Below, piece by piece: positions 1-34,383 of a stretch of 34,383 nucleotides of DNA. Position numbers and translations under genes: made by a program. Position 1 is the first letter of the stretch; each line of letters begins with the position of its first letter. Where the stretch lies: NCBI GenBank assembly GCA_022791775.1, contig JAAVZT010000011.1, positions 1 through 34,383 of the forward strand. The letters run 5' to 3'. Source of the DNA: Bacilli bacterium (GTDB lineage Bacteria; Bacillota_I; Bacilli_A; RF39; UBA660). The notes beneath the pieces were generated by a model. The model saw nothing but the letters and a program-made list of their open reading frames with translations, did no database searches and had not been told where the DNA came from.

Positions 1-648
1 CATATATTGGAAGTTAATAAATCTCGGAAAATATATTTTCCTTGTTCATCTTTTTCATTCCAATAAGGTAAACTTAAAATCGCTTGAACTTGATCTACAT
101 TACTATTCCATATATTGGAAGTTAATAAATCTCGGAAAATTAGATTTCCTTGTTCATCTTTTTCATCCCAATAAGTTAAACTTAAAATGGATTGTATTTT
201 ATCTACATTACTATTCCATATATTGGAAGTTAATAAATTTCGAAAAATATATTTTCCTTGTTTATCTTTTTCATCCCAATAAGGTAAACTTAAAGTCGCT
301 TGGATTTGATCTACATTACTATGCCATATATTGGAAGTTAATAAATCTCGGAAAATTAGGTTTCCTTCTTGATCAGTTTTCTTCCATTCTAGTATACTTA
401 AAATCGCTTGGACTTGATCTATACTACTATTCCATATATTGGAAGTTAATAAATCTTTGAAAATTAGGGTTTCTTCTTGATCGGTATCCCTCCATTTTGA
501 TAAACTTAAAATGGATTTTATTTGATCTACATTACTATTCCATATACTTGAAATTAATAAATCTCGAAAAATATATTTTCCTTGTTCATCTTTTTCATCC
601 CAATAAGGTAAATCTAAAATTTCTAACATTTTAATATAACTTCTTTTG
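1..648 (-). repeat. Six tandem 108-bp coding repeats
   Basis: The sequence catatattgg or a close variant recurs at 1, 109, 217, 325, 433 and 541, exactly every 108 bases (36 codons). The three leftmost units are nearly identical at the DNA level, including silent positions. The units nearest the start codon (325-648) carry more substitutions, mainly in the second half of the unit. The array continues past the left edge, so the copy number is a minimum. Confidence 0.95.
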
Positions 649-728
649 GCCAATCTTTTATTATTTAAAGATTCCAACCCTTTATCTTTTAATATCTTTT
701 GAAATAAAACATATTCATCCGGATACAT
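1..728 (-). CDS. Tandem 36-residue helical-repeat protein (partial, C-terminus beyond window)
   Basis: Function not recognised. The frame opens with ATG at 728-726, preceded on the minus strand by GGGGCGAGG, a good ribosome binding site, and stays open to the left edge. A unique N-terminus of about 35 residues (starts MYPDEYVLFQKILKDKG) is followed by six copies of a 36-residue unit. The unit can be described as D-L-L-T-S-N-I-W-N-S-N-V-D-Q-I-Q-A-I-L-S, then L-P-Y-W-D-E-K-D-E-Q-G-K-Y-I-F-R. Conserved leucine/isoleucine spacing and two tryptophans suggest two short helices per unit forming a solenoid. There is no signal peptide or membrane segment, so it is probably cytoplasmic. It lies downstream of pyk but behind a terminator. 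Length and spacing recall helix-pair repeats that bind nucleic acid or protein (mTERF, TALE, PPR, TPR), but I see no diagnostic motif of any of these. Confidence 0.8.
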   Translation of the reverse strand, partial: MYPDEYVLFQKILKDKGLESLNNKRLAKRSYIKMLEILDLPYWDEKDEQGKYIFRDLLISSIWNSNVDQIKSILSLSKWRDTDQEETLIFKDLLTSNIWNSSIDQVQAILSILEWKKTDQEGNLIFRDLLTSNIWHSNVDQIQATLSLPYWDEKDKQGKYIFRNLLTSNIWNSNVDKIQSILSLTYWDEKDEQGNLIFRDLLTSNIWNSNVDQVQAILSLPYWNEKDEQGKYIFRDLLTSNI

Positions 729-784
729 TACCTCGCCCCTTTTTTTCGAATTACTATAACACAAATATATTACATTTTCAATTA

Positions 785-815
785 AAAAAAGATTCTACTT
801 TTTAGAATCTTTTTT
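785..815 (-). terminator. Intrinsic terminator of pyk
   Basis: Arms gattcta (791-797) and tagaatc (803-809) pair perfectly. Flanking A and T runs extend the stem and supply a U-tract in both directions. It lies about 45 bases beyond the pyk stop and ahead of the repeat-protein gene. Confidence 0.85.
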
Positions 816-858
816 ATTAATATCTCCTAATTGAGGTTCACATCAAATTGCTGTTTTT

Positions 859-2271
859 TTAATCAATAACTTCAATTTTCATCAAATTAGTAGTTCTAGA
901 AACTTCATTATTTGGGAAGCCACCTGTCAAAATAACAAGATCTCCCTGCTCTAATTGCATAAATTCTTTTGCAGATGCAATGCTATTTAATAAAACCTCA
1001 TCTGTAGAATTCATAACAGGTAAAATAGTCGAATATACACCATAATTTAATGCTAAACGACGACCAGTTTTTTCATCAGGTGCTAACGCTAAAATTGGAG
1101 CTTTTGGTTTCAAATTACTAATAACACGAGCAGTATGTCCACTAATTGTAGCAGCACAAATTAATTTTGCATCTAAACGATCGGATGTATCAACCACCGT
1201 ATTAGCAATCGCTATTGTAACATTATCCAATTTTTTATTTTCAGCAGTATAATCAAATTCAGCATAACGTTCTGTCGTTTCACAAATTTTGGCCATAGCG
1301 GCAACCGTTTCAATTGGATGTTTTCCAACTGTTGTTTCTCCAGATAACATTACTGCATCCGTTCCATCCAAAACCGCATTCGCAATATCACTTGTTTCCG
1401 CTCTTTTCGGACGCATATTTTCCATCATAGTTTCTAACATTTCCGTTGCTACTATACAAATTTTGCCCATACGACGACAAGTCTTAATCATACTTTTTTG
1501 AATAACAGGTAACATCTCACTTGGTACTTCAGAACCTAAATCTCCACGTGCCACCATCGCTCCGTCCGAAACTTCTAAAATCTTTTCCAAATTATCAAGT
1601 CCTAATTGATTTTCTATTTTACAAATAATTTGGATATCTTCTCTACCATATTCTTTTAAAATTTCTTTTACTTCTAAAACATTTTCTGGTGTTGATACAA
1701 AAGAAATAGCTAAAAACTCTCCTCCATGTTCACAGGCATATTTAATATCTTCGCGATCTAAATCACTAACATAAGGAATATCTAAATCCACTCCTGGAAC
1801 ACTCAAACTTTTTTTATTTCCAAGAACTCCACCATTCACTATTTCACAAGTAACGCCGTCCTCTTCTGTACTAATCACTTTTAATTTCATTTTGGCATTT
1901 TCTAAATAAAAATCATCACCAGGTTTTAAAGAATCTAAAGCTTCAGGATGATTTACAGAAAACCGTTCACTCGTTCCTAAAACCATTTCTTTCACAATGC
2001 GAATTGTCTTTCCCGAAACTAACTCTATAGCATCATTTTCCATCATTCCAGAACGAAATTCTGGTCCTTTTGTATCCCATAATATTGCGACATTTACACC
2101 AGTTCTTTTTCTCACTTCTCTAACTGAATCACATGCTTTTTGTCTTTCTTCCAAAGTTGCATGTGTAAAATTAATTCTAGCAATATTCATACCAGCTAAA
2201 ACCATTTTTTCCATTACATCTACTTCATTACTTGCTGGTCCAATACTACAAACAATTTTTGTTTTTTTCAT
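859..2271 (-). CDS. pyk: Pyruvate kinase
   Basis: Catalyses phosphoenolpyruvate + ADP to pyruvate + ATP, the last step of glycolysis, in the cytoplasm. At 470 residues it has the normal length of the short form, with no extra C-terminal PEP-utiliser domain. The (beta/alpha)8 barrel shows IARINFTH (30-37), DTKGP (66-70), the catalytic lysine in KIEN (218-221), the metal-binding VARGDLG (240-246) and DAVMLSGET (305-313). The mobile B domain fills roughly 72-168, and the C-terminal allosteric domain begins near 340. The ATG has a GGGAG binding site upstream. A promoter lies at 2302-2331 and a terminator at 785-815, so it is probably monocistronic. Small departures from the usual sequence (LWDTKGPEFR, GDLGSEVP) do not touch catalytic residues. 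Confidence 0.97.
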   Translation of the reverse strand: MKKTKIVCSIGPASNEVDVMEKMVLAGMNIARINFTHATLEERQKACDSVREVRKRTGVNVAILWDTKGPEFRSGMMENDAIELVSGKTIRIVKEMVLGTSERFSVNHPEALDSLKPGDDFYLENAKMKLKVISTEEDGVTCEIVNGGVLGNKKSLSVPGVDLDIPYVSDLDREDIKYACEHGGEFLAISFVSTPENVLEVKEILKEYGREDIQIICKIENQLGLDNLEKILEVSDGAMVARGDLGSEVPSEMLPVIQKSMIKTCRRMGKICIVATEMLETMMENMRPKRAETSDIANAVLDGTDAVMLSGETTVGKHPIETVAAMAKICETTERYAEFDYTAENKKLDNVTIAIANTVVDTSDRLDAKLICAATISGHTARVISNLKPKAPILALAPDEKTGRRLALNYGVYSTILPVMNSTDEVLLNSIASAKEFMQLEQGDLVILTGGFPNNEVSRTTNLMKIEVID

Positions 2272-2301
2272 TTCTACACTCCCAATCTCTAATGCCTTTA
2301 G

Positions 2302-2331
2302 ATTATACTATAAAATTCATCTAAATTGCAA
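2302..2331 (-). promoter_or_regulatory. Promoter of pyk
   Basis: On the minus strand TTGCAA (2326-2331) is followed after 18 bases by TATAAT (2302-2307), about 30 bases upstream of the pyk start. The rest of the gap up to 2503 is AT-rich with no gene visible. Confidence 0.7.
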
Positions 2332-2503
2332 TATTTTTACTTATTTTTATGCAAAATAAAGCGAATTATTCTCTCTTAATTAAAAAAATATTTTATACAA
2401 ATTTCTAACAAACAAAAAAATATTTTTATTGTTTTTTAATACTAAAACTTAATTTAAAAAAATCATCCAATGCTAGAATAAAACCAATTTTATAGGTGAT
2501 GAA

Positions 2504-3769
2504 ATGACAAACTACAATTTATTTATTCAATCCAAACTTCCAAATATATTAAATTTAGAAGAATTACTAAACTATTTCGAAAAATATCATAAAGGTGATC
2601 AAGAAGCAAGAGAAATCATTATCAATCACAATTTAAAACTAGTTATAAATCGCGTACTAACCAAATTTTTAAATACCCCATATGATACAAACGAACTGGT
2701 ATCCGTAGGAATAATAGGTTTAATTAAAGGAGTTGATACATTTGATATAAATAAAAAGATAAACTTTTCTACTTATGCCATCCGATGCATTGATAACGAA
2801 ATATTAATGTTTTTAAGAAAAAACAAAAAGCATTTAAAGGTAGATAGTCTAGATCAAAAAATAAATATAGAGGAAAAAAAACTAGAATTAAAAGACACTT
2901 TACCAGATAATACCCAAAATTTAGTAAAAGATTATGAAAAAAAAGAAAGTTATCAAATTCTATATCAAGTAATCGAAAAATTAAATAAAAGAGATCAACA
3001 AATTATCACTTTAGCATTTGGCTTATATAATCAAAAACCAGAAACGCAAAAACAAATTGCTAAAAAATTAAATGTATCACAATCTCAGGTATCAAGATTA
3101 ATAAAGCAAATACTAAAAATATTAAAAAAAGAATTAGAACAAAATCCAAAATTAACCCAAAAAGAGAAAGGAAAAAAAGCTATGCCAAGAAAAACCCAAA
3201 CTATTTATGAATATTTTAATCAATATTCCAAAATACAGATTAATCAAATGATTGAAAGCTTATCAGAAGAAGAGAAAAAAATCTTTAACCTTCGTTTTGG
3301 AAACGATTTAGAAAAAGAACCACAAAAAAACGATGAATGGAACAATGAACAAAGAGATTTATACTATGGAAAGTTACTTCCAAAAATGAAGCGAATTCTT
3401 AAAAATGCTACAAAAGAAAATAAAAATATAGAACAAAAAACTTCTAAAGTTTTATTAAAAATGCAATCTGTCTCTTCTCCAAACAATGAAAGTACAAAAC
3501 AAAATTATCAAATAATTTGCCAAATGCTTCAAACACAAAATTTTTTTCAATTACTGTCGTCTATTTCCCTAAAAGAAGCAATTATTTTCACCTTAAAATT
3601 TGGATGTATAAATGGAAAAATTTATTCAAATCAAAAAATAGCTGAATTTTTAGAATTAGAAGAAAAAGAAGTATTAGAAACAACCAAAAAAATATTATTG
3701 TTATTAAAAGAAAACATAAATCAATTAATAGATCATACTATTACAAACGAAAATTCAAGAACTCTTTAG
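2504..3769 (+). CDS. SigE/SigK-like RNA polymerase sigma factor with long C-terminal extension
   Basis: Residues 25-112 form sigma-70 region 2 of the SigE/SigK type: NHNLKLV (41-47), the ELVSVGIIGLIK-VDTFD helix (64-81) and YAIRCIDNEILMFLRKNKK (91-109), typical of sporulation-type factors. There is no region 3. Region 4 follows (about 150-210), with a helix-turn-helix at TQKQIAKKLN-VSQSQVSRLI (181-200). Ordinary family members end near residue 215-240; this one has about 200 more residues. Residues 246-300 hold a module with SLSEEEKKIFNLRFGNDLE and YGKLLPKMKRIL. Residues 345-405 hold another region-4-like segment with SNQKIAEFLELEEKEVLE. The start is fixed by AGGTGAT just before the ATG. The aminopeptidase follows 71 bases later on the same strand. 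Whether the organism sporulates cannot be judged here; the factor could serve another regulon. Confidence 0.88.
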   Translation: MTNYNLFIQSKLPNILNLEELLNYFEKYHKGDQEAREIIINHNLKLVINRVLTKFLNTPYDTNELVSVGIIGLIKGVDTFDINKKINFSTYAIRCIDNEILMFLRKNKKHLKVDSLDQKINIEEKKLELKDTLPDNTQNLVKDYEKKESYQILYQVIEKLNKRDQQIITLAFGLYNQKPETQKQIAKKLNVSQSQVSRLIKQILKILKKELEQNPKLTQKEKGKKAMPRKTQTIYEYFNQYSKIQINQMIESLSEEEKKIFNLRFGNDLEKEPQKNDEWNNEQRDLYYGKLLPKMKRILKNATKENKNIEQKTSKVLLKMQSVSSPNNESTKQNYQIICQMLQTQNFFQLLSSISLKEAIIFTLKFGCINGKIYSNQKIAEFLELEEKEVLETTKKILLLLKENINQLIDHTITNENSRTL

Positions 3770-3840
3770 CTATCCCAAAATAAAAATTAAAAAACAAGAA
3801 TATTTTTAAAAGAGTTGGAAAAAATAAAAAAGTGATAAAT

Positions 3841-5133
3841 ATGCAAAAAGAAAAATATACCAAAGATTTGCTTGATTTTATCAAGCGTGGAACTTGTACC
3901 TATACAGTTAAAGAAGAAATCAAAAAAGAGCTAGAAAACCAAGGATTTCAAGAACTATTCGAAGAAGATAGCTGGAAATTAACAGCAGGAAAATATTTTA
4001 TTTGTCGAAATGATTCATCTTGTATTGCCTTTCATATAGGTAAACATTATCAAAACGGATTTAACATTATCACTACTCATTCAGACACTCCAGCTCTTTT
4101 AATTAAGCCTCAAAACGAAATATTCGAAAATGGTTATTTAAAAATAAATGTTATGCCTTACGGGGGACTACTAAATTACGGATGGCTCGACCGTCCTTTA
4201 TCCATAGCTGGAAGAATCATTTTAAAAAAAGAAAATACCCTAGAAAGCAAAATCATTGACTTACAATCTCCTCTTTTAGTCATTCCAAGTATTGCAATTC
4301 ATCAAAATGAAAAAGCCAATACAAGTTTGGATTTAAATAAACAAGTCGATTTAATCCCTATCATTGGCTTAAAAGAAGAAAAAGATATTCTTCGTCAGAT
4401 GATTGCAAAACAACTTAATATTAAAAAAGATGAAATTCTAGATTATGATCTTCTTTTATACAACTGTGAAGAACCCCAAATAATTGGTGAAAAAAAAGAT
4501 CTATTATTATCTCCAAGAATTGACAATCTAACGAGTACCTATGCAGCTTTAAAAGCATTTTTAAAAATATCAAATGAACAAAACATCAATGTATTTTGTA
4601 CATTTAATAGCGAAGAAATCGGCTCTTTGACAAAAGAAGGCGCAGATTCAAACTTCTTAATGGATACTTTAAAAAAAATTGCCGCTTCTTTAAAAATTGA
4701 TATTTCAACAAGTCTTTATCAATCTTTTATAATTAGTTCAGATAATACCCACGCAATTCATCCAAATCATCCAGATTTAGGAGACACAACCAATAAAACT
4801 TATTTAAATGAAGGAATTGTTATCAGCAAAGAAATAGATAGTACCACAGATGCTCTATCTTCATCCATTTTTAAACAAATCTGTCAAAAAGCAAAAGTTC
4901 CTTATCAAGATAGTACATCGAGAAATGATATGACCACCGGTAGTACACTATCTGGTATTTCTCTAAGACATGTTAGTGTAACATCCATTGATATTGGATT
5001 AGCACAACTAGCAATGCATTCCTCTATAGAATGTATTGGAAAAAACGATGTTTATAATCTATATCAAGCCTTTTTAGAATTTTATCAAACCACTTTAAAA
5101 AAAGAGAAAAAAAATACAAAACTTACTTATTAG
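3841..5133 (+). CDS. M18 family metalloaminopeptidase
   Basis: A cytosolic zinc/cobalt aminopeptidase that removes N-terminal residues from peptides (family M18, aspartyl aminopeptidase-like). Visible metal and catalytic motifs are HSD (80-82), SPRIDNL, NSEEIGS with the paired glutamates, SSDNTHAIHPNHPD, and a final MHSSIE histidine. The product is 430 residues, normal for M18. I place the start at ATG 3841. An in-frame GTG at 3832 is part of the ribosome binding site AGTGAT, which sits four bases before the ATG, the same arrangement seen at 13691-13701. The 3' end overlaps the convergent RDD gene by 11 bases, and a shared bidirectional terminator lies in the overlap. It may be co-transcribed with the sigma factor upstream. 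Confidence 0.92.
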   Translation: MQKEKYTKDLLDFIKRGTCTYTVKEEIKKELENQGFQELFEEDSWKLTAGKYFICRNDSSCIAFHIGKHYQNGFNIITTHSDTPALLIKPQNEIFENGYLKINVMPYGGLLNYGWLDRPLSIAGRIILKKENTLESKIIDLQSPLLVIPSIAIHQNEKANTSLDLNKQVDLIPIIGLKEEKDILRQMIAKQLNIKKDEILDYDLLLYNCEEPQIIGEKKDLLLSPRIDNLTSTYAALKAFLKISNEQNINVFCTFNSEEIGSLTKEGADSNFLMDTLKKIAASLKIDISTSLYQSFIISSDNTHAIHPNHPDLGDTTNKTYLNEGIVISKEIDSTTDALSSSIFKQICQKAKVPYQDSTSRNDMTTGSTLSGISLRHVSVTSIDIGLAQLAMHSSIECIGKNDVYNLYQAFLEFYQTTLKKEKKNTKLTY

Positions 5134-5149
5134 ATTTTGTATTTTTTTT
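5107..5149. terminator. Bidirectional terminator inside overlapping convergent gene ends
   Basis: A perfect 15-bp stem pairs 5107-5121 with 5135-5149 around a 13-base loop. Each arm has an eight-base A or T run, giving a U-tract in both directions. It contains the stop codons of both the aminopeptidase (plus) and the RDD gene (minus). Confidence 0.88.
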
Positions 5150-5788
5150 GGCTATAATAACCGTTTCTTCTTTTGAAACATTTCCTTCATTTTCTTGTAC
5201 TACGATGGTACCACAACACAAATCATGTAATCCTCGAGAATCAGATCGAATCAAAACAAAGAAAACAATAATGTAAAGTAAAATATAACCTACCAAATTA
5301 ATATTTTGATAAATTGTATAATAACGATCAGCCGTCATAAATCCAATCACACCCAATTGGCACAAAGTAACTACAACATTATTTAAAATAACTGCTCGAA
5401 AGAAATAAGAAAAAAAACCTACTTCTTTTGAAGCGTCCACAGCTCGCACCCGAATCTTCAGCATCTTCTTTCCTAATGTTTGACCTCTCATTTGCCATTG
5501 AAATACTCCAAAATATGCTAATATTAAAGCTACATTTAAAATAGTATAACTCATATTATCTCGATTTAATTGGTAAGAAAGTGGAATATATTGCAATTCA
5601 TAATCTTGCTCAGTAATTTCATTACGCGTATATGCTTCATGTAATTCATAAAGTTCATCCAATGAATTTTGATAATTTTTTTGACTATTTGCCAAAAAAG
5701 GAAGAAAAGATAGACAAGAAGCTATCATACTAATAAAAATTAAATCAAACAAATAAGCACAGATTCGCCGCAAATTGATACTTTTCAA
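5123..5788 (-). CDS. RDD family integral membrane protein
   Basis: Small membrane protein of the RDD family. The hallmark INLRRICAYLFDLIF is at the N-terminus, and a further charged motif MRGQTLGKKMLKIRV lies mid-protein, as in the family. Several hydrophobic segments are present, and DSRGLHDLCCGTIVV is near the end. RDD proteins have been linked to ion transport or membrane physiology, but the role here is unknown. The frame is open up to 5872. I favour TTG 5788 because GGTGAT lies four bases upstream, the spacing used by neighbouring genes, and the family begins right at this motif. ATG 5794 or 5800 are alternatives. A TATAAT at 5805-5810 (minus) could be the -10 box and would give a very short leader. 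The long loop between the first two membrane segments is rich in Tyr and Glu. Confidence 0.8.
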   Translation of the reverse strand: MKSINLRRICAYLFDLIFISMIASCLSFLPFLANSQKNYQNSLDELYELHEAYTRNEITEQDYELQYIPLSYQLNRDNMSYTILNVALILAYFGVFQWQMRGQTLGKKMLKIRVRAVDASKEVGFFSYFFRAVILNNVVVTLCQLGVIGFMTADRYYTIYQNINLVGYILLYIIVFFVLIRSDSRGLHDLCCGTIVVQENEGNVSKEETVIIAKKNTKSNK

Positions 5789-5884
5789 AACCATCACCAT
5801 TTTTATTATAACAAGAAGTGCCAAAAAAAGGAAGAAATCTTCAACCAAAAGAAACGACAATCTACTAAACAATTTTTATTTACT

Positions 5885-5912
5885 AAAAAAATCAATACAT
5901 TTCTGTATTGAT
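5885..5912 (-). terminator. Terminator after the FtsX-type permease
   Basis: Arms atcaataca (5891-5899) and tgtattgat (5904-5912) pair perfectly around a 4-base loop. On the minus strand a run of T (5885-5890) follows. Confidence 0.85.
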
Positions 5913-5917
5913 CAAAA

Positions 5918-8449
5918 TTAAATATTTTCATCTCGAATCGCATTTAAAATATTCTCTTTTTTAATTTTGTGAACCGAATAACCCATCGCTAATAATACAA
6001 CGATAAATACACCTAAAATAGCTATCATAACAGCCGTCCATGGAATTAATAATCTGTCTCGTTCTCCAAATCCACTCATAGAATTATGAATTAAAAGAAT
6101 AAAACCAAAAGAAACAGGTAATCCGAACACCAAAGATTTTAATCCAAAGAATAAACTTTCAAATAAAATCATTTTATTAAAACCATTAGGAGTTAGTCCC
6201 ATACTCCGTAACATCGCAAATTCTTTACGCCGTAAATTAATACTGGTATGTATGGTATTAAAAACACTTGTAACCCCAATTAAAGTTACGAGGGAAATAA
6301 ATCCGTATAATAGTATTTTAATAGCTAAAACCATGTTTTTTTCTTCCTGATAAATTATTTGTGGCGAAAACACATTTAAATAAGAATTCTGCTTAGAAAG
6401 AGATTGATACAGCTCTTCATATTCTCTAGAACGAATAAATAAACTATAATACTTATTTTTTAAAATAGATATTGGTTCAAAAACAGTTTGATAAGTAGAT
6501 TCACTTACAAATGCTACAATTTGATTATCATATAATAGATGTTGAAACAATTCAGGAGCTTCTGAAACTTGCTTAACATTTGATACGATATTATTACAAT
6601 CATAAGTAGGCTCTGCATTTTCATTCTCTGTAATGTGTTCTTGACACACTTTAAACTCTGAAAACTCCTTTTGAAATATTTTTCCTTGATAAGAATATCT
6701 TTCATTATTTTTGTAAGAAATGATTTGTCCATGATTTACAAGCAATACAGATTGAGGAGAAGCTGAAACTTGAGTCGCATACTCTAAAAAGTCTGAATCA
6801 CTTAAAACATAAAGATTAACTGTCTCCACAGGGGAATTCATAGTCTTTTTATAATTTTCATAAGCTGAAACGTAATAAGAAGGTTCAAATGGAATAAAAA
6901 CAAAATCTAAAAAGAAAATACTAGACCTGTCAACTCGAGCATCGGTTTGAATTTCTTTCAATTGATCCACAATATTAGTTTCACGATAACTACTTACTTC
7001 AATATCATAAGAATAACGATCTAATGAATTCATAGAAGAAACACCATATCCTAAATAAGCACTAAAAGATAAAAATAACACAATACTAATAAACAAAGAC
7101 AAAACCGTAATTCGATATTTCCGCTTATTCCGTTTCATATTTTTAAAAGCAAGTTCCCCTTCTATTCCAAAAATCCACGTAATAAATTTTGGTGATCGAA
7201 GTTTTCTTCGCGGCATTTTAATATCATCATTCTCTCGAATAGCTACAATAGGAGAAACCTTACTGGCTCTTTTTGCAGGAATAAATGCAGAAAAGAAAAT
7301 AACTAAAACCATAAAGAAAATAGGTATCAAAATATATATCCAATTGAGAACTAATTCAAAATGATAATTCCAAACACTAGATAAAAGATAATTTAAAATT
7401 TGTAAAACAATATAAATTCCTACGAAAGAACCTATAATTCCTAAAGAAATTCCAATTGTCCCTACTACAAAAGCTTCAAAAAATACAGTATGTAGAATTT
7501 GTCGTTTTGTCGCCCCAATACTAGCGTAAAGTCCAAATTGTTTTTTTCGTTCCATAGTAGAAATCGCAAAAGAATTATAAATAACAATAATACATCCAAC
7601 AGATAATAAACCTAAAGCAATACAAAGAACTTCTAAAATAGATTGATTGACATTGCTATATTTAGTTGCTCCGTAATAATAAAGTAAACTCGTATTATAA
7701 TCCAGTTTTGAAGCATCCAAGCCTATGTATTCCGTCATATCTTGCCCAATTTGAAAAGCATCTTTTGGCTTCTTAAACTGAATTAACAGAAAATTATTAT
7801 CAGAATAGGTATTATTCATTGTAAAAAGCGAATACCCAGCTGCCGTAAAGTCCTCAGTATAACTTCTATGAATAATTCCTACAACTTTATATTTTTTTTC
7901 TTTAGTTTGAATAATTTGATCTGGAATCGCTTCATCATAATTTTTATTTTGATATATTATCTCTCCATCATAAAGCCTTGATCCCACATTTAAGGTAAGA
8001 ATATCTCCTACATGGATATTTTTTCCACCATTAGCAGAAATATGATCCGAAATAACAATTTCGTTCTCATTTTCTGGTGCTCTTCCTTCTACAAACTCCA
8101 TATGATCAAAAAATTTAGAAGAACCACCCGCAATATAATAATATGGCTTAGAAGAATTAATAGAATCTTCAAATGGAGCAAAACCAATCGTCGAATAAAA
8201 ATAAGAATCCTCTACATTTAAATTATTTTCAATCATTTGAGCTTGCTCTTTTGTAATATCTAAAAATGTAACATGATGAGCTCCTTGATCCCGAATTGTA
8301 TCTGTTTTCATGGCTTCAATAAAACTTGAAGCCAAAAGACCACAACCAAGCATCAAAGCCATAGATAATACAATTCCCATAATGGTTACAATGGTTCGTT
8401 TAGGATTCATTTTTAAATGTTTGATAGTCAAACGATTTAAAATTTTCAT
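5918..8449 (-). CDS. ABC transporter permease, duplicated FtsX/MacB type
   Basis: An 843-residue membrane protein with two FtsX-like units. Each unit has one membrane helix, an extracellular domain of about 220-240 residues and then three membrane helices. The first helix is near residues 17-40, and three follow between about 275 and 395. The second unit starts after GELAFKNMKRNKRKYR (about 440-470), and the last three helices end the protein. Conserved cytoplasmic signatures are SIGATKRQI and RSMGLTPNGF, each at the helix start that contacts the ATPase. Such permeases are mechanotransmitters for lipoprotein or peptide export and antibiotic detachment. The ATPase gene lies 1 base upstream (GGTGAAATAATATG), so the two form one transporter. 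Substrate unknown. Confidence 0.92.
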   Translation of the reverse strand: MKILNRLTIKHLKMNPKRTIVTIMGIVLSMALMLGCGLLASSFIEAMKTDTIRDQGAHHVTFLDITKEQAQMIENNLNVEDSYFYSTIGFAPFEDSINSSKPYYYIAGGSSKFFDHMEFVEGRAPENENEIVISDHISANGGKNIHVGDILTLNVGSRLYDGEIIYQNKNYDEAIPDQIIQTKEKKYKVVGIIHRSYTEDFTAAGYSLFTMNNTYSDNNFLLIQFKKPKDAFQIGQDMTEYIGLDASKLDYNTSLLYYYGATKYSNVNQSILEVLCIALGLLSVGCIIVIYNSFAISTMERKKQFGLYASIGATKRQILHTVFFEAFVVGTIGISLGIIGSFVGIYIVLQILNYLLSSVWNYHFELVLNWIYILIPIFFMVLVIFFSAFIPAKRASKVSPIVAIRENDDIKMPRRKLRSPKFITWIFGIEGELAFKNMKRNKRKYRITVLSLFISIVLFLSFSAYLGYGVSSMNSLDRYSYDIEVSSYRETNIVDQLKEIQTDARVDRSSIFFLDFVFIPFEPSYYVSAYENYKKTMNSPVETVNLYVLSDSDFLEYATQVSASPQSVLLVNHGQIISYKNNERYSYQGKIFQKEFSEFKVCQEHITENENAEPTYDCNNIVSNVKQVSEAPELFQHLLYDNQIVAFVSESTYQTVFEPISILKNKYYSLFIRSREYEELYQSLSKQNSYLNVFSPQIIYQEEKNMVLAIKILLYGFISLVTLIGVTSVFNTIHTSINLRRKEFAMLRSMGLTPNGFNKMILFESLFFGLKSLVFGLPVSFGFILLIHNSMSGFGERDRLLIPWTAVMIAILGVFIVVLLAMGYSVHKIKKENILNAIRDENI

Positions 8450-8450
8450 A

Positions 8451-9131
8451 TTATTTCACCTTTTCGTCCTTAATAATTTTGCCATCATCAATTGTGATAA
8501 TGCGATTGGCATGCATAGCTAAATTTTGATCATGCGTAATCATAATAATTGTTTGTTCATACTTCTTATTACTAATTTCCAACAATTCCATAATTTCCTT
8601 ACTTGCCTTATTATCTAAATTTCCTGTAGGTTCATCCGCCAACAATAAAGCAGGATGATTCATCAATGCCCTTCCAATTGAAACACGTTGTTGCTGGCCT
8701 CCTGATAACTCATTTGGCAAGTGATGAATTCTTTCTTTTAAACCTAAAGTCTCAATCAACTCATTCAAATAAGCCTTATCAGGAGTTTTATTATCTAATA
8801 AAATAGGTAACTCCATATTTTCTTTTACATCTAAAATAGGAATTAAATTATAAAACTGATAAATAAGTCCAACCTGACGCCGCCGAAAAATAGCCAAATG
8901 AGTTTCATTAAAGGAAAAAACATCATTATCATTCACATACACATGTCCACTAGTCGGCTTATCTACTCCACCCAAAATATGCAAAAGAGTTGATTTTCCA
9001 CTTCCACTCGCTCCTACAATTGCCACAAATTCTCCTTTTTCCACAGTAAAATTTACATCATCCAATGCTTTTACTAAGGTATTTTTTTCTCCATACGTTT
9101 TACATAAATGTTCTACTTTTAAAATTTCCAT
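8451..9131 (-). CDS. ABC transporter ATP-binding protein (LolD/MacB class)
   Basis: Energises the permease encoded immediately downstream. Walker A is GASGSGKST, the Q-loop lies in YQFYNLIP, the signature is LSGGQQQR, Walker B is LLLADEPTGNLD and the switch histidine is in THD. The length of about 226 residues is normal for the FtsE/LolD class. I prefer the ATG at 9131: AAAGGAAG sits six bases before it, whereas the in-frame ATG at 9137 directly abuts that binding site. Upstream is a gap of about 85 bases with spaced TGAC half-sites (9172-9198). This suggests control by the OmpR-type regulator encoded at 11223-11903. Confidence 0.94.
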   Translation of the reverse strand: MEILKVEHLCKTYGEKNTLVKALDDVNFTVEKGEFVAIVGASGSGKSTLLHILGGVDKPTSGHVYVNDNDVFSFNETHLAIFRRRQVGLIYQFYNLIPILDVKENMELPILLDNKTPDKAYLNELIETLGLKERIHHLPNELSGGQQQRVSIGRALMNHPALLLADEPTGNLDNKASKEIMELLEISNKKYEQTIIMITHDQNLAMHANRIITIDDGKIIKDEKVK

Positions 9132-9154
9132 AGACATCTTCCTTTCTTTTTACC

Positions 9155-9208
9155 ATTGTAATATATTTCTATGACAAAGAAGTGACTTTTAAAATGACAA
9201 TTTCGTCA
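9155..9208 (-). promoter_or_regulatory. Probable activator-dependent promoter of the ABC operon with TGAC direct repeats
   Basis: Read on the plus strand, TGAC occurs at 9172-9175, 9183-9186 and 9195-9198 (steps of 11 and 12 bases), with an inverted GTCA at 9205-9208. A -10-like TACAAT on the minus strand occupies 9155-9160, without a good -35. Helically phased direct repeats beside a weak promoter fit OmpR-family regulator binding; the assignment is an inference. Confidence 0.45.
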
Positions 9209-9211
9209 CAA

Positions 9212-9245
9212 GAAAAAACTACAGTTTCTCATAAGAAATTGTAGT
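9212..9245 (-). terminator. Terminator overlapping the stop codon of the 9219-9950 gene
   Basis: Arms 9218-9229 and 9234-9245 pair with one mismatch around a 4-base loop and are followed on the minus strand by TTTTTT (9212-9217). The TAG stop lies in the second arm. Confidence 0.8.
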
Positions 9246-9950
9246 AATCACTTTTTGTTCTTCCACCATTTTATACTGAATCAAAATAGACCCATACAAA
9301 TATTTTTGAGAAATATAATCGGTATTCCCCCAAGATTCAATCAAAGAATAATTAATTTTTTCATCTTGCACACTCGTATATAATTGAAGCGTTAACAAAT
9401 AATTTTCCCCTTTACGTGTCAATGTAGAAAAACGCAATTGAAATGATTTTTGTTTATTTAAAAATTCATCACAAAAAACCATTTCGCCCTCTTTCACAAT
9501 TTTATTATTTTCAATTAAGTTCCAATTAATCGTTCGTCCTAAAATTTGTTTCGCATAATTTTGAAAATCATATTCTTTCATCTGGCAACGTGATTCATTC
9601 AGCTCTTCCTCTTTGTGACAAGAAATATCAATTAATTCTTTGATTTTTAACAGTTCAAATACAAAATAAAACTGATCTTCTTCATTCTTTAAAAAGGAAA
9701 AATTGCGCGAAAAACTAGATACCGAAAATTCTCGCCCATGCATTAAAGCCGGATATAACTGTTGATTTAATATTAGATTAATTTCAATTTCCTCTCGGTC
9801 TTGAAATACAATATTTTGAATATCAGAAGGATTTGGATTTTTTGGTTTCTCATTATCTAATCGCGTAAAGGCAATTAAAACACTACCAAAACACATTCCA
9901 ACACAGGTAATAATCATAACAATTAAAATTGTCTGTTCTAGTTTCTTCAT
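9219..9950 (-). CDS. Membrane-anchored extracytoplasmic protein of unknown function
   Basis: I do not recognise a family. A short basic start (MKKLEQ) leads into one hydrophobic helix (about residues 5-30). About 210 polar residues follow and are probably outside the cell. Two cysteines (in ISCHKEE and ESRCQMKE) sit close together and could form a disulfide. The start is taken as ATG 9950, because GTG 9959 is part of the binding site AAGGGTGG. It follows the histidine kinase by 55 bases on the same strand, ends in its own terminator, and precedes the ABC operon. Placement between a two-component system and its likely transporter suggests an accessory sensor or immunity-like protein, which is inference only. 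Confidence 0.8.
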   Translation of the reverse strand: MKKLEQTILIVMIITCVGMCFGSVLIAFTRLDNEKPKNPNPSDIQNIVFQDREEIEINLILNQQLYPALMHGREFSVSSFSRNFSFLKNEEDQFYFVFELLKIKELIDISCHKEEELNESRCQMKEYDFQNYAKQILGRTINWNLIENNKIVKEGEMVFCDEFLNKQKSFQLRFSTLTRKGENYLLTLQLYTSVQDEKINYSLIESWGNTDYISQKYLYGSILIQYKMVEEQKVITTISYEKL

Positions 9951-10005
9951 TAAGTCCACCCTTTTAAACTATTATACAAAAAAAACTTAAAAATTTCATC
10001 ATAAA

Positions 10006-11226
10006 TTAAACAGTTACTTTAAAAAAATGAATAATAAATTTAGTTCCCTTACCTTCCACACTTTCAACACGAATCGTTCCATTTTGACGTTCAATAATAG
10101 TTTTTGACAAATTAAGGCCTATACCTATACTTTCAGATTTCGTATTACCTTTATAAAAACGTTCAAAAATATGTGGTAAATCTTTTTTTGCAATTCCAGT
10201 GCCATTATCTTCAACGATAATCTCAACAAACATTGGATTATCATTAGCAGAAATAACAATCGAACCATTTTCTTTTGTATGCTCCATCGCATTTTTAATT
10301 AAATTCACAAATGCCTCTAAAGTCCAATGATAATCCAACATACAAGTTAATTTAGAGTCCATTTTAATTTCAGTTTTGATATTTTTTAATTCTAACGGAA
10401 TTAAAGAAGGTTTAAAAGCATCTTCAATCATCTGATAAACAGATGTTTCTTGAAGTTGAAATAAAATCGTGCCACTATCAATCTGACTCATTTTCAAAAG
10501 AGTTACAATTAACCATTCCATACGAGCTAATTGTTCTTTTTGCTGTTGCAAAAAAAGACGCTCTTGTTGTTTTGAAATAGTATTTGAACTTAGGGCTTCA
10601 TTAATAATAGAAAGACTGGTTAAAGGAGTTCTAAGTTGATGGGAAATATCAGACATTAACCGTTCCAAATCTTTTTTAGAAGCTAATGAGCTTTCACTAA
10701 TACTCCGAAGTTTATTGGTTACTTTTGATAGATCACTTTTTAAAATACTAATACTATCTTCTCGATAATCTTTCAAATCCACTTTATAATCATTCTGCAA
10801 CACCCGAAATAAATAATCATTAATATTATGAATTCGGCGATATTTTTCAATATAAAAAATAAGAACAATTATAAAAAATAACCCAAAAGTAACAAAAAAA
10901 GCAAGACGAACCAACTGCTTCGTATATTGCTCTAAATCCCTCACAAAAGTCAAATAAGATAATACTTCATGATCTAAAAAGCCATATTGTTTCAATTTAT
11001 CCAAACTATAATTTGGATTAGGATTTTTAAAAAAACTCATAATTTCATACTCTAATTCAGGATGATGCTCCAAGATTTCATTTATTATAAAAGCATTATT
11101 TTCTAAAAAGCTTTCTTTATATTTATGATTTAATTGTAAAGACAAAAGGATAGATAAACTAAGCCCTAAGCCAAAACAAACAACAAAAGCAATTAACTCC
11201 TTTTTATATAACTGCCAAAATTTCAA
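10006..11226 (-). CDS. Sensor histidine kinase
   Basis: A membrane sensor of 406 residues. Helix 1 is at 11-31, an outside loop of about 73 residues follows, and helix 2 is at 105-127. The HisKA dimerisation helix has DISHQLRTPL with phospho-acceptor His196. The HATPase_c domain shows the N box NLIKNAMEHT, the G1 box VEDNGTGIAKKDLPHIFERF and the G2 box GIGLNLSKTI. It presumably phosphorylates the regulator encoded just upstream; the two genes overlap by four bases (TTGA). The start codon is TTG at 11226, with GGGGGATGAT three bases before it. The stimulus is unknown; the neighbouring FtsX transporter suggests envelope stress or an antimicrobial peptide. Confidence 0.94.
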   Translation of the reverse strand: MKFWQLYKKELIAFVVCFGLGLSLSILLSLQLNHKYKESFLENNAFIINEILEHHPELEYEIMSFFKNPNPNYSLDKLKQYGFLDHEVLSYLTFVRDLEQYTKQLVRLAFFVTFGLFFIIVLIFYIEKYRRIHNINDYLFRVLQNDYKVDLKDYREDSISILKSDLSKVTNKLRSISESSLASKKDLERLMSDISHQLRTPLTSLSIINEALSSNTISKQQERLFLQQQKEQLARMEWLIVTLLKMSQIDSGTILFQLQETSVYQMIEDAFKPSLIPLELKNIKTEIKMDSKLTCMLDYHWTLEAFVNLIKNAMEHTKENGSIVISANDNPMFVEIIVEDNGTGIAKKDLPHIFERFYKGNTKSESIGIGLNLSKTIIERQNGTIRVESVEGKGTKFIIHFFKVTV

Positions 11227-11903
11227 AAATCATCCCCCACTTTATAACCTACGCCTCGTACCGTAATAATAATCTTTGGATGATTTACATCATCTTCAAT
11301 CTTTTCTCGAATCCGTTTTATATAAACAGTGAGTGTATTATCATTTACATATTCTTCATTCACATCCCAAATATCAGCTAATATTTTTTCTCGTGTAAAA
11401 ACCATATTTGGATTTAAAGCTAATGTTAACAATATTTTATATTCCAGTGCTGTTAACATAACATCTTTATTATCCTTTAGAACTTTGGCCGAATTTAAAT
11501 CAATTACAACCTTCCCAAGATGAATCAAATTACCTACATTCTTCTTTTTTCTTCGTAATACAGCTCGCATACGACTAATAAGTTCTCTAGTTTTAAATGG
11601 TTTCGTTATATAATCATCTGCTCCCATATCTAACCCTTTTACAATCGAAACTTCTTCTAAATTCGCAGTTAAAAATAAAACAGGAAAATCTTTCATTTTT
11701 CGCAAATTCTCCATCACTTGAAATCCATTCATATCTGGTAAGTTCAAATCAAGCAAAGCAATGTCAATTTCTTTTAAGGAGGCAATCTTTAATGCTTCCT
11801 CCCCACACGGAGCACAATAGCAAAGAAAACCCTCTTGCTCTAAACAATATTGTAAACCTAATAAAATAGCTTCTTCATCTTCCACTAATAAAACTTTTAT
11901 CAT
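11223..11903 (-). CDS. OmpR-family response regulator
   Basis: A 226-residue DNA-binding regulator. The receiver domain (1-118) carries the acidic pocket VEDEE, phospho-acceptor Asp52 in ALLDLNLPD, the switch Thr in FLTA and the lysine in ITKPF. The C-terminal winged helix (about 125-226) contains NDNTLTVYIKRIREKI and ends TVRGVGYKV, as in OmpR/PhoB proteins. The ATG has a perfect GGAGGTGA binding site. It lies 41 bases after a glycosyltransferase gene whose terminator overlaps this gap. A separate promoter for the regulator is not obvious. Confidence 0.95.
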   Translation of the reverse strand: MIKVLLVEDEEAILLGLQYCLEQEGFLCYCAPCGEEALKIASLKEIDIALLDLNLPDMNGFQVMENLRKMKDFPVLFLTANLEEVSIVKGLDMGADDYITKPFKTRELISRMRAVLRRKKKNVGNLIHLGKVVIDLNSAKVLKDNKDVMLTALEYKILLTLALNPNMVFTREKILADIWDVNEEYVNDNTLTVYIKRIREKIEDDVNHPKIIITVRGVGYKVGDDF

Positions 11904-11924
11904 TTTTTCACCTCCAAAATAAAG

Positions 11925-11946
11925 AAAAATCTTCCATACGAAGATT
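11925..11946 (-). terminator. Terminator overlapping the stop codon of the GT2 gene
   Basis: Arms aatcttc (11928-11934) and gaagatt (11940-11946) are separated by a 5-base loop. On the minus strand the hairpin is followed by TTTTTC. The stem includes part of the TAA stop at 11945-11947. Confidence 0.7.
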
Positions 11947-13174
11947 AATTCAATAATTTATCTAAATCCACATCATTACGACCATGTTTAATTTGCTCCC
12001 AATTATCTGTTTTCTTAATCAAACAAACAATATTAATTGGAATCCAAGATAATAAGAATAAACCAAATAAGAAAATACCCGAAATAATATCTTTAGGATT
12101 CTTATGATTATATTTTACAACAAACACATTCATTAAAACACTTAGAAGATAAAAAATCACGAAATATAAAAGGCCTGAAGCATATAAGTAAGAGAAGAAA
12201 TCGAATAGCTCCACTCCAGCTAAATGAAAGACAATTAAAACAATTGATAAGAAAGAGGAAACTAACATCATAATTGGTGCTAAAAACATCATTACCATAT
12301 CAAAACAAGCAATATTCCCATTCTTAACAAAACTAGTCAATAATTTTTTCCAATAAAGAGATAAACAATTTAATGTTCCACTTGTCCATCTCTTTCGCTG
12401 TTTCCAACTTTCTTTAAACGTAATAGGATGTTCATCATAAGTGATAGCTTCTTCTACAAATGCTACTTGAATTCCTCGGATCGCACATTGAGCCGTAAAC
12501 TCACTATCTTCTGTAATCGTTTTTGTATTAAAACCATCTTTAACAACCTCTTTGCGCATCATAAACCCAGTTCCATTAATTGTTGCTGACCCAGAATAGT
12601 TCATTCTTGCTCGATTATAAAAGAAATTTTGAATAAAATAGAATAAAGTATATCCACCTGTTATCCAGTTATCTCCCATATTTTTAGCATCTCGAAATGC
12701 CTGAGCTACTAAAACCCCTTCACAAAGTGCATCATTCATACGAGCTAAAAAGTCTGGATGGACAAGATTATCTGCATCAAAAACGACATATGCATCAATA
12801 TCTTTTCGACTCTCTAATTGCTGAAAAGTAAACTTTAAAGCATCTGCTTTATATTTTACTGGAACAGTACAATTTATAATTGTTGCTCCAGCCTCTCTCG
12901 CCGCTTTTTCAGTATTATCGGTACAATTATTTGGAACAACGAAAATTTCATACAAATCCTTTGGATAATTCTGATGTTGTAAACTTTTAATTAAAGCTCC
13001 AATGACCTGCTCTTCATTACGTGTAGGAACTACAATCCCAAATTTATGCTTTGGTTTATGCTTTCCAAATAAACTTTTATGATAATTCTTAAAACCAAAT
13101 AAACCCGTAATAGCAAAATACATTCCATATACAAATGTAATGGAAAAAATAATATAATATAATATTACTAACAT
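11945..13174 (-). CDS. Membrane glycosyltransferase family 2 (processive type)
   Basis: A 409-residue enzyme with one N-terminal membrane helix, a cytoplasmic GT2 catalytic domain (about 45-265) and three to four C-terminal helices. Visible catalytic elements are VVPTRNEE (nucleotide-sugar binding), the metal-binding DAD (133-135), TED (221-223) with the catalytic Asp, and QRKRW (259-263). This combination is seen in processive synthases such as poly-N-acetylglucosamine, hyaluronan or cellulose synthases, and in glucosyltransferases of membrane lipids. The sugar and acceptor cannot be told from sequence. It lies 9 bases after a GntR-type regulator gene and forms a two-gene operon with it, so its expression is probably controlled by that repressor. 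Confidence 0.92.
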   Translation of the reverse strand: MLVILYYIIFSITFVYGMYFAITGLFGFKNYHKSLFGKHKPKHKFGIVVPTRNEEQVIGALIKSLQHQNYPKDLYEIFVVPNNCTDNTEKAAREAGATIINCTVPVKYKADALKFTFQQLESRKDIDAYVVFDADNLVHPDFLARMNDALCEGVLVAQAFRDAKNMGDNWITGGYTLFYFIQNFFYNRARMNYSGSATINGTGFMMRKEVVKDGFNTKTITEDSEFTAQCAIRGIQVAFVEEAITYDEHPITFKESWKQRKRWTSGTLNCLSLYWKKLLTSFVKNGNIACFDMVMMFLAPIMMLVSSFLSIVLIVFHLAGVELFDFFSYLYASGLLYFVIFYLLSVLMNVFVVKYNHKNPKDIISGIFLFGLFLLSWIPINIVCLIKKTDNWEQIKHGRNDVDLDKLLN

Positions 13175-13183
13175 CTAAAACAC

Positions 13184-13534
13184 CTATTTTATCCTTTCTC
13201 TAATCTCATCTAGCGTAAAACCAAGCATTTTTAATTCATCAATTTCTTTTTGAATAACCCCAAAAGATGTATTTATTTTTTCTTCCACAATCTCTTCTAT
13301 TTTAGAAGTAATAAAAGTTCCTTTTGTAGAAATACTTTTAATAATATTTTTGTTTTCTAACTCTGAATATGATTTTTTAACCGTATTTGGATTAATTCCC
13401 AATTCACTTGCTAACTCACGAATACTAGGCATTTGATCCTCCGGTTTTAACTTGCCATGAATAATACATTTCTCAATTTCATTCACAATCTGTACATATA
13501 TCGGCGTGCGACTTTGATAATCTATATCAATCAT
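13184..13534 (-). CDS. GntR family transcriptional regulator, YtrA type
   Basis: A short 116-residue regulator. A winged helix-turn-helix (about 8-75) shows TPIYVQIVNEIEKCI, PSIRELASELGINPNTVKKSY and a wing with TKGTFI. A C-terminal dimerisation segment of only about 40 residues follows, typical of the YtrA subfamily. YtrA proteins usually repress their own operon, often with cell-envelope transport genes; here the partner is a GT2 glycosyltransferase. A GGGGGATACT binding site precedes the ATG. Repeated GTAC-centred sites overlap and follow its promoter (13565-13599), consistent with autoregulation. Confidence 0.92.
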   Translation of the reverse strand: MIDIDYQSRTPIYVQIVNEIEKCIIHGKLKPEDQMPSIRELASELGINPNTVKKSYSELENKNIIKSISTKGTFITSKIEEIVEEKINTSFGVIQKEIDELKMLGFTLDEIRERIK

Positions 13535-13564
13535 AGTATCCCCCTTTTCTTTAATTATATAATC

Positions 13565-13618
13565 GTACTACTTGTATTAGTACAAATACATTATAGTACA
13601 AAATACTACAAATTGCAA
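13565..13618 (-). promoter_or_regulatory. Promoter and probable operator of the gntR-GT2 operon
   Basis: On the minus strand TTGCAA (13613-13618), a 17-base spacer and TATAAT (13590-13595) form a near-consensus promoter. GTAC recurs at 13565, 13580 and 13596. TTGTA (13572-13576) and TACAA (13581-13585) form a perfect inverted repeat near the transcription start. These are the likely binding sites of the GntR/YtrA protein. Confidence 0.65.
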
Positions 13619-13650
13619 TTACAAATTCGTCACTTTTAATTGGCAATATT

Positions 13651-13680
13651 TTCACCTTTTTTGGATTATTTTGGTATAAT
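13651..13680 (+). promoter_or_regulatory. Extended -10 promoter of the GT39-like gene
   Basis: TGGTATAAT (13672-13680) is an extended -10 element with a weak TTCACC -35 (13651-13656), 21 bases upstream of the ATG at 13701. Confidence 0.65.
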
Positions 13681-13700
13681 AACGCTAGGAAGTGATTACA

Positions 13701-15392
13701 ATGTTAAAATGGTGTCAAAAAAATAAAGAAATAATTCTTTTAATCATAATTTTATCTGGAATCATGGGCTATTTTATTACCCAAAAGAAAGGATTTCATG
13801 AAGATGAAATGTATTCATATGGCGCAAGTAATTATAAATACGATAATGTTTATCGTCCTTATGGTTATGCTGAAGTTCAAAATGATTACTTATTTCAAAA
13901 CATCTTAAAAAGACCGTTTCCAAATCAAATTACGGGACTTATCCAATTTTTAATTAATGAAAATCAATTTCAAGAAGAATTTGATCCAATTTTAAAAGCC
14001 GAAATTCCCAAATGGAAAACCAAAGAAGAAGCAAAAGAATATATAACCGTCCAAAAAGAAGATCTTTTGAACTTTTTCTCGATATGGTATAACGAATGGC
14101 GTGATATTCATCCACCTATGTTTTATAATCTTCTTCATATATTTTCTAGCTTTTATTTAAACAATTTCAGTAAATATATTGGATTTTTTATGAATTTAAC
14201 TTTATTTATTCTAACTTTAATTGGTATTTATCAAATCATGATCCGTTTACGAAATAAAAAATGGGCTCTAATTAGTGCTTTTCTCTACGGTGGTAGCATG
14301 GGAGCAATAAGCACCGTCATGTTTCAAAGAATGTATATGATGCTCGCTTGCTTTGCTGTATGGTATTTATACTATGCATTAAAATTTTGGCATAAAAAAG
14401 GTCAATTATCCAAAAAAGAAAAATGCATATGGAGTCTAATCATCATTGGGGGATTCTTAACCCAATACTACTTCTGTATCTACGTAGTTTTAATCTTTTT
14501 TATCTTTCTTTTTATACTAGTTAAAAAGAAAAAATGGTTAGAATTAAAAAATTTATTTTGGATTCATGCTTTATCTGCACTAATCGGTATCATTTTATTT
14601 CCAAATTGTATTATAGACATCTTCTTTTCTTATCGTGGTCTTGGCGCTTCCCAAGATCATACCAAAACTTATCTTGAATTTCTTCTTTATTATTTAAATG
14701 CTTCAAGAAGTGCATATAGTATCCCACTCTTTTTCCTTATAGGAATTTTAGCTGGACTGTCCATATTTCTCTATATTAATAGAAAAAAACTTTCTAAAAT
14801 TTTCTCCATCCCATTTTTAATTTGTCTTCTACCTATTTTAGGTTATATATTTATTATTTCGAAAATAGCTCCATTTCTTGGAGAAAATTATACCTCACGA
14901 TATATTATGATGTTATATCCTGTTATGAGTATGACAATCGTCTTTTTCTTATCTAAAATTAATTATAAACATACATTACCACTCACCTTGGGAATCATCA
15001 TTTTAATTACAAGCTATGGTTTATTTACCCAAACTCCAACTTATCTTTATCAAAACTATGAAACTGTACAAAATTTAGCTACCAAACATCAAGAAAAACA
15101 CTTTATTTATATCTTTGACAATTATTTTACACATTTAACTTCTATGCCAGAATTTATGACATACGAAAAAAGTCTCATTATTAATCATCAAATTTATGAC
15201 TTCCAAAGACTAAAACAAGATCAAGAATTAAAACAACAAAAAGAAATCATCTTATGTATTAAAAATTGGTTAAATACAGAAGAATTACTACAAAAAGTAC
15301 TAGATAACACTGATTTTAAAACTGCTGAACCTCTTCTAGAAATAAAAGAAGATATCCAATCTAATTATTATTTATTAAAAAAGAATACCTAA
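13701..15392 (+). CDS. GT39/ArnT-like membrane glycosyltransferase
   Basis: A polytopic protein of 563 residues with about ten hydrophobic helices. The first outside loop contains HEDEMYSYG, an acidic motif like the catalytic Asp/Glu of protein O-mannosyltransferase and ArnT enzymes. A later loop has WRDIHPPMFYNLL, another family signature. Such enzymes move a sugar from a polyprenyl-phosphate donor to a lipid, protein or wall polymer on the outer face of the membrane. The start is ATG 13701: the in-frame GTG at 13692 belongs to the binding site AGGAAGTGAT. It is divergent from the gntR-GT2 operon, so the two glycosyltransferases may act in one glycosylation pathway (inference). Confidence 0.88.
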   Translation: MLKWCQKNKEIILLIIILSGIMGYFITQKKGFHEDEMYSYGASNYKYDNVYRPYGYAEVQNDYLFQNILKRPFPNQITGLIQFLINENQFQEEFDPILKAEIPKWKTKEEAKEYITVQKEDLLNFFSIWYNEWRDIHPPMFYNLLHIFSSFYLNNFSKYIGFFMNLTLFILTLIGIYQIMIRLRNKKWALISAFLYGGSMGAISTVMFQRMYMMLACFAVWYLYYALKFWHKKGQLSKKEKCIWSLIIIGGFLTQYYFCIYVVLIFFIFLFILVKKKKWLELKNLFWIHALSALIGIILFPNCIIDIFFSYRGLGASQDHTKTYLEFLLYYLNASRSAYSIPLFFLIGILAGLSIFLYINRKKLSKIFSIPFLICLLPILGYIFIISKIAPFLGENYTSRYIMMLYPVMSMTIVFFLSKINYKHTLPLTLGIIILITSYGLFTQTPTYLYQNYETVQNLATKHQEKHFIYIFDNYFTHLTSMPEFMTYEKSLIINHQIYDFQRLKQDQELKQQKEIILCIKNWLNTEELLQKVLDNTDFKTAEPLLEIKEDIQSNYYLLKKNT

Positions 15393-15397
15393 CATTC

Positions 15398-15420
15398 AAA
15401 ATCTCAATTGAGATTTTTTT
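15398..15420 (+). terminator. Terminator of the GT39-like gene
   Basis: Arms aaaatctc (15398-15405) and gagatttt (15410-15417), loop aatt, then a T run. It lies 5 bases after the stop codon. Confidence 0.88.
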
Positions 15421-15435
15421 ATATCATTAAAAACA

Positions 15436-16236
15436 TCATTGTTTTGACATTACATAACTAATTCCAAACCCAAATACAAAAAGCAGCAAAACTCCAAATA
15501 CATTTCCAAAATTTAAATAAGAAACTACTGATAAAAACAGATAAAGAATACTACTCCACAATAAACCCAAAATAGATACTTCAAATAATTTACGATGAAA
15601 GCCAAATAAATATTCCACAAAATTACTAACTACGATAACTCCAACAAATAAACCACTTCCAAAAGAAATTGTCCAAAAAAGATTTGCAAATGGATTTCCA
15701 AACAAATCTAAAATAAAAGAATAAACTCCTAGCATCATATAAATCGCTGTTCCACTAATTCCTGGTACTATCATCGTTAGGGCTTCTAAAACACCTAAGA
15801 AAAAAAGGATAAGAAAAGAAAAAATAGAATTTGTCATATGAAATTCAGAAAAAGAAAAAAAAGAAATACCAAAAGGCAAAAGAAAAAATAGAAGAAAAAA
15901 GAATTTTAACTTTAGACCTTGAAAAGAAATATTTTTTTGTAACGATGGAACTGTACCTAAAATAAGTCCCAAAAAGAGAAACATCGTCCATAAATAATAA
16001 TGGTGGTAAAAAAAGAGTATGACATTACTAAATAAAATAGTTGCCACAAAAATTCCAATTCCTAAACTGCCCAAAAAGAGAAAATAACGTTTCCAATCTT
16101 GAAAAAAATGGTTAATTGCGTAAATGGCTTCTTCATAAACATGCAAAACAATCGCAATCATACTCCCGCTTACTCCCGGAATCACTTTTCCAATTCCAAT
16201 CAAAAGTCCTTTTAAAAAAAGGAATAAATATTTCAT
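15436..16236 (-). CDS. popT: DUF368 (PopT-like) polyprenyl-phosphate transporter family protein
   Basis: A 266-residue polytopic protein of the DUF368 family. The two family signatures are present: GKVIPGVSGSMIAIVLHVYE near the N-terminus and MIVPGISGTAIYMMLG in the second half, an internal duplication typical of this fold. Members have been shown to help recycle undecaprenyl phosphate across the membrane for wall synthesis; I infer the same role. An AGGTGAT binding site precedes the ATG. It lies 43 bases after the cardiolipin synthase gene on the same strand, separated by a weak hairpin, and forms a lipid-centred cluster with it. Confidence 0.85.
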   Translation of the reverse strand: MKYLFLFLKGLLIGIGKVIPGVSGSMIAIVLHVYEEAIYAINHFFQDWKRYFLFLGSLGIGIFVATILFSNVILFFYHHYYLWTMFLFLGLILGTVPSLQKNISFQGLKLKFFFLLFFLLPFGISFFSFSEFHMTNSIFSFLILFFLGVLEALTMIVPGISGTAIYMMLGVYSFILDLFGNPFANLFWTISFGSGLFVGVIVVSNFVEYLFGFHRKLFEVSILGLLWSSILYLFLSVVSYLNFGNVFGVLLLFVFGFGISYVMSKQ

Positions 16237-16260
16237 AGAATCACCTATAAAAATTTATTC

Positions 16261-16281
16261 CAAAAGTTTAAAATTTAAACT
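16261..16281 (-). terminator. Weak hairpin overlapping the stop codon of cls
   Basis: Arms agtttaa (16265-16271) and ttaaact (16275-16281) pair perfectly around a 3-base loop. On the minus strand TTTTGG follows. The short U-tract suggests only partial termination, letting popT be read through. Confidence 0.5.
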
Positions 16282-17848
16282 AGATAAGTGGTGCAAATAC
16301 TCTTAATATTCGACCAATAAATTTTTTTCTTAAAGAAAATTCTTTTTCCACTTCCCAAGTTATTTCTTGGCTCATTGAAAGAGTATTTTGAAAATCTTCT
16401 TCCATTTTTAAAATAGTTGGATCTTGATACATATAAACAGCATCTTCAAAATTTAAATACAAACTTCGAAAATCTAAATTTACCGAACCGATGACAGCTT
16501 TTTCATCATCACTTACAAACATCTTAGCATGAACAAATCCAGGTGTATATTCATAAATTTTCACTCCAGCTTTTAAAAGGTCTTTATAATAAGTATGAGC
16601 CATATAATATACAGCTTTTTTATCAGCAATATGAGGAAGCAATAATATAACCTCCACTCCACTTAAAGCAACATTACGTATCGTATTTAACATTTCATGA
16701 TCTAATATTAAATAAGGAGTCATAATATGAACATATTTCTTAGCAGTTTGCAAAATGTGAAAATAAGTCACTTCTCCCACTTGAAATTTATCAAATGGAT
16801 TATCTCCAAATGGTAATACAAAACTAGATGAAGTTATTTGTGACGTTACAGGCAAAAACGATTGATACTCTGTCTCTTCTTTTTCATTAATCTGCCAATT
16901 TTCTAAAAACATTAAAACAAAACCACGAACCGCTTCACCTTCAAGTCGGATCATATTATCTTTCCAATGACCAAATCGCTCAATATGGTTGATATATTCA
17001 TCGGCTAAATTTACGCCTCCTGTATAAGCAATTTTCCCATCTATCACTACAATTTTACGATGGTCACGATTATTATATTGCGTCGATATTACTGGTACAA
17101 CTGGATTAAATACTTTGCAAAGAATTCCATAATCTTCTAAATATAAAGGATAATCATGTGGTAAAAGAGTAAAAGAGCAAGTTCCATCATATAACATACG
17201 AACAATTACTCCTTCTTTTACTTTTTGTTTTAAAATTTCTAAAACAGCATTCCACATAACCCCTTTTGCTACAATAAAAAATTCTAAAAATATATATTCT
17301 TTCGCATTTCTTAAATCTTCTAATAATTTCAAAAAAGCTTCTTCTCCTAAAGGAAAATAAGTAGAAGTTGTATTTTGATAAATAGCATATTTGCTAACAT
17401 GATTCATATATTTCACATAATTAGCTACTAAAGGATCTTTATTTTCTAAAACATGTAAAGTTGTTTCATCTTGTGGTTGATAAAAAGCCATTTCTTGATT
17501 TATTTTCTCATATCGTTTGGAAATGGAATACACTCCAATTTGTAATTTAACAAATAAATATATAAAAACTCCCAATGCTGGAAAAACTAAAATCAAAATA
17601 ATCCAGGAAATTTGAAAAGAAGGATTATCCGACTGATTAATAATATAAATAACCAAAATCAAGCCAAGTATGGTTGCTCCTCCAAATAACCATAACATAT
17701 ATTTAGAAAAGAAAACGGCTCCAAAATAAATAATAGCCACTTGAATCGTTAATGCCAAGATAGCTAACGTAAAACGACTAAATAAAATACGAAAAGGAAG
17801 ACTAAATAACCAAGTTACCAAACTACTTTGTTGTTGCTTACTTTTCAT
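16280..17848 (-). CDS. cls: Cardiolipin synthase (phospholipase D family)
   Basis: Condenses two phosphatidylglycerol molecules to cardiolipin and glycerol at the membrane. The 522 residues begin with two or three membrane helices (about 15-105), including a PLD-nuclease N-terminal segment. Two phospholipase D domains follow, with HRKIVVIDG (first HKD motif) and HAKMFVSDDEKAVIGSVN (second). This is the usual ClsA-type layout. The start is preceded by GAGGAAAC. The gene overlaps the end of the DUF308 gene by 11 bases, so the two are translationally linked. Confidence 0.95.
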   Translation of the reverse strand: MKSKQQQSSLVTWLFSLPFRILFSRFTLAILALTIQVAIIYFGAVFFSKYMLWLFGGATILGLILVIYIINQSDNPSFQISWIILILVFPALGVFIYLFVKLQIGVYSISKRYEKINQEMAFYQPQDETTLHVLENKDPLVANYVKYMNHVSKYAIYQNTTSTYFPLGEEAFLKLLEDLRNAKEYIFLEFFIVAKGVMWNAVLEILKQKVKEGVIVRMLYDGTCSFTLLPHDYPLYLEDYGILCKVFNPVVPVISTQYNNRDHRKIVVIDGKIAYTGGVNLADEYINHIERFGHWKDNMIRLEGEAVRGFVLMFLENWQINEKEETEYQSFLPVTSQITSSSFVLPFGDNPFDKFQVGEVTYFHILQTAKKYVHIMTPYLILDHEMLNTIRNVALSGVEVILLLPHIADKKAVYYMAHTYYKDLLKAGVKIYEYTPGFVHAKMFVSDDEKAVIGSVNLDFRSLYLNFEDAVYMYQDPTILKMEEDFQNTLSMSQEITWEVEKEFSLRKKFIGRILRVFAPLI

Positions 17849-18407
17849 TTTGTTTCCTCATTTTAATCAATATGGCCCCATTTTGCAATAAAGTTAATCC
17901 TTCTGCTATTAAAATACAAACCCCCAAGATCATCGTAAATTGAATATCTGAAAAAGGATTTAAAATCACAAATAATCCCAAGAAAATACCGATACCACTT
18001 AATCCCATTAAATAACGCCAAATTGCTTCTTGATTATCATTTAAAAACATACAAATCTCAATTCGTTTCACGTTTTTATAAATCAAATAAATTCCTACCA
18101 TAAATGTCAACATGGATACCAATTCTTCGCTTTTTAATATTGCAATTCCTCCAAAAAGAAAAAGAATTAAACCTTGTGTAAAATCATTACGATATTTACG
18201 AATACTTTGTTCCATTCTAAAAAAATGGATAAAGGAAATTCCTCCAAATAATAAACAAAAAAAGCCAAGTGCCACAATAAAAGTACTCATCATATTTACT
18301 TCTTTTAATAATAATACTATTCCAAAAACCAAAAATAAAAAAGAAAAAAGAAAAGATTCCCAAATACTTTTTTTTATTCTTTGCTTCCGTTCATCTAAAG
18401 ACTCCAT
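17838..18407 (-). CDS. DUF308/HdeD-like membrane protein
   Basis: A 189-residue protein with six hydrophobic helices arranged as three hairpins. Short charged linkers (FRMEQSIRKYRNDF and LNDNQEAIWRYL) separate them, matching the HdeD/DUF308 family. E. coli HdeD is linked to acid resistance, but Firmicute members are uncharacterised. Overlap with the cardiolipin synthase gene and the promoter directly upstream (18430-18457) make it the first gene of the lipid operon. The binding site AGAAGTGA precedes the ATG. Confidence 0.82.
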   Translation of the reverse strand: MESLDERKQRIKKSIWESFLFSFLFLVFGIVLLLKEVNMMSTFIVALGFFCLLFGGISFIHFFRMEQSIRKYRNDFTQGLILFLFGGIAILKSEELVSMLTFMVGIYLIYKNVKRIEICMFLNDNQEAIWRYLMGLSGIGIFLGLFVILNPFSDIQFTMILGVCILIAEGLTLLQNGAILIKMRKQNEK

Positions 18408-18429
18408 AGCTTCACTTCTTTCTATAGCT

Positions 18430-18457
18430 ATTGTAACATTCTATCATCATTTTGCAA
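18430..18457 (-). promoter_or_regulatory. Promoter of the DUF308-cls-popT operon
   Basis: On the minus strand TTGCAA (18452-18457), a 16-base spacer and TACAAT (18430-18435), about 23 bases upstream of the DUF308 start codon. Confidence 0.65.
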
Positions 18458-18460
18458 ACT

Positions 18461-18484
18461 AAAAGTCCTTCTATGAAGAAGGAC
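18461..18484 (-). terminator. Terminator with the stop codon of the surface-protein gene at its loop
   Basis: Arms gtccttc (18465-18471) and gaaggac (18478-18484) pair perfectly. The TAG stop (18471-18473) lies at the loop. On the minus strand a TTTT tract follows. Confidence 0.85.
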
Positions 18485-19706
18485 ATTTATCTATTTTAGA
18501 AACATGAACAGATTGGATCTCCATATTGGTATCACAATTATTACCTAAAAAGAATTCTAAACTAGTTGGAACATTATCTGGTGTGACTTGAAAATAATAT
18601 TGAAGTGATGTATTGGTAGATTGAAGTGATAAACGTTCATAATCAATTCTAGGTGAATTTTGATAAATTTTTACATTAATACACTCTGTTTGAAAGCCAG
18701 TACCCGTATAAACGACTTTATAACAACCTTCCTTAGCGGGAATATAAGGACCAAATTGAACATTAGATGGAGGCAAAACAATTGTTTCTGCTCCAGGCGT
18801 ATAAGACGGATTATCTGGTTTAGTTTTAATCGCACCATTTTTCGGAAAAAAGGTTCCTTCAATTTGATAAGTTCTTGTAAGTTCGGCTTTTTTACCATTC
18901 TGTCCAGTAGCTACACAAGTATAATCATATGTTCCAAGAACTTTAAAAGCTTTAAATGTGGTGACAGATTGATTTCCAAACGAGCCATTTTTACAGACGA
19001 CAGATCCTCCACTCCCACCAAATGTTGCTGTAGCAATTTGCTCTTCTGATTCTATTTCATATTTTCCTGATGCCAACATGGTTAACACAGGTACTTTCGT
19101 ATCAACTTTATACTCTGCTTGATTACTCCAAGAAGAAACTTTTCCTGTCTTTGAAACGGTTCGAAAATAAACATACTGCACTCCATCTTGCCGAAGAATT
19201 AATTCTTCCTTTACTCGACCTAATGGAAGAGTCATCTCATTTGGAATCTCATTTTTATCAGCTGTCACATAATACTCATACGCTTCAATTCCATTATTCG
19301 AATTACCACCTTCTACAAATGAAATAGTAGGATATTCATATATCCAATCATTACTTCCACTTCCAAGAGTAGGAGCTGTTAACTCATTCGGCTTAAAATA
19401 TAAAGTACATTTTGTTCTTGTCTTAGATAATGATTCAATCAATAAAGCCCATTTATCATAATCCCATGTTCCAATGGCTCCATTCGTACAATCAGCTAAA
19501 ACATAATAATCCTCTTTACCTGGCAAATCATTTACTTTTTGCTGAGTGCCATCTTCCGATTCGATAACAAAACTAATTAACGTATCATATTCTAGATTTG
19601 GAACCTGACCTTGAATCACATTATAAATCATTTTTTGTTCATACATAGCAAAACTTTGATAGATAATGATTCCAATTAGCAAAACAAAAGTAAAAATACC
19701 AATCAT
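18471..19706 (-). CDS. Membrane-anchored surface protein with an in-frame stop upstream of its readable start
   Basis: The readable frame from ATG 19706 gives 411 residues. One hydrophobic helix (2-19) is followed by an extracellular part with a paired-cysteine module (ADCTNGAIGTWDYDKWALL ... TKCTLYF, about 72-104). Immunoglobulin-like or fibronectin-like beta segments and three further cysteine pairs follow. No ribosome binding site precedes ATG 19706. The same frame continues upstream through a lysine-rich stretch to ATG 19755-19757, which has a purine-rich GGATGTGGA before it, but it is interrupted by TAA at 19737-19739 (codon 7). Without the lysines the anchor lacks its usual basic side. 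It could be a recent nonsense mutation, or start at 19706 on weak signals. Function unknown; probably an adhesin-like or pilin-like surface protein. Confidence 0.7.
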   Translation of the reverse strand: MIGIFTFVLLIGIIIYQSFAMYEQKMIYNVIQGQVPNLEYDTLISFVIESEDGTQQKVNDLPGKEDYYVLADCTNGAIGTWDYDKWALLIESLSKTRTKCTLYFKPNELTAPTLGSGSNDWIYEYPTISFVEGGNSNNGIEAYEYYVTADKNEIPNEMTLPLGRVKEELILRQDGVQYVYFRTVSKTGKVSSWSNQAEYKVDTKVPVLTMLASGKYEIESEEQIATATFGGSGGSVVCKNGSFGNQSVTTFKAFKVLGTYDYTCVATGQNGKKAELTRTYQIEGTFFPKNGAIKTKPDNPSYTPGAETIVLPPSNVQFGPYIPAKEGCYKVVYTGTGFQTECINVKIYQNSPRIDYERLSLQSTNTSLQYYFQVTPDNVPTSLEFFLGNNCDTNMEIQSVHVSKIDKCPSS

Positions 19707-19810
19707 AATAATACTTTTTGACTTTAAACTTTTTTCTTAAAATGATTTTAAATTCATAGTTCCACATCCCTATTGTGTTATAAACAAATTACTCTTTATT
19801 TTATAGCCAA

Positions 19811-19816
19811 ATTATA
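19811..19816 (-). promoter_or_regulatory. Extended -10 element upstream of the surface-protein gene
   Basis: TGATATAAT on the minus strand, with no clear -35. It lies about 55 bases before ATG 19757. The rest of 19758-19890 is AT-rich and shows only this and the hsp20 terminator. Confidence 0.4.
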
Positions 19817-19865
19817 TCATAAAAAATATAATAATTAAGAAAATTATTAATTAAAAATGTTATAA

Positions 19866-19896
19866 ATAAAAAAATAAGCAGATCAACTACTTATTT
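19866..19896 (-). terminator. Terminator overlapping the stop codon of hsp20
   Basis: Arms aaataagcag (19872-19881) and ctacttattt (19887-19896) form a 10-bp stem with one wobble around a 5-base loop. A T run follows on the minus strand. The TAA stop (19891-19893) is in the stem. Confidence 0.82.
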
Positions 19897-20280
19897 AATT
19901 TCAATATATTTTTTAGTATCGCGTTCCATAACTTTTGGAATAACCAGCTTTAAAATACCATCTACAAAATGGGCTTCAATATGTTCTTCATCCACATCTC
20001 CTAAATAAAAACTTCTTGTATATTTTCCATAAATACGTTCCCGACGAATATATTTTCTTCCCTCGATCTCAGAATTTGATTTATTTTTTTCAGCTGAAAT
20101 CACTAAATTTCCATTATTAAATTCAATTTTAATTTCATCTTTTTGAAATCCTGGCACTTCCATTTCAATATAATAAATATTTGCTTCCTCATAAATATCA
20201 GAACGCATACGAGAAGCATCTCCTTCTATAAAATTGTCGAATAAATCATCTAAATAAAATTTTCTTGGTACAATATTCAT
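19891..20280 (-). CDS. Small heat shock protein, Hsp20/alpha-crystallin family
   Basis: An ATP-independent chaperone of 129 residues that holds unfolding proteins. The alpha-crystallin domain spans about 25-115, with YIEMEVPGFQKDEIKIEF and the dimer-forming GILKLVIPK near the end. A short N-terminal arm and a C-terminal tail (KKYIEIK, carrying an I-x-I motif) flank it. Transcription is driven by a TTGACA/TATGAT promoter whose -35 box lies inside a CIRCE element, so the HrcA repressor should control it. This is a clear heat-shock assignment from sequence. Confidence 0.95.
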   Translation of the reverse strand: MNIVPRKFYLDDLFDNFIEGDASRMRSDIYEEANIYYIEMEVPGFQKDEIKIEFNNGNLVISAEKNKSNSEIEGRKYIRRERIYGKYTRSFYLGDVDEEHIEAHFVDGILKLVIPKVMERDTKKYIEIK

Positions 20281-20305
20281 TCTACCATCTTCCTTTCATG
20301 CTCTC

Positions 20306-20347
20306 ATCATAACACCATTTTTAGCACTTGTCAACAAAGAGTGCCAA
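20306..20347 (-). promoter_or_regulatory. CIRCE operator and promoter of hsp20
   Basis: TTAGCACTT (20321-20329), a 9-base spacer and GAGTGCCAA (20339-20347) match the CIRCE consensus with two departures. On the minus strand TTGACA (20329-20334), a 17-base spacer and TATGAT (20306-20311) form a near-perfect promoter embedded in it. Confidence 0.93.
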
Positions 20348-20352
20348 TTCAA

Positions 20353-22446
20353 TTAATAACCACGACCTCGATCGGTTATTATATTTTTACTACAATAATA
20401 AGTTAATAGAAAATATCCACCATAAATAAATACAAGTACACTAGAAGTCATAATAATAGATTTAAAAAGTTGTTCATTACCAAACGTTTCTAAAAGATAA
20501 TTGCAAAACTGAATTCCAAAAATAGAATGAATTAAAGCAAAAAGAAGTGGAAAGAAGAAAAAAATTGCAATCTGATAAAATAAAGCCCGACAGATCATTT
20601 TTTCATCAGTCCCCAATTTACGTAGCATTTGATATCTTATCTTATTATCAGCACTTTCACTCAATTCTTTTAACGCTAAAATAGCAGCACTCGACATCAA
20701 GAATATAATTCCTAAATATAAACCAATAAAAGTAACCATCGCACTTAATCCAACACTACTTTCATACAAACTTGCCTTAGTTATCCAACTAAGCTGACTA
20801 TAAGAAAGTTGTTGAAAATAAGGATGTTGTTGAAAAGAGACAATCATTTTTTCAATATTTTCCTTTTGCTCATCATTTCCTTTATAATTAGCCACTAAAA
20901 TATTCTCTTCGCGTAAATCATCCGTCAGCAAAGAATCTGGTACAAGAAATAATCCGGAATTAATATGCCCTTGCGACATATAAATAAATCCTTCTTGACA
21001 AGTTTGATATTTTGGCGTTAAAGTTACTCCCTCAAATAGAAGTGGAGTTTTCAAATTTAGAGCAACATTACGAAGAGATTCCATACTAGAAAAATTTGCT
21101 AATAAAATATATTCTGAATCTAAAAGCGAATAAGTCGGCAAACTAAATTTTGAAGCCAAGCGATTATAATCGCTTATTTTCATAAAATCTTCTACCATAT
21201 CATAAGAAAGATACGGATTCTGCTCCTTTACAATCGAATAAGCATCGCCAAGTGTTTTTTGAAATGTCATATTAGGAACTCGATACAAAGATATTTCTAG
21301 AATATCATCTAACCAATTTTCATAATCAAATGATGCTTGTTGAAAAGACTCTAAAATACTGAGCTTCGTATCCATGCGATCTGCATCATTTAAGAGAAAA
21401 TCATATGAAATACCTTGATTATTATTTTTTTGTTCTAAATTCATTTTCTTGACTACTTGTAAATCTATTGGAGCCATTTTTTTCAAATTATAAGTCATAG
21501 AATTTTGAATCGACCAAGCACTTGATAAAATACAAATCGTCAAAAAAAGTAAAATCGTAATGACACTAAGAGAAAACGTTGTCGTATTAATTTTACTACT
21601 TACCTCTCGAACAATAAAACTATTTAATTGATGAAAATAATGAGCTCGAAAATGCATCATAATTCGTAAAAATACACCAGATAAAGACCAAATAATGAGA
21701 AAAGTAGCACCTAATCCCAAAAAGATTGGTAAAAAAATATCGCTCGCATTTGTTAATGTAGTAACTCCAATTGTCACTTTATAATAAGCAAAAGAAAGTG
21801 CTCCAACTGCAAGAAAAAACAAAAAGATGCATAATAGTGGACTTTTTAACTTGACTTGTTCGCTTTTCTTAGAAGCTTGTAATAAATCAATTAACTTACA
21901 TTTTCCAACACTAATTGTATGAAAAATCATTACACAACCATACATAATACCAAAATAGATAATAGTTTTCCAAAATGCTAGCGCTGAAAAAACAAATTGA
22001 AAATGAGTTAAATCTGCTTCAAACAAATTAGCTACAAAAACACTCATAATTTGAGATAAAAAAATACCAATTCCCAATCCTACAAAAAGAGATAAAAGAC
22101 CAATAAAAAATGTTTCACATAATAAAAGTTTTGAAATATTCTTTTTTTCCATTCCAAGAACCATATAAATTCCAAATTCTCGACTTCGTCTTTTCATTAA
22201 AAAACGACTTGCATAAAGAATTAAAAATCCAAGAACAAGTGCAACAAAAACACTAACAATAGACAACATATTCATGAGTAATTGAATAATTGCTTGCGTA
22301 TTTTTTGAAACATCTAATAAAACCGTCTGACTTTCAATTGAATTAAACAAATAAAAAATAGCAACTCCTAAAATCAAAGTAAAAAAATAAATTGCATAAT
22401 CTTTAAAACTTTTTTTTAAGTTTTGCCAAGATAGTTTAAATAACAT
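20353..22446 (-). CDS. BceB-type ABC transporter permease
   Basis: A membrane subunit of a peptide-antibiotic sensing and resistance transporter. The product from ATG 22446 is 697 residues. It has ten predicted helices with the N-terminal FtsX signature (RRSREFGIYMVLGMEKKNI) and a large extracellular domain of about 220 residues between helices 7 and 8 (about 310-540). Three helices close the protein. This is the BceB/VraE/PsdB layout, in which the large loop senses the antibiotic complex and signals to a BceS-type kinase. GGAGGAGAT precedes ATG 22446, an upstream in-frame ATG at 22464 being less well placed. It overlaps the ATPase gene by 11 bases. No clear terminator follows, so readthrough into hsp20 is possible. 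Confidence 0.93.
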   Translation of the reverse strand: MLFKLSWQNLKKSFKDYAIYFFTLILGVAIFYLFNSIESQTVLLDVSKNTQAIIQLLMNMLSIVSVFVALVLGFLILYASRFLMKRRSREFGIYMVLGMEKKNISKLLLCETFFIGLLSLFVGLGIGIFLSQIMSVFVANLFEADLTHFQFVFSALAFWKTIIYFGIMYGCVMIFHTISVGKCKLIDLLQASKKSEQVKLKSPLLCIFLFFLAVGALSFAYYKVTIGVTTLTNASDIFLPIFLGLGATFLIIWSLSGVFLRIMMHFRAHYFHQLNSFIVREVSSKINTTTFSLSVITILLFLTICILSSAWSIQNSMTYNLKKMAPIDLQVVKKMNLEQKNNNQGISYDFLLNDADRMDTKLSILESFQQASFDYENWLDDILEISLYRVPNMTFQKTLGDAYSIVKEQNPYLSYDMVEDFMKISDYNRLASKFSLPTYSLLDSEYILLANFSSMESLRNVALNLKTPLLFEGVTLTPKYQTCQEGFIYMSQGHINSGLFLVPDSLLTDDLREENILVANYKGNDEQKENIEKMIVSFQQHPYFQQLSYSQLSWITKASLYESSVGLSAMVTFIGLYLGIIFLMSSAAILALKELSESADNKIRYQMLRKLGTDEKMICRALFYQIAIFFFFPLLFALIHSIFGIQFCNYLLETFGNEQLFKSIIMTSSVLVFIYGGYFLLTYYCSKNIITDRGRGY

Positions 22447-23203
22447 CGCCGAAATCTCCTCCAAGTAACGTAACTACATCAATTATTTGATCAAAAAAGC
22501 TCTTTCGACTTTGATCACCTTTTCGAATCTCATTAAAAACTTTTCCATCTTTAATAAAAATAATTCTTGATGCATAACTAGCTGTAAAGGCATCATGAGT
22601 AACCATTAATATAGTTGTATTTCGTTTCGTATTTAAATAAGAAAAGCTCTCTAACAACATCTTTGCATTTTTAGAATCTAATGCCCCTGTTGGTTCATCG
22701 GCCAAAACTAATTTTGGGTTTGTGACAATTGCCCTTGCGCTCGCAACTCTCTGCTTTTGCCCACCACTTAATTGATAAGGATATTTTTTTAAAATAGAAG
22801 TAATATCTAAATCTTGACTTACTTTTAAAATTCGTTCTTCCATCTCTTTAAAAGGAACATTTTGAATAGATAAGGCAAGAGCAATATTTTCATAAGCCGT
22901 TAAAGTATCTAACAGATTAAAATCTTGAAATATAAAACCTAACTTTTCACGACGAAATTGATTTAATTGATTTCCTTTTAATAGAGTAATATCTTTACCA
23001 TCTACCAAAATATGTCCACTTGTTACACGATCAATAGTAGCAATACAATTTAATAGTGTTGTTTTTCCAGAACCACTAGACCCCATAATAGCCACAAACT
23101 CCCCTTCTTCTACTCGAAATGAAATCTGATGAATAGCTTTTGTTAAATTATTCTGATTTCCATAATATTTTTCTATATTTTGAATATCTAAAATAGATTT
23201 CAT
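22436..23203 (-). CDS. BceA-type ABC transporter ATP-binding protein
   Basis: ATPase of the Bce-type transporter, 255 residues from ATG 23203, which has a strong GGAGGTGG binding site. Upstream in-frame codons to 23245 are unlikely to be translated. Walker A is GSSGSGKTT, the Q-loop FQDFNLLDTL, the signature LSGGQKQR, Walker B LVLADEPTGALD and the switch His is in THD. The C-terminal tail of about 30 residues beyond the usual end overlaps the permease start. The promoter region holds two exact ATCTTAC repeats (23262-23278), probable sites for the regulator encoded at 25178-25840. Confidence 0.94.
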   Translation of the reverse strand: MKSILDIQNIEKYYGNQNNLTKAIHQISFRVEEGEFVAIMGSSGSGKTTLLNCIATIDRVTSGHILVDGKDITLLKGNQLNQFRREKLGFIFQDFNLLDTLTAYENIALALSIQNVPFKEMEERILKVSQDLDITSILKKYPYQLSGGQKQRVASARAIVTNPKLVLADEPTGALDSKNAKMLLESFSYLNTKRNTTILMVTHDAFTASYASRIIFIKDGKVFNEIRKGDQSRKSFFDQIIDVVTLLGGDFGDVI

Positions 23204-23261
23204 TTTCCACCTCCATTTCATCCAAATTTTACTCAATTTTCCCATAATAATCTATCGAATC

Positions 23262-23278
23262 ATCTTACTAAATCTTAC
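23262..23278 (-). promoter_or_regulatory. Tandem 10-bp direct repeat upstream of the Bce-type ABC operon
   Basis: Plus-strand ATCTTAC occurs at 23262-23268 and 23272-23278, a period of 10 bases. On the minus strand this reads GTAAGAT twice, followed about 10-20 bases later by -10-like TAGATTATTAT. This fits an OmpR-type activator site in front of a weak promoter. Confidence 0.5.
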
Positions 23279-23286
23279 AAAAATGA

Positions 23287-23314
23287 AAGAAAAAAATTAG
23301 ACTATGCTAATTTT
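23287..23314 (-). terminator. Terminator overlapping the stop codon of the Gre-like gene
   Basis: Arms aaaattag (23293-23300) and ctaatttt (23307-23314) with a 6-base loop. On the minus strand a T run follows. The TAG stop is in the first transcribed arm. Confidence 0.85.
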
Positions 23315-24104
23315 CTTGTTTTTGATATAAAATCCGTTTATGATTTTCTTCATTTTTTTCGATTTCTTCATGATTTAATTTAGATAGAATCGTAATCTGA
23401 TAGGTAGCTCCTTTATATGTCAGAGTAAAATGCGTTCCAATCTGCTTTAAATATATTTTCTTTCCAAACTCAGATAAAGCTCCAATTTCATAATAGCCTT
23501 CATAACTTTTCTCTTCTGCATGCCCAGCTAATTTAATCACTTTAATATTGGAATCTTCTCCTTCTTTCATAGCGGAAATCATCAAAAGATCATCTAGTCC
23601 AACAAATTGAGCAGATGGAATGATTTCTAAAATATGAGCATTACAAAAACTATCATGAATTTGATAAGTAACTTTTTCTCCAACAGTTTTATCTAATATA
23701 GCCTTACCCATAGGACTATTAGTAGATACAGATAAAATATTATTATGTTCTCTTTTCCCAACATAAGTAACTAATCTTAACCATAAATCTTCGGTTTCTT
23801 CTTCATCAAAACCAATCGATACGCGAATTAAATCGCCGACATTTACATGACCAACATTTTGCTTTGGAGTAATAATCTCTACTCGCTCCATTTTTTTCTC
23901 TAACAATTGAATTTCTTTTTGAATCTGCATTAAAGAATAAACATCTTCACAATCGAACCCGCCTTTTTTATTATTTGCTGTTCCATTTTCTAGTCGTGTA
24001 TACACTTTATTATAGGAATATTCAAAATTTTTTCTTAAACGTTCCAACTCTCTTAATAAAGTTTGATACCCCTTCGCATCTACATAAAAAACTTCTTTTT
24101 CCAT
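23307..24104 (-). CDS. Divergent GreA/GreB-like transcription factor with extra C-terminal domain
   Basis: Residues 5-80 form a Gre-type antiparallel coiled coil (AKGYQTLLRELERLRKN ... MQIQKEIQLLEKKMERV). Residues 85-160 form the FKBP-like Gre domain, with VNVGDLIRVS and the hallmark SPMGKAILDKTVGEKV. Gre factors enter the RNA polymerase secondary channel and stimulate cleavage of backtracked RNA. The tip carries acidic residues as required (FDCEDV, Asp51, Glu53, Asp54) but is enlarged by a TANNKKGG insertion. Genuine GreA is about 155-160 residues; this product is 265, with about 100 added residues (about 165-250) that I do not recognise. ATG 24104 has AAGGGAAGG upstream; frame continuation to 24152 lacks a site. 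It is the last gene of the desulfoferrodoxin/two-component operon. Confidence 0.8.
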   Translation of the reverse strand: MEKEVFYVDAKGYQTLLRELERLRKNFEYSYNKVYTRLENGTANNKKGGFDCEDVYSLMQIQKEIQLLEKKMERVEIITPKQNVGHVNVGDLIRVSIGFDEEETEDLWLRLVTYVGKREHNNILSVSTNSPMGKAILDKTVGEKVTYQIHDSFCNAHILEIIPSAQFVGLDDLLMISAMKEGEDSNIKVIKLAGHAEEKSYEGYYEIGALSEFGKKIYLKQIGTHFTLTYKGATYQITILSKLNHEEIEKNEENHKRILYQKQEN

Positions 24105-24170
24105 TTTCAAAAACCTTCCCTTATAAAGAAAGTGTATCAAAAAAAGAAACAAAAAACAAGAAATTATTCC

Positions 24171-25181
24171 CTATAAAACTTCATAAAAATCTGATTTAGC
24201 AAAAATAATTTGTACTTCTGTAAATTCATTCACTTTTGAAAAAATTTGAATTTGATGTCCTAACTGATCAACCAATTTCTTTACAATAAATAAACCCATT
24301 CCGGTAGAAGTAGAAACGGTCCGCCCATTTGAACCCGTAAAAGATTTTTCAAATACTCGAGGAAGATCTTGTGTCAAAATCCCAATTCCATTATCCCAAA
24401 TTTTTAAAATAATTTGATCCGACTTCACTTCAGAAGAAATTCTTACTTTTCCCTCTTTTAGTGATTGATATTTTAAACTATTTTGAATTAACTGATTTAA
24501 AATAAAAATAAGCCATTTTTCATCTGTAAACACCACCCCATCAAGCTCCGATAGTTCCAAATTAATATGACGTAAAATAAAAGAATCTTTATTACGTTGA
24601 ATGACTTCATAAACCACTTTTTTTAAGCTAACGGACCGAATAAAATAATCTTTCTCGGCGATTTCACTTCGAACATAATATAAAACTTGGTCCACTAAAT
24701 CTTCTAATTTACGAAGCTGCTCTGTTAACTCATTTTCTTTCCTAGAATGATTATGCAATAACAAAGTTAAATTTGCTAAAGGCATTTTTACTTCATGAAT
24801 CCACATTTCTATATAATCTCGAAAATTTTGATTTGCTTGTTCATTTTGAACAAGTCGCTCTTTCATCGATTTGTCTATTTCATAAATCGCTTCCATCATT
24901 TTTTTGGCATCTAAGAAATTGGCCTGAATTCCCATCTCACTAATAAAATACTTTTCTTCTAATTGCTGTAAAATATGAAAAAAAGAATCATAAAATCGTT
25001 TCTTTTTCCAAAAAATATAAAAGCCTAAAAAGAGCAAAAAACTTCCAAACAAACCAAAATAAAAAATAAGATACCCAGCATCCACTTTCAATAAAATTAA
25101 AAAAAGAAAATTACAAAATACTAAACTAATATAAAGAAAAATCAAAACAGCATATTCTCGAAAAAATTCCGCCCATTTCAT
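24171..25181 (-). CDS. BceS-type intramembrane-sensing histidine kinase
   Basis: A 336-residue kinase with two membrane helices (about 12-31 and 36-58) joined by a loop of only a few residues. This marks the intramembrane-sensing class that takes its signal from a Bce-type permease. The phospho-acceptor His129 lies in MWIHEVKMPLANL, and the ATPase domain has NQLIQNSLKYQ, WDNGIGILTQDLPRVFEKSF and GMGLFIVKKL. The gene overlaps the response regulator by four bases (ATGA). Its natural partner transporter is encoded at 20353-23203. Confidence 0.95.
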   Translation of the reverse strand: MKWAEFFREYAVLIFLYISLVFCNFLFLILLKVDAGYLIFYFGLFGSFLLFLGFYIFWKKKRFYDSFFHILQQLEEKYFISEMGIQANFLDAKKMMEAIYEIDKSMKERLVQNEQANQNFRDYIEMWIHEVKMPLANLTLLLHNHSRKENELTEQLRKLEDLVDQVLYYVRSEIAEKDYFIRSVSLKKVVYEVIQRNKDSFILRHINLELSELDGVVFTDEKWLIFILNQLIQNSLKYQSLKEGKVRISSEVKSDQIILKIWDNGIGILTQDLPRVFEKSFTGSNGRTVSTSTGMGLFIVKKLVDQLGHQIQIFSKVNEFTEVQIIFAKSDFYEVL

Positions 25182-25840
25182 TTTAATAAATAGCCTATCC
25201 CTTTCCGCGTTTCAATTACATCTACTAAACCAACTTCACTTAACTTACGTCTTAAACGACTAATATTAACCGATAACGTATTATCGTCAATAAATTCTTC
25301 ACTATCCCATAAATAGCGCATTAAATCCTCACGGGGAACAATTTTATTTCGATGTAAAATAAAATATTTTAAAATTAACATTTCATTTTTTGTTAAATAA
25401 TAATCCTTACCTTCAAACAAAATAATGCCGCGATCCATATTAAGAACAATCGATTCATAATTTAATAAAGTTGAATTTTTATCATATCGTTTCCAAATTG
25501 CTTCCATACGCAAAAGTAAAATAGTTGGATTATAAGGTTTCGTTATATAATCATCTGCTCCATAACTCATAGAAAGTACTTCATCACTATCATTATTATA
25601 ACTAGTAAGCATAATTACAGGAACATTAGATTCCAAACGCAATTTTTTCAAAATAAATTCTCCGTTTTGATTGGGCAAATTAATATCTAAAAGTACCATA
25701 TCCACCTGGGAAAGCAATATCGAAGATACAACATCCTGAAAATCAGTTAATACATCCACTTGATAAGATGAATGAGTAAGAAATTTAGCCAATTCTTCTC
25801 GAAGTACAATATCATCTTCAACAATTAATATTTTTTTCAT
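25178..25840 (-). CDS. BceR-type OmpR-family response regulator
   Basis: A 220-residue regulator. The receiver domain has VEDD, phospho-acceptor Asp52 in VLLDINLPN, Thr in MLTSY and Lys in ITKPY. The winged helix contains NTLSVNISRLRRKL and ETRKGIGYLL. Four-base overlaps link it to the SanA-like gene upstream and the kinase downstream, so the three are tightly coupled. The likely targets are the direct repeats before the Bce-type ABC operon. Confidence 0.95.
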   Translation of the reverse strand: MKKILIVEDDIVLREELAKFLTHSSYQVDVLTDFQDVVSSILLSQVDMVLLDINLPNQNGEFILKKLRLESNVPVIMLTSYNNDSDEVLSMSYGADDYITKPYNPTILLLRMEAIWKRYDKNSTLLNYESIVLNMDRGIILFEGKDYYLTKNEMLILKYFILHRNKIVPREDLMRYLWDSEEFIDDNTLSVNISRLRRKLSEVGLVDVIETRKGIGYLLK

Positions 25841-26520
25841 TTCTCTTCTCCTAAGATTTCCATATCATTAGTAAGATCTCCATTTCCTGATACTAAAATT
25901 TCTTGTCCTAAATATTTTGGCTTTACTTTCCATATAGAATAAAATACATCCTTATTCCGTGCTAATATTTCTCGAATCTCTCGCTTTGTCTGTCCCGCAT
26001 AAGTTCGTAAATTGCTTTTATATCCATAAGCTTCTAGCCCAAGTGATCTTGCAATATATAAAGCTCGATATAAATGATATCCTTGCGAAACAATTACAAT
26101 CTTTTTGGCCTTGAAAACTTCTTTCGCCCGATAAATGCTATCATAAGTTGAAAAACCTGCATGATCCATAAAAATATCTTCAGAAGAAATTCCATTTGAA
26201 ATAGCATAATCTTTCATAACTTTTACTTCATTATAATATTTTGTTCCATGATCCCCACTCATAATCATTTTAGGAGCAATTGATTCTTGATATAATAAAA
26301 TACCAGATTTTAATCGATCCTCTAACATATGACTAGGAGTCTTATCGGCTTTCACTTGACAACCTAAAACTAATATTGCATCCAAATTCGTTTGTTGTTT
26401 TAATTCTTCCAACGACAAAACGGAATGCTTCGTCGTCAATATTACCAAACCATTCAAAAATAAAATAAGGCCAATAAGGCCCAAAATAATACAAAAAAAC
26501 TTTTTAATTATCAAATTCAT
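25837..26520 (-). CDS. SanA/YdcF-like DUF218 membrane protein
   Basis: One N-terminal membrane helix (about 8-30) is followed by a DUF218 domain with ILVLGCQVKADKTPSHMLEDRL, MIMSGDHG and VIVSQGYHLYRALYIARSLG. This matches SanA/ElyC/YdcF proteins, which influence envelope barrier function and vancomycin sensitivity in Enterobacteria; the biochemical activity is unsettled. At 227 residues it has the usual length. It overlaps the desulfoferrodoxin gene by 17 bases and the response regulator by four. Its position in an antibiotic-sensing operon supports an envelope-protection role (inference). Confidence 0.9.
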   Translation of the reverse strand: MNLIIKKFFCIILGLIGLILFLNGLVILTTKHSVLSLEELKQQTNLDAILVLGCQVKADKTPSHMLEDRLKSGILLYQESIAPKMIMSGDHGTKYYNEVKVMKDYAISNGISSEDIFMDHAGFSTYDSIYRAKEVFKAKKIVIVSQGYHLYRALYIARSLGLEAYGYKSNLRTYAGQTKREIREILARNKDVFYSIWKVKPKYLGQEILVSGNGDLTNDMEILGEEK

Positions 26521-26881
26521 TTATATAAGCCTTTTTCCATAATCCATGATTATTACAATAAGCATAAATATTGCGAATTGGAAAAGAAGAAATCACCTTA
26601 ATTTTGGGTTCTTCTTTATTTAGAACATAAAATTGATATCCTTGTTCTTCTTCTATTAAAATCCATTGAATAGAATGTTCTAAACTCATAGGATGTAATG
26701 TCTCCCCAATTATAATTTCAATTTTATCTCCATCTTTTATCCAAATTGGACAGTGTTTTTCTGCTCCAGCTTCATTTTCATGAACTTTCATTTCTTCCAT
26801 AACTTCATTACAACAGGAAAAATAACCAATTTCATAACTTGGAATCACTTGCCCACATTTCTTACACTGATAAAAATACAT
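26504..26881 (-). CDS. dfx: Desulfoferrodoxin (2Fe superoxide reductase)
   Basis: Reduces superoxide to hydrogen peroxide without making oxygen, a typical defence of anaerobes. The N-terminal rubredoxin-like centre has four cysteines in the desulforedoxin arrangement: C6, C9 and the adjacent pair C23-C24. The catalytic domain keeps the family residues E41-K42-H43, H63 (LHPM), H69 (LEH) and the final C109 and H112 (YCNNHGLWK). All ligands are present, so the protein should be active. At 125 residues it is standard. AGAGGTGAT precedes the ATG, and a strong promoter lies at 26900-26928. It is the first gene of an operon that continues with sanA-like, response regulator, kinase and Gre-like genes. 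Confidence 0.96.
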   Translation of the reverse strand: MYFYQCKKCGQVIPSYEIGYFSCCNEVMEEMKVHENEAGAEKHCPIWIKDGDKIEIIIGETLHPMSLEHSIQWILIEEEQGYQFYVLNKEEPKIKVISSFPIRNIYAYCNNHGLWKKAYINEFDN

Positions 26882-26899
26882 GATATCACCTCTTCTAAA

Positions 26900-26928
26900 A
26901 TCATAAAAAAATAAACAATGAAAGTCAA
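26900..26928 (-). promoter_or_regulatory. Promoter of the desulfoferrodoxin operon
   Basis: TTGACT (26923-26928), a 17-base spacer and TATGAT (26900-26905) on the minus strand. The -35 box overlaps the stop codon of the gene before it. Confidence 0.75.
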
Positions 26929-28463
26929 GAATCTAATACCATACTTAACGGAGTTGTAACACCTACCCCTGTATTCGGATGACGCCCCGAATATATAAAA
27001 TCAATTGCAATCAATAATACCAAAATCAAGCATATAATGATTTTCATAGTTGAATTCCACTTTTGAAAAAATTGATCTAAAAAAGGAGCTAAAATATAAA
27101 TAAAGGCAAGACCCCCGATTCCAAAAAATACTAAACCTTCTAAACATACTCGACCATGAATATTCAAAAAATAACCTGTATAATCCCACCATTTTAAATG
27201 TTTAAAAGTTTCTAAATAAAATGCCGTTCCATACTCTACTATTCCACATATGAGCATGGTAAGAAAAAAAGTTAAGAAAGGACGATTACGAACCTTGCGC
27301 AATAAAAATAAAATCAAAACTCCACCGCTACCATATATTGGCAACCAAGGTCCAAATAAAGCTCCTCGATTAACAAAAATACCTTCTGCAAACAAGGTCA
27401 AACAGACTTCCCAAATCCAACCCAACATCGAAAAAGCAAAAAATAATAAAATATAAGAATTCCAAGAATAACGGCGATTATAATTTAAAGATCTCAAAAA
27501 TTTTCGGCTTTCATGCTCCTCTAAAAAATATTTTTGCTCTGGATACTCCGCTACGTTCATTCGATTTTCAGCTAAAAAGAGATCAGGTACAATCAAAGAG
27601 GAAATAATCTTTTGTTTTAGAGCCAAAGTTCGACAAGTCATATAAAATTCAGCTCGACTCGCCTCTTTATATATATTGGAATAAAACAAATTAGAAAGAT
27701 TAAAGGTTAATAATCCAAGTAAATCCCACCCTATAAAAGAAACATCCATCCAAAAAGCATTCCATTTATAACCTTTCATCATATTAGAAGAGTAAGTAAG
27801 CACTTCTTTACGCGATAATTCGGGATTCTCAGCCAAAAGATAAGGAACCAAGTAATAGGCATAATGTTTGATAAATCCGCCCATAATAGTAAACATCCAT
27901 AATATTTCAACAATCTTTTTATATGTCATCACTAATGCAATGGAAAAATTTTTTCGAATCCGAAAAGGGAGCAAAAAACGCCCCATTTTTGTCTTTTCAT
28001 AAAGACGGTTCTCTAAAAAGAATCGAACCCGCCCAACTTCTAATACAGAAGCCACAAAAATCCAATATAATATACTAATGATTACTCCAGTAATGATAAT
28101 AATACCTGCTAAAATGCGATCCTGAAATAAAAATTGATTGGTTGCATTCAATATTCCAAATAAAAAGGAACCAGAACGAGAAACATTATCTATAATAGTC
28201 CCAACAAACCCCGCATTTTGTTTCCAAATAATTTCACCATCTGTAGCTTTATGGACAAATTCATTTACTATATCAGAATTCGTTTTTCCTTCCATATGTG
28301 TGATAGAAAAAACTTCATCAGATGATCCATAATTCGTCTCATGAAATCGCAATAAAATCGTCCCACCAATTAGCAAAGTTACAACAAAGCTAACGGCAAA
28401 ACACCGCCAATAATTTCGTTTTAAAACTTGTTTTGCTTGTATTTTTAGTTTTTTCCGGTTCAT
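26925..28463 (-). CDS. DUF975 - CmpB-type (putative ABC transporter permease) fusion membrane protein
   Basis: Two membrane domains appear joined in 512 residues. The N-terminal half (1-about 290) begins RKKLKIQAKQVLKRNYWRCF and has several helices and the amphipathic features of DUF975 proteins. The C-terminal half (about 325-490) shows FFAFSMLGWIWEVCLTLF, FVNRGALFGPWLPIYGSGG and HGRVCLEGLVFFGIGG, signatures of the CmpB family (PF06541, loosely named type IV ABC permease). Neither domain has a proven activity. No ATPase is encoded nearby in the same operon. A good promoter lies at 28488-28516. Confidence 0.82.
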   Translation of the reverse strand: MNRKKLKIQAKQVLKRNYWRCFAVSFVVTLLIGGTILLRFHETNYGSSDEVFSITHMEGKTNSDIVNEFVHKATDGEIIWKQNAGFVGTIIDNVSRSGSFLFGILNATNQFLFQDRILAGIIIITGVIISILYWIFVASVLEVGRVRFFLENRLYEKTKMGRFLLPFRIRKNFSIALVMTYKKIVEILWMFTIMGGFIKHYAYYLVPYLLAENPELSRKEVLTYSSNMMKGYKWNAFWMDVSFIGWDLLGLLTFNLSNLFYSNIYKEASRAEFYMTCRTLALKQKIISSLIVPDLFLAENRMNVAEYPEQKYFLEEHESRKFLRSLNYNRRYSWNSYILLFFAFSMLGWIWEVCLTLFAEGIFVNRGALFGPWLPIYGSGGVLILFLLRKVRNRPFLTFFLTMLICGIVEYGTAFYLETFKHLKWWDYTGYFLNIHGRVCLEGLVFFGIGGLAFIYILAPFLDQFFQKWNSTMKIIICLILVLLIAIDFIYSGRHPNTGVGVTTPLSMVLDS

Positions 28464-28487
28464 ACTTCCACCACAAAATTCCTATTT

Positions 28488-28516
28488 ATCATATCAAATT
28501 TGTCATATTTTTACAA
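28488..28516 (-). promoter_or_regulatory. Promoter of the DUF975-CmpB gene
   Basis: TTGTAA (28511-28516), a 17-base spacer and TATGAT (28488-28493) with an extended TGA on the minus strand. It lies 25 bases before the ATG. Confidence 0.7.
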
Positions 28517-28543
28517 TCCAATAGTACTTACAATTTTGTAAGA

Positions 28544-29443
28544 CTATCGCCTTCTTTCTCTTTTCAAGGTTACAATTGCATCCTGATTTGAATAAAAATA
28601 ATAAGAAGGAACTGATAAAAGAGGAAATTTTTCTGCCGGAAAAACTCTTTCTCGACTCTCTTTTTGATAAAACAATTTAGGAGATTTAATACAAAGATAA
28701 TCATAAAGATATCCTACTTCCATCACTCCATTCATCTTTAAAAAAGAAGCAAGATCATCAATCAACTCTCGAAATGATTCCAAAGGATGCTCCAAAAACA
28801 TTTCTTCGATACAATCACTAATGTTTGATAATAAAATCAAATCATAACTTTGCTTTAATTGTTTTGCCAAATGTTTTACATCACCCAACAAAAATCTAAC
28901 TTCCTTCGCTTCTAATGAATTTTGCAACCTTTCATAAGCAGTTTTCTCCAAATAACCATTCATTTCTTGCATTTTAAGAATGGTAGGTTGAAAATCAAAA
29001 TATAATTTTTGAATTAAAATATCTTTTGAATAACGAGAATATAAATAATGAAAAAAAGATTTTGTTTCAGAATCTAATTTTTCAGAAATTCTTTGAAATA
29101 ATTCAAAACTCATAACACTTTCATACTGAGAAAAGAAAAAAGCTAAAAATTCTTCATAAGTTAAAGCACAGACTGCCGCCTTCTTTAAGTTAGCTTGATA
29201 AAATGATAAAGGATTTATATCAAAAAGAGTTACCGATTTAGCCCCATAATAAAACGCATTCAACATTTGATCTCCACTCCCACAAACGCACAATACATCT
29301 TTGTCAAGAGCCGAAAAGTGTTCAAAAAATTGACGAATATTTTCTGTTGTAAATCGATACACCTTCGAATAAGCACCAAAAAAGTTAGATAAAGAACCAT
29401 ATATATTTAATATACGATCCACTTCTTTTACATGATAATCCAT
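28544..29443 (-). CDS. DUF3419/BtaA-like SAM-dependent methyltransferase-fold protein
   Basis: A cytosolic 299-residue protein. Motif I is VLCVCGSGDQMLNAFYYGA (about 50-68), followed by the acidic strand end TLFDINPLSFYQANLKKAA. A later strand (YDLILLSNISDCIE) and the length fit a class I methyltransferase fold. The tract KAAVCALTYEEFLAFFF after motif I is characteristic of DUF3419 proteins, whose best-known member BtaA makes betaine lipids. Substrate here unknown; transfer of an aminocarboxypropyl group is as possible as methyl transfer. GAGGGAT precedes the ATG. Confidence 0.65.
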   Translation of the reverse strand: MDYHVKEVDRILNIYGSLSNFFGAYSKVYRFTTENIRQFFEHFSALDKDVLCVCGSGDQMLNAFYYGAKSVTLFDINPLSFYQANLKKAAVCALTYEEFLAFFFSQYESVMSFELFQRISEKLDSETKSFFHYLYSRYSKDILIQKLYFDFQPTILKMQEMNGYLEKTAYERLQNSLEAKEVRFLLGDVKHLAKQLKQSYDLILLSNISDCIEEMFLEHPLESFRELIDDLASFLKMNGVMEVGYLYDYLCIKSPKLFYQKESRERVFPAEKFPLLSVPSYYFYSNQDAIVTLKRERRR

Positions 29444-29466
29444 AATAATCCCTCATTTAATGATGT

Positions 29467-29472
29467 ATTATA
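29467..29472 (-). promoter_or_regulatory. Extended -10 element for the DUF3419-like gene
   Basis: TGTTATAAT on the minus strand, about 24 bases upstream of the ATG at 29443. No clear -35. It is back to back with the plus-strand promoter at 29525. Confidence 0.55.
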
Positions 29473-29524
29473 ACATAAAACTTGAAATAGAAATAAGATA
29501 TTTAATTTTGATTACTTATTGTGA

Positions 29525-29530
29525 TATAAT
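29525..29530 (+). promoter_or_regulatory. Extended -10 element for the ATP-grasp-like gene
   Basis: TGATATAAT (29522-29530) lies 25 bases before ATG 29556. A -35-like TTAATT is at 29502-29507. Confidence 0.55.
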
Positions 29531-29555
29531 AACTTTTCATAAAGGAAGTATTATA

Positions 29556-30680
29556 ATGATTAAATCTGGAATCGTTTTTGCTCAAGATATTATTGAAATA
29601 AAAAATGATGAAATTCTTACATATCTAAATAAATTAATAGAAAAATCTACGGTAGATAGCAAACAATTAGAAATTTTTAAACAAAGACAATTATTTTGGG
29701 ATGAATCAAATATTATAAAATACTTTGTTCAAGTTTTAGGATATACTATTATTTATGATAATATAATTTATTTTCAATCTGAAATTCAAAACAAATTTAT
29801 TGATAAAATTGATTATATCAAAAATGGATATAAATTAGAAAAATTACCTAAATTAATATATAAAAGCGAAAAATTTATTGAATATAAAACCCCTGCTCAA
29901 CAACAAATTGAAAAAGAAGGATTTAAACATTCAATGAGCCTAGAAAATAATTTATCATTTTGGTATCCTAAAACTACTAAGATAGGATTTAAAACTCCAA
30001 ACACAATTATAACTGATTTTAGTGATGATGAAGTAAAACTAATAAAAACAATAAAATGGCAATCTTTAGATGAAGAGAAAATATTACAAAGAATCAAAAA
30101 CAATGCTAGTAATAGAGAAATTGATTTAAATGAAAAAATGTTTATCAGATTAGGAAATTCAAGCAATAAGTTTAACTTTAATACTTGTCATATTAAAGAT
30201 ATAAATGAATTATATAAAAAATTAATGATAATGTTCGAAGATATGTACTTTGAGTTAGAATGGGAACAAAATATAGAGTTAGTATTAAGAGAATATATTA
30301 AAACGAATTACCAAAGAAATACAATTTATAATGGAATGCCATTGAATACAGAATTTAGAGTATTTTATGATTTTGATGAAAATAAAATTTTAGAGATTTT
30401 CAATTATTGGGAAAAAGACACTATGTTAGATAATTTACATAATCAAAAAGATCTTATAACATTTGCTAATACCACACACGAAATTGAATCAGACTTTGCT
30501 AGATTATATCCTTTTTTAAAAGAAGAAGTAGAATTTAAATTACCCAGTGCTGACTTAAAAGGAAAATGGTCTGTAGATTTTATGTACGATGGAAAAGAAT
30601 TTGTATTAATAGATATGGCTCATGCTGAATGCAGTTATTATTACGATAAAGTTCTTAATAAGCAAAAAATTCTAAAATAA
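29556..30680 (+). CDS. Orphan ATP-grasp-like protein
   Basis: A 374-residue protein with no signal peptide or membrane helix. The C-terminal half has the look of an ATP-grasp ligase. FIRLGNSSNKFNF is a lysine/arginine strand, LVLREYIKTN a hinge strand with Glu, and GMPLNTEFRVFYDF follows. WSVDFMYDGKEFVLIDMA is the metal-binding acidic strand with Asp and a final Asp/His. Such enzymes join a carboxylate to an amine or other nucleophile through an acyl phosphate. The N-terminal 150 residues are not recognised. The start is ATG 29556, with AAAGGAAG upstream; frame continuation to 29460 has no site. It stands alone at the edge of a mobile, lower-GC region, facing away from the core genes. Similar orphan ATP-grasp proteins are known from phages and islands (inference). 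Confidence 0.6.
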   Translation: MIKSGIVFAQDIIEIKNDEILTYLNKLIEKSTVDSKQLEIFKQRQLFWDESNIIKYFVQVLGYTIIYDNIIYFQSEIQNKFIDKIDYIKNGYKLEKLPKLIYKSEKFIEYKTPAQQQIEKEGFKHSMSLENNLSFWYPKTTKIGFKTPNTIITDFSDDEVKLIKTIKWQSLDEEKILQRIKNNASNREIDLNEKMFIRLGNSSNKFNFNTCHIKDINELYKKLMIMFEDMYFELEWEQNIELVLREYIKTNYQRNTIYNGMPLNTEFRVFYDFDENKILEIFNYWEKDTMLDNLHNQKDLITFANTTHEIESDFARLYPFLKEEVEFKLPSADLKGKWSVDFMYDGKEFVLIDMAHAECSYYYDKVLNKQKILK

Positions 30681-30733
30681 CTAATCATGTCTAGAAAGCC
30701 TGTTTTTTATACAGATTTTAAGACTGAAATATT

Positions 30734-30763
30734 AGCCAGTTCCCAAATGAAGACTGGCTTTTA
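30734..30763 (+). terminator. Hairpin after the ATP-grasp-like gene, possibly the right-end hairpin of an IS200-like remnant
   Basis: Arms agccagt (30734-30740) and actggct (30753-30759), 12-base loop, then TTTT. It can terminate plus-strand transcription. It also sits where the right end of the IS200-like remnant would be expected. Confidence 0.6.
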
Positions 30764-31119
30764 CTTCGTTCAATCCCTAAGTTATGTTTAGGTTTAGGTT
30801 TATATTCTTTCATCATTAACTTATTACTTCATTTAAGTCTACAACACTTATATATATATCTTGTGGCCCCAAAATTTCTACTTCCAAATTTAACACATTC
30901 ATTTTAGGAAGTATTTCTAATAGTAGATATACTAATATGTTCTTCTATTATTTCTACACCTTTCCACTTACATAAATCTTTTATGTATTTTTGAATATCT
31001 TCTCTTAATTTATTATAAATTGCTTTTCTTTTAAATTTTGGAATGAAAACAATATGATACTTGCACATATATTTTGTATATGCTTTTTTCATACTTAATA
31101 TGGGCTTGAAAAGCGACAT
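30760..31119 (-). pseudogene. tnpA: IS200/IS605 family transposase TnpA, decayed
   Basis: The intact N-terminal frame (to 30904) contains the TnpA core CKYHIVFIPKFKRKAIYNKL and CKWKGVEIIEEH. An ATG at 31092 is the probable original start. After IIEEH the frame enters ISISTIRNTS and stops. The expected segment containing the HUH motif (histidine-hydrophobic-histidine, usually PDHVHML) is missing. Further downstream, KFGSRNF, YISVVDLNEV and a KEYKPKPKH tail are readable only in other frames. About 30 codons therefore appear deleted and at least two frameshifts accumulated. No active transposase can be made. TATAAT at 31120-31125 (minus) may be the old promoter. Confidence 0.8.
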
Positions 31120-31162
31120 ATTATAGCATGCAAGATGTCATATTTCTCTAAGCATTTTAATA

Positions 31163-31210
31163 CCACTCGATATTCGAATGGTTTTTTGATTATCTGCTAC
31201 CGCAGATAAT
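31163..31210. mobile_element. Probable left-end hairpins of the IS200-like remnant
   Basis: A stem ccactcga/tcgaatgg (31163-31170 with 31174-31181) is followed on the plus strand by TTTTTT. Next is a perfect 9-bp stem attatctgc/gcagataat (31189-31197 with 31202-31210). IS200 elements carry a subterminal hairpin used by TnpA and a left-end terminator that blocks outside transcription. Position upstream of the tnpA remnant fits; the exact element ends are not determined. Confidence 0.4.
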
Positions 31211-31314
31211 ATCCTTAAAGGTTAATAAAAATAGTACCAACTGTTTAAGTCGATACTAATACTGTTTTAACAGAATAGTACTAGCAATTCAAAACTAGAT
31301 ATTTCTTTTTTATT

Positions 31315-31485
31315 TTATGCAAGTTTTCTTGACGTATTCATAATAACATAAAACGCACTTTTATCAAGTACGCTTTTTATTGTTACTCGAAAGTTCGAGT
31401 TTTCTATCAATTTGGTGCGATAGTGATAGTTATCTGCAACTTTTCGCAAAATTAAGTAATCAAGTACATATAGTACTGACTTCAT
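31315..31485 (-). CDS. Small ORF, 56 residues, unknown
   Basis: ATG 31485 opens a frame of 56 codons (starts MKSVLYVLDYLILRKVADNY). No family recognised and no convincing ribosome binding site. It is basic, without a membrane helix. It lies in the remnant-rich interval between IS200-like pieces, so it may be part of a decayed gene rather than a functional one. Apart from this, 31211-31539 shows only scattered inverted repeats, such as actcga/tcgagt at 31385-31400. Confidence 0.25.
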   Translation of the reverse strand: MKSVLYVLDYLILRKVADNYHYRTKLIENSNFRVTIKSVLDKSAFYVIMNTSRKLA

Positions 31486-31539
31486 ATCTAAATTATAAAC
31501 TATTTTACTAAATAATTCTACATATTTAGTTATACTTTT

Positions 31540-31746
31540 TTATTTTTCCACCTGAAGTTTTCTTAAATCGTGATTTATTAAATCTTTTTGTTTTATTTCT
31601 AAAATTTTAAATATATCATCTGTTAATAAATTACCTATATCTTCATCATTACTATTCTCTATACTACCATTTGGATAAATATTAAAATATGATGTAGTAA
31701 ATTCAGTTAAATTGTTATAGTGAATAAGATAATTCTTCCTTATCAT
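31540..31746 (-). CDS. Small hypothetical protein, 68 residues
   Basis: Not recognised. It is acidic toward the C-terminus (NSNDEDIGNLLTDDIFKIL). The strong binding site AAAGGGGGAA is 14 bases before this ATG, further than usual. A closer ATG in another frame gives only an 11-residue peptide. So either the gene is weakly translated, or a frameshift has separated the start from the body. It directly follows the hairpin at 31779-31800. Confidence 0.4.
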   Translation of the reverse strand: MIRKNYLIHYNNLTEFTTSYFNIYPNGSIENSNDEDIGNLLTDDIFKILEIKQKDLINHDLRKLQVEK

Positions 31747-31778
31747 TCATATTTTATATTCCCCCTTTATAGAATAGA

Positions 31779-31900
31779 GACCTACTATTTATAGTAGGTC
31801 AATTTTGTTCTGTCAAAATTTCTAACCCAGTAGGATTAAATTAAGTACACTTTATAATAACCTGACCCGACTAGACAATCAAAGATTGCAGTCAGGTACC
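31779..31900 (-). other. Structured remnant, possibly an IS605-type tnpB 3' end with right-end/omega-RNA-like hairpins
   Basis: On the minus strand a short frame reads FNPTGLEILTEQN then TGA (31799-31840), resembling a detached protein C-terminus; an in-frame stop lies just upstream. Directly after it is a perfect hairpin (31779-31787 with 31792-31800). Before it, a nested structure pairs acctgac (31860-31866) with gtcaggt (31891-31897), enclosing caatc/gattg (31876-31880 with 31884-31888). A tnpB tail followed by a structured transposon end is the arrangement of IS605-family elements with omega RNA. The assignment is tentative and rests on position and structure only. Confidence 0.3.
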
Positions 31901-31970
31901 TCTGAACCTTGTTGCTAACATAATAAAAATTTGTATTTATATAAACTAAAACAAGATAAAATATAATTTA

Positions 31971-32012
31971 ATAAAAATAACCTTCCTATGTAAATTTTAT
32001 AAGGAGGTTATT
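31971..32012 (-). terminator. Terminator of the GH2 gene
   Basis: Arms aataacct (31976-31983) and aggttatt (32005-32012), extended imperfectly inward. A TTTTT tract follows on the minus strand and a T run is also present on the plus side. Confidence 0.75.
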
Positions 32013-32027
32013 CACTTTTTTATAATA

Positions 32028-33806
32028 TTAATTTTTTTCTGTATCAGTATCAATACTATTTATATTTTTTATTATATCTGGCTGTATTTTATAGTTCCTT
32101 TCTGCATTCATTAGACCATTTATTTCTTGTTGTACATCAGTTAGTTGAGTATAACAATATCCTGATATATAATGTATATTATATATTACTTTTGTAAGTC
32201 TTGTATATCTATCTATAAGTTCTTTTTCATCTTTTACTTGTTTGCCATAGCCCCATCCTTCATTTGAATTTATTGCAATGCCACCATATTCACTCATAAT
32301 AACTGGTTGTCCTTCATATTTATAGCCATTAGCAAACAATCTATGTTTACCATTGTATTCTTTTAGATTTTTTAGTACAGCCATGTCTTGATCCATATAT
32401 TCTTGATAAAGCAATTCATCATCTTGTTTATAATCATGTATTGTAATAATGTCTGATATTGTATGTTCCCAACCATCATTTGAAATTACTGGTCTAGTAT
32501 TATCAATTGCTTTTGTTAAATAGTATAAGCTAGTTGCAAAATTTTGCTGTTTTTTACAAATACTAACTTCTGGTATTCCCCACGATTCGTTAATAGGAAC
32601 CCATGTTATTATAGATGGATGATTGTAATTTTGCTTAACTACTCTTATCCATTCATTTGTAAATTTTTGAAGTGAATCATCATCAAAATTATAACAATTT
32701 GCCATCTCACTCCAAACTAATACACCTTTTATATCACACCAATATAAAAATCTCTCATCCTCTATTTTTTGGTGTTTTCTAATTCCATTATATCCAAATG
32801 CTAAAACACTTTCTATATCATTTATTAAACTTTCTTCACTTGGTGGAGTTAAGTGTGATTCTTTCCAGTATCCTTGATCTAGTATTAGTTTTAAATATAA
32901 CTGTTCTTCATTTAAGAATATTTTATTTTCTTTTATAGATATGTTTCTTATGCCAAAATAAGAATACACAGTGTCAATGATTTCATTATTGCAATATAAT
33001 TTGTAACTTATATCATATAAATTCGGATTATTAGTATCCCACTTTTGAACAATATGGTCTGTTCCATCTTGTACAATATCCATTTCAATTTTTTGATAAT
33101 TGTTATTTAATAGTTCTTTTACTTTATTTAGTATTTGTCCGTTAAATGCTATTTCCATTTCAATATAATAGTTCTGTTCTTCAATATCTCTTTCTAATAA
33201 GTTTGTTTCAATTTCTAATTGAACTTTATTTGCTTTAGGTATATTTTTAATATTTTTTATATATTTTTTATATACCCATTCTATCCATACTGTTTTCCAT
33301 ATTCCTGTAGTTTGTATATACCAACATTTCCAACTTTCTTTTTTATATCTTTGTTTTCCTCTTGGCTGGTCTTTTGATAGTGAATCTTGTACTTTTACTG
33401 TAATATCATTTTCTCCCTCTACAATATATTTTTCTATATTAAAAGAAAATCTTGAATATCCACCTATATTTTCTCCTACATAATTACCATTAATCCATAC
33501 CTTTGTTTTATAGTCGCTACCTTCAAAATTTAGGATTATGTTATTATTTTGCAATTGTTCTTTTGATATTTTTATTTTTTTGTTATACCAAACTATGTAA
33601 TGTATAGTTTCATCTTCTATTCCACTTAATTTAGTTTCATATGTAAAAGGTACATTTATTTTCTTATGAATCGGAAAATTTTCAAAAAATTTTTTTATTT
33701 CTCCTTCATCTTTATCATCAAATATAAAATTCCATTCACCATTTAGATTTTTCCATTCTTTTCTTACAAACTGTGGTCTTGGATAATCTTTTATATAACA
33801 TTTCAT
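32028..33806 (-). CDS. Glycoside hydrolase family 2 (beta-galactosidase/glucuronidase-like)
   Basis: A retaining beta-glycosidase of 592 residues. An N-terminal jelly-roll sugar-binding domain (about 1-180) includes NGEWNFIFD, VWINGNYVGENIGGYSRFSF and WYIQTTGIWKTVWIE. A short immunoglobulin-like domain (about 185-290) and a TIM barrel (about 295-580) follow. The acid/base is Glu407 in WVPINESWG and the nucleophile Glu506 in PVIMSEYGG; both are present. It has the compact GH2 form without the large C-terminal domains of LacZ. No signal peptide, so it probably acts on imported oligosaccharides; the exact sugar cannot be read. AAAGGGGGAT precedes the ATG and a good promoter lies at 33836-33864. 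No transporter gene is adjacent, and the base composition is slightly lower in GC than the core region. Confidence 0.93.
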   Translation of the reverse strand: MKCYIKDYPRPQFVRKEWKNLNGEWNFIFDDKDEGEIKKFFENFPIHKKINVPFTYETKLSGIEDETIHYIVWYNKKIKISKEQLQNNNIILNFEGSDYKTKVWINGNYVGENIGGYSRFSFNIEKYIVEGENDITVKVQDSLSKDQPRGKQRYKKESWKCWYIQTTGIWKTVWIEWVYKKYIKNIKNIPKANKVQLEIETNLLERDIEEQNYYIEMEIAFNGQILNKVKELLNNNYQKIEMDIVQDGTDHIVQKWDTNNPNLYDISYKLYCNNEIIDTVYSYFGIRNISIKENKIFLNEEQLYLKLILDQGYWKESHLTPPSEESLINDIESVLAFGYNGIRKHQKIEDERFLYWCDIKGVLVWSEMANCYNFDDDSLQKFTNEWIRVVKQNYNHPSIITWVPINESWGIPEVSICKKQQNFATSLYYLTKAIDNTRPVISNDGWEHTISDIITIHDYKQDDELLYQEYMDQDMAVLKNLKEYNGKHRLFANGYKYEGQPVIMSEYGGIAINSNEGWGYGKQVKDEKELIDRYTRLTKVIYNIHYISGYCYTQLTDVQQEINGLMNAERNYKIQPDIIKNINSIDTDTEKN

Positions 33807-33835
33807 AAATTATCCCCCTTTAATTATTTATGATT

Positions 33836-33864
33836 ACTATATCATAAAAGTATTACTTTCTCAA
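33836..33864 (-). promoter_or_regulatory. Promoter of the GH2 gene
   Basis: TTGAGA (33859-33864), a 17-base spacer and TATAGT (33836-33841) with an extended TGA on the minus strand, 30 bases before the ATG. Confidence 0.7.
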
Positions 33865-33936
33865 CAATTTCGCAGAATAAATTTTGTCCAAAAAGTTGAT
33901 ATAATTGCACTTTTTATAATCTAAAAACATCTTTTG

Positions 33937-34383
33937 TTAATCAGTAAGAAGCTTTTTATTATTAATTTCTGTTAATATTTCCATTTGAGAAATAGCAATT
34001 TTATTTAGTTTAATTAACCTTTCCGATTGTTGTATTCCTTCATTGATATAAATTGAATTTACGTTTTCCAAATTTGCTAGACAAATCAACTCATTTATAT
34101 TAGCATAATCTCTAATGTTTCCTTGTTTATCTGGATTTTTATTTCTCCATTATTTTGCTGTCATTCCAAATAAAGCCATATTTAATACATCTGCTTCTTC
34201 TACTTTAAGCCTTTCAAATTCTTTTATTAAAAGTAATTTAAACTTTGGACTTATCCACATACCAAACTCAAAAGCAATATCTTTATGAGCATATGTTCCA
34301 CCATATCTACCAGTTTTAGCAACAATACCAATACTATTTGTTTTATTTACCCATTCTTTAACACTTAATTTATAACTATTTAA
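33937..34383 (-). pseudogene. KilA-N domain protein, broken (continues beyond window)
   Basis: The minus-strand frame open from the right edge reads VKEWVNKTNSIGIVAKTGRYG, then GTYAHKDIAFEFGMWISPKF, the KilA-N DNA-binding domain common in phage and island proteins. The conserved ALFGMTAKEWR motif is interrupted: a TAA (34150-34152) stands where Glu is expected. The frame then continues with WRNKNPDKQGNIRDYANINE and a helical tail to a TAA at 33937-33939. About 50 residues usually found between ERLK and EADVLN are also missing, without a frameshift. No repair by frame change is needed, so one codon change plus a deletion explain the decay. Confidence 0.75.

Follow-up and report, generated by a model that had tools for sequence, protein, structure and literature searches.

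A gene for a tandem-repeat protein, cut by the contig end, lies at the edge of the stretch of DNA analysed here and belongs to an undescribed family of arrays in MAGs of gut and rumen Bacilli. We lean slightly towards reading its product as a modular solenoid that would recognize nucleic acid, presumably DNA, as a distant relative of the pTERF proteins and in concert with a partner protein. The pTERF proteins are prokaryotic mTERF-like tandem-repeat proteins from gut Bacillota MAGs with specific DNA binding (Hu et al. 2024, PMC11417379). The founding member, pTERF1, also from a gut Bacillota MAG, binds ACTNNNAGTC with a Kd of 1.87 nM, while pTERF2 binds another motif (PMC11417379). The first description of prokaryotic mTERF-like proteins dates from 2024 and drew on a few dozen sequences. 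The arrays add to these a branch that is distinct in sequence and unannotated; its arrays are long, its units vary clearly at one position and its partner gene is constant, and these features make the question of what such solenoids do a testable one. New here are the constant acidic partner gene, the hypervariable unit position and a copy, the one in the window, that carries a tail of pnp.

The array gene in the window and its second copy

The window is the entire contig C21 (34,383 bp) of the source genome G000, a MAG of 1.1 Mb in 36 contigs, and truncation of the array is therefore due to the end of the assembly and not to the choice of window. The array gene is a single open frame on the minus strand (window 3-728, ATG at 728-726) that is stop-free to the contig edge; the remaining array, the C-terminal domain and the partner gene fall beyond it. 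The exact 108-bp periodicity described in the earlier note is borne out by TRF (5.7 copies over window 1-620, score 798) and is far beyond chance. The units are also in frame after a unique N-terminal cap, as claimed there: 39 cap residues are followed without gaps by 5.7 units of 36 residues (five complete, one partial), each complete unit being exactly 36 codons, and the fixed Trp and Leu positions are seen across the window units. The features, all on the minus strand, are the following.

784-818, minus strand: pnp-derived tail and terminator (GATTCTAAAAAGTAGAATCTTTTTTT), from BLASTN to the second locus on contig C6; the equivalent sequence ends pnp in same-genus genomes
753-781, minus strand: putative sigma-70-like promoter, TTGAAA-17-TATAGT with extended TG, 10 of 12 matches, at a chance expectation of 1.6 such sites in the AT-rich stretch around it
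731-740, minus strand: ribosome binding site (AGGGGCGAGG), read directly, a good site
612-728, minus strand: N-terminal cap, 39 residues, MYPDEYV...MLEILD; caps are homologous in relatives
504-611, minus strand: unit 1, LPYWDEKDEQGKYIFRDLLISSIWNSNVDQIKSILS
396-503, minus strand: unit 2, LSKWRDTDQEETLIFKDLLTSNIWNSSIDQVQAILS, divergent
288-395, minus strand: unit 3, ILEWKKTDQEGNLIFRDLLTSNIWHSNVDQIQATLS, divergent
180-287, minus strand: unit 4, LPYWDEKDKQGKYIFRNLLTSNIWNSNVDKIQSILS
72-179, minus strand: unit 5, LTYWDEKDEQGNLIFRDLLTSNIWNSNVDQVQAILS
3-71, minus strand: unit 6, of which the contig end leaves the first 23 residues

The earlier note had seen a gradient in which units far from the start are nearly identical even at silent sites and those near the start differ, and had placed recent duplication or gene conversion on the distal side. 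Comparison of the units does not support this. Unit 1 differs from unit 4 at 7 of 108 nucleotides and from unit 6 at 5 of 69, and units 4 and 6 are equally close to each other, whereas units 2 and 3 differ from unit 1 by 26-31 nucleotides. Units 1, 4, 5 and 6 thus form a similar set with 2 and 3 divergent, without any trend from the proximal to the distal side. Taken together, the silent sites have not stayed fixed (pooled NG86 pS 0.215, pN 0.177). Raw codon counts had hinted at positive selection between units, but the NG86 pN/pS ratios of 0.25-1.0 do not point to it.

AlphaFold predicts a confident, regular solenoid for the window protein (pLDDT 89.6, pTM 0.81) and a solenoid for a full-length relative, L043 (pLDDT 94.6). 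The two short helices per unit that had been proposed come close to this model, which has three short helices and a small hairpin; the hairpin is formed by the six-residue insertion that takes the unit from 30 to 36 residues. The modelled solenoid agrees with the three-helix modules of about 30 residues of the mTERF/pTERF superfamily. A Foldseek search of the PDB gave no significant match to any solved structure; the weak matches that recurred were the mTERF1-DNA structure 3n7q (E 1.1, TM 0.39), 5cky, BurrH and TAL effectors. Elsewhere in the window, at 2504-3769, we noticed a gene for a sigma-factor-like protein in which a long extension, perhaps with an extra region-4-like segment, comes after regions 2 and 4.

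G000 harbors a second copy of the array gene, complete but short, behind pnp on contig C6 (L003:9930-10481). It encodes one 36-residue unit, then units of the 30-residue type and the C-terminal domain, and its end is overlapped by a 94-residue gene. ATC stands where the ATG is expected, so that translation may be poor or start only from a later site. The 334 bp that the two loci have in common, at 95% identity by BLASTN, take in the pnp end with its terminator, and the homology starts at window position 818. The window array sits behind pyk. In two genomes of the same genus (G002 and G005) the terminator is pnp's own, and no array stands at either the pnp or the pyk site. Since the window copy carries the pnp tail, and this terminator belongs to pnp in the same genus, the window copy most likely derived from the pnp locus. 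Same-genus genomes (L093, L094) have a collagen-like GPTGPQ gene after pyk; G000 has a gene of this kind where contig C6 ends (L003:11539-12069), beyond the other array copy.

Elsewhere the arrays are found among co-directional housekeeping genes (ligA, polA-mutM, ogt, prfA-prmC, alaS, rpmA, and ligD together with a DNA-repair radical SAM gene). The sites differ from genome to genome, and no mobile-element signature was seen in the loci read. That the sites vary, and stand empty in close relatives, suggests frequent gain, loss or movement of array genes. Array operons (loci L043, L045, L047, L048 and L058) seem to lie next to genes for DNA repair or replication, namely ligA, a MutS2-like gene, polA and mutM, ogt, ligD and rSAM_link_UDG, more often than expected, an impression formed post hoc.

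Relatives, the partner gene and kinship with pTERF

The window unit has no match in Pfam or NCBIfam, and scans with Pfam, NCBIfam and PADLOC gave only spurious or sub-threshold single-unit matches. A first scan of genome contigs with the single protein as query found no match, viral contigs held no relative, and a PDB sequence search with two profiles returned nothing significant. When 60 relatives were searched with a single sequence, a match appeared in G015, where the units have 30 residues and the gene is split over two contig ends. With a C-terminal query, matches came from 18 genomes among 291 in the taxonomic family of G000. Scanning genome contigs with a profile yielded 18 loci, from MAGs of gut and rumen that carry the labels Bacilli, Clostridia, Erysipelotrichaceae or Tenericutes. 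Sampling across the class gave matches in 11 of 395 genomes, and those that were strong all fell within the taxonomic family of G000.

The core architecture is constant: a cap, 2 to about 20 units at an exact spacing of 30 residues, and a conserved C-terminal domain. Units of 36 residues occur, within this array family, in G000 only. The biggest array gene seen encodes 793 residues, about 20 units judged by length. In more distant forms the N-terminal domain is longer and the units have 29-30 residues. Some loci hold two array genes (L046:1-4004 and L047:3882-6750), in the orders array-partner-array, with a second array of 793 residues, and array-array-partner. A close relative of the cap lies between prfA and prmC in a chicken gut Bacilli genome (L055:5872-6617), where the array gene is broken up over several frames, either by a frameshift or through faulty assembly. 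We also came across other unannotated tandem solenoids (L082, 754-2991; L089, 379-2148; L030, 1-1932) with units of 33 (NLLDLLKDCPSILAHGKVEEIKNIL) or 29 residues (ADEIEKIIEVCKQNNIEPKGNIFTKS).

An acidic ORF of about 90 residues adjoins an array at all 29 core loci examined, that is at 18 of 18 fetched contigs and at 11 further loci (G000 C6, G015, G107, G113, G118 C2, G133, G164, G178, G179, G225 and G257). It lies 3' of an array in 28 of the 29 and 5' in G015; it is missing beside two distant forms (L029, L030) and weak at L040. The partner proteins are always acidic (pI 4.0-4.9), and the gene carries no annotation. The partner shows no similarity to the pTERF profile. Solo relatives of the partner touch or pass the Pfam mTERF threshold (L088 at 24.8 bits, cut-off 23.1), a hint, transitive through L088 and L087, that the partner may be an mTERF-like single module.

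For comparison with pTERF we used Pfam mTERF matches as stand-ins for the sequences of PMC11417379. The C-terminal domain of the relatives and the C6 copy aligns to that of the pTERF-type proteins with an hhalign probability of 93.8 and a P of 1.7e-7; its score of 46.7 compares with a maximum of 27.4 in column shuffles (0 of 200 reached it). With the last units included, the P value is 1.2e-4 and the register matches (LTPTIWNSN with LPALYGYSI). Taken by itself, the array profile led by the window does not resemble that of pTERF (P 0.34). PF02536, the Pfam mTERF family, does not match the window protein, nor any protein of G000 even at E 10, while pTERF-type genes of related genomes pass it (21 of 291 genomes in the same taxonomic family over the cut-off). 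The N-terminal domain of one subfamily was also compared and is not claimed as pTERF kin: at P 0.031, its score of 21.5 barely tops the highest shuffle score, 21.3. In the PDB sequence search this domain drew mTERF1 at E 3.3, a lead only.

At the level of profile alignment, then, the C-terminal domain is of common ancestry with that of pTERF-type proteins, and common ancestry of the repeat unit is likely. The window copy is cut before the C-terminal domain, hence the kinship rests on the relatives and the C6 copy. We claim ancestry and not mTERF membership, because the array fails PF02536 and gives no signal alone. Because it falls below the mTERF threshold and is acidic, the array family is a pTERF relative that probably works alike, rather than a filed mTERF member. 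The earlier verdict that the family is unknown thus holds for Pfam, NCBIfam and PADLOC and gives way where the C-terminal domain of the relatives proves homologous to that of bacterial mTERF-like proteins. Many more mTERF-like tandem-repeat proteins over the Pfam cut-off occur in the same family of small gut genomes, for example L062 and L071-L079 (G091, G313, G181, G109, G089, G092, G225, G102, G252, G024), some with nearly identical 36-residue units.

A hypervariable position and what the arrays may recognize

Across 12 related arrays of 30-residue units, position 24, the x in IW-x-SN, varies most inside an array: it ranked first in 7 of 12 and first or second in at least 9, and came out on top in 1996 of 2000 bootstraps. 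Its residues are N, Q, K, H, S, R or T in 87% of cases and its neighbours are strongly conserved; position 21 is mostly N, T or S. The window units have N, N, H, N and N at the IW-x-SN position. The aligned place in pTERF-type units (+1, +4 and +5 from the Pro) is variable too, not uniquely. Together with the AlphaFold models, the single hypervariable polar position backs the modular recognition solenoid proposed in the earlier note. The pattern at position 24 is that expected of a reader with one residue per module, and it also suits protein recognition.

Charge has to be weighed here. With a pI of 4.9 and a net charge of -2 per unit, the window array is acidic, as several relatives are, whereas all eight pTERF-type proteins measured are basic (pI 8.4-9.2), a property that does not formally define the mTERF/pTERF superfamily. 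Such a charge speaks against simple DNA binding by the acidic members, among them the window array. A solenoid that binds protein, a scaffold or recognition module used as ankyrins are, with mTERF kinship of the C-terminal domain as fold ancestry only, is a possible though improbable explanation; its ligand could be the acidic partner itself or some other protein, whether of the cell, of a phage or of a surface. The acidic arrays (besides the window, L046 and L047, both pI 5.1), weak structural matches to ankyrin and the partner gene fixed at all core loci speak for it. However, ankyrin, TPR or other protein-binding repeats gave no accepted Pfam match, the nearest profile kin is of a DNA-binding kind, and among the relatives, which span pI 5.1-9.4, many are neutral to basic (pI 8-9.4).

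The pair could also be a selfish or addictive cassette, for instance toxin-antitoxin-like, kept by linkage and not for a cellular job. Its patchy presence in the 18 of 291 family genomes, the sites that differ between genomes and stand empty in the same genus, copying within a genome along with a piece of pnp, and the small, very acidic partner would all fit, but PADLOC gave no convincing match and the loci read have no mobile-element signature. To our knowledge the unit number and sequence of the arrays are also far more variable than in known toxins, which counts against a cassette, and we regard it as unlikely. That repeat collapse or a chimeric join made the array or its place behind pyk is very improbable: the array runs to the contig end and its upstream stretch is common to the pnp locus, yet the two copies, with about 5% of sites different and unlike units downstream, are distinct, and the same architecture recurs in many independent MAGs from different assemblies.

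We therefore return to the nucleic-acid-reading solenoid. The array protein would be a cytosolic alpha-solenoid of tandem 36-residue modules of three short helices, each presenting one main variable polar residue (IW-x-SN) to nucleic acid, so that the row of modules could read a sequence. The small acidic partner would work with the array, perhaps capping it or regulating it by competition with the target. Unit duplication would let arrays grow and diversify, and whole array genes would be copied between sites behind housekeeping genes, here most likely from pnp to pyk. Only tentatively, and with considerable doubt, do we extend this to a two-protein recognition system confined to genome-reduced gut Bacilli, in which up to about 20 modules would read nucleic acid through mainly one residue each, an obligate acidic partner (an mTERF-like single module) would exert control and duplication would remodel arrays inside housekeeping operons. 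If position 24 reads bases, the arrays would offer a compact, possibly programmable, recognition code.

Comparison with known repeat systems

The octotricopeptide repeat (OPR) has a 38-residue unit with a PPPEW motif. The MPEW motif in the relatives may resemble it; the unit length is different. Ankyrin repeats resemble the arrays in the paired short helices and hairpin of the 36-residue unit; they differ in that Pfam gives no match and structural matches reach only E 1 or above. TAL effectors and BurrH are likewise built of nearly identical modules in tandem, in which one or two residues are hypervariable, and they recur among the weak structural matches. However, there is no significant match in sequence or structure (Foldseek E above 1, no Pfam match), and module, length and cap are unlike those of the array.

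The eukaryotic mTERF family (PF02536) has three-helix repeats of about 30 residues as well, but its repeats are not near-identical tandem copies (PMC11417379), and the arrays do not match PF02536. Like the arrays, pTERF proteins have tandem three-helix modules (3-11 units in pTERF), come from uncultured gut Bacillota MAGs and carry the homologous C-terminal domain, and both types are found in the same taxonomic family. In contrast to the pTERF unit GYTKEEVIKMTKxLPALYxYSIENIKQK, the unit here has 30 or 36 residues with the motifs LLTSxIWxSN and LPYW or MPEW. The arrays are often acidic and lack a Pfam mTERF match, and they have a linked partner, whereas none was seen beside pTERF-type genes in the flanks read.
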